NCBI RefSeq assembly: GCF_016919405.1
Contig: NZ_CP070353.1
Location: forward strand, 2,728,001-2,792,000
DNA from: Ensifer sp. PDNC004
GTDB taxonomy: Bacteria; Pseudomonadota; Alphaproteobacteria; Rhizobiales; Rhizobiaceae
Length of the DNA stretch: 64,000 bases
Direction of reading: 5' to 3'
The notes beneath the pieces were generated by a model. That model saw nothing but the letters and a program-made list of their open reading frames with translations. It made no database searches and had not been told where the DNA came from. The position numbers were made by a program, and so were the translations under genes. Positions 1 to 64,000 of the stretch are shown piece after piece; the first letter of the stretch is position 1; each line of letters opens with the position of its first letter.

Positions 1-1
1 A

Positions 2-820
2 GCGAAGCTCATCGTCAAGCATGACGAAAAGATCATCGACCCGCTGTTTGCGCCTTATGAGCTCGAAGGCCTCGAGCCCGTTCTCGACGAGACGATCCTG
101 CTCGGCTACCTCGCGAACGGCGAGCCACGGCTGGCCGTGCCGACGGGTCTCACCGAAGAGACGATCACCGAGCCCTTCAAGATCGCCGATGGCCGCACCC
201 TCTATCGCCAGCAGATGCTGCCGGAGGAACTGCTCGGCCAGTTCGCGCAAGGCTCGAGCCTGATTACCTGGAACGCCAACAACCGCTTCTGCGGCCGCTG
301 CGCCGGCCCGATGGAAGGCAAGTCCGGCGGCTACCGCCGGATCTGCACCGCCTGCGGCCACATGGTCTTCCCGCGGACCGACCCCGTCGTCATCATGATG
401 ACGATCGACCTTGAGCGCGATCTCTGCCTGCTCGGTCGCAGCCCGCATTTCGCGCCGGGCATGTATTCCTGCCTTGCCGGCTTCGTCGAGCCGGGCGAGA
501 CGATCGAAAACGCCGTGCGCCGCGAAACCCTCGAGGAGTCCGGCATTCATATCGGCCGGGTGCGCTACCATGCTTCGCAACCCTGGCCGATGCCGCACAC
601 GCTGATGATCGGCTGCTATGCCGAGGCGAAATCGACCATCATCAAGCGCGACGAACAGGAGCTGGAGGACGTGCGTTGGTTCACGCGCGAGGAAACGACC
701 GCGATGCTCGAACGCTCGACCGGGGTCGCCGACACCGGCGACGCGCATATTCCGCCGCCGAAGGGTGCGATCGCACACCAGTTGATGCGCGACTGGCTCG
801 CCTGGGGCGAGCGGGCGTAG
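2..820 (+). CDS. nudC: NAD(+)/NADH diphosphatase (Nudix), 5' truncated
   Basis: The reading frame is open from base 2, so the true start lies upstream of the window; about 272 C-terminal codons are present. The family hydrolyses NAD(H) to NMN(H) and AMP and can remove NAD caps from RNA. A four-cysteine zinc module is visible (CGRC near base 290 and CTAC near base 345). It is followed by a canonical Nudix box (bases about 478-546) with the pattern GFVEPGE..., then RETLEESG, which carries the metal-binding glutamates. The order zinc ribbon then Nudix box is that of NudC. The next gene (WYL regulator) begins 23 bases downstream on the same strand. Family assignment is firm; only the start is missing. 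Confidence 0.93.
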   Translation, partial: AKLIVKHDEKIIDPLFAPYELEGLEPVLDETILLGYLANGEPRLAVPTGLTEETITEPFKIADGRTLYRQQMLPEELLGQFAQGSSLITWNANNRFCGRCAGPMEGKSGGYRRICTACGHMVFPRTDPVVIMMTIDLERDLCLLGRSPHFAPGMYSCLAGFVEPGETIENAVRRETLEESGIHIGRVRYHASQPWPMPHTLMIGCYAEAKSTIIKRDEQELEDVRWFTREETTAMLERSTGVADTGDAHIPPPKGAIAHQLMRDWLAWGERA

Positions 821-843
821 GCGCGCTCTAGAGGAGACCGGCC

Positions 844-1551
844 TTGTCCCGCTCCGAACGGCTGCTCGACCTCCTGCAGGTGCTCCGGCGCTACCGCCAG
901 CCGGTGAGCGGCCAGAGGCTGGCGGAAGAAACCGGTGTCAGCCTCCGAACGCTCTACCGCGATATCGCCAGCCTCCAGGCCCAGGGCGCCGATATCGAGG
1001 GCGAGCCGGGACTCGGCTATGTGCTGAAACCCGGCTTCATGCTGCCGCCGATGATGTTTTCCGCCGAGGAGATCGAAGCCTTGGTGCTCGGCTCGCGCTG
1101 GGTCTCCAAGCGCACCGACGACGATCTCGCCGGTGCTGCCGCCAATGCGCTCGCCAAGATCGCCGCCGTGCTGCCTGTCGAGCTTCGCGAGGAACTGGAC
1201 AGTTCGACCCTGCTCGTCGGCCCGAGCCCGCCGGCCACCAACGGCATCGACATCGCGGCACTCCGGCGCGCGATCCGCAACGAACGCAAGGTGGAGCTCG
1301 ACTACGTCGACAATGACGGCAGCGCGACGCAGCGTACCATCTGGCCCTTTGCGCTCGGCTTCTTCGAAAACGTGCGCATGGTCATGGCCTGGTGCGAGCT
1401 GCGCCTGGACTTCCGGCACTTTCGCGCCGACCGCATGCAGCGGATGGCGGTGACCGAGGCGCGCTATCCCCGCCGCCGGCAGGTGCTGATGAAGGATTGG
1501 CGCGCGAGCCAGAACATGTCGGCATCAAAACGCCAGACGGTCGGCTCCTGA
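844..1551 (+). CDS. WYL-domain transcriptional regulator (YafY/DeoR-like)
   Basis: This 235-residue protein starts at TTG, with GAGGAGA six to seven bases upstream deciding the start. Residues about 5-60 form an HTH_11 winged helix (LLQVLRRYRQPVSGQRLAEE, then SLRTLYRDI). Residues about 140-215 match a WYL ligand-binding domain, ending in the FRHFRADRM-type motif. Such proteins usually control a neighbouring gene in response to a small ligand or nucleic acid. The gene lies 23 bases behind nudC and 81 bases ahead of a VOC-fold gene on the same strand, so the VOC protein is the likely target. WYL proteins often run past 300 residues, so this is a short member with no extra C-terminal domain. Confidence 0.85.
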   Translation: MSRSERLLDLLQVLRRYRQPVSGQRLAEETGVSLRTLYRDIASLQAQGADIEGEPGLGYVLKPGFMLPPMMFSAEEIEALVLGSRWVSKRTDDDLAGAAANALAKIAAVLPVELREELDSSTLLVGPSPPATNGIDIAALRRAIRNERKVELDYVDNDGSATQRTIWPFALGFFENVRMVMAWCELRLDFRHFRADRMQRMAVTEARYPRRRQVLMKDWRASQNMSASKRQTVGS

Positions 1552-1632
1552 CGGGCGCACATGCGCCGATGCTGACAGAAACTGGCAGCGGCCAGTCCTA
1601 GCCTTGGCACTCCCGCAACAAGGAGGAAAACC

Positions 1633-2001
1633 ATGGCCAAGGCAAATCTCATCGTTCTCTACGTCAAGGATCCGCTCGCAAGCGTGACGTTCTACCGGGG
1701 GGTTCTCGCGCAGGAACCGCAGGTCGCCTACCAGACCTTCTCGTCCTTCGAGCTGCCGGGCGGTTTCACCCTCGGGCTCTGGGCCGAACATACGGTCTCG
1801 CCGGAGCCGGCGGCATCGGGCAGCCGATCGGAACTGGCCTTCATGGTGGAGGACGAGAGCGCGGTGCGCGCACATTACGAAGATTGGAAGGGGAAAGGCC
1901 TGCCGATTGCGCAGGAATTGACCGAGATGGATTTCGGTCCGACTTTCGTCGCGCTCGATCCGGATGGTCACCGGCTGCGCGTCTGCCTCTACGATTCATA
2001 A
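1633..2001 (+). CDS. VOC-fold (glyoxalase/dioxygenase-like) protein
   Basis: This 122-residue protein has a strong AAGGAGG ribosome site before its ATG. It shows the beta-alpha-beta-beta-beta pattern of one vicinal-oxygen-chelate module pair: VLYVKDPLASVTFYRGVL near the N-terminus and FVALDPDGHRLRVC at the end. Members include glyoxalase I, bleomycin/fosfomycin resistance proteins and extradiol dioxygenases. The sequence alone does not say which reaction applies. The usual metal ligands are not all evident (no early His), so it may be a binding protein rather than an enzyme. It sits directly downstream of the WYL regulator, which suggests co-regulation. Confidence 0.8.
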   Translation: MAKANLIVLYVKDPLASVTFYRGVLAQEPQVAYQTFSSFELPGGFTLGLWAEHTVSPEPAASGSRSELAFMVEDESAVRAHYEDWKGKGLPIAQELTEMDFGPTFVALDPDGHRLRVCLYDS

Positions 2002-2017
2002 GCGAGAGGGTAGGCGG

Positions 2018-2053
2018 CGCGCATCCCGCCAGCCTGAAGCGGCGGGATGCGCG
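2018..2053. terminator. Hairpin between convergent VOC and DUF1127 genes
   Basis: A perfect 13-bp inverted repeat (arms 2018-2030 and 2041-2053) with a 10-base loop lies between the two converging stop codons. There is no U-run on either side, so it is terminator-like by position and stem strength rather than a textbook intrinsic terminator. It probably serves both strands. Confidence 0.6.
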
Positions 2054-2064
2054 AATGGTATGGA

Positions 2065-2202
2065 TTAACGGCCGTAAACGGCGGCCTGGATCTGCGAACG
2101 GGACAGACCAATGTCGCTCAGTGCGTGATCGTCGAGAGCGTTCAGCTCGCGGATCGCACGGCGGGTCTTCGCATATTCCATGATCTTCTGACGGATCTTC
2201 AT
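2065..2202 (-). CDS. DUF1127 small protein
   Basis: This 45-residue ORF starts MKIRQKIMEY and ends AAVYGR, with TAAGGAG placed about seven bases before the ATG. The core LNALDDHALSDIGLSRSQI is the DUF1127 signature: an arginine-rich amphipathic helix, then D-D-H-x-L-x-D-I-G-L. Small DUF1127 proteins are abundant in Rhizobiaceae. Work in Agrobacterium and Rhodobacter links some to phosphate and carbon metabolism or RNA turnover; no function can be assigned to this one. It is a lone gene ending at a shared hairpin. Confidence 0.88.
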   Translation of the reverse strand: MKIRQKIMEYAKTRRAIRELNALDDHALSDIGLSRSQIQAAVYGR

Positions 2203-2536
2203 TTTTAAAACTCCTTACTTGACGAGCGTCAAATAGGCATTTGCCTAAAATTTGTGTAGCGCCACGATTGCAAACTAGGCATGCACCAGACGCGTAGCCG
2301 GTTAACGAACTTTTGCCACTTTCGCCCCCGTAGGGCGTGGCGAAACCAATGATTCCCTCGGAGAATGATCGCGGACGGAACGCGCAGGACTTAAGCATGA
2401 AGCTGTAAAAATCTTAGCCAGATGGCAGACCCGCGAATACAGGGCGCAAAAGAACCGCAACCATAGGCTTTATTTTGATTAGAAATCAGGCGCACTCGTG
2501 ACCTGCATCCTCCAGCTGAGGGCAAAGCTGCGGGCA
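2203..2536. other. Intergenic region upstream of DUF1127
   Basis: No protein-coding signal was found on either strand. It must hold the DUF1127 promoter. Two short dyads lie just upstream of the ribosome site: GACG-AG-CGTC at 2221-2230 and AGGCA-TT-TGCCT at 2235-2246. They may be regulator sites, but nothing identifies a binder. The rest (2260-2536) shows nothing recognisable. Confidence 0.4.
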
Positions 2537-2544
2537 AACGAAAG

Positions 2545-2576
2545 CGACCGCCCCACGGCTTAGCCGGAGGCGGTCG
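2545..2576 (-). terminator. Intrinsic terminator of kdsB-pheA
   Basis: Read on the minus strand, an 8-bp GC stem (arms 2545-2552 and 2569-2576) with a nested CGGCT/AGCCG helix is followed by CTTTCGTTT. It lies about 55 bases beyond the pheA stop and closes the kdsB-pheA operon. Confidence 0.75.
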
Positions 2577-2630
2577 GCGCCTGCCTGCGCAGGCTTTTCT
2601 CTCAGAAGTCTGGCGCCGGAGCGGATCTGC

Positions 2631-3485
2631 TCAGAGAACGCCGCGCATCGGGTGTGCGTTATAGGTTCCGAGGATGCGGACCTTTTCGGAGAAGAAACGC
2701 AGCTCGTCCATGGCGTGGCGCACGCCGACGTCGTCCGGGTGCCCTTCGATATCCGCATAGAACTGCGTCGCCACAAACCGGCCGCCGAGCTGGTAGCTCT
2801 CGAGCTTGGTCATGTTGATGCCGTTGGTGGCGAAACCGCCCATGGCCTTGTAGAGCGCTGCCGGGATGTTGCGGACATTGAAGACGAAGGTGGTGATCAT
2901 CAGCTCTTCGTCGCTGGTCCGGGATATGCGCTGCTCTTCGCGGGACAGCACGACGAAGCGGGTGACGTTGCTCTCGGTATCCTCGACATTTTCAGCGATG
3001 ATTTCGAGGCCATAGAGATCGGCGGCCAGTCGCGGCGCGAGCGCTGCCATCGAGCGGTCGCCCTTTTCGGAAACGAGCTTTGCCGCACCCGCCGTATCGC
3101 CGGCGACGACCGGCTTCCAGCCGTTGGAACGAACGATCTTGCGGCACTGGCCAAGCGCATGGATGTGGCTGTGCACGGTGCGGATCTCATCACGGGTGAC
3201 ACCCGGAAGCACCATCAGCTGGAAGCGGATTGGCATGAAGTATTCGCCGACGATATGCAGCCGCGATTCCGGCAGGAGGTGATGGATGTCGGCGACGCGG
3301 CCGGCGATCGTGTTCTCGATCGGGATCATCGCCAGATCGGCGTCGCCGTTCTCGACCGCGACGAAGGCATCCTCGAAGGTCTGGCAAGGCAGCGGCTCCA
3401 TCGACGGGAACATGTCGCGGCAGGCCATGTCGGAATTGGCGCCATAGTCGCCCTGGAAGGAAATCCTGTTGGTCTTGGCGGTCAC
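2631..3485 (-). CDS. pheA: Prephenate dehydratase
   Basis: This 284-residue enzyme converts prephenate to phenylpyruvate for phenylalanine synthesis. The N-terminal catalytic domain (residues about 7-180) opens with ISFQGDYGANSD and carries the NVTRFVVL segment holding the catalytic Thr-Arg-Phe. Residues about 195-275 form an ACT domain for phenylalanine feedback. In it the usual ESRP motif reads ESYQ, a variant that could alter inhibitor binding. The start is GTG with AAGGAC upstream. There is no chorismate mutase domain, as usual for rhizobial monofunctional PheA. kdsB ends 26 bases upstream on the same strand, so the two are probably cotranscribed. Confidence 0.94.
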   Translation of the reverse strand: MTAKTNRISFQGDYGANSDMACRDMFPSMEPLPCQTFEDAFVAVENGDADLAMIPIENTIAGRVADIHHLLPESRLHIVGEYFMPIRFQLMVLPGVTRDEIRTVHSHIHALGQCRKIVRSNGWKPVVAGDTAGAAKLVSEKGDRSMAALAPRLAADLYGLEIIAENVEDTESNVTRFVVLSREEQRISRTSDEELMITTFVFNVRNIPAALYKAMGGFATNGINMTKLESYQLGGRFVATQFYADIEGHPDDVGVRHAMDELRFFSEKVRILGTYNAHPMRGVL

Positions 3486-3511
3486 GGTAGCGTCCTTCTC
3501 AGGTTCTGATA

Positions 3512-4267
3512 TCAGCGGTTACGGGCGGACAGGATGTGGCGGGCCTTTTCCAGCTCCACCGGCGTGTCCACACCAAGCGGGACCGAATCGACGATCTCGA
3601 CATCGATGCGCATGCCGGCTTCGAGCGCACGCAGCTGCTCCAGCGATTCGCGGCGCTCGAGCACGGAGGGCCGAAGCGAGACGAAATGCTCCAGCGCCTG
3701 GCGGCGATAGGCATAGAGCCCGATGTGGTGATAGAGCGGGCCTTCGCCATAGGGCGCGGTCGCGCGGGTAAAATAGAGCGCGCGCAGGCGCGTGTCCGAA
3801 AGCGGCGAACCGACGACCTTGACGATGTTCGGGTTGGTCTTCTCGCTCTCTTCGGTGATCGCCACCGTCAGTGTTGCTATATCGGTGGCGGCATTTTCGA
3901 GCGGGTTCAGCGCCGCGCGGATCGAGGCCGGCTCGACCGTCGGAAGGTCACCCTGGACGTTGATGACGAACTCGGCTTCGCCGTTCGGATCGGCCTTCTG
4001 CAGCGCTTCGTAGATCCGGTCGGAACCGGACTGGTGGTCGACGCGGGTCATGATCGCTTCGAAGCCGGCCTCGCGCACCACGTCGAAGACCTGCTGGTCG
4101 TCGACGGCAACGACGACGCGGCCGACGTCCGCTTCCTGCGCCCGGGTCGCTACCTGGACGATCATCGGCAGGCCGCAAATGTCGGCGAGCGGCTTTCCGG
4201 GTAGGCGTGTCGACGCCATGCGCGCCGGAATGAGCACGATGACTTTACCTGAATTTTCGCGATTCAT
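3512..4267 (-). CDS. kdsB: 3-deoxy-manno-octulosonate cytidylyltransferase (CMP-Kdo synthetase)
   Basis: This 251-residue cytosolic enzyme activates Kdo with CTP to CMP-Kdo for lipid A-core assembly. The N-terminal nucleotide-binding motif [16 protein letters not shown] is diagnostic, followed by the VVVAVDDQ and INVQGDLP segments of this nucleotidyltransferase fold. The length is normal for KdsB. An AAGG ribosome site precedes the ATG. It is the first gene of a likely kdsB-pheA operon and is divergent from cycM across 156 bases. Confidence 0.95.
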
Positions 4268-4423
4268 GATCTGGCCTTCAAAAACCCCGCCGAAAGTGTC
4301 AATAAGTCTCAGTTAGGGGCCGATAATCACTGTTGCAACGCAGAGCCAAAAGACATAGGTTCCGCGCGATTTCAAGATAGGCCGGGTTTTTGTTTGCGCC
4401 GGTGGCAAAGGGAGCGTTTGCAG

Positions 4424-5107
4424 ATGAATTCATATGTGAACATGGGCGTGGGCGCCTTTCTGGGAACGGTCTTCGTTCTGATGTCCGTGTCCATTGCATC
4501 GGAAGGCATTTTCCATTCCGAAGCTCCCGAAAAGGAAGGCTTTACGATCGTCGCCGAAGAAGGCACGTCTGAAGCCGGTGCCGGCGGTGCCGCAGAAGTC
4601 GAAGTCGACATCAAGCCGCTGCTGCTCAAGGCCGATGCTTCCGCCGGTGAAGCCGTGTTCAAGAAATGCGCAAGCTGTCACACCGCCGACAAGGGCGGCG
4701 CAAACAAAGTCGGTCCGAACCTCTGGGGCCTCGTCAACCGCCCGATCGCTTCGCATGAGGGCTTCAGCTACTCGGCCGGCATGAAGACGTTTGCCGAAGG
4801 CGGCAAGGTCGTCTGGGACTACGACCACCTCAGCTACTTCATCGAAGCACCGAAGAAGCACGTTCCGGGTACCGCCATGGGCTTTGCCGGCGTCAAGAAG
4901 CCCGACGAGCGCGCCAACCTGATTGCCTGGCTGCGCGAGCAGGCCGACGCTCCGGCAGCACTGCCGGACGCATCTGCCGGTTCTGCCGAAGCCGCACCGG
5001 CTGCCGGCGAAGCAGCGCCGGCTGCTGGCGCCGAAGGTGCAAAGCCGGCCGAAGCCCCGGCAACCGAGACCAAGCCGGCCGAAGGCCAGCCGGCACCGGC
5101 GCAATAA
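4424..5107 (+). CDS. cycM: Membrane-anchored cytochrome c (CycM type)
   Basis: This 227-residue protein has an N-terminal uncleaved anchor ([20 protein letters not shown]). One class I cytochrome c domain follows (residues about 70-175) with haem site CASCH and a distal Met in PGTAMGF. CycM shuttles electrons from the bc1 complex to aa3 oxidase in rhizobia. The last 50 residues are an Ala/Pro/Glu-rich low-complexity tail. The ATG at 4424 is preferred over an upstream in-frame TTG because AGGGAG lies about ten bases before it. It is monocistronic with a strong terminator. Confidence 0.92.
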
Positions 5108-5135
5108 GTTCAGCGGTCGGAAACGACCCTATTGC

Positions 5136-5165
5136 AAAAGGCCCGGCTCGCGCCGGGCCTTTTCG
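5136..5165 (+). terminator. Intrinsic terminator of cycM
   Basis: An 11-bp stem AAAAGGCCCGG / CCGGGCCTTTT with a six-base loop ends in TTTTC, 28 bases after the cycM stop. Confidence 0.9.
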
Positions 5166-5252
5166 TATTCGGGCACAGCGACGGATGTCGCGCACGGAAC
5201 GTTGAGACGGATCCCCCTCTCCGGCGAAACAGTTTGCCGGAAAGTGCGACAA

Positions 5253-6197
5253 TCACATCAGCAGATAGGCCCAGACCGAAACGCTGACGACGCCGAGCGC
5301 GGTCGTCAGCGTGATCGTCGAGGACGCCAGCCCATGGCCGACATTGAAATGGTTAGCGATCAACCAGGCGTTCACACCCGTCGGAACGGCCGACGTCAGC
5401 ACCAACGCCGTCGTCCAGTTGTCGTTAAGGCCGAGCAGGTGGCAGCTCGCATAGACGACCGCCGGCATGACGACGAGCTTCAAGGCGCTCGTGACCGAGG
5501 CGAGCCCAAGATTGCCGGCAAGGCCGTATTTATCCAGTGCCATGCCAATCGAGATCAGCGCCGCGGGTGCTGCCATCGACGCCAGCTGATCGACGACGGT
5601 CTTGACCGGACCGCCAAGCGGCTGGCCGACAAGATGGAAGGCGGCACCGCAGGCAAGACCGATCACCAACGGGTTGCGCACCAGATTGCGGGCGACGCCG
5701 GCCAGGAGCTGCAGCGGGCTCTGCCCCGGCTTGCCCCCGGCGCGCCGCTCCGCACGCTCCATCAGGAGCGTGCCCGCGATCATCATGACCGGCAGATGCA
5801 CCGAAAGCAGGATCGAGATCGCAACGATGCCCTCCTCGCCGACGATGCGCGACACCAGCGGCAGGCCGATGAAGACCGTGTTGGCGAAGGCGGAGGAGAC
5901 GCCAGCGAGAACGCCCATGCGCGCATCCCGCTTAAAGACGAGCGTCGCCGCCACGTGTCCCAACGTCCAGGTCACCGCGACGCCGGAGAAATAGGCGACC
6001 CAGAGCGGCCAGGGCGAACCGTCCTTGAAATCCGCTTCCGCAATCGTGCGAAACAACAGGATGGGCACCGCGACGCGAAAGACGAAATCGCCCAGCGCTT
6101 CGCCGACGGCCGGTTTCAGGTACTTCAGGCGCACCAGCAACCAGCCGGCAAGGATCAGGATGAAGATGGGCAGGACATTCTGGAAGATGTCGGACAT
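5253..6197 (-). CDS. AEC-family transporter (auxin efflux carrier-like permease)
   Basis: This 314-residue integral membrane protein has about ten hydrophobic segments in the two inverted repeats typical of the AEC/BART superfamily. The opening ILPIFILILAGWLLVR-type segment and the APAALISIGMAL signature in the second half are characteristic. Bacterial AEC members export organic acids such as malate or malonate, or amino acids; the substrate is unknown here. The start MSDIFQNV was chosen by family similarity. An in-frame ATG at 6262 would add 21 residues, and neither has a convincing ribosome site. It is divergent from the BON-domain gene. Confidence 0.83.
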   Translation of the reverse strand: MSDIFQNVLPIFILILAGWLLVRLKYLKPAVGEALGDFVFRVAVPILLFRTIAEADFKDGSPWPLWVAYFSGVAVTWTLGHVAATLVFKRDARMGVLAGVSSAFANTVFIGLPLVSRIVGEEGIVAISILLSVHLPVMMIAGTLLMERAERRAGGKPGQSPLQLLAGVARNLVRNPLVIGLACGAAFHLVGQPLGGPVKTVVDQLASMAAPAALISIGMALDKYGLAGNLGLASVTSALKLVVMPAVVYASCHLLGLNDNWTTALVLTSAVPTGVNAWLIANHFNVGHGLASSTITLTTALGVVSVSVWAYLLM

Positions 6198-6437
6198 GCG
6201 CGGGCCCTGGATCACGATGACCTTGGAGCGGATCGATCCAAGATCTTCGGGGTCGGTTGTCATGAGGTGAGCGGGAGCCGGGCGGAAGACCGCAGATGCT
6301 TTCCTCTTCCCGCTCCTGGAGTGATCCTGCCAGCAATAACGTTGTTCGCACCCGCGCCGCAAGCGCGCGAACAGCTGGCAGAGAGAGGGGAACATTCCCC
6401 GGCCGCAGGCGTTCCGAAACAGCATGAGGAACGAGCC

Positions 6438-6719
6438 ATGCCGACAGAGAAGTCCATTTACGCGCACAAAGACGACGATCCGCATCTCATCGACGATGCG
6501 CTCGCCGACAAGGTGCTGCGCTACATCCAGTATGCGGCGATGATCGATACGCGCGAGATCTCGGTGATGGCGCTCGGCGGGATCGTGGTGCTTTCCGGCC
6601 ATGTGGCGCAGGCATCCGACATCGCTTGCGCCGGCGATGTCGCAGCATCGGTGATCGGCGTCACCAGCGTCGAGAACCGGCTGGCGGTGATGCCGGGCGC
6701 GGCCGAGGCTGATAGCTGA
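6438..6719 (+). CDS. BON-domain protein
   Basis: This 93-residue protein is essentially one BON domain: DALADKVLRYIQYAAMIDTREISVMALGGIVVLSGHV, then VTSVENRL. BON domains bind phospholipids or ligands and usually occur in periplasmic or envelope stress proteins (OsmY type). No signal peptide is visible, so it may be cytoplasmic. GAGGAAC precedes the ATG. The neighbours are a divergent AEC transporter and, downstream, a drug-efflux gene with its own leader. No functional link is evident. Confidence 0.8.
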   Translation: MPTEKSIYAHKDDDPHLIDDALADKVLRYIQYAAMIDTREISVMALGGIVVLSGHVAQASDIACAGDVAASVIGVTSVENRLAVMPGAAEADS

Positions 6720-6819
6720 GCGAGCAGTTGCCGTCCGGAAATCCCGATGATAGGACATGCCGGCATGAGATTTCGGCTGGCTTGGCGTTATCGCTGGAGA
6801 GCCGCCATAGGAGCCGCAG

Positions 6820-6849
6820 ATGAGGACCGACCCGTCAGCAACCAGGTAA
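6820..6849 (+). promoter_or_regulatory. Nine-codon leader ORF of the MFS efflux gene
   Basis: ATG at 6820 opens a nine-codon ORF (MRTDPSATR, stop TAA at 6847). It has an excellent TAGGAG ribosome site six bases upstream (6808-6813). Its stop directly abuts the first arm of the hairpin at 6850. Known inducible cmlA/cat genes use a short leader peptide (nine residues in cmlA) whose stalled ribosome frees the resistance gene's start. The architecture here is the same, in front of a FloR/CmlA-like exporter. The role is inferred. Confidence 0.6.
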
Positions 6850-6881
6850 GCCGCAACAACGGTTGAATAAGTTGTTGCGGC
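6850..6881 (+). promoter_or_regulatory. Hairpin in the efflux-gene leader (putative translational attenuator)
   Basis: A perfect 11-bp stem (GCCGCAACAAC at 6850-6860, GTTGTTGCGGC at 6871-6881) encloses a ten-base loop. It begins at the base after the leader ORF stop. Part of the second arm (GCGGCG, 6877-6882) can instead pair with CGCCGC at 6924-6929. This gives two mutually exclusive folds, as in translational attenuators. No U-run follows, which argues against an intrinsic terminator. Confidence 0.55.
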
Positions 6882-6960
6882 GTCTGTCGGCTCACACTCA
6901 GAACAGTTGATGAAGTGGCAGATCGCCGCCGAATGTTTTCATTTGCGCGGATGTATCATC

Positions 6961-8157
6961 ATGCCCGATCGTAATTCCCCCACCTGGCCCTACTCGCTGC
7001 CGGCAGCCCTTCTGCTGATGGCGCCCTTCGACATCCTGACGTCGCTCGCCATGGACATCTACCTGCCCGTCGTGCCCGACATGCCGGCCATCCTCGGCAC
7101 GTCGCCGGCAGTCGTCCAGCTCACGCTCAGCCTCTACATGCTGCTTTTGGGCCTGGGCCAGCTGCTGTTCGGCCCGCTGTCCGACCGCTTCGGCCGCCGG
7201 CCCGTGCTTCTCGGCGGCGCGACGCTGTTTGCCCTGTCGTCGCTGGGACTGGCGGCAACCACCTCGGCGCCGGTCTTCGTCGCCTTGCGGCTCGTCCAGG
7301 CGGCCGGCGCCTCGGCCGCCCTGGTCGCGACCTTCGCGACCGTGCGCGATGTCTATGGCGCGCGTCCGGAAGGCGTGACCATCTATGGCCTCTTCAGCGC
7401 CATGCTCTCCTTCGTACCGGCGCTCGGGCCGATCGCCGGCGCGCTGATCGCAGGCGCTTTCGGATGGCAAGCGATCTTCGTGACGCTTAGCGTTCTTGGC
7501 CTTGCCGCACTCGGCCAGGCCTTGCCGCGCTGGTCCGAAACCCGGCCCGACGCCGCTGCACCGGCAAAGCCGAGCTTCATGCCCATGCTCACAAGTGGTG
7601 CCTTCTGGACCTACACGCTTGGCTTCAGCACGGCGATGGGCGCGTTTTTCGTGTTCTTCTCCACCGCCCCACGCCTGCTCATCGATCGCGCCGGCTATTC
7701 GCAGCTGGGCTTCAGCCTGGCCTTCGCGACCGCTGCCGTCGTGATGATCATCGCCACGCGCTTCGCCAGGGGCTTCGTCGCCCGCTACGGGACCGCCGGT
7801 TGCCTGACCCGCGGCATGGCCCTGATCATCCTCGGCGGGCTGCTGCTTGGCGCGGGCGAAGTCTTGGCCGCTCCGTCGTTCGAGAGCTTCGTGCTGCCGA
7901 TGTGGGTGATCGCCTTCGGCATCGTCATGACCGCCTCGGTCACCGCCAATGGGGCGCTCAAGGCCTTCGATGCCATCGCCGGGACGGCGGTGGCGCTCTA
8001 CTTCTCGATCCAGAGCCTGATCGTCAGCCTTGTCGGCACTGGCGCCGTGCTGCTGCTTGGTGGCGATACGGCCTGGCCGCTCGTCGGCTATTGCCTCGGC
8101 ATGGCGGCGATCACGCTGCTGGCGCTGGCGTTTCTCGACCGGCGCAAAATTCGATAG
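6961..8157 (+). CDS. CmlA/FloR-like chloramphenicol/florfenicol MFS exporter
   Basis: This 398-residue drug:proton antiporter has 12 predicted membrane segments (DHA1 group). Its similarity to FloR/CmlA is obvious by eye: YSLPAALLLMAPFDIL, LAMDIYLPVVP, GQLLFGPLSDRFGRRP (motif A), LVATFATVRDVY, FVPALGPIAGALI (motif C), FFVFFSTAPR and SVTANGALKAF all have near-identical counterparts in FloR. Its length is close to the 404 of FloR. The start at 6961 aligns with FloR/CmlA starts; an in-frame ATG at 6910 would add 17 unlike residues. The upstream leader ORF and hairpin suggest inducible translation. Base composition is like the neighbours, so it looks resident rather than recently acquired. Confidence 0.88.
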   Translation: MPDRNSPTWPYSLPAALLLMAPFDILTSLAMDIYLPVVPDMPAILGTSPAVVQLTLSLYMLLLGLGQLLFGPLSDRFGRRPVLLGGATLFALSSLGLAATTSAPVFVALRLVQAAGASAALVATFATVRDVYGARPEGVTIYGLFSAMLSFVPALGPIAGALIAGAFGWQAIFVTLSVLGLAALGQALPRWSETRPDAAAPAKPSFMPMLTSGAFWTYTLGFSTAMGAFFVFFSTAPRLLIDRAGYSQLGFSLAFATAAVVMIIATRFARGFVARYGTAGCLTRGMALIILGGLLLGAGEVLAAPSFESFVLPMWVIAFGIVMTASVTANGALKAFDAIAGTAVALYFSIQSLIVSLVGTGAVLLLGGDTAWPLVGYCLGMAAITLLALAFLDRRKIR

Positions 8158-8164
8158 CCCTGCC

Positions 8165-8194
8165 CCTCCCGGAGCGGTCACCCACTCCGGGAGG
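8165..8194 (+). terminator. Hairpin terminator after the MFS gene
   Basis: A 10-bp stem CCTCCCGGAG / CTCCGGGAGG with a ten-base loop begins eight bases after the efflux stop and is followed by TCTTC. It separates this gene from the downstream MerR gene. Confidence 0.75.
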
Positions 8195-8261
8195 TCTTCA
8201 ACCGGAAAGACGGCAACATGCCCCTTGACCTCGCCCCTGGGGCTGGCCCCAGACTGCTCTC

Positions 8262-9068
8262 ATGACCGATTCCTACTTCCTCGCAGGCCGCTTCGGCGCC
8301 GCCACACGATTGTCGCCGAAGGCGCTCCGGCTCTATGCCGAGCAGGGCCTGCTGGTGCCTGCCCATGTCGATCCCATAACCGGTTACCGCTACTACGCCG
8401 CCACGCAGGCAAGCCGCGCCAGGCTGATTGCCCGGCTGCGGCAGCTGGGCCTACCGATCGCCCGGATCGCGCGGCTGATCGATCTTCAGCCTGACGTTCG
8501 CCTGACGGAGCTTCGCGCCTGGCTGGAGGTGCAGAGCAAGCGGCTCGAGGATCAGCGCGAGTTGGTGGAGGCCATCATCCGGCAATCGAGCGGCGGCGAC
8601 GATCCGCTTGTCAGGGCCGTTGCCGTGCGCGACGTCGCGCCTTCGAAAATCGTCTATCGCCAAAACCATGTGACGGTGGATGCGCTCGAGGCCTTCACCG
8701 AAAGCGCCGAAACGGAGATCCGCGGCTATCTTGCGCAATCGGGCAAGAGCGACGACGGGCCGATGACGCTGCATTTCCACGAGCCGGTCAATCACGACGG
8801 CAAGGGTCTCGTCGAGGTCGCGATCGGCTATGACGGCAGTCTCGAACCCACAGGCGATCTGCGCATCCGCCTCCAGCCGGCGGGGCGCGAGGCGTTCCTC
8901 GCCGTGGCCGAACCGTTCGAGACCTTTCCGGCCGTGCTTCGCGTCTATGACGCGATCGAGGCCTGGTTCGAGCAAAGCGACGACCTCAGCTGCTTCGGCA
9001 GCCCCTACGAAATCTATCCCGGCAGCGGCAGCGCCCGCTTCGATGTCGCCTACCCCATCGTGCGCTAA
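8262..9068 (+). CDS. MerR-family regulator with GyrI-like effector domain
   Basis: This 268-residue protein has an N-terminal MerR winged helix (residues 5-75: LSPKALRLYAEQGLLVPAHV, then TGYRYY). A coiled linker (about 80-115) follows, then a C-terminal GyrI/BmrR-like effector-binding domain. This is the BmrR-type organisation, in which a bulky hydrophobic ligand activates transcription. It lies 71 bases upstream of the BtrH-N-like gene on the same strand and probably controls it or is cotranscribed with it. The MFS gene just upstream is separated by a terminator but could also be a target. Confidence 0.85.
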   Translation: MTDSYFLAGRFGAATRLSPKALRLYAEQGLLVPAHVDPITGYRYYAATQASRARLIARLRQLGLPIARIARLIDLQPDVRLTELRAWLEVQSKRLEDQRELVEAIIRQSSGGDDPLVRAVAVRDVAPSKIVYRQNHVTVDALEAFTESAETEIRGYLAQSGKSDDGPMTLHFHEPVNHDGKGLVEVAIGYDGSLEPTGDLRIRLQPAGREAFLAVAEPFETFPAVLRVYDAIEAWFEQSDDLSCFGSPYEIYPGSGSARFDVAYPIVR

Positions 9069-9139
9069 GCCAATCCCCGCACGTCCCAATCACTTCCTCC
9101 CCCGATTTCTCCTCCCCTCGATTACTGAAGGATCAACCG

Positions 9140-10069
9140 ATGCAGCACTTTTCCTATGTGGGTTCCGGCCCCTATTGCTACGCCAACTCGTTCGCGATGA
9201 TGTTCGGCGAGGCTGCACCCTCGACCTCGACCATAGAGCTTGCCACCGGCAGTCCCTTCGGCATGCAGATCGTCGGCGGCACGCTGCCGTTCTTCGATCC
9301 CTATGGCTGGGATCCGGAGGCCGGGTTCGACGGCGCGCTGAAGGCGCTCGGCTGGACATCGCAGGTCAGCAGCGGCGGCGAGCCCGAGGACGCGCTCTCC
9401 CGCCTGCGCTCGGCACTGAAGGATGGCCCCGTCTGGGTCGGCCCGGTGGAGATGGGGCATCTGCGGCACCAGCCGGGCATGACTGGACCGATCGAGGCCG
9501 ATCACTACGTCGTGGTCCTCGCAGTGGACGAGACGCGCGTGCTGATGCACGACCCGCAAGGATATCCCTACGCCTCTCTGCCGCTCCACGATTTCATGAC
9601 GGCCTGGGGCGCCGAGACGCTGAGCTATGGCGACCCCTACACCATGCGATGGGGATTCTCGCGCGTCGCCGACGTGAGCGAGATCGAGGCAATTCGCGCC
9701 TCGGTGCCGGCCGCCATCCACTGGCTCTCGATGACCACGGACCGGCTGGTGCCGGTGGGCAGCCTTGGCAATGCCGACGCTGCCGAAGCGCTCGCTGCTC
9801 GGATCGAAGCTAACTGCGACAAGAACCTGCGGGCTCACCTCGTGCACTTCGCCGTTCGCGTTGGCGCCCGCCGCGCCGGCGACGCGGCATCCTGCCTGGC
9901 GCGGGCGGGCCTTGCCAAATCCGCCGCGATCGCCGGCGAGCAGGCACGGCTGATCGGCGCGCTGCAGTATCCGCTGGTCCTGCGCAGGGATGCCGAGGCG
10001 GCCGAAAGCCTGCGCCTGCTGGCGCCGACCTACGACCGGCTGCTCGCCACCCTGCAAGCCGGGGAGTGA
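9140..10069 (+). CDS. BtrH N-terminal-domain (papain-fold, C39-like) protein
   Basis: This 309-residue protein has residues 1-160 resembling the butirosin biosynthesis protein H N-terminal domain. The candidate nucleophile Cys13 is in GPYCYANS. A histidine lies in IEADHYVVVLAVD, with an Asp/Asn in LMHDPQGYPYASL. Such proteins transfer acyl or aminoacyl groups (BtrH) or are cysteine peptidase relatives. The C-terminal half is helical and not recognised. The MerR/GyrI regulator just upstream suggests an inducible modification or detoxification function, but the substrate is unknown. Confidence 0.7.
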   Translation: MQHFSYVGSGPYCYANSFAMMFGEAAPSTSTIELATGSPFGMQIVGGTLPFFDPYGWDPEAGFDGALKALGWTSQVSSGGEPEDALSRLRSALKDGPVWVGPVEMGHLRHQPGMTGPIEADHYVVVLAVDETRVLMHDPQGYPYASLPLHDFMTAWGAETLSYGDPYTMRWGFSRVADVSEIEAIRASVPAAIHWLSMTTDRLVPVGSLGNADAAEALAARIEANCDKNLRAHLVHFAVRVGARRAGDAASCLARAGLAKSAAIAGEQARLIGALQYPLVLRRDAEAAESLRLLAPTYDRLLATLQAGE

Positions 10070-10086
10070 ACTTACAAGCCGCGCAG

Positions 10087-10299
10087 TCCCGGACGGAAAA
10101 CCGCTGTGCACTTTTCCTGGAATTGGCCTGTCTTGCTGACGCAATTCCGGACGGAAAACCGCTGTGCACTTTTCCTGGAATTCGCTCGTTTGGCTGGCGC
10201 AATCCCGGACGGAAAACCGCTACGCACTTTTCCTGGAATTGCTCGTTTGGCTGGCGCAATCCCGGACGGAAAACCGCTACGCACTTTTCCTGGAATTGC
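10087..10299. repeat. Four-copy tandem array of a 57-58 bp palindromic intergenic repeat
   Basis: Four units begin with CCGGACGGAAAACCGCT at 10089, 10147, 10205 and 10262, giving periods of 58, 58 and 57 bases. Each contains CACTTTTCCTGGAATT. Each unit can fold, because its outer edges GCAATTCC or GCAATCCC face GGAATTGC. Copies 1 and 2 share GTG where copies 3 and 4 have ACG. The array fills the gap between two convergent genes. The motif resembles the interspersed palindromic elements of rhizobial chromosomes, normally found singly. Confidence 0.85.
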
Positions 10300-10300
10300 T

Positions 10301-10924
10301 TTAGGCAATGAGCTCCGAGAAGCTTTTCGGGCGCGCCGACTTCGTGTCGCGCACCGTCTCGTAGTGAAGCCCGACGACGCCGTTGTCGTAGTGCTCGCTG
10401 CCGATCAGCCGCAGCTCGTTCTTGTCGTGCAGCCGGGCGAACCATGGTTCGCCCGGCGATACGACCGGGTAGACGAAGAAGTGGTAGCGATCGACGAGGC
10501 CGAGGCCAATCACCGTCTGTGCAAGGCTCGCGCCGCCGGACAGATGGATATCCCGGCCGGGTTCAGCCTTCAGGCTGGTCAGGAAGCGCGAGAGCGCCGC
10601 ATCATCAGGAACCACCGCCCGCTCGGCATTGTGCCAGGGGCTGATTGCCTGCTCACCGGTGCGGGAGAACACGATCTTGCGATAGTCGTGCATGCGCCCT
10701 GCCATCAGCCGATTGGTCTCGCCGCCCGCCTCGTCGTTCAGTGCGCCCGGCCAGTAGCCGACCATCTCCTCATAGGTCGTGCGACCGACCAGAACCGTGT
10801 CGTAGCCGGCGTAAAGGCGGTCGATCGCCCGGTATTGTTCCTCGACCACAGTGCCCATCCAGGCAAGCGGATCGTCCAGGCGGCCATTGAGCGTCGTCAT
10901 CATCTGCAGCACGATGTTGCGCAT
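10301..10924 (-). CDS. Dihydrofolate reductase-like (RibD C-terminal fold) protein
   Basis: This 207-residue protein has the RibD-C/DHFR-like fold: MMTTLNGRLDD at the start, YDTVLVGRTTYEEMVGYWP, IHLSGGASLAQTVIGLGLVDRYHFFVYPVV near residue 150. These small NADPH-binding reductases are widespread and mostly uncharacterised; they are not folate DHFR. It is the third gene of a minus-strand cassette ArsR - SRPBCC - DHFR-like, starting 12 bases after the SRPBCC stop. That combination recurs in bacteria and suggests a stress- or ligand-induced pathway. The stop abuts the tandem repeat array. Confidence 0.83.
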   Translation of the reverse strand: MRNIVLQMMTTLNGRLDDPLAWMGTVVEEQYRAIDRLYAGYDTVLVGRTTYEEMVGYWPGALNDEAGGETNRLMAGRMHDYRKIVFSRTGEQAISPWHNAERAVVPDDAALSRFLTSLKAEPGRDIHLSGGASLAQTVIGLGLVDRYHFFVYPVVSPGEPWFARLHDKNELRLIGSEHYDNGVVGLHYETVRDTKSARPKSFSELIA

Positions 10925-10936
10925 GGGATCGGCTCC

Positions 10937-11413
10937 TCAGTGGGCTTGCTCGACGAACCGGGCCAGTTGCTCGGCGACCGTTCCCCAACCGTCGTGAAAG
11001 CCCATCTCCTCGTGCATCTTCCGGTCCGCGCCGCTGCGATGCATCACATGGGCGGCGTACTCCGTACCGCCAGGATGATCGCTGAGGGTGATGATCGCCG
11101 TCATGAAGGCATTTTCCGCCGGGCGCCAGCCGGCAAGCAGCGTGTCAGTGAAGACGATGCGCGAGAGTTCGTCGACCGCGAGAAAGCAGGCATCGATATG
11201 CGGCACGAAAGCGCCGCCGCCTTCGCTGATCCGCGTTACGAAGCTGCCGCCGGGCCTGAGATCCATGTCGATCACCTTGCATCTTGCCGGCTCGGGAACC
11301 CACCATTGTTCGAGCCGCGTGGGATCGCTCCAGGCGCGCCAGACGGTCGCGCGTGGCGCCTTGATGACGCGGGCCATCGTCAGGTCGAGTTCAGGATCGG
11401 GAGAGCGGGTCAT
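10937..11413 (-). CDS. SRPBCC/AHSA1-family protein
   Basis: This 158-residue START-like fold protein shows the AHSA1 hallmarks RVIKAPRATVWRAWSDPTRLEQWW at the N-terminus and MGFHDGWGTVAEQLARFVE at the end. It forms a hydrophobic ligand cavity; some relatives act as Hsp90 co-chaperones, but bacterial ones are mostly unassigned. The start at 11413 has GAGGAGGAA upstream, inside the end of the ArsR gene. The two genes overlap by 23 bases, implying translational coupling. Confidence 0.87.
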   Translation of the reverse strand: MTRSPDPELDLTMARVIKAPRATVWRAWSDPTRLEQWWVPEPARCKVIDMDLRPGGSFVTRISEGGGAFVPHIDACFLAVDELSRIVFTDTLLAGWRPAENAFMTAIITLSDHPGGTEYAAHVMHRSGADRKMHEEMGFHDGWGTVAEQLARFVEQAH

Positions 11414-11747
11414 GTCGTTCCTCCTCGTGTTCAGTGGAGAATTTTTCCAGCCGGTCGGCACGGCCTTCCCAGAGCGCGCGCTGCGCCGAGAGCCAGGTTT
11501 CGACTGCAGCGAATTGCGCCTTCTCGATCGCGCAGGTGCGCACCCGGCCCTGCTTGTGCGTGCGGATGAGCCCGCTGCCCTCGAGGAAGTGGATGTGCTT
11601 CATGAAAGAAGGCAGGGCCATGTCGAAGGGTCTGGCGAGATCGCTGATGCTCGCCGGACCGCCGCCGAGCCGCGAAAGCACGGCACGCCGGGTCGGATCG
11701 GCGAGCGCCTGAAAGATCACGTCCAATCGGTCTGAATACTGTTCCAT
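11391..11747 (-). CDS. ArsR-family regulator
   Basis: This 118-residue winged-helix protein (DVIFQALADPTRRAVLSRL, then PSFMKHIHFLEGSGLIRTHKQGRVR) has no evident cysteine pair, so it is probably a non-metal ArsR member. The start MEQYSDRL at 11747 is preferred over MILSLMEQ at 11762 because the latter would lie within the putative operator. It is the first gene of the ArsR-SRPBCC-DHFR-like cassette and probably represses it autogenously. Confidence 0.88.
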   Translation of the reverse strand: MEQYSDRLDVIFQALADPTRRAVLSRLGGGPASISDLARPFDMALPSFMKHIHFLEGSGLIRTHKQGRVRTCAIEKAQFAAVETWLSAQRALWEGRADRLEKFSTEHEEERHDPLSRS

Positions 11748-11750
11748 AAG

Positions 11751-11777
11751 GCTAAGTATCATGCGCAAATACTTAGC
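11751..11777. promoter_or_regulatory. Putative ArsR operator
   Basis: The inverted repeat GCTAAGTA-N11-TACTTAGC lies four bases upstream of the chosen ArsR start codon. The size and placement suit autorepression. Inferred; no footprint data. Confidence 0.55.
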
Positions 11778-11906
11778 GCAATAGCTAACTATTGATCGAC
11801 GCGAAGCCACCGGAGGCAGCCAATTTGTCACATCGCCGTTTTCTTGACCTCAAGCGTGGTTGAGCTTCTACAAACCCCGTCGGTTCAATAGGACAAGGGG
11901 GCCGAC

Positions 11907-12086
11907 GTGGCATTCAAAAACCAGATGAAGACTGAAAATACCGGGACCGGCACCGCATCCGCGGGCATCGCCGAGCCCGGCGGCGCATCGTACGCCGCCG
12001 ACTGGCTCGCAGGCCTCGCCACCGGGCCGGCATTGCCAAGTGCAAGCGCGCGCAACGCCTCCCTCCTTACAGCAAGGAAGGAATGA
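11907..12086 (+). CDS. Possible small ORF upstream of doxX-like gene
   Basis: A 59-codon frame opens at GTG 11907 behind an AAGGGGG ribosome-like site and ends at TGA 12086, four bases before the DoxX ATG. It starts MAFKNQMK and is rich in Ala, Gly and Thr, with no recognised domain or signal peptide. Its stop sits within the DoxX ribosome site region, so it could couple translation to the DoxX gene. It could equally be chance in GC-rich leader DNA. Confidence 0.28.
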   Translation: MAFKNQMKTENTGTGTASAGIAEPGGASYAADWLAGLATGPALPSASARNASLLTARKE

Positions 12087-12090
12087 TCCG

Positions 12091-12489
12091 ATGTCCGGCC
12101 CTATCGCAAGGATTCTCGATTCGCGCGCCTTCGGCATCCTCGCCCGCGTGCTGCTGACGCTCGTCTTCTGGTCGAGCGGCCTTGCCAAGCTCTTCGACTT
12201 CAACGCCAACGCCGCGGTCATGGAAGGCTTCGGCCTGACGCCAGGATGGCTGTTCAATACGGCGACGCTGATCCTGCAGATCGGCGCCTCTCTCCTGATC
12301 ATCCTCAACCGCTGGGTCTGGCTTGCTGCCGGCGCGCTCGCCGTCTTCACCATGCTGACGGTCCCGATCGCCCATCCCTTCTGGCTGAAGCAGGGCGAAG
12401 AGGCCTTCCGCGACATGACCGTGGCGCTGGAGCACGTCTCGGTGATCGGCGGACTGGCGCTGGTATCGATCCTGTCGCGCAAGCGTTGA
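12091..12489 (+). CDS. DoxX-family membrane protein
   Basis: This 132-residue protein has four hydrophobic segments. It shows the DoxX pattern ILARVLLTLVFWSSGLAKLFDF at the N-terminus, GLTPGWLFNTATLILQIGASLLIIL in the middle and PFWLKQGEEAFRDM before the last helix. DoxX proteins are quinone- or redox-associated membrane proteins linked to oxidative and sulphur stress; the precise role here is unknown. AAGGAAGGA precedes the ATG. It converges on a MerR gene 29 bases away. Confidence 0.85.
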   Translation: MSGPIARILDSRAFGILARVLLTLVFWSSGLAKLFDFNANAAVMEGFGLTPGWLFNTATLILQIGASLLIILNRWVWLAAGALAVFTMLTVPIAHPFWLKQGEEAFRDMTVALEHVSVIGGLALVSILSRKR

Positions 12490-12518
12490 ACGTCAACAAC
12501 GACGGCTCGGCGGGCGGC

Positions 12519-12872
12519 TCAACCTTCGCCGATCTCGGCCAGGAAGCTCGTCAGCACATTGTGGTTCTGCGCCAGCTTTTCCGTCTTTTCCTCGACGAGG
12601 CGGATCTGCTGACGCAACGTCACGCGCAACTCGTCGCAGGGCTCGAAAATCGGCCCCTCGCCGCGCACGCAGGCCAGGAACTGCAGGATGGTCGGAAGGG
12701 TCATGCCGCCGGCCCCGAGCAGCTTGATGCGCTCGACGGTGCGCACCTCCGCCATGTCATAATCACGATAGCCGGTTTCGGTGCGCTCCGGCTTCAACAG
12801 ACCTTCCGCCTCGTAGTAGCGCAGCATCCGGATGCTGACGCCGGTGCGTTTCGACAGCTCGCCGATCTTCAT
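12519..12872 (-). CDS. MerR-family regulator
   Basis: This 117-residue protein starts MKIGELSKRTGVSIRMLRYYEAEGLL, with AAGGGTGAT upstream. The N-terminal winged helix is clear, followed by a dimerisation helix (residues about 80-117). It has no C-terminal metal-binding loop or effector domain. One cysteine (FLACVRG) and another (EPCDEL) lie near the dimer helix; whether they sense anything is unknown. It is divergent from the class IV aminotransferase-like gene across 105 bases and probably controls it. Confidence 0.88.
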   Translation of the reverse strand: MKIGELSKRTGVSIRMLRYYEAEGLLKPERTETGYRDYDMAEVRTVERIKLLGAGGMTLPTILQFLACVRGEGPIFEPCDELRVTLRQQIRLVEEKTEKLAQNHNVLTSFLAEIGEG

Positions 12873-12906
12873 GCAATCACCCTTGAAAGCGCCCTTCAAC
12901 ACACCC

Positions 12907-12937
12907 TTGACTCTGACAGCGCTGTCAGACCTTAAGG
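12907..12937 (+). promoter_or_regulatory. MerR-type promoter with centred dyad
   Basis: A TTGACT element (12907-12912) is followed by the perfect 16-bp palindrome CTGACAGCGCTGTCAG (12913-12928) and then TTAAGG (12932-12937). The 19-bp spacing with the dyad between the -35 and -10 elements is the hallmark of MerR-activated promoters. It faces the aminotransferase-like gene. Confidence 0.65.
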
Positions 12938-12977
12938 CTATGGCTCCCTTATGCAAACCGCACCCAGGAGCAAAATC

Positions 12978-13793
12978 ATGGCGACCGAAACCCACCACTA
13001 TCCGGCAGCAATCGACGGCCGCCCGGCCGACGCGGCGGAGCTGACTGCGCTCGCCTTCGCCGGCTTCGCGCACTTCACGGCGATCCAGGTCCGGGACCAC
13101 AGGATCAAGGGCCTGGACCTGCATCTCAAGCGCCTGCACGGCGCGTCGATCGAATTTTTCGGCCGTGCCGTGCCCGAAGAAACCCTGCGCGCCCGCATCC
13201 GGGCCGCGGTCGACGCCGGCCCGGCCGACCAGTCCCTGACCGTCACGGTATATTCGCCGGACGGCGAGTTCACCGCCGACAGCATGCAGGGAGACCTCTC
13301 GGTCCTCGTGCGCAGCGGCCCGCCCTCCAACGGGCCGAAGGGACCGCTCAGGCTCGCCGTCGTCGAGCACGAACGCCCGCTCGCGACCATCAAGCACGTC
13401 GGAGAATCCGGCAAGACCTATTACCTGCATCAGGCGATAAGGCAGGGCTACGACGACGACGCCTTCATCGACCGTCGAGGGCACCTCAGTGAAGCGACGA
13501 TCTGGAACCTGGTCTTCTGGGATGGCCAAGCCGTCATCTGGCCCAAGGCCGAGATGCTGACCGGCACGATGATGGGCACGGTCCAGCGGCAACTCGAACG
13601 TCTCGGTGTTCCGCAGCGGCAGGAGGAAATCACCCTCGACCGGCTGAAGACGCTCTCCGGCGCTGCGGTGCTCAATTCCTGGACGCCTGGCATCGCCGTC
13701 AGCGCCATCGGCTCGACGGCGATCCCGGACGCGGAGGCGTTTATCAGCCTGCTGCATCGGGCACATGCCGCCGAACCGGCTGCGCGCGTCTAG
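12978..13793 (+). CDS. Class IV aminotransferase-like (PLP) protein
   Basis: This 271-residue protein has the fold of branched-chain aminotransferases and aminodeoxychorismate lyase. The putative PLP lysine is in LATIKHVGES, and HLSEATIWNLVFWDG matches the cofactor-binding segment. CAGGAG precedes the ATG at 12978. The substrate cannot be read from sequence. It is divergent from, and probably activated by, the adjacent MerR regulator. Confidence 0.82.
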   Translation: MATETHHYPAAIDGRPADAAELTALAFAGFAHFTAIQVRDHRIKGLDLHLKRLHGASIEFFGRAVPEETLRARIRAAVDAGPADQSLTVTVYSPDGEFTADSMQGDLSVLVRSGPPSNGPKGPLRLAVVEHERPLATIKHVGESGKTYYLHQAIRQGYDDDAFIDRRGHLSEATIWNLVFWDGQAVIWPKAEMLTGTMMGTVQRQLERLGVPQRQEEITLDRLKTLSGAAVLNSWTPGIAVSAIGSTAIPDAEAFISLLHRAHAAEPAARV

Positions 13794-13801
13794 GACGCAT
13801 C

Positions 13802-13832
13802 AAGACCGGGGCCGCGCCGCCGCTCCGGTCTT
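13802..13832. terminator. Terminator between convergent genes
   Basis: An 8-bp stem AAGACCGG / CCGGTCTT lies between the class IV aminotransferase stop and the last base of the methyltransferase gene. It can serve both directions. Confidence 0.6.
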
Positions 13833-14470
13833 CAGCGCTTGCGGGCGACGATGTAGGGACGGTTGTCGTTGCTCGCCGATGCGTGATTTTCCGCCGACAG
13901 AAGCTCGAAGCCGGCAGCGACAATGTGCCGGCTGAGTTCGGCCGCACTGAAGGCTCCCGCATAGGGCGCCAAGCCGACCGCCCGCATCGCCGGCAGCAGC
14001 ACGAGCCGGACGAGCGGGTTCATGTCGCCGACGCAGGGTGTTTTGGAGATGAACACCCCCCGGGAGGCAAGCAGGGTGTGAATGTTGTCGAGCGTGGCGG
14101 GCAGGTCGCGCACGAGATGCAGGTAGTTGAAGCCCAGCACCGCATCGAACTGACCGCATTCGGCCGCAAGCGTTTCGGCCGTCGCGGTGCGAAAGGCGAG
14201 GTTCGGAACCAGGTCGACGGCATATCTCTCCCGAGCAATGGCGATCATCTCGGTCGAAAAATCGGTCGCAAGATAATCGCGCACATCGCCCGCCAGCCGA
14301 AACGCCGTCGTTCCCGTGCCGCAACCGAGTTCAAGCACCCGGTCATCGGGCAGAAGCAAGGCGCGGGTGCGGTCGAGCGTGTGTTCATAGGCGGCCGGGT
14401 CCGCGATCGTGCCCTTGGCGTATCGCCGCGACGTCCGGTCCCAGAAACGCGCGTCGCTCGCCAAACTCAT
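13832..14470 (-). CDS. Class I SAM-dependent methyltransferase
   Basis: This 212-residue protein has SAM motif I at VLELGCGTGTTAFRLA (residues about 45-60), an acidic residue in YLATDFS, and FDAVLGFNYLHLV as motif IV. It resembles UbiE/methyltransferase-11 proteins but the substrate is not evident. GGGAGAGG precedes the start. The upstream ECF sigma gene is on the same strand 187 bases away; cotranscription is possible but not shown. Confidence 0.85.
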   Translation of the reverse strand: MSLASDARFWDRTSRRYAKGTIADPAAYEHTLDRTRALLLPDDRVLELGCGTGTTAFRLAGDVRDYLATDFSTEMIAIARERYAVDLVPNLAFRTATAETLAAECGQFDAVLGFNYLHLVRDLPATLDNIHTLLASRGVFISKTPCVGDMNPLVRLVLLPAMRAVGLAPYAGAFSAAELSRHIVAAGFELLSAENHASASNDNRPYIVARKR

Positions 14471-14657
14471 GCTGCCTCTCCCCAGATCGCAACCAGTCCC
14501 CCCCGCTGCGATGCCCGGCGCCGGTGCGAGACCGGCCAGGAAAACCTGCCAAGAGCCAACGGCTGCCGACACCAGCGAAGGTTCAGCAGTAGCGCGGAAC
14601 CGTCAACACTTGGCGAAGAACCGCCCCTCAATCGGCAGAGAGCCGCTCTCCCGCAGC

Positions 14658-15530
14658 TCAAGCGAGCCGAACCCAGTCGACGGTTTCAAGCACATAGGGG
14701 GCGAAGAGAAAATCGCGGATCGCGGCGATCTCGTCGCCGCGCCAGTCGAGAACGACGAAATGCGCCGGTTTTTCCATCGGGCCGACACTGTGGAAAACCA
14801 GCATGGCCGGCCGCCCTTCGATCGCCCCCAGCGCAAAACGCCACCGCGTCTCCTGCGCGTAGCGGGTGAAATAGCGGCCGATTCCCTCCCGGCTCTCCAG
14901 CTTCAGCCTGTTGACCAGCTCAAGCTTCACATCGTCGGCCAGCATGGCGCGGATGGCATCGAAGTCTCCGCCTTGAAAGAAGCGCACGAAGCTTGCCATT
15001 TTCTGCCGGCTCGCATCGGACATCAGCGGCAGCCGCATATCTTCCGGGCGTTGGGCCAGCTGCCGGAGCGCCACCCTGGCGCGCTGCAGCGCCGACTTGG
15101 CCGCCGCCGGCGTGCAGTCGGCGATATCGGCGATTTCCTCGATCGAATGGCCGAGCACATCTTTCAGGATCACGGCGCAGCGCTGAAGTTCCGGCAGCTG
15201 CAGGAAGGTTTGATAGCCGACCGCGACGATGTCCGCATCGGGCAGCGGCGCGTCTTCCATGTCATCGAAAAGCGGGATGATCTTGTGCCGGGACCGTCGG
15301 CGCAGAAAATCGAGGCTGGTGTTGTGGGCGATGCGCAGCAGCCAGCCTTCGAGATTGTCCACTTTCACGCCATCCGCCCGTGCCTGCACGGCCTTGATCA
15401 ACGTGTCCTGCAGCACGTCCTCGCCATCCACGGCCGAGCCGGTCATGCGCGCGCAATAGCGGTGCAGCCGCGGCCGGAGTTCCCTCAGCCGATCCTCGAA
15501 GTCTTCCGCATTCATGGTATCGAGTTCCAT
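14658..15530 (-). CDS. ECF sigma factor with C-terminal SnoaL-like domain (ECF41/56-like)
   Basis: This 290-residue protein has sigma region 2 (residues about 15-80: LHRYCARMTGSAVDGEDVLQ, then WLLRIAHNTSLDFLRRR) and region 4 (about 105-160: LPELQRCAVILKDVLGHSIEE). A fused SnoaL-like domain follows (about 175-290). In the ECF41 type this C-terminal extension replaces an anti-sigma factor and tunes activity. No anti-sigma gene is nearby. GGAGAT precedes the ATG at 15530. The ABM monooxygenase gene immediately upstream on the same strand is the typical partner of such sigma factors. Confidence 0.85.
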   Translation of the reverse strand: MELDTMNAEDFEDRLRELRPRLHRYCARMTGSAVDGEDVLQDTLIKAVQARADGVKVDNLEGWLLRIAHNTSLDFLRRRSRHKIIPLFDDMEDAPLPDADIVAVGYQTFLQLPELQRCAVILKDVLGHSIEEIADIADCTPAAAKSALQRARVALRQLAQRPEDMRLPLMSDASRQKMASFVRFFQGGDFDAIRAMLADDVKLELVNRLKLESREGIGRYFTRYAQETRWRFALGAIEGRPAMLVFHSVGPMEKPAHFVVLDWRGDEIAAIRDFLFAPYVLETVDWVRLA

Positions 15531-15634
15531 CGGGATATCTCCAGGCGTCTGGTTCGGACGATAGCGTGGACGAAAGAAAATGTCCGCTGCCTGACTGATC
15601 GCAACCGGTCTTGGCAGCGGACTACCGTGCAGCG

Positions 15635-15940
15635 TCACCTGTTATCGCTGAGGACTACCTCGCCGACGACCGATTCGAGGCTCGCCAGTTCGAGGATCTG
15701 TGGGAAATAGGCCTTCATCCTGGCATCGGCGCGCATCGCCTCGACGGCCGCGGGCGTCTCCCATTCCGAATAGATGATGACACTTGTGCCGTCGCTGGCG
15801 GCAATCAGCCGGCTCGTCCGCCAGCCATCGAGCGTGCGGATGACGGTGTCGATGTTGCGCTTCAGAAGCGCTATCAGCTGCGCCTGCTTGCCGGGTTCGA
15901 CCTTCAGAACGTTGACGAGAGTGACGGGTGCAGTGGTCAT
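15635..15940 (-). CDS. Antibiotic biosynthesis monooxygenase (ABM) domain protein
   Basis: This 101-residue dimeric alpha+beta barrel protein has LVNVLKVEPGKQAQLIALLKRN at the N-terminus and SVIIYSEWETPAAVEAM mid-protein. ABM proteins oxidise quinols or polyketides without cofactors, or bind haem. AAGGAGAAG precedes the ATG. It is the likely first gene of an operon with the ECF sigma factor 104 bases downstream, and a natural target of that sigma factor. Confidence 0.84.
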   Translation of the reverse strand: MTTAPVTLVNVLKVEPGKQAQLIALLKRNIDTVIRTLDGWRTSRLIAASDGTSVIIYSEWETPAAVEAMRADARMKAYFPQILELASLESVVGEVVLSDNR

Positions 15941-16132
15941 GGTGCTTCTCCTTCGTTGCAGATGCAGCAAAGACGCAGCGAAGAGGCGAAACGGATCGCG
16001 CACGCGAAGATTTTTTTGCGTCAGGCGATTCGAACGTCGGGCAACACTCCTTTGGCAGGGGAGCGCCTTCAGCCGGTTTCGTGGCTCGGACCATCCGTCC
16101 TTGGCAGATGGCCCGCCGACAGAGACCGACCG

Positions 16133-16765
16133 TCAGAGAGCAAAGCCGCCGGCGGCCACCGGCTCGCCGTCGTCGCGAACCTTGAGGATGGTGTCGATCA
16201 GCCCCCACTCCAGAGCCTCCTCGGCCGTCATGAAACGGTCCCGGTCCATGGCGCGTTCGAACTCCTCGTAGGTCCGTCCGCAATGTTCCGCATAGAGCCG
16301 CGTCATGCGCTGCTTGGTGCGAAGGATCTCCTCGGCGTGGATTTGCATGTCGGACGCCTGGCCCTGAAAACCGCCCGATGGCTGGTGCACGAGGATGCTG
16401 GCATTGGGCAAGGCTGCCCGCTGTCCCGGCGTACCGGCCATCAGCAGAAACGAACCCATGGAGCGTGCGGTCCCCATGCATAAGGTATGCACCGGCGCCC
16501 GGATGTAGCGCATGGTGTCGTACATGGCGAAACCGCTGGTCACTACGCCGCCCGGCGAATTGATGTAGAGATGGATGGGTTTCTTCGGGTTTTCCGCTTC
16601 GAGAAGAAGCATCTGGGCGCAGACCAGCGCGGAGACCGTGTCGTTCACCTCACCATTGAGAAAGATGATTCGCTCGCGCAACAGGCGGGAATAGATGTCG
16701 AACGATCGCTCTCCACCATTCGACTGCTCAACGACCATAGGGACGAGTTGCATCGCTTCGCGCAT
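16133..16765 (-). CDS. clpP: ClpP-like protease subunit (paralog)
   Basis: This 210-residue ClpP-fold serine peptidase keeps the catalytic triad: Ser in [11 protein letters not shown], His in [16 protein letters not shown], and an Asp in the [15 protein letters not shown] region. The oxyanion Gly-Gly in [11 protein letters not shown] is also present. The serine motif is GTARSMGS instead of the usual GQAASMGA. No clpX or tig gene is adjacent, so this is an accessory paralog, as rhizobia commonly carry several. TGGAG lies eight bases before the ATG. Confidence 0.9.
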
Positions 16766-16809
16766 CGGCGAACTCCATTTATCCAGAGTTTGTGGGGAAG
16801 CCCGTCGGC

Positions 16810-17166
16810 TTACGCGGCGAGCATGAGGGTATCGTTGTTGTTCGCGGCCTTCCTGGTCACGCGACCGCTGCGAACATTCGGCAGTTCGTGCACGATCCGC
16901 AGCCTGGTTCTGTCGGCACCGATCGGAGCGATCCGGAAGGTGACGGTACTTTCGAGGAACGGAGCCTCGGTTTCGCGCAGCCTGTAGCGGACCTCCTCTC
17001 CAGGCACGACAACGGCGCCTTCAGGATCAGCCAATGCCTCTTTCGGCAGCCAGTTTTCACGAAACGCCGGGATGCTGATTGCGCGCCAGACCTTCTGCGG
17101 CGCCTCGTCGAGTTCGTATTCCAGCTCAAGGCTGTTTTCGTTCGGAGCGCTGCTTTCACGGTTCAT
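16810..17166 (-). CDS. SRPBCC/AHSA1-family protein (short)
   Basis: This 118-residue protein carries [27 protein letters not shown], the AHSA1/SRPBCC opening. It ends soon after the central strands, so it lacks the usual C-terminal helix with GW...L; it is a short member or a partial domain. Its ATG overlaps the ArsR stop by four bases (ATGA), indicating translational coupling to the regulator. Confidence 0.78.
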
Positions 17167-17477
17167 TGGTCCATATCCTTCAGCAAGATCTTCAGAGCTT
17201 CGATGCGTGCGGGCCAGTAGGCACGGTACTTCGCGAGCCATTGCGCAATATGGGTCAGCCCGTCCGGATCGACTTCGTAGTTTACGAACCGACCTCGTCG
17301 CTGCTCCTTCACCAACCCGGCACTCCGCAACACCGAAATGTGCTGGGACATCGCCGGCTGGCTGATGTCCATGCCTTCTCGCAAGGCGCTGGCATTCATG
17401 CTTCCGTCGGCAAGCTTCTCGAAGATGGCGCGGCGCGTCGGGTCAGCCAGGGCTCGAAATATCTCGTTCTCGATCAT
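17163..17477 (-). CDS. ArsR-family regulator
   Basis: This 104-residue winged-helix repressor shows EIFRALADPTRRAIFEKLADG, QPAMSQHISVLRSAGLVKEQRRGRF and [18 protein letters not shown]. It has no metal-site cysteines. The ATG at 17477 was chosen over a GTG at 17486, which would overlap the dyad. It forms a two-gene unit with the SRPBCC gene. This is the second ArsR-SRPBCC pair in 6 kb, and the two regulators are clearly different. Confidence 0.87.
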   Translation of the reverse strand: MIENEIFRALADPTRRAIFEKLADGSMNASALREGMDISQPAMSQHISVLRSAGLVKEQRRGRFVNYEVDPDGLTHIAQWLAKYRAYWPARIEALKILLKDMDQ

Positions 17478-17486
17478 GACCAACAC

Positions 17487-17502
17487 ATAAGCACGGACTT
17501 AT
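17487..17502. promoter_or_regulatory. Putative ArsR operator
   Basis: The dyad ATAAG-N6-CTTAT lies about ten bases upstream of the ArsR start codon. The position suits autorepression; it is short and only suggestive. Confidence 0.4.
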
Positions 17503-17662
17503 CTCAATGACAAGTGCGCTGTTCAGCAGGAGGAGAAAAGAAAGGATCTGGCTTTTGCGCGCCGCAAGATGCGGTCAAGGCGCCGCAGATCGATACCTGC
17601 CAGCGGACAGGAATGGGTAGCGCTGTGAACAAATTGGCATGGGAAGCAGAACAAGGGGGAGA

Positions 17663-17752
17663 TGGCGGACAGAGAGGGATTCGAACCCTCGATACGCTTT
17701 CACGTATACACGCGTTCCAGGCGTGCGCCTTCAACCACTCGGCCACCTGTCC
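17663..17752 (-). tRNA. tRNA-Ser (anticodon GGA)
   Basis: On the minus strand the sequence runs from GGACAGG to CTGTCCG-CCA, with the CCA encoded. The anticodon stem CACGC/GCGTG holds the loop CTGGAAC (anticodon GGA). There is a long variable arm of the class II type, and the T loop is GGTTCGAATCC. The size, 90 bases, is normal for tRNA-Ser. Confidence 0.97.
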
Positions 17753-17840
17753 ATCCGTCAGCAGCCGACGGTCAATCCGGCTGGATGGGAAGGGCGGTGC
17801 CCTTCGGCGTCAGCCAGCTTAGAACCGGCGGACGCGCGTC

Positions 17841-17868
17841 TATATACCGATGATTTGCCCGGGATCAA
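17841..17868 (-). promoter_or_regulatory. Promoter of tRNA-Ser
   Basis: On the minus strand, TTGATC (17863-17868) and TATATA (17841-17846) are separated by 16 bp, about 90 bases upstream of the tRNA 5' end. It is a good sigma-70 type match. Confidence 0.55.
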
Positions 17869-18135
17869 CTGCTTTCTGACAGATTATTGACATCTTGTGA
17901 CGCGAGCGGGTTCCCGGTTCCCATTGTGCGCTCCGGGCAAGGGGCTTATCTCTTGCGTCAGGGCGTGTCCGATGCGTCCGGCCGGTCTCGGCCACATCCT
18001 CCGGCCTGCCAGGTTGCCGCATATTTTCATCGCCGGGCCTTGTCCGAGGCACGGGCGATCGGAGAAGATGCGGCGGGGCGACGCGCCGAGCCGACGACTG
18101 GGCGCCAGCCAGCGAATTGAAGGGAATGCCGTGCG
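17869..18135. other. Intergenic region before the small membrane protein
   Basis: Overlapping frames here (for example 17897-18151) lack ribosome sites and recognisable protein features. Only the promoter for the gene at 18136 is expected. No repeat or RNA structure was recognised. Confidence 0.35.
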
Positions 18136-18453
18136 ATGCGATTTCTATTGAGGCTGGCGAGCGCCATCGTGTTGTTTGCCGCCGTGCTTGCCGGTGCCGT
18201 CGACGCGATCCAGTCGGTCGCCGCATCGGAACTGGTGATGACGTCGCTCGGCGACGACCTGGAGGCGCTTGGCGCCGACACGGCAAGCTGGGTCCAGTTT
18301 GCCCAACGTTCAGATACCGCACCGACGATCTGGCACGGGATGCTGCATTGGCTGCTGCAGCAGCCGGCCTTCGCGGTGCTCGCACTGATCGCTCTCATCC
18401 TGTGGATGGCCGGATACAAGAAGCGGCCGGCGGCTGGACGGTTCGCCGCCTGA
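18136..18453 (+). CDS. Small membrane protein of unknown function
   Basis: This 105-residue protein has an N-terminal signal/anchor segment (LLRLASAIVLFAAVLAGAVDA), a polar middle of about 45 residues and a second membrane span (AFAVLALIALILWMAGY), then a short basic tail KKRPAAGRFAA. The polar loop is probably periplasmic. GAAGGGA lies upstream of the ATG. It is 39 bases ahead of msrA on the same strand and may be cotranscribed. No family was recognised. Confidence 0.75.
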   Translation: MRFLLRLASAIVLFAAVLAGAVDAIQSVAASELVMTSLGDDLEALGADTASWVQFAQRSDTAPTIWHGMLHWLLQQPAFAVLALIALILWMAGYKKRPAAGRFAA

Positions 18454-18492
18454 CACGGCGCGGGCCACCTTCGCATCGAAAGGAGTATGCTG

Positions 18493-19146
18493 ATGTTCCT
18501 GATCGACATGTTCAACAAGAAGACGATCATGCCGGACGCGCAGACGGCGCTGCCGGGCCGTGACGCCGCGATCCCGACGGCCGAGACGCATTTCGTTTCC
18601 GGCCGGCCGTTGAAAGGCCCCTACCCCGACGGCACCAAGCGCATCCTTCTGGGCATGGGTTGCTTCTGGGGCGCCGAACGATTGCTGTGGAACATCCCCG
18701 GCGTCTACGTGACGGCGGCCGGCTATGCCGGCGGGCTGACGCCGAACCCGACCTACCAGGAAACGACGACCGGGCTTACCGGCCATGCCGAAGTGGTCCT
18801 GGTCGTCTATGATCCGGAAAAGGTGAAGCTCGCGAGCCTGCTTAGGACCTTCTTCGAGGAACACGACCCGACGCAAGGCATGCGCCAGGGCAACGACATC
18901 GGAACCACCTACCGCTCGGCGATCTATGCCTGTGACGACGAGCAGCTGGCGGAAGCCAAGGCCACGCGCACCACGTTCCAGACCGCGCTGAAGCACGCCA
19001 ACCACGGCGGCAGGGTGACGACCGAGATCGACATGGCGAGCGCGTTCTATTTCGCCGAGGACTACCACCAGCAGTATCTGGCCAAGAACCCCAGCGGCTA
19101 TTGCGGCCTGCGTGGTACCGGCGTCAGCTGCCCGATCGGCCACTAG
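18493..19146 (+). CDS. msrA: Peptide methionine (S)-sulfoxide reductase
   Basis: This 217-residue enzyme reduces methionine-S-sulfoxide in proteins. The catalytic cysteine lies in the diagnostic [14 protein letters not shown]. Other landmarks are [23 protein letters not shown] and [24 protein letters not shown]. The C-terminal [14 protein letters not shown] supplies resolving cysteines. The ATG at 18493 is preferred over 18487 because AAAGGAG is then seven bases upstream. No MsrB domain is fused. Cytosolic by lack of a signal peptide. Confidence 0.95.
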
Positions 19147-19163
19147 ACGCATACCCCTCGGGT

Positions 19164-19189
19164 GGTATCGCGCGTGCGGTCGCGATACC
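19164..19189 (+). terminator. Hairpin after msrA
   Basis: A 9-bp stem GGTATCGCG / CGCGATACC with an eight-base loop starts 18 bases after the msrA stop. There is no U-run, so terminator function is uncertain. Confidence 0.45.
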
Positions 19190-19450
19190 CACAACCCTGA
19201 GGCCACGCCAGACCGGTCGAAACACCTCGCCCGGATCTCAAAAACGCAACAGAACCGGTGCCTTACGGGTGCCGGTATCCGCGGCTTCAATTTTTACCAT
19301 CTGAAAAATTTTGAGTGTTTTTTTGCCGTGACCGTGCAAGGATGCGCCACCCTAGCCCCAAGGAGAAGGGGGTGGGTTCCGCAGACAGGCTTCTGTCAGG
19401 GAGCCGGCGGGAGGACCCAATAAGATCAATAGCGACAACAGGGCTGCACG
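19190..19450 (+). other. Leader region of the BMP-type binding protein gene
   Basis: No coding signal. An AT-rich dyad AATTTTT...AAAAATT (19289-19310) sits in an otherwise GC-rich stretch and may mark the promoter. About 100-110 bases before the ATG, CCACCCTAGCCCC and GGGGGTGGG could fold around an AAGGAGA loop. This is not a riboswitch class I recognise. Confidence 0.3.
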
Positions 19451-20443
19451 ATGAAAAAAACAATTCTCGGTCTCTTTGCCTTTTCAATGATGTCCGCGAC
19501 GGCACTGGCCGCCGACATCAAGCCGGCGATCATCTACGATCTCGGCGGCAAGTTCGACAAATCCTTCAACGAGGCTGCCTTTAACGGCGCCGAGAAGTTC
19601 AAGACGGAATCGGGTGTCGAATACCGCGAGTTCGAAATCGCCAACGACGCCCAGCGCGAACAGGCGCTGCGGCGCTTTGCCAGCGACGGCAACAGCCCGA
19701 TCGTCATGGCCGGCTTCAACTGGGCGGCTTCGCTCGAAAAGATCGCCCCGGAATATCCGGATATCAAGTTCGCGATCATCGACATGGTCGTCGAGAAGCC
19801 AAACGTCAAGTCGGTCGTCTTCAAGGAACAGGAAGGCTCCTACCTCGTCGGCGTTCTCGCCGGTCTCGCTTCCAAGTCGAAGACCGTCAGCTTCGTCGGC
19901 GGCATGGACGTTCCGCTGATCCACAAGTTCGCCTGTGGCTACGTTGGCGGCGCGAAGTCGACCGGCGCTGACGTCAAGGTTCTGGAAGCCTACACCGGCA
20001 CGACGCCGGACGCCTGGAACGACCCGGTCAAGGGCGGCGAAATCGCCAAGTCCCAGATCGACCAGGGCTCGGATGTCGTCTACCACGCAGCCGGCGGCAC
20101 CGGCGTCGGTGTTCTGCAGGCAGCTGCGGACGCGGGCAAGCTCGGCATCGGCGTCGATTCGAACCAGAACGCCCTGCAGCCGGGCAAGGTCCTGACCTCG
20201 ATGCTGAAGCGCGTCGACGTCGCCGTCTACGAAGCCTTCACGGCGGCCAAGAACGACAAGTTCGAGTTCGGCATTTCCAATCTCGGCCTCAAGGAAGACG
20301 GCGTCGGCTATGCCCTCGACGACAACAACAAGGCTCTGATCACGCCTGAGATGCTCGACGCGGTGGAAAAGGTGAAGGCCGAAATCATCGCCGGCAAGGT
20401 CCAGGTCCACGACTACATGAGCGACGAGTCCTGCCCCTACTAA
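19451..20443 (+). CDS. BMP-family ABC transporter substrate-binding protein (orphan)
   Basis: This 330-residue periplasmic protein has a Sec signal peptide (MKKTILGLFAFSMMSATALAA, cleavage near residue 21). The mature part is the BMP/PnrA-like fold: AIIYDLGGKFDKSFNEAAFNG, then EGSYLVGVLAGLASK, FVGGMDVPLI and GIGVDSNQN. Family members bind nucleosides or simple sugars for ABC importers. No permease or ATPase gene is nearby, so it is an orphan component and must pair with a distant transporter or act in sensing. A strong bidirectional terminator follows. Confidence 0.9.
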   Translation: MKKTILGLFAFSMMSATALAADIKPAIIYDLGGKFDKSFNEAAFNGAEKFKTESGVEYREFEIANDAQREQALRRFASDGNSPIVMAGFNWAASLEKIAPEYPDIKFAIIDMVVEKPNVKSVVFKEQEGSYLVGVLAGLASKSKTVSFVGGMDVPLIHKFACGYVGGAKSTGADVKVLEAYTGTTPDAWNDPVKGGEIAKSQIDQGSDVVYHAAGGTGVGVLQAAADAGKLGIGVDSNQNALQPGKVLTSMLKRVDVAVYEAFTAAKNDKFEFGISNLGLKEDGVGYALDDNNKALITPEMLDAVEKVKAEIIAGKVQVHDYMSDESCPY

Positions 20444-20463
20444 GAGCAGCGCTTGCGTCATAA

Positions 20464-20500
20464 AAAAGGCCGCCGGTTCGTTGGACCGGCGGCCTTTTGT
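20464..20500. terminator. Bidirectional intrinsic terminator
   Basis: A long stem (AAAAGGCCGCCGG facing CCGGCGGCCTTTT) with U/A runs on both sides lies between the BMP-type gene and the converging slyX. Confidence 0.9.
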
Positions 20501-20523
20501 TTGTCCTGACTTGATCGCGGCGA

Positions 20524-20733
20524 TCAGTAATGCGGCGGCTTCGTAATGGCCGGCGCGTCGAGCGACTGCTCTTCGAGCGACAGGAACCTTTCGGTCAGCC
20601 GGTCGAGCTTGGCGCGGGTCTGCTCGACCACCTTCCACTGCTCGGCAAGCTGATCGGAAAGCTCCTCGATGGTCTTGGCCTGGTGGGCCACGGTCTCCTC
20701 GAGGCGGGTGATCCGTTCGTCCGTGTTGCTCAT
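20524..20733 (-). CDS. slyX: SlyX-family coiled-coil protein
   Basis: This 69-residue protein is one long coiled coil (ERITRLEETVAHQAKTIEEL, then LAEQWKVVEQTRAKLDRLTERFLSLEEQ) ending in PPHY, the conserved SlyX C-terminus. Its function is unknown. The start at 20733 (MSNTDERI) fits the family and excludes an upstream in-frame extension. It is separated from the CysZ-like gene by 76 bases on the same strand. Confidence 0.9.
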   Translation of the reverse strand: MSNTDERITRLEETVAHQAKTIEELSDQLAEQWKVVEQTRAKLDRLTERFLSLEEQSLDAPAITKPPHY

Positions 20734-20809
20734 TCCTGCAAACTCCATGGGCGCGCAGCGCCGTTTGCCGGCAGATTGGCCACCGCCGGCCTTATGTCAA
20801 GCAACAGCC

Positions 20810-21544
20810 TTACGCCTTCGCCGCGACACGCAGCGAGAACCCGGGATCTTTCGCCGACAGCCGCTTGTGCAGATGCACCATCAGGCCGGCGGCAAAGAGC
20901 GGCGTCAAAAGGTTGACGAAGGGTACCGCCAGGAAGCCGGCGAGCAGCAGCCCGGCGAGAAAGACCGTCGAGCGATGCTTTTCCCGGAAGAGCCGCGCCT
21001 CCGCCGGCGCGCGATAGCGCATCGCCGCAAACTCGAAGAATTCGCGGCCGAGCAGATAGCCGTTGACCAGGAAGAAGGCGACGAGATTGACGCCCGGAAC
21101 GAGCAGCAGCACGAGCGCCAGGAGGTTGCCCAGGATGACGACGCCCAGGAACTTCAGCGAGCCGGCAATCGCCTCGCCGAGCGGCAGCGGCCGGCCCTGG
21201 GGCTCGTTCGGATAGTCACGCTTCTCGATGACATCGGCGACGTCGTCGAGGAAGAAGCCGGCAATGAGCGCGGTGACGGGGGCAAGAAGCAAGGCGAGCA
21301 CGAGGGCCAGGCCAAGGCTTGCGAAGATGCCGAGCACGAAGGTCAGCCAGCCGGCCCAGACTGGCGTGCCCGGCATCAGCGTGTCGATCCACGGCAAGGC
21401 CAGCCAGATGAACACTTCGCGCACCGCAAACCACAGGGCGACAAGCGCGAGGACCGTCAGCCCCAGCACCTTCCAGAAGACCGATCGGGTCTCGGATGCA
21501 AACAGGTTGGCAAGCGACAGCCGCGCCGCGTCCAGGATCATCAT
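20810..21544 (-). CDS. EI24/CysZ-like membrane protein
   Basis: This 244-residue protein has four to six hydrophobic segments of the EI24/CysZ type (VLGLTVLALVALWFAV; LALVLALLLAPVTALIAGFFLDDVAD; LGVVILGNLLALVLLLVPGVNLVAFFLVNGYLLGREFFEFAAMRY). The NGYLLGREYFE-like motif is typical of the family. CysZ imports sulfate in E. coli; whether this one does is unproven. TGGAGAG lies just before ATGATG. Confidence 0.82.
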   Translation of the reverse strand: MMILDAARLSLANLFASETRSVFWKVLGLTVLALVALWFAVREVFIWLALPWIDTLMPGTPVWAGWLTFVLGIFASLGLALVLALLLAPVTALIAGFFLDDVADVIEKRDYPNEPQGRPLPLGEAIAGSLKFLGVVILGNLLALVLLLVPGVNLVAFFLVNGYLLGREFFEFAAMRYRAPAEARLFREKHRSTVFLAGLLLAGFLAVPFVNLLTPLFAAGLMVHLHKRLSAKDPGFSLRVAAKA

Positions 21545-21735
21545 CGCTCTCCAGCATGGGCCAAGGTTCGATGGTGCATGTAGGCAGAGGCGCTACCGGC
21601 GACAAGATCGTTCCGGCGGGCACCCGTCTTTATGCAAGATTCATGCACCTCATCTAAGGGAAGCATGGAAAACGCCGGGAGCGGCGATATTGTAGACATA
21701 TGGGATGCCGGCAGCAGCGCTCAGCGGAGGATGAC

Positions 21736-23097
21736 ATGACAGAACAAAAGACACTCGCCAGCCTTTCCGTGCTGGTGCAGAGCGGCAAGCTGGATCCGGT
21801 GGAGCTCGCCACGGAAACCTATGCGGCGATCGACGCCCACGGCGATTACGCCATCTTTGTCGAGCTGACGCCGGAGCGCGCGACACGGGATGCGGAGGCT
21901 GCCTCGAAGCGTCTGAGGGCCGGGCGGTCGCTCGGCCTGCTCGACGGCCTGCCGGTCGCCTGGAAGGATCTGTTCGACACCGCCGGCAGCGTCACGACCG
22001 CCGGGTCGGCGGTGCTGCGCACGAACGCGCCGGCCACGAGCGACGCACCCGTCGTCGCCGCCGTTTCCGCCGCCGGCATGGTCAGTGTCGGCCGCACCAA
22101 TCTCAGCGAATTCGCCTTCTCCGGCCTTGGCATCAACCCGCACTACGGCACGCCGCGCAACCCCGTCGCCACCGACGTCGAGCGCATTCCCGGCGGCTCG
22201 TCGTCGGGCTCGGCGGTCGCGGTTGCGGCCGGGCTGGTGCCGGCGGCCATCGGTACCGACACCGGCGGATCCGTCCGCATTCCCGCAGCCTTCACCGGCA
22301 TCGTCGGCTACAAGGCGACACGCGGCCGCTATGCGATGAAGGGCATCTTTCCGTTGGCAGAAAGCCTGGATTCGCTCGGGCCCCTTTGCCACACGGTGCA
22401 GGATGCCGTCTGGGTGGACGCCGCCATGCACGGGCTGACGGCGCCGACCGTGCGCCGCGCCGACCTCTCGGGCGTCGCGCTGGTGATCCCGGAAACGGTG
22501 GTCTTCGACGATGCGGAACCGGAGGTCGTCGAAGCCTTCGAGGACGCGATCAAGCGGCTCGAGAAGGCGGGCGTTGCCGTCAGCCGCCGCGCTTTCCCGT
22601 CCTTCTCGGCCGTGTTCGGCCTGATGGCCCGTCATGGCGCCCTGGTGACGGCGGAGGCCTATGCGCTGCACCGCGAGCGTCTGGCCGGGCCCGAGGCCCA
22701 TGCGATGGATCCACGCGTCGTCGCCCGCACACGGCTCGGCGAGAAGATCTCCATGCCCGACTACATCGCGCTCCTCGACGCGCGCGACCAGCTGATCCAC
22801 GAGACGGTCGAAAGTCTGAAGCCGAACGAACTCATCGCCCACCCGACGCTGCCCCATGTCGCCCCACCGATCGCGCCGCTTCTCGAAGACGACGAACTGT
22901 TCTTCAAGATCAACGGCAAGACGCTGCGCAACACCTCGATCGGCAACTTCCTAGATTTCTGCGGCATCTCCATTCCTTGCGGGCTCGGGGCGGCGGAAAT
23001 GCCGGTCGGCTTCCAGCTTGCGGCCCCGCATCACCAGGACGACCGGCTGCTTTCGGTGGCGCTTTCGGCCGAGGCGATCATCCGGGGTGAGGCATGA
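21736..23097 (+). CDS. Amidase-signature-family amidohydrolase
   Basis: This 453-residue enzyme has the Ser-cisSer-Lys triad: Lys in LPVAWKDLFDT, cis-Ser in IPGGSSSGSAVAVAAG and nucleophile Ser in GTDTGGSVRIPAAF. It is cytosolic. The substrate is not evident; relatives include GatA, allophanate hydrolase and aryl or acyl amidases, and the genomic context argues against GatA. Its stop overlaps the next gene's ATG (ATGA), so it is the first gene of an amidase-ROK kinase-cutC operon. That context suggests an amide in amino-sugar or peptidoglycan-derived catabolism, an inference only. Confidence 0.88.
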   Translation: MTEQKTLASLSVLVQSGKLDPVELATETYAAIDAHGDYAIFVELTPERATRDAEAASKRLRAGRSLGLLDGLPVAWKDLFDTAGSVTTAGSAVLRTNAPATSDAPVVAAVSAAGMVSVGRTNLSEFAFSGLGINPHYGTPRNPVATDVERIPGGSSSGSAVAVAAGLVPAAIGTDTGGSVRIPAAFTGIVGYKATRGRYAMKGIFPLAESLDSLGPLCHTVQDAVWVDAAMHGLTAPTVRRADLSGVALVIPETVVFDDAEPEVVEAFEDAIKRLEKAGVAVSRRAFPSFSAVFGLMARHGALVTAEAYALHRERLAGPEAHAMDPRVVARTRLGEKISMPDYIALLDARDQLIHETVESLKPNELIAHPTLPHVAPPIAPLLEDDELFFKINGKTLRNTSIGNFLDFCGISIPCGLGAAEMPVGFQLAAPHHQDDRLLSVALSAEAIIRGEA

Positions 23098-24005
23098 TCG
23101 TCTGTTTCGATATCGGCGGCTCTGCAATCAAAGGCGCGATCGTGCATTCGCGCGACCGGATCTTTCCGCTGCCGCGCCGAACCACGCCGCTTACCAATTT
23201 CCGCCAGTTCGTGCAGGCGCTCGAATCGGTCCTCGACGAAGCGGGCGGACATCCGGCTTGCGTCGCGATCTCGATCACGGGCGTCATCGATCCCGAGACG
23301 CAGCGCATCAAATGCGCCAACATTCCCTGCATCGACGGGCTCGAACTGGTTGCTGAACTCGAGGCGGCGCTGCATCTGCCGGTGAAGATCGCCAATGACG
23401 CCGACTGTTTTGCGCTGGCCGAGGCCGGAGCGGGTGCAGGGCGCGGTCATCGCATCGTCTTTGGTGCCATCCTCGGCACCGGGGTCGGCGGCGGCCTGGT
23501 CATCGATGGCCAGCTGATCAATGCCGATGGCGGCTTTGCCGGCGAATGGGGCCATGGTCCGGCGATCGCGTCGGAAGCCGGCGATCCGCCCATCGCCATT
23601 CCCGCCTATGCCTGCGGCTGCGGCCAGAAGCGCTGCGTCGATACCGTCGGCGGCGCCCGCGGGCTGGAACGGCTGCACCAGACCGCTCACGGCAAGACGC
23701 TTTCGAGCCAAGAGATCATCGAGGCCTGGAAGGTTGGCGACGCCGAGGCGAAACGCACGGTCGAGCTCCTCGTCGACCTCGTCAGCTCGCCGCTGGCGCT
23801 GGTCATCAACATAACCGGGGCAACGATCGTGCCCGTCGGCGGCGGCCTTTCCAATGCCGAGGAGTTGCTTACCGAGATCGACAGGGCGGTGCGTAGCCGG
23901 ATTCTGCGGCGGTTCGACCGGCCGTTGGTTGTGCGCGGCGAATGCCGGATCGAGCCCGGCCTCATCGGCGCGGCGCTACTCGGGCTTTCAGGAGACAAGG
24001 CATGA
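23094..24005 (+). CDS. ROK-family sugar kinase
   Basis: This 303-residue protein has ATP-binding CFDIGGSAIKGAIV at the N-terminus, catalytic Asp in KIANDADCFALAEA, ILGTGVGGGLVIDG, and EWGHGP followed by the zinc-binding CGCGQKRC. These define an enzymatically competent ROK kinase (glucose, N-acetylglucosamine or N-acetylmannosamine type) rather than a ROK repressor, since no HTH domain is present. It overlaps amidase and cutC by four bases on each side. The downstream nag genes make an amino sugar the likely substrate. Confidence 0.87.
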   Translation: MIVCFDIGGSAIKGAIVHSRDRIFPLPRRTTPLTNFRQFVQALESVLDEAGGHPACVAISITGVIDPETQRIKCANIPCIDGLELVAELEAALHLPVKIANDADCFALAEAGAGAGRGHRIVFGAILGTGVGGGLVIDGQLINADGGFAGEWGHGPAIASEAGDPPIAIPAYACGCGQKRCVDTVGGARGLERLHQTAHGKTLSSQEIIEAWKVGDAEAKRTVELLVDLVSSPLALVINITGATIVPVGGGLSNAEELLTEIDRAVRSRILRRFDRPLVVRGECRIEPGLIGAALLGLSGDKA

Positions 24006-24736
24006 GCGACATCAAACTCGAAGTCTGCGTCGACGATGCCGACGGGCTTTACGCGGCCATCGAAGGCGGCGCCGACCGGATCGAGCTTTGCGCCGCCCTT
24101 TCCGTCGGTGGCCTCACGCCCAATCCCGGCCTTATGGCGCTGGCTGGCCCGCCACGAGTGCCCGTCTACGCGATGATCCGGCCGCGGCCCGGCGACTTCA
24201 TTTTCTCAACCGCCGACCTCGATGTGATGCGTCGCGATATCGACGCGGCGCGAGACGCCGGTCTGGCCGGTGTCGTGCTCGGCGCGTCGCTGGCCGATGG
24301 CCGGCTCGACGCGTCGATGCTCATCAAACTCACCGGCCACGCGGCCGGGCTCGGCATGACGCTGCACCGGGCGTTCGATCTCGTGCCAGATTTTGCCGAG
24401 GCGATGGAAACGGCGGTGGAACTCGGCTTCGAACGCATACTGACCTCGGGCGGCGCGAAGAGCGCGCCGCAGGCGATCGACCGCTTGGCGGACATCATCG
24501 AGCGTGCAGCCGGGCGATTGTCGATCATGCCCGGGTCCGGCGTGACGCTGGAAACCGCGGTTGCCCTCTTAAGTAAACTGAGTGTCGGCGAGATTCACTC
24601 CTCCTGTTCCGTTCGTGAGCCGGCTCAGGATCCGCGACTGGTGGAGATGGGCTTCGTCTCCGCCGACCGGCGTCGCACCGATGCGGACACGGTGCGAGCG
24701 ATGAAGGCGAAGCTTGCGGCCCTTAGCCCGCGCTAA
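24002..24736 (+). CDS. cutC: CutC-family TIM-barrel protein
   Basis: This 244-residue protein begins KLEVCVDDADGLYAAIEGGADRIELCAALSVGGLTP, the CutC signature, and contains VYAMIRPRPGDF, TLHRAFDLV, ILTSGG and IMPGSGV. CutC was named for copper tolerance, but that role is disputed and its reaction is not established. Here it is translationally coupled to a ROK kinase and sits beside amino-sugar genes. A sugar-epimerase or lyase-type role resembling a NanE-NanK pair is an attractive hypothesis. Confidence 0.9.
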   Translation: MSDIKLEVCVDDADGLYAAIEGGADRIELCAALSVGGLTPNPGLMALAGPPRVPVYAMIRPRPGDFIFSTADLDVMRRDIDAARDAGLAGVVLGASLADGRLDASMLIKLTGHAAGLGMTLHRAFDLVPDFAEAMETAVELGFERILTSGGAKSAPQAIDRLADIIERAAGRLSIMPGSGVTLETAVALLSKLSVGEIHSSCSVREPAQDPRLVEMGFVSADRRRTDADTVRAMKAKLAALSPR

Positions 24737-24752
24737 CAAAAAAGCCCCAAAA

Positions 24753-24788
24753 AAAGACCCGGAGAGCGAAGCGCTTTCCGGGTCTTTC
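24753..24788. terminator. Bidirectional terminator between cutC and nagA
   Basis: An 11-bp stem (AAAGACCCGGA / TCCGGGTCTTT) with a nested AGC/GCT helix, flanked by A and T runs, lies between the convergent genes. Confidence 0.88.
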
Positions 24789-24818
24789 TGTCAGGTCTTG
24801 TTGTCCGTGACGTCGCAA

Positions 24819-25979
24819 TCAGGCTGCGTAAACCTGCGTGCCGCCGATCCAGGTGGAACCCATGCCGAGTTCCGGCGTGAGCAGCACGAAATCGGCATCC
24901 GCTCCGGGCTTCAACCGGCCCTTGTGAGTGGCGAGACCCATGGCGTCGGCCGGATAGGCGGAAGCCATGCGCAACGCTTCCTCGACCGGCAGGCCAAGCT
25001 TTTCGTGCACGAAACGAACCGAGGACAGCATGTCGATGTCGGCACCGGCGAGCGTGCCGTCGGCAAGCGTCAGGCGGCCGCCCTCGCGCAGGATTTCGCG
25101 GCCGTTGAGCTGGAAGCTCTTCATGTCGGTGCCGATCGGCGACATCGCGTCGGTGACCAGGAAGATCTGGCCCGGCCCCACCTTGGCGCGCAGCGCCACG
25201 CCCATCGACGCCGGCTCGACGTGATAGCCGTCGGCGATCATGCCCGCATGCAGCGTGCCGGTGGCAAGCGCTGCACCGACCACGCCCGGCTCACGATGGC
25301 CGAGGCCGCTCATGGCGTTGAAGAGATGGGTTACTGTGCGTGCGCCTGCCTTGGCGTAGGCGACCGCGGTTTCATAGCCGACATCCGTATGGCCGAGGCT
25401 GACGACGACGCCGGCGTCAGTAAGCGCCCGCACCTGCTCCTTCGTGGCGTTTTCCGGCGCCACGGTCACCATCAGGACACCGAGCGCCCTGGCGCAATCG
25501 AGCATTTCGGCGAGATCGGCGTCGTCCATCGGGCGGATCAGTTTCGGATCGTGCGCACCCTTGCGCACGACCGAAAGATGCGGGCCTTCGAGATGCAGCC
25601 CGAGGAAACCGGGCACGCCGGCAGCCTTGGCCTCAAGGCCGGCCTTGATGGTGGCGCTTCTGATTTCGCGCGTATCGGTGATCAGCGTCGGCAGAAGTGC
25701 CGTCGTGCCGAACTTGGCATGGGCCGAGCAGATCTGCCGGATGCCTTCGACCGTCGGCTCCTCGTTCAGAAGCGCACCACCGCCGCCGTTGACCTGCAGG
25801 TCGATGAACCCCGGCACCAGAAGCATGCCGTGAGCATCGATCCGCTCGGCGTCGGCGGGAACGTCGGCTGACGCCACGATCGCCTTGACCCTGCCGGCCT
25901 CGATCACGAGGGCGCAGCCGTCGTGCCATTCGACGCCGTCGAACAGGCGGGCGCCGGTGATTGCCTTCCTCTCGCTCAT
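24819..25979 (-). CDS. nagA: N-acetylglucosamine-6-phosphate deacetylase
   Basis: This 386-residue enzyme converts GlcNAc-6-P to GlcN-6-P and acetate. Amidohydrolase-fold landmarks are LLVPGFIDLQVNGGGG, the metal Glu/His of GLHLEGPHL, GHTDVGYE, THLFNAMSGLGHREPG and the catalytic Asp in FLVTDAMSPIG. Its ATG overlaps the stop of the upstream SIS gene by four bases. It is the last gene of the minus-strand kinase-GntR-SIS-nagA operon. Confidence 0.95.
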   Translation of the reverse strand: MSERKAITGARLFDGVEWHDGCALVIEAGRVKAIVASADVPADAERIDAHGMLLVPGFIDLQVNGGGGALLNEEPTVEGIRQICSAHAKFGTTALLPTLITDTREIRSATIKAGLEAKAAGVPGFLGLHLEGPHLSVVRKGAHDPKLIRPMDDADLAEMLDCARALGVLMVTVAPENATKEQVRALTDAGVVVSLGHTDVGYETAVAYAKAGARTVTHLFNAMSGLGHREPGVVGAALATGTLHAGMIADGYHVEPASMGVALRAKVGPGQIFLVTDAMSPIGTDMKSFQLNGREILREGGRLTLADGTLAGADIDMLSSVRFVHEKLGLPVEEALRMASAYPADAMGLATHKGRLKPGADADFVLLTPELGMGSTWIGGTQVYAA

Positions 25980-26998
25980 CTCGTCTCCGTTACCTTCTTG
26001 AGGCTTGCGGGCGCATCGGGGTTGAGACCGCGCGAACGCGACCAGGCCTCGACGAAGCCGTAGAACGGCAGGATCAGCGTCAGCGCGTCGGTGATCGGGT
26101 GGCCGGTCTCGACGAAGGGCAGACGCTTGGCCTTGGCGGCGAGGTTCGAAGTAGCATGAACCACCGCGCCCTTTTCCGCCATACCGTCGGCGATGCCGGC
26201 GACCGAGGTCTCGGCCGCATCGCGAGCCGCGAGCGTCAGCACCGGGAACTTGGCGCCGACGAGCGCCACGGGTCCGTGCAGCACTTCAGCCGCGGAGTAA
26301 GCTTCCGCGTGCATGCCGGAGGTTTCCTTGAACTTCAGTGCCGCTTCGCTGGCGATGGCGAGCGCCGGGCCTCGGCCGAGCACGTAGAGCGATTCGGCTT
26401 CGCCGAGATCGTCGGCAAAGGCCTGCCAGTCGAGCTTGACGGCCTTGGCAAACTGGTTCGGCAGGTCGGCGACCGCACGCTGAAGCGCCGCATCACCGGT
26501 CCACTCGCCGAGCACGGCAAGGCCGGCGACGATCGAGTTGACATAGGACTTGGTGGCGGCGACGGCGAATTCCGGACCGGCCAGGATGTCGAGCGGGTTG
26601 GTGCAAGCCTCGGAAATCGGCGAGGGCAGCGTGTTGGTAAGCGCGATCGAGACCGCGCCGGCATCGGTGGCAGCCTTCGCCATGGCGACGATGTCAGGGC
26701 TCTTGCCCGACTGCGAAATCGCGATCGCTGCGGCGCCGCCGAGCTTCAGCTTGGCACCGTAGATCGAGGCGAGCGACGGGCCGAGCGAGGCGACGGGCAC
26801 GCCGGCCTGCAGCTCGATCGCATATTTGAGGAACAGCGCCGCATGGTCGGAGGAGCCGCGGGCGATGGTGACGAGGAAGGCCGGATCCTTGGCGCGGAGT
26901 GCCGCGCCGGCAGCCTTGAGCTGGTCGGCGGAGCGTTCCAGCAGACGCTGGGCGGCTTCGGGGATCTCGTCGATTTCTCGGCGCATATTGGTCTGCAT
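25976..26998 (-). CDS. SIS-domain glucosamine-6-phosphate deaminase (NagB-II/GlmS-like)
   Basis: This 340-residue protein has two SIS domains (about 30-180 and 195-330), with ARGSSDHAALFLKY and ISQSGKSPDIVAMAK as sugar-phosphate loops. It lacks the glutaminase domain of GlmS, as expected of NagB-II/AgaS enzymes that turn GlcN-6-P into fructose-6-P and ammonia. The ATG at 26998 with AAAGGGA upstream is preferred over a TTG two codons earlier. It is coupled to nagA by an ATGA overlap. No hexose-deaminase NagB-I gene is present, so this enzyme fills that step. Confidence 0.9.
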   Translation of the reverse strand: MQTNMRREIDEIPEAAQRLLERSADQLKAAGAALRAKDPAFLVTIARGSSDHAALFLKYAIELQAGVPVASLGPSLASIYGAKLKLGGAAAIAISQSGKSPDIVAMAKAATDAGAVSIALTNTLPSPISEACTNPLDILAGPEFAVAATKSYVNSIVAGLAVLGEWTGDAALQRAVADLPNQFAKAVKLDWQAFADDLGEAESLYVLGRGPALAIASEAALKFKETSGMHAEAYSAAEVLHGPVALVGAKFPVLTLAARDAAETSVAGIADGMAEKGAVVHATSNLAAKAKRLPFVETGHPITDALTLILPFYGFVEAWSRSRGLNPDAPASLKKVTETR

Positions 26999-27030
26999 GG
27001 TCAATTCCCTTTCTTGGCGGAGCCGTCGCT

Positions 27031-27795
27031 TTAGGATTCCGACAGCGTCAGTTCCGCGACAAAGTCATAGGCATCGCCCCGGTAGAGCGAGCGGGTGAAT
27101 TCGACGACGCGTCCCGATGCGAGATAGGAAACACGTTCGATGGAAAGGCCGGCCGAACCGACGGCGACGCCCAGCATCGAGGCATCCGGATCCTTGATGT
27201 TGCAGGCGGAGATACGCTGCACGGCGCGAACCGGTCGCGAGCGAGTCTTGTCGAGCGCAGTATAGAGCGACGAGGTGACGGCCTGCGGGTCCGGCAGGAA
27301 CTCCGCCGAAATGCTGGCGCGTTCGATCGCAAGCGGCATGTCGTCGGCGATGCGTAGGCGCCCGAGGCGGGCGACCAGCGCGTCGGCCGGAAGGCCGAGC
27401 GCCATCATTTCATCCGGCGAGGGATGAAACAGGCCGCGCTCCAGCCAGCGGGCATGGGTGTTCAGGCCACGGCGGGCCATGTCCTCGGTGAACGAGGTCA
27501 GCCGCGACAACGACTGCTGCACCTTGGAGACCGGCTTGACGACGAAGGTGCCGGAGCCGTGGCGGCGAACCAGCAGCCCGTCGCGCACGAGATCGTCCAC
27601 CGCCTTGCGCACGGTGACGCGGCTGATATTGGCGTAGTCGGCAAGGTCGCGCTCCGGCGGCAGAGCGTCGCCGTGATTGAGCTTGCCCGACTGGATCGCG
27701 TCTTCGAGCGATTGCCTGAGCTTGAGATAGAGCGGCCCCGACCCTCCGGACTGCAGGCCCTCGAGCGGCAGAATGGAAGCGAGCTGGTGCGTCAT
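27031..27795 (-). CDS. GntR/HutC-family regulator (NagR/DasR-like)
   Basis: This 254-residue protein has a GntR winged helix (residues about 20-90: PLYLKLRQSLEDAIQSGKL, then LPPERDLADYANISRVTVRKAVDDL) and a UTRA ligand-binding domain (about 105-250), typically sensing a sugar phosphate. Embedded in the amino-sugar operon, it most likely senses GlcNAc-6-P or GlcN-6-P. It probably binds the two identical sites in the divergent control region near 28.7-28.85 kb. Its start overlaps the kinase stop (ATGA). Confidence 0.92.
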   Translation of the reverse strand: MTHQLASILPLEGLQSGGSGPLYLKLRQSLEDAIQSGKLNHGDALPPERDLADYANISRVTVRKAVDDLVRDGLLVRRHGSGTFVVKPVSKVQQSLSRLTSFTEDMARRGLNTHARWLERGLFHPSPDEMMALGLPADALVARLGRLRIADDMPLAIERASISAEFLPDPQAVTSSLYTALDKTRSRPVRAVQRISACNIKDPDASMLGVAVGSAGLSIERVSYLASGRVVEFTRSLYRGDAYDFVAELTLSES

Positions 27796-28676
27796 GCCCC
27801 TGCCCTCGCCTGGGTGCCGAAACGCTGGGCGGCAACGGCGACCGATCCGGTCAGCGCGTCGGCCTCCGCTTCGACGAGCAAGGCCTGATGCCGATCGGCA
27901 AGCCAGGGGCGATAGAGCGGCGCCAATCCACCGAGAAGGCACAATCTGTCGCAGCCCCTTGCGACGACGACATCAAGTGCCTCGTCCACTGTAAGCGCGG
28001 CGGCCTTCAGGATGCGCACGGCAACCGGATCACCGGATGCGGCCCCCTCGAACACGCGCGGCGCATAGCGGCCGAATTCGCCGGGCTTGGCGAGGCGGGC
28101 GAAATCGACGACGTCCCGCGCGTCGTTGTTGAATTCGGCAAGGACCGATGCCGTCACCGCCGAGGCTTCATGAATATTGTCGAAGGCAAGCAGGCTTTCC
28201 TGCAGAAGCGCGTGGCCGATGCGGGCGCCGCTGCCATGGTCACCGATGGTGAAGCCCCAACCGCCGACATAGCTGACGGTTTCGCCCTGGCGCAGGATAT
28301 AGATGCTGCCGGTACCGAGAATGGCGACCGCGCCGTCACGATTGCCGAGCGCGCCCTGGAGGGCGATCAAGCCATCGGATTCGATATCGGCGGCGGCGAA
28401 CGGAAGGCGGCGCTTCACATAATGCACGGCGTCGCCGACATTGTGCCCGGCGACACCGACGATCGCCTTGGCGGCGCTAATACCCAGGGGATCAAGGCCC
28501 GCCTCTACGAAAGCGGCGCGTGCGGCCTCACCGATATTGGCAAGCGCGGTTTCCGGATCCGTCAGGATATTGGCGGCGCCGGACTTGCCGCGCCCGAGAA
28601 TGCGCCCGTCCGCCGTTGCCACGGCAGCCCGGCAGCTCGTTCCGCCGCCATCGATTCCGATCAGGTAATTTGCCAT
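27792..28676 (-). CDS. N-acetylglucosamine kinase-like (BadF/BcrA ATPase fold)
   Basis: This 294-residue ASKHA-fold kinase begins YLIGIDGGGTSCRAAVA (phosphate 1) and carries AILGTGSIYI (phosphate 2), GGWGFTIGDHGSGARIG and LLGGLAPLYRPW (adenosine region). It resembles eukaryote-like NAG kinase and MurK rather than ROK kinases. The substrate is plausibly GlcNAc and/or MurNAc, given nagA and divergent murQ. GGAGG precedes the ATG. It is the first gene of the minus-strand operon. Confidence 0.88.
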   Translation of the reverse strand: MANYLIGIDGGGTSCRAAVATADGRILGRGKSGAANILTDPETALANIGEAARAAFVEAGLDPLGISAAKAIVGVAGHNVGDAVHYVKRRLPFAAADIESDGLIALQGALGNRDGAVAILGTGSIYILRQGETVSYVGGWGFTIGDHGSGARIGHALLQESLLAFDNIHEASAVTASVLAEFNNDARDVVDFARLAKPGEFGRYAPRVFEGAASGDPVAVRILKAAALTVDEALDVVVARGCDRLCLLGGLAPLYRPWLADRHQALLVEAEADALTGSVAVAAQRFGTQARAGA

Positions 28677-28700
28677 GAGCACCTCCGCCCATTGAGGATA

Positions 28701-28716
28701 CCAAAAAAATACCAAT
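28701..28716. promoter_or_regulatory. Candidate GntR operator, copy 1
   Basis: CCAAAAAAATACCAAT lies 25 bases upstream of the kinase start. It is the exact reverse complement of the site at 28829-28844. It is the natural candidate for binding by the GntR regulator encoded in this operon. Confidence 0.62.
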
Positions 28717-28828
28717 ATCCAAGCCTGAATCCGCCCACCGTTTCGATTTCGTTGCAATACGTTGAAATCTAAGGGCTAATTTAGCTGTTTAGTTTTTTCA
28801 GGCGCCAAAACTTAAATTCTGCTGGACA

Positions 28829-28844
28829 ATTGGTATTTTTTTGG
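28829..28844. promoter_or_regulatory. Candidate GntR operator, copy 2
   Basis: ATTGGTATTTTTTTGG lies 31 bases upstream of murQ. It is identical, in inverted orientation, to 28701-28716. Each divergent operon thus has one copy at about the same distance from its start codon. Confidence 0.62.
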
Positions 28845-28874
28845 CATTAATTTGACCAAGAGGAGACACAACCC

Positions 28875-29771
28875 ATGCCGTCAGCCAAGACCGAAGAGCG
28901 CCACGACAACGCCAAAGGCCTGGATCTTATGCATCCGGCGCTGGCGCTCCGGCTGCTCGCGTCCGGCCAGCAGGCGGCCGCCAAGGCCGTCGACGCGGCG
29001 ATCGAGTCGATCTCGGCTGCCGCATCGATCGCGGCCGAATCCCTCGCATCCGGCCGGCGTCTCGCCTATGCCGGCGCCGGCAGTTCCGGCCTGATGGCCA
29101 TGGCCGACGCGCTCGAACTGCCCGGCACCTACGGCATTGCCCAGGACCAGATCGTCGTTCTGCTTGCCGGCGGCACCGCCAGTCTCAGCGACCTTGCGGG
29201 CGGCTACGAAGACGACATGGACCTTGCCCGTGAAGACGTGCGCAAGGCCGGCATCGGCGCGGGCGACTGCCTCGTTTCCGTTTCCGCCAGCGGCTCCACC
29301 CCTTACGCGCTTGCTGCGGCCGACGAGGCCCGCAAGCTCGGCGCCAAGGTGATCGGGGTCGCCAACAATCCGGGTGCGGCGCTGTTCAAGGACGCCGACG
29401 TGTCGATCCTTCTGCAGACTCCGCCGGAAGTGGTTTCCGGCTCGACCCGCATGGGCGCCGGCACCGCGCAGAAGATCGCCTTCAACATGTTCTCGACGCT
29501 GGTCGGCATTCAGCTCGGCCACGTGCTCGACGGCCACATGGTCAACCTGCGCGCCGACAATATCAAGCTGCACGGCCGCGCAATCCGCATCGTTACCGAC
29601 ATTACCGGCATCAGCGCTGCCGAGGCCGGCCGGCTGATCAACATGGCCTCCGGCTCGGTCAAGGTCGCGATCCTGCTCGCCTCTGGCGCAAAGGACGTTG
29701 CGGTCGCGGAGGCGGCACTGAAAGAGACCAGGCAGAATCTGCGCCAAGCGATCGACATCGTCTCGGCCTGA
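28875..29771 (+). CDS. murQ: N-acetylmuramic acid 6-phosphate etherase
   Basis: This 298-residue SIS-fold enzyme cleaves the D-lactyl ether of MurNAc-6-P, giving GlcNAc-6-P for NagA. Landmarks are LAYAGAGSSGLMAMADALELPGTYG (glycine-rich loop and catalytic Glu), VSVSASGSTPYAL and GSTRMGAGTAQKIAFNMFST, the last being strongly diagnostic. AGAGGAGA precedes the ATG. It is the first gene of the plus-strand operon that continues with an ABC sugar importer. Confidence 0.93.
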   Translation: MPSAKTEERHDNAKGLDLMHPALALRLLASGQQAAAKAVDAAIESISAAASIAAESLASGRRLAYAGAGSSGLMAMADALELPGTYGIAQDQIVVLLAGGTASLSDLAGGYEDDMDLAREDVRKAGIGAGDCLVSVSASGSTPYALAAADEARKLGAKVIGVANNPGAALFKDADVSILLQTPPEVVSGSTRMGAGTAQKIAFNMFSTLVGIQLGHVLDGHMVNLRADNIKLHGRAIRIVTDITGISAAEAGRLINMASGSVKVAILLASGAKDVAVAEAALKETRQNLRQAIDIVSA

Positions 29772-29826
29772 GTAATTCCGGGATCCAAACCGCGCCGGAG
29801 GGCGCTTATAAAGAGGGAGAAACTGC

Positions 29827-31086
29827 ATGATCCGTACGACAATCAAAGGCCTGCTGCTCGCTTCGAGCATTCTCGGCACGGCCGGGCTGGCGCACGCCGA
29901 GGACGTGACGCTGACCATCGAAAGCTGGCGCAACGACGACCTGGCGATCTGGCAGGAAAAGCTGATCCCGGCGTTCGAAGCCAAGCACCCGGGCATCAAG
30001 GTCAAGTTCGCGCCGACCGCGCCGACCGAGTACAACGCCGCACTCAACGCCAAGCTCGACGCCGGCTCCGCAGGCGATCTCATCACCTGCCGTCCGTTCG
30101 ACGCCTCGCTCGAGCTTTACAACAAGAAGCACCTCGCTGACCTGACGGGTCTGGCCGGCATGGAGAACTTCTCGCCGGTCGCCAAGTCCGCCTGGACCAC
30201 CGACGACGGCAAGGCCACATTCTGCGTGCCGATGGCTTCGGTCATCCACGGCTTCATCTACAACAAGGACGCCTTCGACCAGCTCGGCATCCAGATCCCG
30301 ACGACGGAAGCGGAATTCTTCGCCGCCCTCGACAAGATCAAGGCCGACGGCAACTACATCCCGATGGCGATGGGCACCAAGGACCTCTGGGAAGCCGCGA
30401 CCATGGGCTACCAGAACATCGGCCCGACCTACTGGAAGGGTGAAGAAGGCCGCGCCAAGCTGATCAAGGGCGAAGAGAAGCTGACCGACGACGCATGGGT
30501 CGAGCCCTATCGCGTTCTTGCCAAGTGGAAGGATTATCTCGGCGACGGCTTCGAAGCACAGACCTATCCGGACAGCCAGAACCTCTTCACGCTCGGCCGC
30601 GCTGCAATCTACCCGGCCGGCTCGTGGGAAATCGGCCTGTTCAACACGCAGGCCCAGTTCAAGATGGGTGCCTTCCCGCCGCCGGTGAAGAACGCCGGTG
30701 ACGCCTGCTACATCTCCGACCACAACGACATCGGTGTCGGCCTGAACGCCAAGAGCGCGCATGCCGAAGAAGCCAAGAAGCTGCTGACCTGGATCTCCTC
30801 GCCGGAATTCGCCGAAATCTACGCCAACGCGCTGCCGGGCTTCTTCAGCCTGAACTCGACGCCGGTGAAGATGGCCGATCCGCTCGCCCAGGAATTCGTC
30901 TCCTGGCGCGAAAAGTGCAAGCCGACGATCCGCTCGACCTACCAGATCCTGTCGCGCGGCACGCCGAACCTGGAAAACGAGACCTGGGTCGAATCGGCCA
31001 ACGTGATCAACGGCACGGATACGCCTGAGGTTGCCGCCGAGAAGCTGCAGAAGGGCCTCGACGGCTGGTACAAGCCGGCGAAGTAA
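29827..31086 (+). CDS. ABC transporter sugar-binding protein (CUT1 type)
   Basis: This 419-residue periplasmic protein has a Sec signal peptide (MIRTTIKGLLLASSILGTAGLAHA, cleavage near residue 24). The extracellular solute-binding family 1 fold shows in LTIESWRNDDLAIWQEKLIPAF, GDLITCRPFDASLELY and AIYPAGSWEIGLF. Three cysteines in the mature part may form a disulfide. Position directly after murQ suggests MurNAc, GlcNAc or a related amino sugar as ligand. A hairpin just downstream probably raises its mRNA level over the permeases. Confidence 0.9.
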   Translation: MIRTTIKGLLLASSILGTAGLAHAEDVTLTIESWRNDDLAIWQEKLIPAFEAKHPGIKVKFAPTAPTEYNAALNAKLDAGSAGDLITCRPFDASLELYNKKHLADLTGLAGMENFSPVAKSAWTTDDGKATFCVPMASVIHGFIYNKDAFDQLGIQIPTTEAEFFAALDKIKADGNYIPMAMGTKDLWEAATMGYQNIGPTYWKGEEGRAKLIKGEEKLTDDAWVEPYRVLAKWKDYLGDGFEAQTYPDSQNLFTLGRAAIYPAGSWEIGLFNTQAQFKMGAFPPPVKNAGDACYISDHNDIGVGLNAKSAHAEEAKKLLTWISSPEFAEIYANALPGFFSLNSTPVKMADPLAQEFVSWREKCKPTIRSTYQILSRGTPNLENETWVESANVINGTDTPEVAAEKLQKGLDGWYKPAK

Positions 31087-31105
31087 GACGTAAGCGCAAC
31101 AGGTT

Positions 31106-31127
31106 CCCTCCCCTTGACGGGGGAGGG
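31106..31127 (+). terminator. Hairpin after the sugar-binding protein gene (partial terminator/mRNA stabiliser)
   Basis: An 8-bp stem CCCTCCCC / GGGGAGGG with a six-base loop lies 20 bases after the stop. There is no strong U-run, so it probably attenuates rather than ends transcription into the permease genes. Confidence 0.5.
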
Positions 31128-31143
31128 TCGGCCCTACAGCGCC

Positions 31144-31191
31144 GCACGTCCTGGACGTGCATAGAGCACCTTAAGCCGGATGGATTTAAGG
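31144..31191. repeat. Degenerate rhizobial palindromic element
   Basis: GCACGTCC-T-GGACGTGC is followed by the CCTTAA/TTAAGG dyad. The order resembles RIME-like elements scattered in Sinorhizobium intergenic DNA. Recognition is from memory of the motif, not a search. Confidence 0.4.
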
Positions 31192-31429
31192 ATGCCGTGG
31201 GGACCGGGCGGGGCGACATGCCGAATGACGGCACTCCCCCAGCCGAAGCGTCACCGGCCTCCCCCAGTGGGAGGCCGCCGACGCAGTCGTTTGCAAAAGA
31301 ACGCGATAGACTTAACCTTCGTCATGAGCCCTCGATAAAGGGGCAGACGGCATGCGGCGCGACCGGCCGCGTGGCGCCGGTGCGCATCATGATTGCCTGG
31401 GGACCGGTCTTCTAGAAACGGATGGATCC

Positions 31430-32380
31430 ATGAGTGACGCTCTTTCAGTGCAAGACGGACAGCCGACCGCAAGGCGGCCGAAACGCTGGCACATCCTCGT
31501 CTTCCTGCTGCCGGCCTTCCTGGTCTATTCGGCGGTGATGATCCTGCCGTTGATCGAGACGCTCAGGCTTTCGCTGTTCAACACGGTCGACGGCCAGCCG
31601 GCCTTTGTCGGCCTTGCGAATTTCCAGACGCTGTTCGGCGACGAACGCTGGGCGCACGATTTCTGGAACGCGCTGAAGAACAACGTCATCTTCTTCATCA
31701 TCCACATGTGCGTGCAGAACCCGATCGGCGTCGCGCTCGCCGCCATGCTGTCGATCCCGAAGCTGCGCTTCGTGACCTTCTACCGCACGGCGATCTTCCT
31801 GCCGACGCTGCTCTCCTTCGTGATCGTCGGCTTCATCTGGAAGCTGATCCTGTCGCCGATCTGGGGCGTTGCACCCGGCATGCTCGATCTCGTCGGCCTG
31901 AAGTCGCTGTTTGCCCCCTGGCTCGGCAAGCCCGGCTCGGCGCTCGTCACCGTGTCGCTGATCTCGGTCTGGCAATATGTCGGCATCCCGATGATGCTGA
32001 TCTACGCCGCCCTGCTCAACATTCCGGATGAGGTGATCGAGGCTGCCGAATGCGACGGCGTCACCGGCTGGAGCCAGTTCTGGAAGATCAAGCTGCCGCT
32101 GATCCTGCCAGCCATCGGCATCATCTCGATCCTGACCTTCGTCGGCAACTTCAACGCCTTCGACCTGGTCTACACGGTGCAGGGCGCCCTTGCCGGCCCA
32201 GACGGCTCGACCGACATTCTCGGCACGTTGCTCTACCGCACCTTCTTCGGTTTCCAGCTGCAGCTCGGCGACCGCTCGATGGGCGCGACGATCGCCACGG
32301 TGATGTTCCTCATCATCCTCGCCGGCGTCTCGCTCTACCTCTTCGTCATTCAGCGCCGCATGCGCCGCTACCAGTTCTGA
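31430..32380 (+). CDS. ABC transporter permease (MalF-like)
   Basis: This 316-residue inner-membrane protein has six predicted helices and the MalF-type coupling motif EAAECDGVTGWSQFWKIKLPLI. An N-terminal cytoplasmic tail of about 20 residues precedes the first span (ILVFLLPAFLVYSAVMILPLI). It forms the heterodimeric channel with the next gene product. There is only a weak GGAT-type ribosome site, in line with lower expression than the binding protein. Confidence 0.92.
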   Translation: MSDALSVQDGQPTARRPKRWHILVFLLPAFLVYSAVMILPLIETLRLSLFNTVDGQPAFVGLANFQTLFGDERWAHDFWNALKNNVIFFIIHMCVQNPIGVALAAMLSIPKLRFVTFYRTAIFLPTLLSFVIVGFIWKLILSPIWGVAPGMLDLVGLKSLFAPWLGKPGSALVTVSLISVWQYVGIPMMLIYAALLNIPDEVIEAAECDGVTGWSQFWKIKLPLILPAIGIISILTFVGNFNAFDLVYTVQGALAGPDGSTDILGTLLYRTFFGFQLQLGDRSMGATIATVMFLIILAGVSLYLFVIQRRMRRYQF

Positions 32381-32391
32381 GGAGACCGGAG

Positions 32392-33231
32392 ATGTCGAAA
32401 GCACGCGATTCATTTCTCCGCACCGGCTTCGTGCATGCAGCGCTCATCGCCTACACGCTCATCTCGCTGTTCCCGGTGTTCCTGACGATCATCAACTCGT
32501 TCAAGGATCGCAACGCGATCTTCCGGGCGCCGCTGACGATCCCGACGCCGCAGACCTTCAGCCTGATCGGCTATGAAACGGTCCTCGGCCAGGGCGACTT
32601 CGCCACCTATTTCCAGAACAGCTTCATCGTCACGATCGTCTCGATCGCACTGGTGCTGCTCTTCGGGGCGATGGCCGCCTTCGCGCTGTCGGAATACCGC
32701 TTCCGCGGTAACACGCTGATGGGGCTTTATCTCGCGATCGGCATCATGATCCCGATCCGCCTCGGTACCGTCGCCATTCTGCAGGGCATGGTCGCTGCCA
32801 ACCTCGTCAACACGCTGACGGCGCTGATCCTCGTCTATACCGCCCAAGGCCTGCCGCTCGCGATCTTCATTCTCTCGGAGTTCATGCGCACGGTCTCCGA
32901 TGACCTGAAGAACGCCGGACGCATCGACGGGCTGTCGGAATATTCGATCTTCTTCCGCCTGGTTCTGCCGCTCGTCCGGCCGGCCATGGCAACGGTCGCG
33001 GTCTTCACCATGATCCCGATCTGGAACGACCTCTGGTTCCCGCTGATCCTCGCGCCGGCGGAAGCGACCAAGACGGTGACGCTCGGCTCGCAGATCTTCA
33101 TCGGCCAGTTCGTCACCAACTGGAACGCGGTTCTGGCGGCGCTGTCGCTCGCCATCCTTCCGGTTCTCGTCCTCTACGTCATCTTCTCGCGGCAACTGAT
33201 CCGCGGCATCACGGCAGGAGCAGTCAAGTGA
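32392..33231 (+). CDS. ABC transporter permease (MalG-like)
   Basis: This 279-residue inner-membrane protein has six helices and the coupling-helix motif LKNAGRIDGLSEYSIFFRLVLPLV in place of the more usual EAA box. GGAGACCGGAG precedes the ATG at 32392, 11 bases after the MalF-like stop. Its last codons overlap the GTG start of the next gene (GTGA), indicating translational coupling. Confidence 0.92.
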   Translation: MSKARDSFLRTGFVHAALIAYTLISLFPVFLTIINSFKDRNAIFRAPLTIPTPQTFSLIGYETVLGQGDFATYFQNSFIVTIVSIALVLLFGAMAAFALSEYRFRGNTLMGLYLAIGIMIPIRLGTVAILQGMVAANLVNTLTALILVYTAQGLPLAIFILSEFMRTVSDDLKNAGRIDGLSEYSIFFRLVLPLVRPAMATVAVFTMIPIWNDLWFPLILAPAEATKTVTLGSQIFIGQFVTNWNAVLAALSLAILPVLVLYVIFSRQLIRGITAGAVK

Positions 33232-34292
33232 GTGCAAGCAGCAAACCGGTCCGGGTCCTCGTCGCGGGGCTCGGCAACATGGGGCGCAGCCATGCGCTCG
33301 CCTATCACAACAATCCCGGCTTCGAGATCGTCGGCCTCGTCAACCGTTCGAAGGTACCGTTGCCGGAGGAACTGAGCGGCTACACGATCCATCCGGACTT
33401 CAAGGCGGCTTTGGCCGAACTGAAGCCCGAGCTCTGCTCGATCTGCACCTATTCGGACAGCCATGCCGACTTTGCGGTCATGGCGTTCGAGGCCGGCGCC
33501 GACGTCTTCGTCGAAAAGCCGCTCGCGACCACCGTCGCCGACGCCGAGCGCGTCGTCGCGGCGGCGAAGAAACACGGCCGCAAGCTGGTGATCGGCTACA
33601 TCCTTCGCCATCACCCCTCGTGGATCCGGCTGATCGCCGAAGCGCGCAAGCTCGGCGGCCCCTATGTCTTCCGCATGAACCTGAACCAGCAGTCGAGCGG
33701 ACCGACCTGGGAGACGCACAAGTCGCTGATGAAGACGACGTCGCCGATCGTCGATTGCGGCGTGCACTATGTCGACGTCATGTGCCAGATCACCGACGCC
33801 AAGCCGGTGGAAGTGCGCGGCATGGGGCTTCGCCTCTCCGACGAGATCGCGCCCGACATGTACAATTACGGCCACCTGCAGGTGATCTTCGAGGATGGTT
33901 CGGCCGGCTGGTACGAAGCCGGCTGGGGACCGATGATCTCGGAGACCGCCTTCTTCGTGAAGGACGTGATGTCGCCGAAGGGATCGGTGTCGATCGTCAT
34001 GGACCAGAATGCGAAGTCCGACGACATCGACATGCACACCAAGACCGCGGTGATCCGGCTGCACAATGCCGAAACCGGTCCCGATGGCCGATTCCTCAAA
34101 GCCGACGAGGACCTGAAGATGGACGGCGAACCCGGCCACCAGGAACTCTGCGACCGCGAACAGGCCTATGTGCTGAAGGCCATTCGCGAAAACATCGACC
34201 TCGACCGTCACATGAACGACGCCGTGCAGTCGCTCCGCATCTGCCTTGCAGCAGACGAAAGCGTGCGCACCGGCAGACCAGTCAAACTTTAA
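33228..34292 (+). CDS. Gfo/Idh/MocA-family NAD(P)-dependent oxidoreductase
   Basis: This 354-residue enzyme has an N-terminal Rossmann fold ([20 protein letters not shown]), the [12 protein letters not shown] motif holding the conserved Lys, and [10 protein letters not shown] with the conserved His. Family members oxidise or reduce sugar rings or anhydro sugars. Its place inside the importer operon implies that it acts on the imported amino sugar or a derivative. The GTG start overlaps the permease stop, with GCAGGAG upstream. Confidence 0.9.
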
Positions 34293-34305
34293 AGGGGGCA
34301 ACCAG

Positions 34306-35307
34306 GTGGGATCGCTTCAACTCAAATCCATCCGCAAGGCCTACGGTAGCCATGAGGTGCTGAAGGGCATCGACCTCGAGGTGAAGGACGGCGAATTCGT
34401 CATCTTCGTCGGCCCGTCCGGCTGCGGCAAGTCGACCTTGCTGCGCACCATCGCCGGTCTCGAGGACGCGACCTCCGGCAGCGTGCAGATCGACGGCACG
34501 GAAGTCGGCCATGTGGCGCCCGCCAAGCGCGGCATCGCCATGGTGTTCCAGTCCTACGCGCTCTATCCGCACCTGTCGGTGAAGGACAATATGGGCCTTG
34601 GCCTGAAGCAGGCAGGCGCGCCGAAGGCGGAGATCGAGGACAAGGTCGGCAAGGCAGCGAGCATGCTGTCGCTCGATCCCTACCTCGCCCGTCGCCCGGC
34701 CGAGCTTTCCGGCGGCCAGCGCCAGCGCGTGGCGATCGGCCGCGCGATCGTGCGCGAACCGAAGCTCTTCCTGTTCGACGAGCCGCTTTCGAACCTCGAT
34801 GCGGCCTTGCGCGTCAACACCCGGCTCGAGATTGCCCGGCTGCATCGCAGCCTGAAGGCAACGATGATTTACGTGACCCACGACCAGGTGGAGGCGATGA
34901 CGCTCGCCGACAAGATCGTCGTCCTCAACGCCGGCAAGATCGAGCAGATCGGCTCGCCGATGGACCTCTACAACAGGCCTGCGAACGTCTTCGTCGCTGG
35001 CTTCATCGGCTCGCCGCAGATGAACTTCATCGAGGGCGCCCGGCTCGGCGATGTCAAAGCCAAGACGATCGGCATCCGCCCGGAGCACATGGCGCTTTCG
35101 CGCGAGAGCGGCGACTGGAAGGGCAAGGTGGTGCATGTCGAGCACCTCGGGGCCGACACCATCGTCTACATCGACAGCGAGCAGGTCGGCACCATCACCG
35201 TCCGCCTCTTCGGCGAACACCGCTACGCGCCTGACGACATCGTCTATGCGACGCCGACGGTCGGCGCCATGCACCGTTTCGGCGACGACGACCGCGTTCT
35301 CGCCTGA
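34306..35307 (+). CDS. ABC transporter ATP-binding protein (MalK/UgpC-like)
   Basis: This 333-residue protein has Walker [12 protein letters not shown], the Q-loop in [14 protein letters not shown], signature [15 protein letters not shown], Walker [14 protein letters not shown] and switch His in [10 protein letters not shown], plus a C-terminal MalK-type regulatory domain (about 235-333). The start is GTG at 34306, with AAAGGGGG upstream; upstream in-frame codons belong to the preceding gene's end in another frame. It energises the two permeases of this operon and closes it. Confidence 0.94.
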
Positions 35308-35348
35308 TCCGCTTTGAGGCCGAGGCCTCATCACAGCTACGTGAAAAG

Positions 35349-35395
35349 CAACCGCCCTGGGCTTAAACCCCTGTGGCGGTTGATTTATTTTTTGA
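35349..35395 (+). terminator. Intrinsic terminator of the murQ-ABC operon
   Basis: An 8-bp stem CAACCGCC / GGCGGTTG with an 18-base loop is followed by ATTTATTTTTTG. It lies 41 bases after the ATPase stop. Confidence 0.85.
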
Positions 35396-35436
35396 TTGTC
35401 CGTGCTGAACGACTCTGTTGCGCCGCAAAGCAATTT

Positions 35437-35460
35437 AACATACATTTGTGTTTGTATATT
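35437..35460. promoter_or_regulatory. AcrR-like operator upstream of the RND efflux operon
   Basis: AACATACATTTGTGTTTGTA plus TATT closely follows the E. coli AcrR operator (TACATACATTTGTGAATGTA plus TGTA). It is a pseudo-palindrome in an AT-rich island about 115 bases upstream of the adaptor start. The TetR-type regulator at the end of the operon is the expected ligand-responsive binder. Confidence 0.7.
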
Positions 35461-35575
35461 AGCTTTCCGGTATTTTCCCCAAGCGATACCGGTTTTGCTC
35501 CCCTTCACTTCCGGACCGTACGGGCACCTTGCGAGATGCACCTGTCGCCTGCGGTCACCGAATATGGACATCGCT

Positions 35576-36787
35576 ATGCGCATGAACCGACCGACACTGG
35601 CCGCCGCCTTGGCAACTGTGATTCTTCTTTCCGGCTGCCAGAAAGAGGAAGCACAACAGGGCGCCGCCGCATTCCCACCGTCCGCCGTCGCGGTCTTCAC
35701 GACCAAGGCCGAAACCCTGCCGATCACCAACGAGCTGCCGGGCCGCATCGCCGCGACCCGCGTCGCCGAGGTCCGTCCGCGCGTTTCCGGCATTGTCGTC
35801 GAACGCGTCTTCCAGCAGGGCTCCAAGGTCAATGAGGGCGATGTGCTTTACCGCATCGATCCTGCGCCCTTCCGCGTTCAGGTCGAAAAGGCAGAGGCAA
35901 CGCTTCGGCGTGCCCAATCCATTCGCCAGCAGGCCCAGCAGAAGGCCGATCGCCAGGAACAGCTGAGGAAGGCGAACGTCGTCGCCGCGCAGCAATTGGA
36001 AGATGCGGCTGCGCTGCTTGCGACCGCCGACGCCGATGTCGCGATCGCAGAAGCCGGCCTCGCGGCGGCCAAACTCGACCTGCAATATGCCGACGTGACG
36101 GCGCCGATCAGCGGCCGCATCGGCCGTGCGCTGATCACCGAAGGCGCGCTTGTCAGCACCAACAGCTCGGAAAACCTCGCGACGATCCAGCAGCTCGACC
36201 CGCTCTACGCCGACTTCACCCAGTCGGCGACCGACCTCATCCGCCTGCGCAAGGCACTCGAGGACGGCAAGATGATGAACGGTGACGGCCAGGAAGCCGA
36301 AGTCCAGCTGGTGCTCGACGACGGCACGGTCTACGAGCACAAGGGCAAGCTCCTGTTCTCGGAAGCCGCCGTCGATGCGACGACCGGCCAGGTAACCCTG
36401 CGCGGTGAGTTCCCGAACCCCGACAACGACCTGCTTCCCGGCATGTATGTTCGCGTGCTCGTGCAGCAGGGCGTCGAGAAGGACGCGATCACCGTTCCGC
36501 AGCAGGCCGTCCAGCGCAACAATGCCGGCCAGTCGCAGGTCTATATCGTCGGCGCCGACAACAAGGTCGAGTTCCGCAACGTGACCCTCGGCCGCACGAT
36601 CGGCACCCGCTGGCAGGTGACCTCCGGTCTCAAGGCCGGCGAGAAGGTCATCGTCGAGGGCTTCCAGAAGATCGGCCCCGGTGCCCCCGTCGAACCGACG
36701 GACTGGAACCCGGACGCCAAGCCGACTGCCGAAGCAGCGCAGACGGCGGCCTCTGCCGACGAAAAGCCCGCTGAAGCCACAAAGTGA
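35576..36787 (+). CDS. acrA: RND efflux periplasmic adaptor lipoprotein (AcrA-like; SmeA-type)
   Basis: This 403-residue membrane-fusion protein has a lipobox LSGC with Cys21 as the acylation site. The lipoyl/beta-barrel regions (PGRIAATRVAEVRPRVSGIV and VLYRIDPAPFRVQV) flank an alpha-hairpin (about 100-170) rich in Gln and Ala. The C-terminal tail is Ala/Glu/Lys rich. The start was taken at 35576 (MRMNRP) for its basic n-region; in-frame ATGs at 35564 and 35582 are possible and no Shine-Dalgarno decides. The pump gene follows 10 bases later. In S. meliloti the equivalent pair is called SmeAB. Confidence 0.92.
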   Translation: MRMNRPTLAAALATVILLSGCQKEEAQQGAAAFPPSAVAVFTTKAETLPITNELPGRIAATRVAEVRPRVSGIVVERVFQQGSKVNEGDVLYRIDPAPFRVQVEKAEATLRRAQSIRQQAQQKADRQEQLRKANVVAAQQLEDAAALLATADADVAIAEAGLAAAKLDLQYADVTAPISGRIGRALITEGALVSTNSSENLATIQQLDPLYADFTQSATDLIRLRKALEDGKMMNGDGQEAEVQLVLDDGTVYEHKGKLLFSEAAVDATTGQVTLRGEFPNPDNDLLPGMYVRVLVQQGVEKDAITVPQQAVQRNNAGQSQVYIVGADNKVEFRNVTLGRTIGTRWQVTSGLKAGEKVIVEGFQKIGPGAPVEPTDWNPDAKPTAEAAQTAASADEKPAEATK

Positions 36788-36797
36788 GTGCTGATTA

Positions 36798-39700
36798 ATG
36801 CCCAGTTTTTTCATCGACAGGCCTATTTTTGCCTGGGTGGTGGCGATCTTCATCATGCTCGCCGGCATCATCGCGATACCGCTTCTGCCGGTATCGCAAT
36901 ATCCTGATGTCGCACCGCCGCAGATCTCGATCAACACGAGCTATCCCGGGGCGTCGTCCCAGGACACCTACCAGAGCGTCACTCGGCTGATCGAAAATGA
37001 GCTGAACGGCGTCGAAGGCCTGCTCTATTTCGAGTCGACCTCCAGCGCCTCCGGCTCGGTCGAAATCAGCGCCACCTTTGCACCGGGCACCGACCCGGGA
37101 CAGGCGGCCGTCGACATTCAGAACCGCGTTCGCCGCGTCGAACCGCGCCTGCCCGATTCGGTCAAGCGCCAGGGCGTGCAGGTCGATGAAGCCGGCTCCG
37201 GCTTCCTGATGATCGTCGCGCTCACCTCGACCGACGGCCAGATGGACGCCATCGCTCTCGGCGACTATCTCAGCCGCAACGTTCTGAACGAAGTCCAGCG
37301 CGTGCCCGGCGTCGGCCGTGCGCAGCTGTTTGCCACCGAACGCTCGATGCGCATCTGGCTCGATCCGGACAAGATGCTCGGCCTCAATCTGACGGCTGCC
37401 GACGTGACCAATGCGATCCAGGCCCAGAACGCCCAGATCGCATCCGGCTCGATCGGCGCCCAGCCGAACCCGATCACACAGCAGATCAGTGCCCCCGTCG
37501 TCGTCAAGGGCCAGCTGTCGAGCGCCGAGGAATTCGGAGCGATCGTGCTTCGCGCCAATCCGGACGGTTCCTCCGTTCGGCTGCGCGATGTCGCCCGCGT
37601 CGAAATCGGCGGCGAGAGCTATGCGTTCTCGACCCGCCTGAACGGCAAGCCGTCCGCGGCTATCGCCGTGCAACTGTCGCCGAGCGGCAACGCCATGTCG
37701 ACATCGGCCGCGATCAAGGAGCGCATGGACGAACTGTCGAAGTTCTTCCCGCAGGGTCTCGAATATTCGGTTCCCTACGACACTTCGCCGTTCGTTGCCG
37801 TATCGATCGAGAAGGTGCTTAAGACGCTGCTCGAAGCCGTCGCGCTCGTCTTCGTCGTGATGTTCCTGTTCCTGCAGAACATCCGCTACACCATCATCCC
37901 GACGCTCGTCGTTCCGGTCGCCCTGCTCGGCACCTGCGCGGTGATGCTGGCGATGGGCTTTTCGATCAACGTGCTCACCATGTTCGGCATGGTGCTGGCT
38001 ATCGGTATTCTCGTCGACGATGCGATCATCGTCGTCGAAAACGTCGAACGCATCATGTCCGAAGAGGGACTGACGCCGAAGGACGCAACCCGCAAGGCGA
38101 TGAAGCAGATCACCGGCGCCGTCATCGGTATCACGCTGGTTCTGGCTTCGGTGTTCATTCCGATGGCCTTCTTCCCGGGCGCCGTCGGCGTGATCTATCG
38201 CCAGTTCTCGCTGACGATGGTCGTGTCGATCCTGTTCTCGGCGCTGCTTGCCCTGTCGCTGACGCCAGCCTTGTGCGCCAGCTTCCTCAAGCAGGTTCCC
38301 AAGGGCCACCACCACGCCAAGCGCGGCTTCTTCGGCTGGTTCAACCGCTCGTTCGACAAGACCTCGCATGGCTATAGCGGCATCGTGAAGCGCCTGGTCC
38401 ACCGGACCGGCCGTTACATGATCATCTATGTCGCCGTGCTTGCCGGCCTCGGCTGGCTGTTCATGAAGCTGCCGTCGTCGTTCCTTCCGGACGAAGATCA
38501 GGGCTTCGTGATCGTCATGATGCAGCTTCCCTCCGAGGCGACGGGCAACCGTACGACCGAGGTGGTTGAGCAGGCCGAGAACATCTTCGGCAAGGAGCCG
38601 GCTGTCGAACGCATCATCGCGATCAACGGCTTCTCCTTCTTCGGCACCGGACAGAACGCAGCGCTCGCCTTCGTGACGCTGAAGGACTGGAGCGAACGCG
38701 ACGCCGACAATGCTGCTCAGTCGATTGCCATGCGGGCAACGATGGCTATGAGCCAGATCAAGGATGCGATCAGCTTCGCGCTGTCGCCGCCGGCGATCCA
38801 GGGCCTCGGCACCACAGGCGGCTTCTCCTTCCGCCTGCAGGATCGCGGCGGCCTCGGCGAAGCGGCTCTGTCGCAGGCCCGGGACCAGCTTCTCGGCCTT
38901 GCGGCTGAGAGCAAGATCGTCACCGGCGTTCGTTTCGAAGGCATGCCCGATGCGGCTCAGGTCAGCGTGACCATCGACCGCGAGAAGGCCAACACCTTCG
39001 GGGTTACCTTCGCCGATATCAACTCGACGATCTCGACCAACCTTGGCTCGTCCTATGTCAACGACTTCCCGAATGCCGGCCGCATGCAGCGCGTGACGGT
39101 GCAGGCGGACGAGGGTCAGCGCATGCAGACGACTGATCTGCTGAACCTCAACGTTCGCAATGCCAATGGTGGCATGGTGCCACTCTCGGCCTTTGCGACC
39201 GTCGAGTGGGTCAAGGCATCGACCCAGACGATCGGCTACAACGGCTACCCGTCGGTGCGTATCAGCGGCGAAGCAGCCCACGGCTACTCGTCGGGTGACG
39301 CGATCGCCGAGATGCAAAGGCTTGCGGGCGAGCTCCCGGCAGGCTTCGGCTACGAGTGGACCGGCCAGTCCCTGCAGGAAATCCAGTCCGGTACCCAGGC
39401 GCCTCTCCTGATCGCGCTGTCGTGCCTTCTGGTGTTCCTGTGCCTTGCCGCCCTCTATGAGAGCTGGTCGATCCCGGTCGCGGTGATCATGGTCGTTCCG
39501 CTCGGCGTCATCGGCTCGGTTCTCGCCGTGATGATGCGCGACATGCCGAACGACGTGTACTTCAAGGTCGGCCTGATCGCGATCATCGGCCTCTCGGCCA
39601 AGAACGCGATCCTGATCATCGAGTTTGCCAAGGAACTGCGCGAGCAGGGCAAGTCGCTGATCGACGCGACGCTGGAGGCGGCACACTTGCGCTTCCGGCC

Positions 39701-39938
39701 GATCCTGATGACGTCGCTGGCCTTCACGCTCGGCGTTCTGCCGCTCGCGATCGCCACGGGTGCCAGCTCCGGCAGCCAGCGCGCCATTGGCACGGGCGTC
39801 ATGGGCGGGATGATCTCGGCAACGGTGCTCGCCATCTTCTTCGTTCCTGTCTTCTTCGTGTTCGTCACGAAGCTGTTCAGCCGAAAGAAGGTGGAAAACA
39901 CACCGACAGCCGCAGAAAACCCCACACCCGCCGAGTAA
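36798..39938 (+). CDS. acrB: RND multidrug efflux pump (AcrB-like; SmeB-type)
   Basis: This 1046-residue inner-membrane proton/drug antiporter has twelve membrane helices and two large periplasmic loops. It begins MPSFFIDRPIFAWVVAIFIM, typical of HAE1 RND pumps. The proton-relay Asp pair is in ILVDDAIIVVENVER and the relay Lys in IGLSAKNAILIIEFAKE. Length matches AcrB (1049). It needs a TolC-like outer-membrane channel, which is not in this window. A hairpin separates it from the regulator gene. Confidence 0.96.
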   Translation: MPSFFIDRPIFAWVVAIFIMLAGIIAIPLLPVSQYPDVAPPQISINTSYPGASSQDTYQSVTRLIENELNGVEGLLYFESTSSASGSVEISATFAPGTDPGQAAVDIQNRVRRVEPRLPDSVKRQGVQVDEAGSGFLMIVALTSTDGQMDAIALGDYLSRNVLNEVQRVPGVGRAQLFATERSMRIWLDPDKMLGLNLTAADVTNAIQAQNAQIASGSIGAQPNPITQQISAPVVVKGQLSSAEEFGAIVLRANPDGSSVRLRDVARVEIGGESYAFSTRLNGKPSAAIAVQLSPSGNAMSTSAAIKERMDELSKFFPQGLEYSVPYDTSPFVAVSIEKVLKTLLEAVALVFVVMFLFLQNIRYTIIPTLVVPVALLGTCAVMLAMGFSINVLTMFGMVLAIGILVDDAIIVVENVERIMSEEGLTPKDATRKAMKQITGAVIGITLVLASVFIPMAFFPGAVGVIYRQFSLTMVVSILFSALLALSLTPALCASFLKQVPKGHHHAKRGFFGWFNRSFDKTSHGYSGIVKRLVHRTGRYMIIYVAVLAGLGWLFMKLPSSFLPDEDQGFVIVMMQLPSEATGNRTTEVVEQAENIFGKEPAVERIIAINGFSFFGTGQNAALAFVTLKDWSERDADNAAQSIAMRATMAMSQIKDAISFALSPPAIQGLGTTGGFSFRLQDRGGLGEAALSQARDQLLGLAAESKIVTGVRFEGMPDAAQVSVTIDREKANTFGVTFADINSTISTNLGSSYVNDFPNAGRMQRVTVQADEGQRMQTTDLLNLNVRNANGGMVPLSAFATVEWVKASTQTIGYNGYPSVRISGEAAHGYSSGDAIAEMQRLAGELPAGFGYEWTGQSLQEIQSGTQAPLLIALSCLLVFLCLAALYESWSIPVAVIMVVPLGVIGSVLAVMMRDMPNDVYFKVGLIAIIGLSAKNAILIIEFAKELREQGKSLIDATLEAAHLRFRPILMTSLAFTLGVLPLAIATGASSGSQRAIGTGVMGGMISATVLAIFFVPVFFVFVTKLFSRKKVENTPTAAENPTPAE

Positions 39939-39948
39939 AACAAGATTG

Positions 39949-39973
39949 GACGGCCCGCCTCTGGCGGGCCGTC
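39949..39973 (+). terminator. Hairpin between acrB and its regulator
   Basis: An 11-bp stem GACGGCCCGCC / GGCGGGCCGTC with a three-base loop and no U-run ends 16 bases before the regulator ATG. It probably lowers but does not abolish read-through. Confidence 0.55.
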
Positions 39974-39989
39974 GCATGAGGAGGAATGA

Positions 39990-40634
39990 ATGCGCCGAAC
40001 AAAGGCCGATGCAGAAGCAACGAGGCAGAAGATCCTGAGCGCCGCCGAGCGCGTCTTCTACGAAAAGGGCGTCTCGAACACGACGCTGGAAGAAATCGCC
40101 AAGGCCGCCGGCGTGACCCGTGGCGCCATCTACTGGCACTTCGCCAACAAGACCGACCTGTTCCTCGCGCTGCACGACGCTGTGCCCCTGCCGCAGGAAG
40201 ACATGGTCGCCCGCGAGATCGAAGCGGAAGCTGCCGACACCCTCTCCATCCTCGAAGGCGCCATGGGCGACTGGCTGGATGTGCTCGCCGCCGACGAGCA
40301 GCGCCAGCGTATCCTTACGATCATGCTGCGCACCAATTACGACGGTGACCTCGGCGAAGTGCTCGCCCGCCAGAAGGAACTCGACGAGCACCATAACGTC
40401 GTGCTCGAACTCGCTTTTTCCCGCGCGCTCGCCAAGGGGCAGATGCACGAGACCTGGACCCCGGCCTCGGCGACGCGGACGCTGCACTGGATGATGCTGG
40501 GGCTCTGTACGGAATGGCTGCTGTTCGGCCGCCGCTTCGACCTGGCAGCCGAGGGGCGCGAAGGCCTGAGCCGGCTGTTTGCCAGCTTCCGCGCGCCGGC
40601 CGTTACGGCAACGGCCGTGGTCGCACGCCTGTAA
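39990..40634 (+). CDS. TetR/AcrR-family repressor of the RND pump
   Basis: This 214-residue protein has an N-terminal TetR HTH (TRQKILSAAERVFYEKGVSNTTLEEIAKAAGVTRGAIYWHFANKTDL, about 10-55) and an AcrR-type all-helical ligand domain. The ribosome site GAGGAGGAA is strong. Placed third in the acrA-acrB-regulator operon, it probably represses through the AcrR-like site at 35437 and is itself induced by derepression. Confidence 0.92.
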   Translation: MRRTKADAEATRQKILSAAERVFYEKGVSNTTLEEIAKAAGVTRGAIYWHFANKTDLFLALHDAVPLPQEDMVAREIEAEAADTLSILEGAMGDWLDVLAADEQRQRILTIMLRTNYDGDLGEVLARQKELDEHHNVVLELAFSRALAKGQMHETWTPASATRTLHWMMLGLCTEWLLFGRRFDLAAEGREGLSRLFASFRAPAVTATAVVARL

Positions 40635-40639
40635 CCACC

Positions 40640-40669
40640 GTAGCCGGCACTCCAGAAAGTACCGGCTAC
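40640..40669. terminator. Hairpin between convergent regulator and purU
   Basis: An 8-bp stem GTAGCCGG / CCGGCTAC lies six bases after the TetR stop and 20 bases before the purU stop. There is no U-run; assignment rests on position. Confidence 0.5.
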
Positions 40670-40689
40670 ACGAGGGCCTTCCGGACCCC

Positions 40690-41544
40690 TTAGCTGAACA
40701 CCACGGTCTTGTGGCCGTTGAGCATGACGCGCCGCTCCAGGTGCAGCTTGACGGCGCGCGCCAGCACTCGGCTCTCGATATCGCGACCGGTGGCGACGAA
40801 ATCTTCCGCTGTCAGCGCATGGCTGACGCGCTCGGTTTCCTGCTCGATGATCGGCCCCTCATCGAGGTCCGGCGTAACGTAATGCGCGGTCGCCCCGATC
40901 AGCTTCACCCCGCGCTCATGCGCCTGATGATAGGGCTTTGCCCCCTTGAAGCTCGGCAGGAACGAGTGGTGGATGTTGATCGCCTTGCCGTAGAGGCGCT
41001 TCGACAGATTGTCCGAGAACACCTGCATGTAGCGGGCAAGGATGACGAGATCGGCGCCGGTCTCCTGAACCAAGCGCAGAAGCCTTTCCTCCTGCTCAAC
41101 CTTGTTGTCCTTCGATACCGGCCAACAGTGATAGGCGAGCCCTTCGGCCTCGGCCGTGCGCCGGCTGTCTTCGTGGTTGGAGACGATGGCGACGACCTCC
41201 GCGTTCAGCCAGCCCACACGGATCTGGTAGAGCAGGTGCAGCAGCGCGTGGTCGAACCTGGATACGAGAACGAGGATCTTCGGTTTGACCGCAGCATCCG
41301 TGAGCGTGGTCCGCATCTGGAAGCGCTCGACCGCCGGGTGAAGCGCCCGCTCGACATCACCTGCCTGAACGCTCGCTGCAACCTGAAAGGCGATGCGCAT
41401 GAAGAAGCTGTTGGTCCTGGTATCCCAGAACTGATTGCTCTCGGCGATGTTTGCGCCAAGGGCGGCAAGCTCCGTGGTGACGGCGGCGACGATGCCGGGT
41501 TTGTCGTCGCAGGACAGGACAAGAATGAAAGTCTTCGGCGCCAT
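40690..41544 (-). CDS. purU: Formyltetrahydrofolate deformylase
   Basis: This 284-residue enzyme hydrolyses 10-formyl-THF to THF and formate, balancing one-carbon pools. An N-terminal ACT domain (LVLSCDDKPGIVAAVTTELA, about 5-85) precedes a formyltransferase-fold catalytic domain. Its Asn-His-Asp set lies in INIHHSFLPSFKGAKPY and GATAHYVTPDLDEGPIIEQ. GGAGGAGA precedes the ATG. It lies downstream of polA on the same strand, beyond a terminator. Confidence 0.95.
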   Translation of the reverse strand: MAPKTFILVLSCDDKPGIVAAVTTELAALGANIAESNQFWDTRTNSFFMRIAFQVAASVQAGDVERALHPAVERFQMRTTLTDAAVKPKILVLVSRFDHALLHLLYQIRVGWLNAEVVAIVSNHEDSRRTAEAEGLAYHCWPVSKDNKVEQEERLLRLVQETGADLVILARYMQVFSDNLSKRLYGKAINIHHSFLPSFKGAKPYHQAHERGVKLIGATAHYVTPDLDEGPIIEQETERVSHALTAEDFVATGRDIESRVLARAVKLHLERRVMLNGHKTVVFS

Positions 41545-41675
41545 GATCTCCTCCGATTGCAGCCGTTTCGGACGAGGCTTCCGGCCCCTTCCCTAGGGCT
41601 GCCTATGAGGAGTCGAACGCGCCGGCAATCGTTCCGGCTGCGGCGGCCTACGCTTTCTATCATCCTGATGGAAAG

Positions 41676-41706
41676 GCGCCCGGGAGCATGAAATGCCCCC
41701 GGGCGC
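41676..41706 (-). terminator. Terminator of polA
   Basis: A long hairpin (GCGCCCGGG / CCCGGGCGC plus GCAT/ATGC, one mismatch) lies 75 bases beyond the polA stop. On the minus strand it is followed by CTTTCC. Confidence 0.7.
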
Positions 41707-41780
41707 TGCAAGATTCGTCGCATCCGACTTTTGAGGTTTTCTGAGAGGATTCCATCAGAAAACCCGTGTGTACGACCGGA

Positions 41781-44700
41781 TCAGTGCGCCTCGTCCCAAT
41801 TGGTCGCCGCGCGCGCGTCGACCTTCAGCGGCACCTTCATGTCGAGCGCCGGCATGGCGGCGTTCTCCATCACCGAGACGACGACCGGAATGGTCTTTTC
41901 GACCTCTGCGTCCTCGACTTCGAAGATCAGTTCGTCGTGCACCTGCAGCAGCATGCGAGCCGAAAGCTTCGCCTCCGCAAGCGCCGGCTCCATCTTGACC
42001 ATGGCGCGGCGGATGATATCGGCGGCCGAGCCCTGGATCGGCGCGTTGATCGCTGCGCGCTCGTTGAAGGCGCGATGCGAGGGGATCGACGAGCGGATGT
42101 CGGGATAATGCGCGCGACGGCCGAAGATCGTCTCGACGTAGCCGTGCTCGCGGGCAAACACCTTGGTGCCTTCCATGTAGTCGCGAATGCCCGGGAAGCG
42201 CTCGAAATAGCGCTTGATGTAGTCGCTGGCTTCCGAGCGTTCGATCGACAGCTGGTTGGCAAGACCGAAGGCAGAGATGCCGTAGATGATGCCGAAGTTG
42301 ATCGCCTTGGCGCGCCGGCGGATTTCGCCGGGCATGCCCTCGACCGGCACGCCGAACATTTCCGATGCGGTCATCGCATGGATGTCGACGCCGTCGGCGA
42401 AGGCCTGGCGCAGCTGCGGGATATCGGCGACGTGGGCAAGCACGCGCAGTTCGATCTGGCTGTAGTCGGCCGAGAGCAGCTTGTGGCCCGGCGTCGCGAT
42501 GAAGGCGGTGCGGATCTTGCGGCCTTCGGCGGTGCGCACCGGAATGTTCTGCAGGTTCGGGTCGGACGACGACAGGCGGCCGGTGGTCGTGGCGGCAAGC
42601 GCATAGGACGTGTGCACGCGCTTCGTCTGCGGATGGACGAAGCCCGGAAGCGCATCGGTGTAGGTGGACTTGAGCTTGGTCAACTGCCGCCAGTCGACGA
42701 TCTTGCGCGGCAGCTCGTGCCCTTCGGCTGCCAGGTCTTCCAGAACCTGCGCCGAGGTCGACCATTGCCCGGTCTTGGTCTTCGAGCCGCCGGCAAAGCC
42801 CATCTTGCCGAAGAGGATATCGCCGAGCTGCTTCGGCGAGCCGATGGTGAAGGTTTCGCCGGCGAGCTTGTAGATCTCGTCCTCGAGACCGGCCGCACCC
42901 TGGGCGAGCTCGCCCGAAAGCCGCGACAGGATCTGGCGGTCGACGGTGATGCCGCGGTTTTCCATGCGTGCCAGAACGTCAACCAGGGGCCGCTCCAGAC
43001 GCTCGTAGACGCGCGTCAGTCCCTTGGCGGCCAATCGGGCCTTCAGGATATGCCAGAGCCGCAGCGTGACGTCCGCGTCCTCGGCGGCGTAGGCGGTCGC
43101 CCGGTCAATGTCGACGAAGTCGAAGGTCACCGACGACTTGCCGGTTCCGGTGATGTCCTTGTAGGCGATCGGCTTGTGGTTCAGCCAGCGCTCGGACAGC
43201 GAGTCCATGCCATGGGTGCCGTTGCCGGCATCGACGACGTAGGACATCAGCATCGTGTCGTCGAAGCTTTCGACGGTGACGCCGTGCCGCTTCATCACGA
43301 GGTAGTCGTATTTCAGGTTCTGCGCGACCTTGAGGACGGACGGGTCCTCCAGCAGGCGCTTCAGCCGGCTCAAGGCTTCGGCGACCGGGACCTGGTTTTC
43401 GGCGAGCCCGCCGCCGAGCAGGTCGCCGACGCCGGTCTTGTGGATCAGCGGCACATAGGCCGCCCGGATGGAAGCGCCGGTCGGATCGGCCCTGTGGTCG
43501 GCAATCGCCAGCGAGAAGCCGACGAGGTCGGCCTGCATGGCATCGAGCGAGGTCGTTTCCGTGTCGAAGCCGACGACACCGGCTTCGCGCGCGTCCGATA
43601 TCCACCGGTCGAGGGTGGCGATGTCGCGGATCGTCACATAGGCGCTCCGATCCATCGGCGCCTTGGCGAAGATTTCAGCGCGCGCGGCAGCGAGCGCCTC
43701 GGGCGTCGCGTCCGCGCCATTCGCTTCGGCGCCACGCGACAGGACGGCGGCCGCTTCCGCGGCCTCGCCACGGGCGACAGCCGCCGTGGAAGAGCCTTCG
43801 CTGACCTTCGCCGCTCCATCGCCCTTGTCGAGATCAGGGCCGCGCGCATCGGCGCCCCATTCCACCGGCACTGCGGCTGCTTCGACGGCATCGGCGTCCG
43901 TGCCGGTCGCAGCGGCAACACGACGTGTCAGCGTGGTGAATTCCATCGCCTTCAGAAAGGCGATCAGCTTGGGACCGTTCTGCGGCTCCAGGCTCAGATC
44001 TTCCAGCGGAACGTCGAGCGGCGTGTCGGTCTTGAGTTCGACGAGTTGTCGCGACAGCCGCGCGAGGTCGGCATTGGCGATGATGTTTTCGCGGCGCTTG
44101 ACCTGCTTGATCTCGCCGGCGCGGGCCAGCAGCGTTTCGAGATCGCCGTACTCTTCGAGCAGCTGTGCGGCCGTCTTCGGGCCGATGCCGGGAATGCCGG
44201 GCACGTTGTCGGTGGAATCACCGGTCATCGCCTGCAGATCGATCATCTTTTCCGGCGGCACGCCCCATTTCTCGATCACTTCCGGGATCGAGATCTGCTT
44301 GTCCTTCATGCTGTCGTACATCGACACGTTCGAGGTCACGAGCTGCATCAGGTCCTTGTCGGACGAGACGATGGTGACGTCGGCGCCGGCGGCTTCCGCA
44401 AGCCGGGCGTAGGTGGCGATCAGGTCGTCGGCCTCATAACCTTCCTTCTCGATGCAAGGCAGGTTGAAGGCGCGCGTCGCGTGACGGATCAGGCCGAACT
44501 GCGGGATCAGATCTTCCGGCGGCGCCGTGCGGTTTGCCTTGTACTGATCGTAGAGCGCGTTGCGGAAGGTCTTCGACGAATAGTCGAAGATAACCGCGAA
44601 ATGGGTCGGCGTAACGCCGACCGACGTGTCACGCGCATCGGTGAGCAGCTTCCACAACATGTTGCAGAAACCCGATACCGCGTTGACCGGAAGGCCATCG

Positions 44701-44789
44701 GATTTGCGGTTGAGCGGCGGGATGGCGTGGAACGCCCGGAAGATGAATCCGGAGCCGTCGACGAGGAAGAGATGATCACCGTTTTTCAT
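41781..44789 (-). CDS. polA: DNA polymerase I
   Basis: This 1002-residue enzyme is used in Okazaki-fragment maturation and repair. The N-terminal 5'-3' exonuclease domain (about 1-290) starts HLFLVDGSGFIFRAFHA. The 3'-5' proofreading domain (about 380-580) keeps the catalytic VGFDTETTSLDAM. The polymerase domain (about 600-1002) carries motif A DYSQIELRVLAH and motif C LLQVHDELIFEV. An Ala/Glu-rich linker (about 310-370) makes it longer than the 928-residue E. coli enzyme. The ATG at 44789 gives the standard MKNGDHLFLVDG start. It is divergent from the AbcR small RNA. Confidence 0.97.
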   Translation of the reverse strand: MKNGDHLFLVDGSGFIFRAFHAIPPLNRKSDGLPVNAVSGFCNMLWKLLTDARDTSVGVTPTHFAVIFDYSSKTFRNALYDQYKANRTAPPEDLIPQFGLIRHATRAFNLPCIEKEGYEADDLIATYARLAEAAGADVTIVSSDKDLMQLVTSNVSMYDSMKDKQISIPEVIEKWGVPPEKMIDLQAMTGDSTDNVPGIPGIGPKTAAQLLEEYGDLETLLARAGEIKQVKRRENIIANADLARLSRQLVELKTDTPLDVPLEDLSLEPQNGPKLIAFLKAMEFTTLTRRVAAATGTDADAVEAAAVPVEWGADARGPDLDKGDGAAKVSEGSSTAAVARGEAAEAAAVLSRGAEANGADATPEALAAARAEIFAKAPMDRSAYVTIRDIATLDRWISDAREAGVVGFDTETTSLDAMQADLVGFSLAIADHRADPTGASIRAAYVPLIHKTGVGDLLGGGLAENQVPVAEALSRLKRLLEDPSVLKVAQNLKYDYLVMKRHGVTVESFDDTMLMSYVVDAGNGTHGMDSLSERWLNHKPIAYKDITGTGKSSVTFDFVDIDRATAYAAEDADVTLRLWHILKARLAAKGLTRVYERLERPLVDVLARMENRGITVDRQILSRLSGELAQGAAGLEDEIYKLAGETFTIGSPKQLGDILFGKMGFAGGSKTKTGQWSTSAQVLEDLAAEGHELPRKIVDWRQLTKLKSTYTDALPGFVHPQTKRVHTSYALAATTTGRLSSSDPNLQNIPVRTAEGRKIRTAFIATPGHKLLSADYSQIELRVLAHVADIPQLRQAFADGVDIHAMTASEMFGVPVEGMPGEIRRRAKAINFGIIYGISAFGLANQLSIERSEASDYIKRYFERFPGIRDYMEGTKVFAREHGYVETIFGRRAHYPDIRSSIPSHRAFNERAAINAPIQGSAADIIRRAMVKMEPALAEAKLSARMLLQVHDELIFEVEDAEVEKTIPVVVSVMENAAMPALDMKVPLKVDARAATNWDEAH

Positions 44790-45043
44790 GGGCAAATGGA
44801 TAGCGCGGGGCAAGCCAAAGGTCCATTGCGGTTTTCCCGCCAGACACTACATTCTCCACCAGCCGCGGTAGCCGCGATCGCCACCGCGGATTGCGGAAAC
44901 GGGGGTCGATTTCGCCCTGGGATCGAGCGCCTGAAGGCTTCGCAAGCGGCCGTTCAGCTTCACGCAAACGTTACGTATTTGTAATGTCCGATTCAGCCCT
45001 GGTATCCTTGAAAAGCCACATTTGAATCCTCAAATCTTAGTCA
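44790..45043. other. polA upstream region
   Basis: The region has no ORF with coding character. It must contain the polA promoter (minus) and, at its right end, the small-RNA promoter. Only short GC dyads were seen in 44850-44960. Confidence 0.35.
45008..45036 (+). promoter_or_regulatory. Candidate promoter of the AbcR-type sRNA
   Basis: TTGAAA (45008-45013) and CAAATC (45031-45036) with 17-bp spacing sit just upstream of the structured RNA. The -10 element is weak, so the true start might be some bases downstream. Confidence 0.4.
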
Positions 45044-45190
45044 ACGGCACCGAGTGATGCCGTCTTCTGGTGATTGGCCTGTCCCCCGCCCGCACCAGAT
45101 GAGGACAAAGGCCTTATCCCCCTCTCCGGGCCTTTGTCCCGTTTTCAAAAGACCGTCACGGCGCCGCCTCCGCACCGTGACGGTTTTTTG
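45044..45190 (+). ncRNA. AbcR-type (alpha-r15) trans-acting sRNA
   Basis: Three consecutive hairpins end in a textbook terminator. Stem 1 is TCTGGTG/CACCAGA (45066-45099) with a C-rich loop (GTCCCCCGCCC). Stem 2 is GGACAAAGGCC/GGCCTTTGTCC (45103-45139) with a TCCCCCTCTCC loop. Stem 3 is ACCGTCACGG/CCGTGACGGT (45152-45184) followed by six or more T. The flanking genes, polA and a marR gene, are those of the abcR locus in Sinorhizobium. AbcR RNAs use C/U-rich loops to block ABC-transporter mRNAs through Hfq. Only one copy is present here. The 5' end is approximate. Confidence 0.82.
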
Positions 45191-45300
45191 TTTCTGCCGT
45201 CCGATCACCTCCGCTCAAATCCCGGTGAACCGCGACAGTCTCAAGGTCCATCGCCTGCATTGTAACTTGTCTTCATGGCGGTTCGGGCGTACCGATAGGC

Positions 45301-45744
45301 ATGGCCTTCAATCGTATGGAATCTGCGACCTACCTGGCCAGCCTGCTGGCGAAGAGCTTTTCGCGCGCGCTTCACGAGCGCGGCCAGAAGCTTGGTTTCG
45401 CGCCAGGTCAGTTTCCCATCCTGCTCGAGCTTTGGGCCGAAGAGGGCCTGACGCAGAAACAGCTGCTCGATCGGCTCGACATCGAACAGGCGACGATGGC
45501 CAACACGCTCGCTCGCATGGAGCGTGACGGGCTCATCCTGCGCCGCAAGCATCCGCAGGACAAGCGCTCGCAACAGATCTACCTGACCGAAAAGGCAAAG
45601 GAGATGGAGGCGGCCGCCAAGGAGGCAGCGCTTGCCGCCGACCAGTCGCTGCTTGCCGGCCTCAGGAACTTCGAGCGCGAACTGATGCTCGAATATATGC
45701 GCATGGCGCTCGCCAGCGTGGCACGAAGCGACAGTCGCGCCTGA
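45301..45744 (+). CDS. MarR-family regulator
   Basis: This 147-residue winged-helix dimer shows PGQFPILLELWAEEGLTQKQLLDRL, EQATMANTLARMERDGLILRR and DKRSQQIYLTEKAKEM (the wing with the conserved Asp-Arg-Arg/Lys pattern). The ligand and targets are unknown. It lies downstream of the sRNA terminator on the same strand and must have its own promoter. The ribosome site is weak (GATAGG). Confidence 0.9.
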   Translation: MAFNRMESATYLASLLAKSFSRALHERGQKLGFAPGQFPILLELWAEEGLTQKQLLDRLDIEQATMANTLARMERDGLILRRKHPQDKRSQQIYLTEKAKEMEAAAKEAALAADQSLLAGLRNFERELMLEYMRMALASVARSDSRA

Positions 45745-45977
45745 TGCGCCATCGCCCGGCCTGATCGTTCCATCAAAAAATTTGGCTTAAATCGGGCGTG
45801 CGCCCGTTCTAATGCAGGAGGCAGACGCGCCGATCCGGGCGCCCCGGCACTCCCCTTGCCAAGGCGCCAGGCTCTCCGTTCACCGTCACCTGGGACCTCT
45901 GCCCAAAATCGCTCAAATCGATTTCGCTTTGGCGGCACATGCAGTAGGTTCCGGCGAAACTTGAAGCAAGGATATGC

Positions 45978-47369
45978 ATGATGGCTGACATCACCCCCGT
46001 TCTCGAACGCGCAGACGCCAACCTGCCAAAGAGCCTCGATCGGCTGTTCGACCTGGTTCGCATCAAGTCGATCTCGACCGACCCGGCCTTCAAGGCGGAA
46101 TGCCGCAAGGCGGCAGAATGGCTGGTGGCCGAGCTCAACGCTCTCGGCTTCACCGCATCGGTCCGCGACACCCCCGGCCATCCGATGGTCGTCGCCCACC
46201 ATGACGGCGCCAAGCCCGATGCGCCGCATGTGCTGTTCTATGGCCACTATGACGTTCAGCCGGTCGATCCGCTGAACCTCTGGGACACGGATCCGTTCGA
46301 GCCCGGCATCAAGGAGATCGAGCCCGGCCGCAAGGTGATCACCGGCCGTGGCACGGCCGACGACAAGGGCCAGCTCCTGACCTTCGTCGAAGCGGTGCGC
46401 GCTTACAAGGACGTGCATGGCGCCCTGCCCTGCCGCGTCACCATCCTGTTCGAAGGCGAGGAGGAGTCCGGCTCGCCGTCGCTGAAGCCCTTCCTCGAAG
46501 CCAATGCCGCCGAACTCAAGGCTGATTATGCGCTGGTGTGCGACACCAGCATGTGGGACCGCGATACGCCGGCGATCTCCGCTGGCCTGCGCGGCCTCGT
46601 CGGCGAAGAGGTCATCGTCCGGGCTGCCGACCGCGACCTGCATTCCGGCTACTTCGGTGGTGCTGCCGCCAACCCGATCCGCATTCTCACCACCGTTCTC
46701 GCCGGCCTTCATGACGAAAACAGCCGCGTGACGCTGCCGGGCTTCTACGACGGTGTCGAAGAGACCCCCGCCCAGATCAAGGCTGCCTGGGAAACGCTTG
46801 GCCAGACGGCAGAAAAGTTCCTCGGCGAAATCGGCCTGTCGATCCCGTCGGGCGAAAAGAACCGCTCGGTTCTGGAACTGACCTGGGCGCGACCGACCGC
46901 GGAAGTCAACGGCATCACCGGCGGCTATACCGGCGAAGGCTTCAAGACGGTGATCGCGGCCGAGGCTTCGGCAAAGGTTTCCTTCCGCCTCGTCGGTAAC
47001 CAGAACCCGGAAAAGATCCGCGAAGCGTTCCGCGCCTATGTGCGCTCGAAAGTTCCGGCCGATTGCTCGGTCGAGTTCCACGCCCATGGCGGCTCGCCGG
47101 CGATCCACCTTCCGTACGAATCGCCGCTGCTCAACACCGCGAAGGTGGCCCTTTCCGACGAGTGGCCGAAGCCGGCCGTCATCATCGGCATGGGTGGCTC
47201 GATCCCGATCGTCGGCGACTTCCAGAAGATGCTCGGCATGGAATCGCTGCTGGTCGGCTTCGGGCTCTCCGACGACCGCATCCATTCACCGAACGAGAAG
47301 TACGAGCTGCAGTCCTATCACAAGGGCATCCGCTCCTGGATCCGCATCCTCGACGCGCTCGCCGCCTGA
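45978..47369 (+). CDS. M20-family metallopeptidase (dipeptidase)
   Basis: This 463-residue di-zinc enzyme has metal and catalytic residues in VLFYGHYDVQPVDPL (His, Asp), GRGTADDKGQLL (Asp), ILFEGEEESGSPSL (Glu pair) and a distal His in DDRIHSPNEKYEL. It has an internal dimerisation domain (about 195-350). Length and motifs fit the CNDP/DapE-like dipeptidase subgroup. Cytosolic. AAGGA lies five to eight bases before the ATGATG start pair. Confidence 0.93.
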   Translation: MMADITPVLERADANLPKSLDRLFDLVRIKSISTDPAFKAECRKAAEWLVAELNALGFTASVRDTPGHPMVVAHHDGAKPDAPHVLFYGHYDVQPVDPLNLWDTDPFEPGIKEIEPGRKVITGRGTADDKGQLLTFVEAVRAYKDVHGALPCRVTILFEGEEESGSPSLKPFLEANAAELKADYALVCDTSMWDRDTPAISAGLRGLVGEEVIVRAADRDLHSGYFGGAAANPIRILTTVLAGLHDENSRVTLPGFYDGVEETPAQIKAAWETLGQTAEKFLGEIGLSIPSGEKNRSVLELTWARPTAEVNGITGGYTGEGFKTVIAAEASAKVSFRLVGNQNPEKIREAFRAYVRSKVPADCSVEFHAHGGSPAIHLPYESPLLNTAKVALSDEWPKPAVIIGMGGSIPIVGDFQKMLGMESLLVGFGLSDDRIHSPNEKYELQSYHKGIRSWIRILDALAA

Positions 47370-47430
47370 TGATCCGTGCGGGACGGGTCGCGGTTTTCCG
47401 GGCATCCCGCCCCGCATATTTGACCCCGGA

Positions 47431-47465
47431 AGCCGTGGCGAAGCCCTCCGCCACGGCTTTTTTCG
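47431..47465 (+). terminator. Intrinsic terminator of the M20 peptidase gene
   Basis: A 10-bp stem AGCCGTGGCG / CGCCACGGCT with an eight-base loop is followed by TTTTTC. Confidence 0.92.
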
Positions 47466-47843
47466 ATTTGATTGCGCGGCCGCCGATAATGCAGCCCTTG
47501 CGCGCAAAACCCGCTTCGACGCGCACGCATCCCTGCCCGATCGGCGCCATGCCCGCGCTTTACCGTTTCCCCTTCATTGTTTCCCGGCGGTTTCTCCGCT
47601 GTCGGCAGGCCGTCAATCCTTGACCTCCGAGGTCTCAGGTGCTTCCTTTTTGTGAAACAAATCACAAAGGGAAATCGGATCGTTGGCAAGGGTAAGGACC
47701 GAAGCGTCGCGCTGCGGGCGTGATGCTATGACAAAGCGGCTCAGAAAACAGAACGTCTCCGCTCGGAGAATCCCTCCGGCCGCTGCAACGGAAGTGTCCT
47801 TGAAACACCCCTGCCACGCCCTCGCACCGATCACGGCACCGGC
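47465..47843. other. Intergenic region with a CRP-like palindrome
   Basis: There is no coding signal on either strand. A perfect TGTGA-N6-TCACA palindrome (47651-47666) is present; the rest shows nothing recognisable. Confidence 0.4.
47651..47666. promoter_or_regulatory. CRP-like palindrome
   Basis: TGTGAAACAAATCACA matches the classical CRP half-sites exactly (TGTGA-N6-TCACA). It lies 178 bases upstream of the membrane-protein start. It differs from the reported Clr box of Sinorhizobium (GTYHC half-sites), so the binder is uncertain. Confidence 0.4.
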
Positions 47844-48803
47844 ATGAAGCGGCTGCAGACCTATTTCTGGCCCGTCGTCGGCCTTCTCGCGATCCTGTTT
47901 TCGGTCAACGCGCTCTACCATGAGCTGCGCGGCCTGTCGTTCGACGAGTTTCTCGCAAGCTTCAATGCGATTTCGCTGAGGAGCTGGCTCCTGGCGATCG
48001 GCTCGACGCTCCTCGCCTATGCGGCTCTGGCGGCCTACGACCGACTTGCGCTCGACCACCTCGGCCACCGCATTTCGCTCTGGTTCATCACGCTCTGCTC
48101 GTTCACGACCTACGCGCTGTCGCACAATCTCGGCGCCTCGGTGTTCTCCGGCGCGGTCGTGCGTTACCGCGCCTATCGCTCCAAGGGGCTTTCCCCGGGC
48201 GAGGTCGGCGTGCTGGTCGCCTTCTGCTCCTTCACCTTCACGCTCGGCACCTTGGTTCTATCGGCCGTCGTGCTGCTGATGCGTCCCGACATCATCGAAC
48301 GTTTTGCCGAGTTCCTGCCGGTCGAAATGTCGCTGACCACGGGCGTGCTGATCCTCATCGTCATTGGGCTCTATGTCATCGGCAGCCTCGTCGGGCTGCC
48401 ATCGTTCCGCACCCGCTGGTTCCAGCTGCACTACCCCAAGCCGAAGATCGTATTCCGGCAGCTGGTGGTCGCGCCGGTGGAGCTGATCGGCGCCGCCGGG
48501 ATCATCTATTTCGCCCTGCCGGAAGCCGGCAATCCGGGTTACATCGTCATTCTCGGTATCTTCCTCGCCTCGTTCTCGGCGGCCCTGCTTTCGCATGCGC
48601 CGGGCGGGCTCGGCGTGCTGGAACTGATCTTCATCGCCGCTTTGCCGGAAATGGATCCGGCAGCCGTGCTTGCGGCGCTTGCGATCTTCCGGCTGCTCTA
48701 CCTGATCATCCCCTTCATCCTGGCGCTGGTGGTAATCCTGGTGTTCGAGCGAGCGCGGTTCGTGGCGGAGCGCCACCAGCCGAAGGAAAGCGACCTCCCC
48801 TAG
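47844..48803 (+). CDS. Lysylphosphatidylglycerol synthase TM-region (UPF0104) membrane protein
   Basis: This 319-residue protein has about eight membrane segments, with the family signatures YALSHNLGASVFSGAVVRYRAY and SHAPGGLGVLELIFIAAL. These match the flippase-like half of MprF/LpiA. The C-terminal lysyl-transferase domain of full MprF is absent, so it cannot make lysyl-PG itself. It may flip or transport a lipid. No recognisable ribosome site precedes the ATG. Confidence 0.86.
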   Translation: MKRLQTYFWPVVGLLAILFSVNALYHELRGLSFDEFLASFNAISLRSWLLAIGSTLLAYAALAAYDRLALDHLGHRISLWFITLCSFTTYALSHNLGASVFSGAVVRYRAYRSKGLSPGEVGVLVAFCSFTFTLGTLVLSAVVLLMRPDIIERFAEFLPVEMSLTTGVLILIVIGLYVIGSLVGLPSFRTRWFQLHYPKPKIVFRQLVVAPVELIGAAGIIYFALPEAGNPGYIVILGIFLASFSAALLSHAPGGLGVLELIFIAALPEMDPAAVLAALAIFRLLYLIIPFILALVVILVFERARFVAERHQPKESDLP

Positions 48804-48822
48804 GCGAGGGGCGCGTCCATTA

Positions 48823-49311
48823 TCAGGGCGCGTTGCAGACCGTCGGCAGCGCCTGTTCGAGCGGCCCCTTCACCTCGTGCAGGCGCGCCGCTTCGATCTG
48901 GTAGGGTGTGAACGGCGGCACCTGCAGCGACGGATTGATGATGCGGGTGACGTAGCAGCCGGCGAAGAACCGCACCCGCCCCCGCTTCTCGATCGATTTC
49001 ACCGCGACGGGAACGGCGGAATAAATGCTGCCCGCCCCGGCCTCCGTCTTCACCTTGCCCACCTTGATCTCGACAGACACCGTGCGCTCATAGCCGCGGG
49101 TGAAGGCCTTGAAGCCGCCGACAGGCTTCGATTCGCCGAAATAGCCATAGGCGCGGGCATATTCCTTGCGGTTGACGGCATTGTAGAGCGAGCGCACGAG
49201 CGCTGGCCCATCGGACCGGTCATCGACATAGGCGACGCTGTCCTGCGCCAGAGCCTCGCCGTTCAGGGCTGCAAAGGCGCCGAGGGCGAAGACGGTGGAT
49301 CGAAGCTTCAT
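48823..49311 (-). CDS. Secreted protein of unknown function
   Basis: This 162-residue protein has a Sec signal peptide (MKLRSTVFALGAFAALNGEALA, cleavage near 22). The mature part has VRSLYNAVNRKEYARAYGYF, a pattern seen in small NTF2-like periplasmic proteins, and two cysteines (GCYVTRI and PTVCNAP) that could form a disulfide. AAGGAGG precedes the ATG. It is convergent with the UPF0104 gene. No specific family was recognised. Confidence 0.75.
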   Translation of the reverse strand: MKLRSTVFALGAFAALNGEALAQDSVAYVDDRSDGPALVRSLYNAVNRKEYARAYGYFGESKPVGGFKAFTRGYERTVSVEIKVGKVKTEAGAGSIYSAVPVAVKSIEKRGRVRFFAGCYVTRIINPSLQVPPFTPYQIEAARLHEVKGPLEQALPTVCNAP

Positions 49312-49502
49312 GGCAGTCCTCCTTTGTCGTGGCGGCAGCCGAACACAACAATGAGGCGAAGCCATAGCAGGATTCGCGAGGAGATCGATAACGGCATAGG
49401 CCATCGTCCGGCGCGGCGCCGGCGATCCGTATGACCTCAGGAGATATGGGAGGCGGTGGGCGTCCTGATGCCGATGAGCAAAAAGCCACGGGCGTACGCG
49501 CA

Positions 49503-49621
49503 AATGAAAAGAGCCCCGTGTGGGAGGAGGTACACGGGGCTCTCGAACTTGATCGACAGCTGGGAGGAGGAGTGCCGCCGATCCGCATCGGGCGCCGCGG
49601 GAGGAGGTGCAGCGCTTCGAT
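49503..49621 (-). ncRNA. alpha-r14 (NfeR1-like) sRNA with three anti-Shine-Dalgarno hairpins
   Basis: On the minus strand, about 119 bases form three hairpins, each displaying CCTCCTCCC in its loop. Stem 1 is GCGCTGC/GCGGCGC, stem 2 GATCGGC/GTCGATC and stem 3 GAGCCCCGTGT/ACACGGGGCTC, followed by TTTTC as terminator. A TTGAAA-17-TATTAT promoter lies at the expected distance. The alpha-r14 family of Rhizobiales, including NfeR1 of S. meliloti (about 123 nt), has precisely this three-fold motif and masks ribosome sites of many mRNAs. Confidence 0.88.
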
Positions 49622-49628
49622 AAGTCGT

Positions 49629-49657
49629 ATAATAATTATGCGTCGCAACAATTTCAA
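49629..49657 (-). promoter_or_regulatory. Promoter of the alpha-r14 sRNA
   Basis: On the minus strand, TTGAAA (49652-49657) and TATTAT (49629-49634) are 17 bp apart. This places the transcript start near 49621. Confidence 0.7.
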
Positions 49658-49879
49658 GGCATCATTTTTGCACTGCACAAAATCGTGAAGAGAAGGCAGG
49701 GGCGAGAGGCATCTTTCCTGATGTCCAGCCTCAAGGCGGCGCTCCGATGGTCAGCCGAGCCCCGGTAACTTCATGGAAACCACAACCACTGATGGACGTT
49801 TCCTTTCATTCAGCTTTTTCGATATACGACTATACGTAAGTCGATAAGAAATTTTCACTCAGTAATTGCAGGCGCTCAG

Positions 49880-50230
49880 ATGAAATTGCTGCTCCAGATT
49901 CCGACCGCGCTCATCGTTGTGCTGATCCTCGCGACCTGGCTTGCCAGCCTGCGCCTCGTCGTGCTGCCGCCCGGCTCCCTGAAGCTGAGGTCAATGACGG
50001 CGCTCGTCTATCAGGGGCATGGCTTCCGCCTGGTCGACAGCCCGCTCGGCATGTGCGGACGTCAGGCCTACCCGGCGGCCGACTGCGAGGAGGTGGCCGT
50101 GAACCATCTGGGCAAGCGGGTTCTGCTGCGCCTGCCCTTCAGCCAATGGCTCTACGATTTCACCGATCCCTATCCGGTGAGCCCCACGGCATCGGTCGAA
50201 GCGACACCGCTTCGAAACTCCATCCAGTAG
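49880..50230 (+). CDS. Small membrane-anchored protein of unknown function
   Basis: This 116-residue protein has an N-terminal membrane segment (LLLQIPTALIVVLILATWLASLRLVVL). A soluble, probably periplasmic, part follows with two cysteines (GMCGRQAYPAADCEE). The ribosome site is weak (GCAGGCG). It is preceded by an AT-rich promoter-like stretch and followed by the PBP gene on the same strand after 230 bases. No family was recognised. Confidence 0.6.
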   Translation: MKLLLQIPTALIVVLILATWLASLRLVVLPPGSLKLRSMTALVYQGHGFRLVDSPLGMCGRQAYPAADCEEVAVNHLGKRVLLRLPFSQWLYDFTDPYPVSPTASVEATPLRNSIQ

Positions 50231-50462
50231 GAACCGGCGCGCGCAGGTGGGACTTGGGGCGCATGCGAGCCGCCGTCAAGGTTTTGAACCGTCAGGCTTT
50301 TTCACAACGACTTTCTTAACCACCCCTTAAATTGCCGCATTTAAAGTTCACCCGGTCGCCGTGGCGGATGGGCGTGGGACGCCGTTACCGCCGTCGAAAT
50401 CGATTGGCCGCAACGATAGCGCCAAGGGCCACCGCTGAGCGGTGAGGGATAGATCAAACGGC

Positions 50463-52733
50463 ATGGCAGCAAGCGGCAGGTCAGGACAGCGGATCGAGCC
50501 ATCGTTCGGCGGAAACGAGGACGATGACGACGACGATTTTCGCGTCGAGGCCAGCGACCGCGTGGCCACCAGCCGCAAGACGCCCCGCAGCAAACCTTCC
50601 GGCAACAGCAACAGAGGCAGCGGCAAGAAGAAGCCAGCAAGCAAGCGCGGCGGCGGCCGTCGCGGCTCCGGTGGCGGTGGTCTTATCGGCCTTGTCCGCA
50701 CCCTGTTCTATTGGTGCATCGTGCTCGGCATCTGGGGCGCCATGGGCGTCGGCGGCCTGGTGCTCTACTACGGCGCGCGCATGCCGAGCGCCGAAAGCTG
50801 GTCGATCCCGGAGCGCCCGCCGAACGTCAAGATCCTTGCCGTCAGCGGCGACATCATCGCCAATCGCGGCACCACCGGCGGCGAAGCGCTGTCGCTGGAA
50901 AACATGTCGCCCTACATTCCGCAGGCCGTCATCGCCATCGAGGACCGCCGCTTCTATTCGCATTTCGGCATCGATCCCCTGGGCCTGGCCCGCGCCATGC
51001 TGACGAACCTCACCACCGGCCGCATGGTCCAGGGCGGTTCGACGCTGACGCAGCAGCTGGCCAAGAACCTGTTTCTGTCGCCGGAGCGCACGCTTGAGCG
51101 CAAGGTGCAGGAAGTGCTGCTCGCCTTCTGGCTCGAGCAGAAATATTCCAAGGACCAGATCCTGGCGATGTATCTCAACCGGGTGTTCTTCGGCTCCAAC
51201 GCCTATGGCGTCGAAGCCGCCTCGCGGCGCTACTTCAACAAGTCGGCGCGCGACGTGAACCTCGGCGAGGCGGCCCTGCTCGCCGGCCTTTTGAAAGCAC
51301 CGTCCCGCCTGTCGCCGGCGCGCGACCCGAAGGCCGCGGAAGAGCGCGCCCAGGTCGTTCTCGGCGCCATGCGCGAGGAAGGCTACGTCACCGACAGCGA
51401 AATCAAGACGGCGATGTCGCAGACCCCGACCAAGGCCAAGAGCTATTGGTCGGGCGCCGAGCACTATGTCGCCGACATGGTGATGGACCAGCTTCCCGGC
51501 ATGATCGGCGAGATCAAGGAAGATCTGGTCATCGACACGACGATCGACCTCAACCTCGAGAAGAAGGCCGAAGAGGTCATCGCCGCGACGCTGGACGCCG
51601 AGGGCAAGAAGCTCGACGCCTCGCAGGCCGCCCTCGTCTCGGTCGACGGCACCGGCGCCATTCGGGCGCTCGTCGGCGGCAAGGACTATGCCGAGAGCCA
51701 GTTCGACCGCGCCTCCAAGGCCAAGCGCCAGCCGGGCTCGGCCTTCAAGCCCTTCGTCTATGCCGCGGCGATGGAGATCGGCCGCACGCCGATGTCGATC
51801 CGCAACGACGGGCCGGTCCGGATCGGCAACTGGACGCCCGAGAATTACGACCAGAAATACCGTGGTGAAGTGACGCTGGCCGATGCGCTCGCCAATTCGC
51901 TGAACACGATTGCCGCGCAGCTCGTCATGGAGGTTGGCCCCTCGAACGTCGTCAAGGTCGCACACCGCCTCGGCATCGATTCCGAAATGCAGGCGAACGC
52001 TTCGATCGCGCTCGGCACCTCGGAAGTGAGCCTCGTCGAACTGACGTCGGCCTATGCCCCCTTCATGAATGGCGGCTTCAAGGCAACGCCACACGTGATC
52101 CGCCGCATTTCCAAGGCGGACGGCACGGTGCTTTACGAAAACACCTACGACAACCCGCCCCGCGTGCTCGATCCGGCGATCGTCAGCGAAATGAACCAGA
52201 TGCTGCTGCGGGTGCTGACCAAGGGCACCGGCAAGAAGGCGCAGCTGAAAGGCTGGGAAGCGGCCGGCAAGACCGGCACGACGCAATCCTTCCGCGACGC
52301 GCTGTTCGTCGGCTACACCTCCAACCTCACGACCGGCGTCTGGTTCGGCAACGACGACGGCAAGTCGATGAAGAAGGTCACCGGCGGCGGCCTGCCGGCC
52401 AAGGCCTGGCACGACTTCATGATGGCGGCGCACGAGGGGCTTTCGCCGTCGCCGCTGTTCGGCACGACCGGCGTGCAGCCGGTCTTCGACGACGGCACCG
52501 CGCCGCCGTCCGGCGACCTGATGTCCGGCGATCCGGAAGCCTTTCCGGACGCACCCGTCGGCGTCGATGGTGGTGTCGCAGTCGGGCAGCGTCCGGTCGA
52601 CCAGGGCGATGCCCCGTGGGGCGGCCAGACGGCGGACCAGGGCAACGACGGCATGGTGCCGCCGGCCGATGTCGGCCAGACGACCGGGGCCACGCGCCGC
52701 ACCACGCTTTTCGATATTCTGACCGGCGGCTGA
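50463..52733 (+). CDS. Class A penicillin-binding protein (PBP1-type transglycosylase/transpeptidase)
   Basis: This 756-residue peptidoglycan synthase has a cytoplasmic tail of about 75 residues, with an acidic run (DDDDDD) then Lys/Arg/Gly-rich sequence, followed by one membrane span (LFYWCIVLGIWGAMGVGGLVLYY). The GT51 domain (about 130-300) has EDRRFYSHFGIDPLGLARA and GGSTLTQQLAKNLFLS. The transpeptidase domain has SAFK (Ser-x-x-Lys), SLN and KTGTT. The C-terminal 80 residues are Gly/Asp/Pro rich. The ATG at 50463 is preferred over an upstream GTG at 50442 because GAGGGA lies upstream. Confidence 0.93.
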   Translation: MAASGRSGQRIEPSFGGNEDDDDDDFRVEASDRVATSRKTPRSKPSGNSNRGSGKKKPASKRGGGRRGSGGGGLIGLVRTLFYWCIVLGIWGAMGVGGLVLYYGARMPSAESWSIPERPPNVKILAVSGDIIANRGTTGGEALSLENMSPYIPQAVIAIEDRRFYSHFGIDPLGLARAMLTNLTTGRMVQGGSTLTQQLAKNLFLSPERTLERKVQEVLLAFWLEQKYSKDQILAMYLNRVFFGSNAYGVEAASRRYFNKSARDVNLGEAALLAGLLKAPSRLSPARDPKAAEERAQVVLGAMREEGYVTDSEIKTAMSQTPTKAKSYWSGAEHYVADMVMDQLPGMIGEIKEDLVIDTTIDLNLEKKAEEVIAATLDAEGKKLDASQAALVSVDGTGAIRALVGGKDYAESQFDRASKAKRQPGSAFKPFVYAAAMEIGRTPMSIRNDGPVRIGNWTPENYDQKYRGEVTLADALANSLNTIAAQLVMEVGPSNVVKVAHRLGIDSEMQANASIALGTSEVSLVELTSAYAPFMNGGFKATPHVIRRISKADGTVLYENTYDNPPRVLDPAIVSEMNQMLLRVLTKGTGKKAQLKGWEAAGKTGTTQSFRDALFVGYTSNLTTGVWFGNDDGKSMKKVTGGGLPAKAWHDFMMAAHEGLSPSPLFGTTGVQPVFDDGTAPPSGDLMSGDPEAFPDAPVGVDGGVAVGQRPVDQGDAPWGGQTADQGNDGMVPPADVGQTTGATRRTTLFDILTGG

Positions 52734-52854
52734 GCCGCCCGTGAACCTCGATTTGACAGGGGATCCGGCCTGCGGACAGGCTCCGGCACGTGAGCCATTT
52801 CGGGCCTGATGAATACCGGGCTTGCTTTTGCCCCCAAACGCCCCGCAGAATGCC

Positions 52855-52883
52855 TTGCAGTCCGAAACGCCGGTCCTTATATA
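52855..52883 (+). promoter_or_regulatory. Putative dnaK promoter
   Basis: TTGCAG (52855-52860) and TATATA (52878-52883) are spaced 17 bp, about 110 bases upstream of dnaK. The CTTGCAG...CCTTATAT arrangement also partly fits a heat-shock sigma (RpoH) promoter, which would suit the gene. Confidence 0.5.
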
Positions 52884-52994
52884 CGCCGCATCGGCGCAGT
52901 CTAAGCTGCGAAGAAATCCAAAGACCATCCCGTTAGGGGCTGTCTCACGAATGCCTGACCGGGTTCCGACAGTCCGCTGCAAGGAGAGAACGAC

Positions 52995-54917
<1,923 letters not shown>

Positions 54918-54940
54918 GTCGCCGTTCAAACAGACGAAGA

Positions 54941-54967
54941 AGCCCGGGTTCGCCCGGGCTTTTTTGT
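54941..54967 (+). terminator. Intrinsic terminator of dnaK
   Basis: The stem AGCCCGGG / CCCGGGCT with a TTCG tetraloop is followed by TTTTTTG, 23 bases after the stop. Confidence 0.95.
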
Positions 54968-55168
54968 TGCCGGTCTCGCCCGTCAGGGCCTGCAATATCG
55001 GCGATCGGCACTGTGACTTGGCGCAAACGTACCTTTTCCGACAAAAAACCGTATCTACCGCTGTTCGGGCTATGGTATCGCGCTTCAAGGTTTACTAAAT
55101 CGGTGGCAAGGTAAACGGGCAGCCGCCGAGCCATCGCGCTGGCTTGCCAACAGGATAATCTTCTACGA

Positions 55169-56299
55169 ATGAAACGTGATCTCTACGAAACGCTTGGTGT
55201 TGCCAAGAACGCCGACGAAAAGGAGCTGAAGAGCGCCTTCCGCAAGCTCGCGATGAAGTATCATCCGGACAAGAACCCCGGCGACGCGGCAGCGGAGAAG
55301 ACCTTCAAGGAAATCAACGAAGCCTATGAGATGCTCAAGGACCCGCAGAAGCGGGCGGCCTATGACCGCTACGGTCATGCGGCTTTCGAGCAGGGCGGCA
55401 TGGGCAACGGATTCGGCGGCGGTGGTGCCGGCGGCTTCTCCGACATTTTCGAAGACATCTTCGGCGAGATGATGGGCGGCGGGCGCCAGCGGCGCTCATC
55501 GGGCGGTCGCGAGCGCGGCGCCGATCTTCGCTACAACATGGAGATTTCGCTCGAGGAAGCCTTCGGCGGCAAGACGGCGCAGATCCGCGTTCCGACCTCG
55601 ATCACCTGCGACGTCTGTACCGGCTCCGGCGCCAAGCCCGGCACCAGCCCCAAGACCTGCGGCACCTGCCATGGCTCGGGCCGCGTGCGCGCCGCTCAAG
55701 GCTTCTTCTCGATCGAACGCACCTGCCCCACCTGCGGCGGCCGCGGCCAGACGATTACGGATCCCTGCGGCAAGTGCCACGGCCAGGGCCGCGTCACTGA
55801 AGAGCGCACGCTCTCTGTCAACATTCCAGCCGGCATCGAGGACGGCACCCGCATCCGCCTCTCGGGCGAAGGCGAAGCCGGGCTTCGCGGCGGACCGGCA
55901 GGCGACCTCTACATCTTCCTCTCGGTCAGGCCGCATGAGTTCTACCAGCGCGACGGCGCCGATCTCTATTGCAGCGTGCCGATCTCAATGACGACGGCTG
56001 CCCTTGGCGGCAAGTTCGACGTGACCACGCTCGATGGCACCAAGTCGCGCGTGACCGTTCCCGAGGGCACCCAGGCCGGCAAGCAGTTCCGATTGAAGGG
56101 CAAGGGCATGCCGGTGCTGCGTTCGGCGCAATCTGGCGACCTCTACATCCAGATCCAGATCGAAACGCCGCAGAAGCTGACCAAGCGCCAGCGCGAACTG
56201 CTGCAGGAATTCGAGCAGATCTCGTCCAAGGACAACAATCCGGAATCGACCGGCTTCTTTGCCCGGATGAAGGATTTCTTCGATACGCTGAGCGACTAA
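55169..56299 (+). CDS. dnaJ: Co-chaperone DnaJ (Hsp40)
   Basis: This 376-residue type I J protein has a J domain (1-70) with HPD in [11 protein letters not shown] and a Gly/Phe-rich linker (about 75-110). Four zinc-binding CxxCxGxG repeats follow: [24 protein letters not shown] and CGKCHGQG. Then come the C-terminal substrate-binding barrels. It stimulates DnaK ATPase and delivers clients. It lies 251 bases after dnaK, beyond a terminator. Only a weak GGAT-type ribosome site is seen. Confidence 0.97.
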
Positions 56300-56323
56300 G
56301 GCTTCAAGCCCGACGACTTCTAG

Positions 56324-56363
56324 AGCGCCGCGCGCCGGAAACGGTTGCGCGGCGCTTCTGTTT
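56324..56363. terminator. Terminator between convergent dnaJ and DUF2182 gene
   Basis: A 10-bp stem AGCGCCGCGC / GCGCGGCGCT with a 13-base loop is followed by TCTGTTT on the plus strand. The region resembles the palindromic elements frequent in this genome. Confidence 0.7.
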
Positions 56364-57244
56364 CAGAGCAAGGCCACGAGCTGCCACAGCCCGGCCAAAA
56401 CGAGCGCTACCCCGGCGATGCGGGACAGGACCCTGCCGCCGGGCACGACCTTCTCCGCCAGAACGAAGATGGCGATGGCAGCGATCCACAACACGTTCAT
56501 CACCCCGCCGACGAACAGCAGCGCCATCAGCGCCCAGCAGCAGCCGACGCAATAGAGCCCGTGCCGCACACCGAGGCCGAAGGCGCCGCCCGCTTCGCGA
56601 CGAAAGCCGCCATGGTTCTGGATGAAAAGCAGCGGCGCCTGGCATTGGCTGAGACAGCGATTCTTGAGTGGCGTGAACTGGAACAGGCCGACAGCGACCA
56701 GCACGATGCCGCTAAGAAGCCCACTGGCGCTTGAGAGCGCCGGTGTGAGCAACAGGGCGCGATCGAGCAACCATTGCCCGAGAACGGCGACGAGCGCGAA
56801 CAGGAGCCACGCCGACAGGTAGCCGACGGCAAAGAAACCGGTGGCGGCAAAGGGCTTGCCCTGTTGTGCCGCCTGGCGGCCGACGCGGGCGTAGAGCAGG
56901 ATCATCGGCGTCGCCGACGGTACCATCATGCCGACCATCATCACGGCCCACATGACGAAGGCATAGGCGAAGGTCGTGGCGGTCCAGGGAGTGGCAACCG
57001 CGCCCGCCATCGATGCCATCGAGCCCTCCTGCGCGCCCGTGGTCATTGGCATCTCCATGGGCATATCCATGTCCATGCCGGAGCCCATGTCCATGCTGCC
57101 GGAGGGAACCGGGGGAGCAGCCATGTCCATGGCCGACGCCAGCCACAGGACGTAGAGCCAGCTGATCACCGTCAGGGTAACCAACGCCGCCACGACGACG
57201 ACGCGGTCACGTCTGAGCAGGGTTTCGAGCGCCGTGTCTCCCAT
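56363..57244 (-). CDS. DUF2182 polytopic membrane protein with Met-rich loop
   Basis: This 293-residue protein has about seven membrane segments with DUF2182 features (AYAFVMWAVMMVGMMVPSATPMILLY; HGLYCVGCCWALMALLFVGGVMN). After the first helix, a loop near residues 40-70 has about ten Met and five Asp (SMDMGSGMDMDMPMEMPM), a pattern typical of soft-metal or Cu(I) binding. It starts five bases after the DUF1326 stop. The two families recur as a pair with no established function; metal handling is an inference from Met and Cys content. Confidence 0.85.
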   Translation of the reverse strand: MGDTALETLLRRDRVVVVAALVTLTVISWLYVLWLASAMDMAAPPVPSGSMDMGSGMDMDMPMEMPMTTGAQEGSMASMAGAVATPWTATTFAYAFVMWAVMMVGMMVPSATPMILLYARVGRQAAQQGKPFAATGFFAVGYLSAWLLFALVAVLGQWLLDRALLLTPALSSASGLLSGIVLVAVGLFQFTPLKNRCLSQCQAPLLFIQNHGGFRREAGGAFGLGVRHGLYCVGCCWALMALLFVGGVMNVLWIAAIAIFVLAEKVVPGGRVLSRIAGVALVLAGLWQLVALL

Positions 57245-57249
57245 CGGCG

Positions 57250-57885
57250 TCAGTGGATCACGCCGCTTTCGGTCAAATGCATCGTGGCGAAATGGGCATG
57301 CGAATCCGCAAGCGCCAAGGTCAGTGGCCCTTTCGTATCGGCCCACCCCCGTCCGACTTCGCAAAGATCGTATTCGAAACCGTGAGGCAGATTGATGCGT
57401 GCCTGGTGAGCCATGCCGGTCACCGGATTGAGGATCGGCTCACCGCGCGCGACAAGCCAGCCCGGCACCTCCAGCCGCGCCGTTCGGGCGCCGATATCGA
57501 CCTCGAAATCGATGTCGGCAAAGACCGGATCGTGCATGGTCTCGAAGGTGGTCGCGAAGACCTGGAAGAAGGTCGCCCCGGGCTCCGTATCCTCGCCGCT
57601 CATGATGCGTAGCAGCGCGCCGCGCTGCTCGCCCGATGCGCGGATATCGACGATCGGCACCACCTGCCCCCTGCCCTCATGGATCGCGCCCGGCCAGGCG
57701 GCGATCAGGCCGCCGCGAAGCCCATCGAGCCGCGTGTCGCCGTGATAACCTTCCTCGATCTCGAAGGCGCCAACGGCGCTGCAATGGCCTTGGGTCGGCA
57801 GGGCATTGAACTGGCAGGGGCAGCCATAGGCGCAATTGCAATGAATGAACTCACGCCCCTTCATCATCCATCTGACACTCGTCAT
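57250..57885 (-). CDS. DUF1326 cysteine-rich protein
   Basis: This 211-residue soluble protein has the diagnostic N-terminal motif FIHCNCAYGCPCQFNALPT (four Cys within ten residues) and a later HCSAVGAF. The CNC...CPC arrangement is suited to binding a metal or cofactor. GGAGGAGA precedes the ATG. It is the first gene of a two-gene unit with DUF2182. No function is established for the family. Confidence 0.88.
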   Translation of the reverse strand: MTSVRWMMKGREFIHCNCAYGCPCQFNALPTQGHCSAVGAFEIEEGYHGDTRLDGLRGGLIAAWPGAIHEGRGQVVPIVDIRASGEQRGALLRIMSGEDTEPGATFFQVFATTFETMHDPVFADIDFEVDIGARTARLEVPGWLVARGEPILNPVTGMAHQARINLPHGFEYDLCEVGRGWADTKGPLTLALADSHAHFATMHLTESGVIH

Positions 57886-57949
57886 CGTCTCCTCCTGGGA
57901 TCTGATCGGTGTTCGTCTCGCGTATTCGCGCAAACGGATGCCTTTTATT

Positions 57950-57969
57950 AGAGTTGGAAAATATACTCT
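57950..57969. promoter_or_regulatory. Dyad upstream of the DUF1326-DUF2182 pair
   Basis: AGAGT-N10-ACTCT in an AT-rich patch about 65 bases upstream of the start may be an operator. No regulator gene is adjacent. Confidence 0.3.
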
Positions 57970-58020
57970 TCTCCGTCGCCGATGCCAACGGCGGGCAATG
58001 CCAGAGACGGCAACACGATG

Positions 58021-58049
58021 GCGCCGCGGGTCGGCTGGACCCGCGGCGC
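58021..58049 (-). terminator. Hairpin after the SDR gene
   Basis: A perfect 12-bp stem GCGCCGCGGGTC / GACCCGCGGCGC with a five-base loop begins about 40 bases past the SDR stop on the minus strand. There is no U-run. Confidence 0.6.
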
Positions 58050-58089
58050 TTGGATCATCAGGCATTTGCGCCTTTTATCGGCGCCTGTC

Positions 58090-58839
58090 CTAGAGCGTCG
58101 CCATGCCGCCATCGACGATCAGTTCGGCGCCGACGGTGAAGGTGGCTTCGTCGGAGGCGAGGAAGACCACCGCCTTGGCAATCTCGCTCGCGTCGCCAAA
58201 TCGGCCGAGCGGGATCTGCGCGGCGATCGCATCGACCACCTGCTTGTTCTCTTCGGGCGTCGGGGCGTGGCCGTCATGGAGCGGTGTGCGGATCGGGCCA
58301 GGGCTGACGGCATTGACGCGGATGCCGCGACCGATGAGTTCACCCGAAAGCGTGCGGGCCAGCGACAGCAGCCCCGCCTTGGTCAGCGCATAGACGCTGG
58401 AGGTCGGCATGCCGATATGGGCGTTGATCGAGGTGTTGAGCACGACCGAAGCGCGTTTCGAGAATACCGGCAGCAGCGCCTGGATCAGGAAATACGGGCC
58501 CTTGACGTTGATGGCGACCGAGCGGTCGAAGCTTGCCTCGTCCCACTGCTCGACCGGCTGCAGCTTGGCGATGCCGGCATTGACGAACAGGATGTCGAGC
58601 GTGCCGAAGGCGGCGCGAATCTTTTCGGCAACGGCCGCCTGGCCGGCGACATTGCCGGCATCGGCCTCGATGATGAGCGCGGCCTCGCCAAGGACAGCGC
58701 GGGCTTCCGCGATGTTCTTCGGGTTGGTGCCGGTGACGGCAACACGTGCGCCTTCGGCAATGAACTGGCGGGCGGTTTCGAGACCGATGCCGCTGGTGCC
58801 GCCGGTGATGAGCGCCGTCTTGTTCTCCAAACGTGACAT
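58090..58839 (-). CDS. Short-chain dehydrogenase/reductase
   Basis: This 249-residue classical SDR has cofactor loop ALITGGTSGIGLETA, NAG motif FVNAGIAKL, catalytic Ser in NTSINAHIGM and Tyr/Lys in SVYALTKAG. Asn/Thr after the second strand (VTGTNPKN) suggests NADPH preference. AGAGGA lies upstream of the ATG. It is divergent from a LysR regulator across 133 bases, the usual arrangement for a regulated SDR. The substrate is unknown. Confidence 0.92.
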   Translation of the reverse strand: MSRLENKTALITGGTSGIGLETARQFIAEGARVAVTGTNPKNIAEARAVLGEAALIIEADAGNVAGQAAVAEKIRAAFGTLDILFVNAGIAKLQPVEQWDEASFDRSVAINVKGPYFLIQALLPVFSKRASVVLNTSINAHIGMPTSSVYALTKAGLLSLARTLSGELIGRGIRVNAVSPGPIRTPLHDGHAPTPEENKQVVDAIAAQIPLGRFGDASEIAKAVVFLASDEATFTVGAELIVDGGMATL

Positions 58840-58972
58840 GATGAAATCCTCTTGCTGGGTTGATGAGGAGGCCGGTTCGATTGGCCGTCCTTCGATGCCC
58901 ATAGATATGGCGGAAAACGGTCGTTCGGATTAGTCTTCCAATTGTGGAACTCGAATTCGGAAAAGCCGAACG

Positions 58973-59872
58973 ATGATGAAGATCGAAGGGATAGCTGCCT
59001 TTGTCGCCGTGGCCGAAGCCGGCTCGATCAGCGAGGCGGCACGTCGCCTGCGGCTGTCGAAATCCGTCGTCAGCGAGAGAGTGGCAGAACTGGAACGCGG
59101 GCTCAACGCCACGCTTCTCCACCGCACCACACGCAAGCTGACGCTCACGGAGGATGGCATCGCCTTTCGCGAGCGCGCCATCCGGATCGTCGGCGAAGTG
59201 CAGGCCGCCGCCGACGATCTTGCCGAACGCCGCGGGTTGCTGACGGGACCGCTTCGGATCGCAGCCCCCGTCAGCTTCGGCAGACGGCATCTCGGCCCGG
59301 CGCTCTATCCCTTCCTGACCCAATACCCGGAGATCGAGCTGACGCTCGACCTGGACGACCGTCGGGTCGATGCCGCCTCCGAAGGCTACGATGCGATCGT
59401 GCGCCATGGCGTGATCGCCGATTCGCGGCTGGTCGTGTGGAAGCTTGCCAGAAGCCGGCGCCTGCTGGTCGCCGCGCCCGACTATCTCCACCGGCACGGT
59501 ACACCGGCGTCGCTTGCCGAACTCGAAGGCCATCGCGGCATCTTCTACACCAACCGGGGTGCTGCCGATTGGCGCTTCGAAGGGCCTGGCGGCGCGACGG
59601 TTGTACGGGCCCGCCTGGCGCTCGGCATGAACAACGGCGACATGCTGCACGACGCCGCCGTCGCCGGGCTCGGCATCGCGCTTTTGCCCGCCTTCATCGC
59701 CGGTCCGGCGGTGCGCGAGGGGCAACTGCGCGAGATCGACGTCGGGCTCAGTCCGCAGGCGGAGTTTATCTACATGGCGCATCCGGAGGGCCGACGCGCC
59801 TCCACCAAGCTCAGAGCGATCGCCCAGCACCTGAAGGCAGCCTTCGGCGATCCGCCCTATTGGGATCCGTGA
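58973..59872 (+). CDS. LysR-family regulator
   Basis: This 299-residue protein has an N-terminal LysR winged helix (IAAFVAVAEAGSISEAARRLRLSKSVVSERVAELERGL, about 5-60). A periplasmic-binding-fold effector domain (about 90-295) follows, with a TGPLRIAAPVSFGRRHL opening typical of the CrgA/DsdC-like branch. It probably regulates the divergent SDR gene. The start is one of two adjacent ATGs (58973 or 58976). Confidence 0.92.
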   Translation: MMKIEGIAAFVAVAEAGSISEAARRLRLSKSVVSERVAELERGLNATLLHRTTRKLTLTEDGIAFRERAIRIVGEVQAAADDLAERRGLLTGPLRIAAPVSFGRRHLGPALYPFLTQYPEIELTLDLDDRRVDAASEGYDAIVRHGVIADSRLVVWKLARSRRLLVAAPDYLHRHGTPASLAELEGHRGIFYTNRGAADWRFEGPGGATVVRARLALGMNNGDMLHDAAVAGLGIALLPAFIAGPAVREGQLREIDVGLSPQAEFIYMAHPEGRRASTKLRAIAQHLKAAFGDPPYWDP

Positions 59873-60010
59873 CGGTTTCCGCAATCCCGGCACAATCGTT
59901 GCGGACGGTATCGCGCCGATCGCCGATCAAGTCTTGACCAAGGCTTGACCGAAACCGGCTGGCATCATCAGCGCATCCCCTGACAACCGAAAACTGGATT
60001 CCTATCTCTC

Positions 60011-61399
60011 ATGCGGAACCGCTTTCTGAACTGGATCGTCCTTATGGCGCTTGGCACCAACGCTCACGCAAGTCCGCTTCCCCCGCCCACGGACGCAGAA
60101 ATTCAGGAGACACTGGCCGACCGGATCGACAAGCAGCAGCAGTCGGTCGGCATCGTCGTCGGCATCATCGATGCCAATGGCCGGCGCGTCATCGCGCATG
60201 GCCATCCGGCCAAAGGCGATCCGAGCGCTGTCGACGGGCAGACGGTGTTCGAGATCGGCTCGATCACCAAGGTCTTTACCGCGCTGCTGCTGGCCGATGC
60301 GATCGAGAAAGGCACGCTCAGCTTCGGCACACCTGTGGCCACGCTTCTGCCCGAGCGCGTGATCATGCCGGAGGACAAGCAGACCCCGATCACGCTCGGC
60401 GACCTCGCAACGCACATGTCCGGCCTGCCGCGGCTGCCCAGCAATCTGGTGCCGGCCGACATGAGCAATCCCTATGCCGGCTACGACGCGGCAAAGCTCT
60501 ATGCCTTCCTCTCCAGCCACAAGCCGCAGCGCCGCCCCGGTGTCGAGCATGAATATTCCAACCTTGGCGCCGGGCTTCTCGGCCATGCGATCGCGCTGAA
60601 GTCCGGGCTCTCCTATGAAGACCTCATCGTCAGCCGCATCGCCCTTCCCCTCGGCATGAAGGATACGGCCATCACGTCGCGACCCGACTGGGCCGAACGC
60701 CGGGCAACGGGCCACGACGCGGCCCTGGAGCCGGTCAGCGACTGGGATCTCGACGTTCTGCAGGGCGCAGGCGCCCTCCGCTCGACCGTGGACGATCTCC
60801 TGCTTTTCCTCGAGGCGGCCATGGGAAAGACGGCATCGCCGCTCGCTCCCGCCTTCACCACGCTGCTGGCGACCCGCCAGCCGATCGGCAACGGCGATCG
60901 CGATCAGCAGGCGCTCGGCTGGGTCGTCTCGGGCAAGGGCGACGAGCAGTTCATCTGGCACAACGGCGGCACCGGCGGTTACCGATCCTTCGTCGGCTAC
61001 CGTCCGTCGACGGGTGTCGGCGTGGTCGCTCTTTCGAATGCGTCGACCGACGTCGGCGTCGACGACATCGGCCGCCATCTGCTCAATCGCAACGCGCCGC
61101 TCGCGCCGCCAACCGTCAAGCGCACGGCCATAGCGATCGATCCGGCGCGCTATGATGCCTATATCGGCACCTACAGGCTGGCGCCGGATTTCGAACTTAC
61201 GATCTTTCGGGATGGTGAAAGCCTTTTTGCCCAGGCGACCGGGCAGGATCGGCTCGAAATCCTTCCGGAGGCCGATCACCGCTTCTTTACGAAGCTCATC
61301 GATGCCCAGATCAGCTTCACGCTCAAGGGCGACCGTGCCGAAAGCCTGACCTTGCACCAGGGCGGGCAGAACAGCCTCGCGCCTCGGGTCTCGAAATGA
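60011..61399 (+). CDS. Serine hydrolase of the beta-lactamase/class C fold (exported)
   Basis: This 462-residue protein has a signal peptide (RFLNWIVLMALGTNAHA). The penicillin-binding/beta-lactamase motifs are SITK (Ser-x-x-Lys), YSN in EHEYSNLGAGLLG and HNGGTGG as the third box. A C-terminal DUF3471-like beta domain (about 370-460) follows. AmpC-like folds in this size range are mostly esterases, peptidases or DD-carboxypeptidases; beta-lactamase activity cannot be assumed. There is no linked ampR gene. It is convergent with pit across a hairpin. Confidence 0.87.
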   Translation: MRNRFLNWIVLMALGTNAHASPLPPPTDAEIQETLADRIDKQQQSVGIVVGIIDANGRRVIAHGHPAKGDPSAVDGQTVFEIGSITKVFTALLLADAIEKGTLSFGTPVATLLPERVIMPEDKQTPITLGDLATHMSGLPRLPSNLVPADMSNPYAGYDAAKLYAFLSSHKPQRRPGVEHEYSNLGAGLLGHAIALKSGLSYEDLIVSRIALPLGMKDTAITSRPDWAERRATGHDAALEPVSDWDLDVLQGAGALRSTVDDLLLFLEAAMGKTASPLAPAFTTLLATRQPIGNGDRDQQALGWVVSGKGDEQFIWHNGGTGGYRSFVGYRPSTGVGVVALSNASTDVGVDDIGRHLLNRNAPLAPPTVKRTAIAIDPARYDAYIGTYRLAPDFELTIFRDGESLFAQATGQDRLEILPEADHRFFTKLIDAQISFTLKGDRAESLTLHQGGQNSLAPRVSK

Positions 61400-61404
61400 T
61401 GGGT

Positions 61405-61433
61405 GCCTCCCGCCTCATAAGCGGGCGGGAGGC
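61405..61433. terminator. Terminator between convergent serine hydrolase and pit genes
   Basis: A 9-bp stem GCCTCCCGC / GCGGGAGGC begins six bases after the hydrolase stop, and its 3' edge is 15 bases from the pit stop. It is likely bidirectional. Confidence 0.7.
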
Positions 61434-61447
61434 GATTTCCGCATCGA

Positions 61448-62452
61448 TCAGAACAAGAGATCGATGGTGAAGTAGGCAAGCGCCGATATCGCCGCCGCGG
61501 CCGGCATGGTGATGAACCAGGCAATCACGATGTTGCCGGCGAGCCCCCAGCGGACCGCCGAAACCCGGCGGGCCGCGCCGACGCCGATGATCGCGCCGGT
61601 GATGGTGTGCGTGGTCGAGACCGGGATACCGAGCCAGGTGGCGGCAAAGAGCGTGATCGCCCCGCCGGTCTCGGCACAGAAGCCCTGCATCGGATTGAGC
61701 TTGGTGATCTTCGAGCCCATCGTGTGGACGATGCGCCAGCCGCCGAACAGCGTGCCGAGCGCGATCGCCGCCTGGCAGGTGATCACCACCCAGAAGGGTA
61801 CGTAGAACTCCGAGCCGAGATAGCCTTGCGAGAACAGGAGCACGGCAATGATGCCCATGGTCTTCTGCGCGTCGTTGCCGCCGTGGCCGAGCGAATAGAG
61901 CGAGGCCGAGATGAACTGCATCACGCGGAACGTGCGGTCGACGGCAAAGGGCGTCTGCCGAACGAAGATCCAGGAGACGATCAGCACCAGGAGCAGCGCC
62001 AGGAAGAAGCCGATCGCAGGCGACATGAAGATGGCACCGACGGTCTTCAAAAGGCCGGTCCAGACGATCGAACTGAACCCGGTGCTGGCAAGACCGGCGC
62101 CGACGAGGCCGCCGATCAGCGCGTGCGACGAGCTCGACGGGATGCCGAACAGCCAGGTGACGATGTTCCAGACGATCGCGCCGATCAGCGCCGAGAAGAT
62201 CACCAGCGGCGTGACGATGCCGGGATCGATGATGCCCTTGCCGAGCGTTTCGGCCACGTGCAGGCCGAAGAACAGGAAGGCGATGAAGTTGAAGAAGGCC
62301 GCCCACATGACCGCATATTGCGGCCGGAGCACCCGTGTCGAGACGATCGTCGCGATCGAGTTGGCGGCGTCGTGCAGGCCGTTCAGGAAGTCGAAGAACA
62401 GCGCGATGCCGATCAGCCCGACGAGCAACGGAAAGGCGAGCGTCGCATCCAT
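61448..62452 (-). CDS. pit: Low-affinity inorganic phosphate transporter (PiT)
   Basis: This 334-residue membrane permease shows the PiT repeats: FFDFLNGLHDAANSIATIVSTRVL in the first half and SLGHGGNDAQKTMGIIAVLL in the second. GIPSSSSHALIGG and GIPVSTTHTITGAIIG are the paired re-entrant motifs. It imports phosphate with protons or as metal-phosphate. Its start overlaps the DUF47 stop by one base (TGATG), so the pair is translationally coupled, as in the orfA-pit operon of Sinorhizobium. Confidence 0.94.
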   Translation of the reverse strand: MDATLAFPLLVGLIGIALFFDFLNGLHDAANSIATIVSTRVLRPQYAVMWAAFFNFIAFLFFGLHVAETLGKGIIDPGIVTPLVIFSALIGAIVWNIVTWLFGIPSSSSHALIGGLVGAGLASTGFSSIVWTGLLKTVGAIFMSPAIGFFLALLLVLIVSWIFVRQTPFAVDRTFRVMQFISASLYSLGHGGNDAQKTMGIIAVLLFSQGYLGSEFYVPFWVVITCQAAIALGTLFGGWRIVHTMGSKITKLNPMQGFCAETGGAITLFAATWLGIPVSTTHTITGAIIGVGAARRVSAVRWGLAGNIVIAWFITMPAAAAISALAYFTIDLLF

Positions 62453-63096
62453 CAGACGTTCTCGATCACGATGCCGCTGATTTCATTGGCGACGTCCTCG
62501 AAGCGGTCGACCACCTTTTCGAGCTCGCCATAGATCTCGCTGCCGATGATGTAGGCCATCGGGTTGCTGGCGCCGTGGCGGCGGAACAGGTCCTTAAGGC
62601 CCTGTTCGTGCAGTTCGTCGGAACGGCCCTCGATGCGGGTGACCTCTTCGGCGATCGCGATCAGGCGGTCGTGATTGGCGCCGATCCGGTCGAGCAGCGG
62701 AATGGCCTCGGCGATCAGGTGCGCGGCCTTGACGACCGTGGTGCCCATTTCGCGCATGCCGGGATCGAAGCTCTTCTGTTCGTAAAGGCGGATCGTCTTG
62801 ACGGTCTTGTGCATCATGTCGATGGCATCATCCATCGACTGGATCAGATCCTTGATGTCGCCGCGGTCGAAGGGCGTGATAAAGGACCGGCGCACGGCCA
62901 GCAGTACCTCGGCGGTGATGTGGTCCGCCTCATCCTCGAGCGCGACGATCCGGTCGCAGTGTTTTTCCAGATCGTCGCCGCCAGCGAGAACCTTGTCGAG
63001 CGCATCGGCAGCACCGACGACGGTGCGCGAATGTTTTGCGAAGAGGTCGAAGAAGCGATCCTCGCGGGGAAGAAGTTTGCGGAACCAGGCCAGCAT
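62452..63096 (-). CDS. DUF47/PhoU-like protein (OrfA, Pit accessory)
   Basis: This 214-residue all-helical PhoU-like protein (YkaA/DUF47) has E/D-rich metal-binding helices: CDRIVALEDEADHITAEVLL and FDRGDIKDLIQSMDDAIDMM. In Sinorhizobium the equivalent OrfA is cotranscribed with Pit and needed for normal phosphate transport. The start MLAWFRKLLP at 63096 gives the family's usual length; an ATG at 63111 is possible. A Pho-box-like repeat lies just upstream. Confidence 0.9.
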   Translation of the reverse strand: MLAWFRKLLPREDRFFDLFAKHSRTVVGAADALDKVLAGGDDLEKHCDRIVALEDEADHITAEVLLAVRRSFITPFDRGDIKDLIQSMDDAIDMMHKTVKTIRLYEQKSFDPGMREMGTTVVKAAHLIAEAIPLLDRIGANHDRLIAIAEEVTRIEGRSDELHEQGLKDLFRRHGASNPMAYIIGSEIYGELEKVVDRFEDVANEISGIVIENV

Positions 63097-63118
63097 CACA
63101 CGTATATCCATCTGTGGA

Positions 63119-63136
63119 TTGTCATGCGGCTGTCAT
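63119..63136. promoter_or_regulatory. Pho-box-like direct repeat
   Basis: TTGTCAT-GCGG-CTGTCAT consists of two 7-bp repeats with 11-bp periodicity, the exact geometry of a PhoB site (CTGTCAT-N4-CTGTCAT). It lies 23 bases upstream of the DUF47 start. PhoB is known to repress orfA-pit in Sinorhizobium under phosphate limitation, and a site overlapping the promoter suits repression. Confidence 0.65.
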
Positions 63137-63299
63137 ATTTCACTAGGTCCTTTATGAAAAGCACCGAATCAAAGGGGTTTGTCGCCTTTCCCCTGTCGAT
63201 ATCGGCCTATCTTGCACGATATGGCGACGCGCCCCATTTCGCCTTGCCTTGGCAGGCGCTTTCGTCCTAGCTGCGCCCAACGTCGAATCCGGACTGCCG

Positions 63300-64000
63300 A
63301 TGCCAAACAAGGTCTTTCTCAACCGCCTGAAGCTTACGGAGTTCCGCAACTATGCGGCCCTCTCGCTTGAGCTCGATCAGCGCCATGTGGTGCTGACGGG
63401 GGAGAACGGCGCCGGCAAGACCAACCTCATGGAAGCCGTCTCTTTCCTTTCGCCCGGCCGCGGCCTCAGGCGCGCAGCCTATGCGGACGTGACCCGGGTT
63501 GGTGCCGGCGACGGGTTCTCGGTCTTTGCGGAAGTCGAGGGCATGGAGGGAACCGTCGAGATCGGCACCGGGACTGCCGGCGTCACGGAAGGGCAATCCC
63601 GGCGGCTGCGGCTGAATGGAACACCGGCAGCGACCGTCGACGAATTGACCGACCACCTGCGCGTTCTCTGGCTGACGCCATCGATGGACGGGCTCTTTAC
63701 CGGCCCTTCAGCCGACCGGCGACGGTTTATCGACCGGCTGGTGCTTTCGCTCGATCCGGAACACGGCCGGCGCGCCAGCGAATTCGACCGGGCGATGCGC
63801 AGCCGCAACCGGCTGCTCGGCGAGTTCCGTCCGGACCCGGCCTGGCTGACGGCGATCGAGCGCGAAATGGCCGGCCTCGGCGTCTCCATGGCGCTGGCAC
63901 GGCAGGAAATGCTTGGCCTGCTGACGGCGCTCGTCGAGCGCACTGTCGACGAGAGCGTCTTTCCGTCGGCCCGCCTGGCGCTATCGGGCTTTCTCGATGA
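63300..64000 (+). CDS. recF: DNA replication/repair protein RecF, 3' truncated
   Basis: The frame opens at ATG 63300 (MPNKVFLNRLKLTEFRNYAAL) and runs past the window end; 233 complete codons are present. Walker A is in VVLTGENGAGKTNLMEAVSFL, and the RecF-typical LWLTPSMDGLFTGPSADRRRFIDRLVLSLDPEHGRRASEFDRAMRSRN segment is intact. The protein loads RecA at gaps. It is divergent from DUF47-pit across about 200 bases. Confidence 0.95.
   Translation, partial: MPNKVFLNRLKLTEFRNYAALSLELDQRHVVLTGENGAGKTNLMEAVSFLSPGRGLRRAAYADVTRVGAGDGFSVFAEVEGMEGTVEIGTGTAGVTEGQSRRLRLNGTPAATVDELTDHLRVLWLTPSMDGLFTGPSADRRRFIDRLVLSLDPEHGRRASEFDRAMRSRNRLLGEFRPDPAWLTAIEREMAGLGVSMALARQEMLGLLTALVERTVDESVFPSARLALSGFLD

Follow-up and report, generated by a model that had tools for sequence, protein, structure and literature searches.

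In the translational attenuators of the cat and erm genes, a ribosome stalled by the drug on a leader frees a hidden ribosome-binding site, as is proposed below for the present element; the leader peptide is different, and the gene is unrelated to that of the CmlA/FloR device. Both attenuators are named in the accessible text of PMC8876359, which, after Stokes and Hall (1991), describes the cmlA leader as nine residues long and the stem-loops as two alternate pairs. As far as the accessible literature text goes, this cmlA attenuator of the Tn1696 integron resembles the present element in its nine-residue leader, its alternate stem-loops, its hidden ribosome site and its exporter of the CmlA/FloR family. 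The sequence KNAD of the CmlA leader is a known chloramphenicol-dependent arrest sequence (PMC10192921, accessible part), and chloramphenicol arrest is best with a penultimate Ala, Ser or Thr being weaker (PMC8987054, accessible part). For floR (ICEApl2 / pAR060302 and floR variants), a putative attenuator with a nine-residue leader and an 11-bp inverted repeat has been described, which is alike in these respects; in the accessible text of the two papers, by Li et al. (PMC5890775) and a 2021 study (PMC8256890), there is one hairpin, the stem-loop reported besides the leader does not overlap the ribosome site, and the 2021 study calls the role of the stem-loop in floR induction not clear. Among the literature matches listed, which covered few subscription papers, no title concerned rhizobial versions or a segment 3/4 switch of floR.

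The element described here lies in the window, i.e., the whole stretch of 64,000 nucleotides of Ensifer sp. PDNC004 DNA that was analysed (Table 1). According to sequence comparison and folding models, it belongs to the known cmlA translational-attenuator kind as a chromosomal member. Specifically, the computations found a short nine-residue leader directly before the resistance gene, a downstream CmlA/FloR exporter, and alternative stem-loops, one of which would hide the ribosome site, with strong covariation for helix 3:4 alone. Arms 1 and 2 of the cmlA loci closely resemble those of the window, whereas the leader ends with ADK in cmlA and with ATR in the window, codon 8 thus being Asp in the former and Thr in the latter. 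While cmlA resides on an integron cassette of Tn1696 and starts with GTG, the window device, from a genome of the Ensifer type (6.78 Mb), is carried on a contig of 4.15 Mb and precedes a FloR-like exporter, approximately 48% identical to CmlA, that starts with ATG. Loci L032 and L033 contain sequence homologous to the floR attenuator; to the single hairpin of the floR papers, the present analysis adds segments 3 and 4 and the modelled switch. The device is known in kind, and its anatomy is well supported, the new part being a conserved layout that would supply the missing link of floR.

Table 1. Positions of the leader, the RNA segments and the exporter gene in the window
Feature	Sequence or content	Positions	Strand	Basis or remark
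Leader ribosome site	AGGAG, 6 nt before ATG	6809..6813	+	Read in the sequence
Leader	MRTDPSATR, nine codons (ATG 6820, TAA ends 6849)	6820..6849	+	Sequence, orthologs, tree
Arm 1	GCCGCAACAAC	6850..6860	+	Starts one base past the leader stop; 11-bp hairpin with 6871-6881
Arm 2	GTTGTTGCGGC at 6871-6881	6871..6882	+	Would pair with arm 1 in the OFF state
Arm 2, part	GCGGCG	6877..6882	+	Would pair with segment 3 in the ON state
Anchor helix, 5' side	UCUGUC	6883..6888	+	In both the unmasked and the masked folds
Anchor helix, 3' side	GGCAGA	6917..6922	+	Folds and alignment
Segment 3	CGCCGC (6924-6929) for arm 2; CCGC and GAAUG for segment 4	6924..6935	+	
Segment 4	Includes the weak exporter ribosome site GCGGA	6940..6951	+	Predicted to be hidden in the OFF state
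Exporter, CmlA/FloR family	398 aa, chosen start ATG 6961	6961..8157	+	NCBIfam profile

The gene had been called a FloR/CmlA-like exporter in the preliminary description, and its product exceeds the equivalog cut-off of NCBIfam profile NF033134 (cmlA_floR) with 621.3 against 450 bits; its score with the FloR-proper profile is 566 bits, below the threshold of 700, and its Pfam domain is MFS_1. A BON-domain gene lies upstream and a MerR-type regulator gene downstream on the same strand. A longer N-terminus starting at TTG 6907 or ATG 6910 would be in frame and open here and was rejected since an upstream start is rarely kept: only 9 of 44 sequences, the window included, have an in-frame upstream ATG, and the gap between leader and start varies modulo 3. 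For this reason, ATG 6961 was chosen. No sigma-70-like promoter was found within 6600-7000.

The first search covered 101 genomes. Orthologs with at least 68% identity were present in 16 of 16 genomes of the genus (its own included), the gene of G003 being split into two frames, and at all 19 ortholog loci the leader ends with Ser/Thr-Ala/Ser-x-x-stop and is immediately followed by GCCGC. Inspection by eye of the 190 nt upstream of 11 distant relatives (L020-L030) revealed no such leader or hairpin. The full set of 103 loci consists of the first orthologs, the best 80 of 277 relatives from a scan of named genomes, and four plasmid loci; some genomes were fetched twice and many floR copies are near-identical, and the 98 loci with a leader reduce to 44 clusters at 95%. 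In 43 comparisons with the window locus, identity was 0.52-0.93 for the element and 0.34-0.61 for 100 nt upstream of the leader (-120 to -21). At the level of sequence, conservation among orthologs is independent evidence that argues against a chance arrangement.

The nine-codon frame and its ribosome site are present as the preliminary description had reported them. An SD-like word precedes the leader in 31 of the 44 non-redundant sequences by a simple search, the remaining 13 having a weak site. Leaders were found at 98 of the partly redundant 103 loci, and 97 of them have exactly nine codons; in the exception, L063 (Rhizobium rhizogenes OV677, L063 1355-1494), the leader stop is lost and the frame enters the hairpin, with the arms kept. 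Over the 98 leaders, codon 6 is Ser in 93, codon 7 is Ala in 87 and Ser in the other 11, codon 8 is Asp in 72, Thr in 23, Ala in 2 and Glu in 1, and codon 9 is Lys or Arg in 94. On the careful tree of the protein, which has 51 rows and for which 43 leaders were counted, codons 2 to 9 showed 2, 11, 19, 11, 3, 2, 3, and 9 changes, respectively. Codons 6 to 8, with few changes, are therefore held, while codons 3 to 5, with many, drift. The pooled pN/pS ratio was 0.70 for codons 2-5 versus 0.53 for codons 6-9, a contrast that is modest because the RNA is constrained as well. If codon 8 occupies the P site, codon 7 would encode the penultimate residue, and drug-dependent arrest is predicted; with Ala or Ser at this position in every case, the 98 leaders offer a natural test of the context rule that governs arrest by chloramphenicol. 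The cmlA loci encode MSISKNADK (cmlA1, L184), MSTSKNADK (cmlA6, L185) and, as read by eye, MNTSKNADK (cmlA8, L186). Intermediate leaders, namely MGTSKSADK, MGNSKSADK, and MGTTESATR, connect the window leader with MSTSKNADK, to which it is homologous, with a putative arrest motif at codons 7-9.

The hairpin at 6850-6881 (helix 1:2), said to be touched by the leader stop, does begin at the next base. The proposed pairing of arm 2 with 6924-6929 (helix 2:3) holds, CGCCGC at this site being complementary to GCGGCG at 6877-6882, but the helix had been understated: six more pairs (6883-6888/6917-6922) extend it across one bulge, and seven do so in the masked fold. Similarly, segment 3 can pair with the region before the exporter start (helix 3:4) as had been proposed, but the four pairs given were too few, since nine are counted (6926-6929/6947-6950 and 6931-6935/6940-6944) and ten occur in the fold. 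Of 200 dinucleotide shuffles of the RNA from 6800 to 6990, 196 fold less well than the real sequence (z -2.2).

Pairing was scored in alignment A3, comprising 42 of the 44 clusters (L045 and L051, with linker inserts of approximately 60 nt, were dropped); the counts omit one pair of helix 2:3, made ambiguous by a gap, and one of helix 3:4. In helix 1:2, 99.8% of the 462 cells are paired and a single double change occurs, and 22 of 500 shuffles reached the observed value on each of five measures; its covariation is thin because the arm hardly varies. Helix 2:3 is paired in 94.2% of 462 cells, with double changes in two pairs. No shuffle out of 500 reached its percentage of pairing and 8 reached its covariation score, while the counts of changes and types were reached by 65, 119, and 167, the last value referring to double changes. 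For helix 3:4, paired in 91.8% of 376 cells, 12 double-change cells are distributed over four pairs; between 0 and 20 of 500 shuffles reached the five observed measures, the double changes being reached by 2, and sliding this helix by +1 or +2 gave as many double-change cells (13 and 14). Sliding the partners by 1-3 columns lowered pairing to 28-77% (1:2), 28-59% (2:3), and 30-45% (3:4). Helix 2:3 persists with another extension, invisible to the column count, in several sequences read by eye in A3, namely GCGGCGUUC/GAACGCCGC in L063 and L081, GCGGCGAUC/GAUCGCCGC in L111, and GCGGCGUC/GACGCCGC in L031. Overall, covariation supports helix 3:4 and in part helix 2:3, whereas helix 1:2 draws mainly on strict conservation. 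Compensatory stem changes, which had been suggested as a check, are thus clearest in 3:4 and thin in 1:2 and 2:3. The same description had named missing conservation of leader and stems as evidence against its reading; with 98 of 103 leaders and the pairing levels given above, that comparison turned out in its favour.

In the fold of the window RNA without a ribosome, helix 1:2, the anchor helix including 6883-6888/6917-6922, and helix 3:4 form together. Masking up to 6855-6860 yields a 13-pair 2:3 helix with one bulge that displaces 1:2, and opening 6944-6963 then costs 8.1-8.8 instead of 13.1 kcal/mol; the inner pairs of 3:4 (6930-6935/6940-6945) persist in the masked fold. Over the 44 non-redundant sequences, the mean opening cost was 13.3 kcal/mol without a ribosome and 7.7 with codon 8 in the P site, where masking is a crude stand-in for the ribosome and the modelled cost still amounts to 5-11 kcal/mol. 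By P-site position, the mean cost remained at least 11.3 kcal/mol through codon 6 and was 7.9 at codon 7. The change on masking at codon 8 averaged -5.6 kcal/mol, and 43 of the 44 sequences dropped by more than 1. The floR2-type L017, which stands for 21 loci, changed by only -0.9 at codon 8, yet it opens at codons 7 and 9. When the linker and segment 3 were shuffled (8 times each), the mean change was -0.8 versus -5.6 for the real sequences, and 2.8% of the shuffles reached the drop of their real sequence; the closed state cost 13.3 (real) versus 10.1 kcal/mol (shuffled) and the open state 7.7 versus 9.3. In the cmlA loci L184 and L185, the modelled cost starts at 12.2-12.9 and reaches 6.2-6.4 at codon 8; roughly half of this fall precedes codon 7. 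In the Aminobacter loci L045 and L051, an insert of approximately 60 nt lengthens the stretch from hairpin 1 to the start, and the modelled drop is retained.

The earlier proposal that a stalled ribosome opens arm 1 and frees the exporter start is in line with these models, in which masking lowers the opening cost of the start. The exporter would probably be switched on only when the drug stalls ribosomes on the leader. Without drug (OFF), arm 1 would pair with arm 2, leaving segment 3 free for segment 4, and the 3:4 pairing, of which the anatomy is evident and the folding modelled, would hide the ribosome site of the exporter. On arrest by chloramphenicol or a relative, the ribosome on the leader would have codon 8 in its P site and Ala7 as penultimate residue. 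According to the modelled geometry, the arrested ribosome would cover arm 1. The anchor helix would then guide arm 2 to segment 3, and their pairing would free the exporter start (ON), so that induction may follow. From the tree described below, the device would be native to the chromosomal CmlA/FloR gene and would have travelled with floR on its mobilisation.

Transcription attenuation would have stalling on the leader block an intrinsic or Rho-dependent terminator before the exporter, translation being secondary, and we consider it improbable. It would draw on a single terminator-like site in the window (6915-6929), but this is near the chance level (1 found versus 0.3 expected), and the ribosome site itself lies in segment 4. 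None of the 44 sequences has a five-T run within the 12 nt that follow hairpin 1 or among the final 16 nt to the start codon, and an intrinsic terminator was rejected for want of a T run. An increase in mRNA can also come from protection by translating ribosomes, which counts against transcription attenuation. In its favour, floR mRNA increases on induction in other bacteria according to the accessible text of PMC8256890, which also cites two earlier reports, and induction at this level is a counter-point to control of translation alone, which does not require it. Marginally less credit is due to a constitutive element for translation coupling or mRNA stability that involves no drug sensing: the published induction data come from organisms other than this one, and a ribosome that terminates on the leader opens the folding model too, but constitutive coupling would not need the held codons 6-8, with Ala or Ser at codon 7 in 98 of 98 leaders, and genus g411 keeps the leader motif although the position of the stop shifts. 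Action of the leader peptide on other transcripts in trans, of which peTrpL of the related Sinorhizobium meliloti is a reported example (PMC7298713, accessible part), is hardly to be expected, given that the hairpin adjoins the leader, the exporter follows in the lineages read, and the element occurs once in the genome. We regard the element as very probably a device of the cmlA type that acts in cis to attenuate translation and that floR took with it on its mobilisation.

Distribution was assessed with a covariance model, which detects one element in the window (121.6 bits, the training set having included this sequence); of the two further matches listed there, one is the palindromic hairpin read on the other strand and one has an E value of 0.95. 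In the whole 6.8-Mb genome, again one element was detected, besides the same palindrome and one match at E 8.5. Among 297 genomes of the family, 44 have strong matches (E <= 2.1e-11) and two more have weak ones; the weak matches (G041 and G616) were read and look like chance. The spread of CmlA/FloR is patchy, with profile scores above the cut-off in 47 of these 297 genomes. In 43 of the 44 genomes with strong matches, a CmlA/FloR domain scoring above the cut-off follows the element at a distance of 9-30 nt and on the same strand, and in the 44th, G003, the element precedes the CmlA/FloR gene split into two frames; in none of the 44 was it found before another kind of gene. A draw across the order yielded the element in 10 of 297 genomes, six in the family of the window and four in one genus of another family, and an even draw across the class with strict filters yielded the genome of the window alone (1 of 385). 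Genome G545 has a second element, L177 (G545:C9:11781-11934), with the leader METMQTADR as read by eye; it precedes a CmlA/FloR start that appears degraded since no open frame of 100 codons continues.

The four CmlA/FloR genes lacking a model match all belong to genus g411 (L178-L181). Their leaders of 11-16 codons, MKSATRTAAMFII, MGKVESATRQP, MSTVESATRSAVNFII, and MSKVESATRSAVNFII, each followed by a stop codon, keep the SATR motif, and the 1:2 hairpin is kept with changed arms, three loci having GCCGTAAATTT/AAATTTACGGC. The modelled opening cost declines from 9.5-15.1 to 3.8-5.7 kcal/mol with the Thr codon of SATR in the P site. In all four, part of this fall occurs four codons earlier because leader codons pair with the ribosome site of the exporter in the unmasked fold; this pairing in L178-L181 represents an extra lock, none being seen in the window. 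In the masked folds of L178, L179, and L180, the partner of arm 2 (GGCGU) is ACGCC or AUGCC next to the ribosome site, whereas in L181 arm 2 pairs elsewhere and a small hairpin by the ribosome site remains. As modelled, the exchange between arm 2 and segment 3 would thus be kept with other sequence in three of the four g411 genomes.

The trees leave out L019 (split gene) and redundant rows, and the careful tree also omits L186 and five outgroups. The careful tree contains a 12-row clade (support 100/100) with mobile floR (L033, L106), two leaderless Bacteroidota copies, Rhizobium rhizogenes OV677, Chelatococcus, and floR-like copies from several classes; besides the plasmid records, its rows are known as contigs. 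Together with its neighbours, a clade centred on Microvirga and a pair of Rhizobiaceae rows, this clade lies within a 21-row clade (100/98). The preliminary description had considered the chromosomal version probably ancestral; this reading finds support for floR, which nests among Hyphomicrobiales genes, and is undecided for cmlA, whose long branch joins another long branch in the careful tree. Judging from the tree, the most likely source of mobile floR is a Hyphomicrobiales genome in which the gene already had its sensor. Five of the 103 loci are leaderless (L100, L103, L105, L107, and L108); they are floR-like, come from Bacteroidota (records of Polaribacter, Flavobacterium, Chryseobacterium, and, twice, Myroides), and have different, A+T-rich upstream DNA without hairpins. 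Lacking leader and hairpins, these copies therefore cannot use the switch for their expression. On balance, we lean towards a wider reading, in which one RNA switch that senses antibiotics would have accompanied the CmlA/FloR exporters of Hyphomicrobiales throughout their radiation, maintained less by arm sequence than by the leader motif (Ser-Ala/Ser-Asp/Thr-Lys/Arg) and a rule of three-way pairing; mobile floR would have left with the sensor installed, sensor and gene could be re-joined by recombination, as in L065, and the sensor would have been dropped on capture into Bacteroidota. The rhizobial versions suggest old drug sensing in soil and plant-associated bacteria that travels with the resistance gene, and the conserved segments 3 and 4 offer a concrete, testable link between the floR hairpin and the distant ribosome site.

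Locus L065 (Comamonas testosteroni NFYY023, about 1297-1495) is an apparent natural recombinant: upstream DNA of the cmlA cassette and the leader MSTSKNADK are followed by a floR2-type hairpin with its arms and gene, and the changeover lies within a shared stretch at the leader end. At the gathering threshold, Rfam gave no match over 6820-6963, and in the whole window it matched only tRNA and the alphaproteobacterial small RNAs ar7 (45042-45189, + strand) and ar14 (49506-49625, - strand). The window also contains a 58-bp tandem repeat at 10081-10298, with 3.8 copies and 91% matches.
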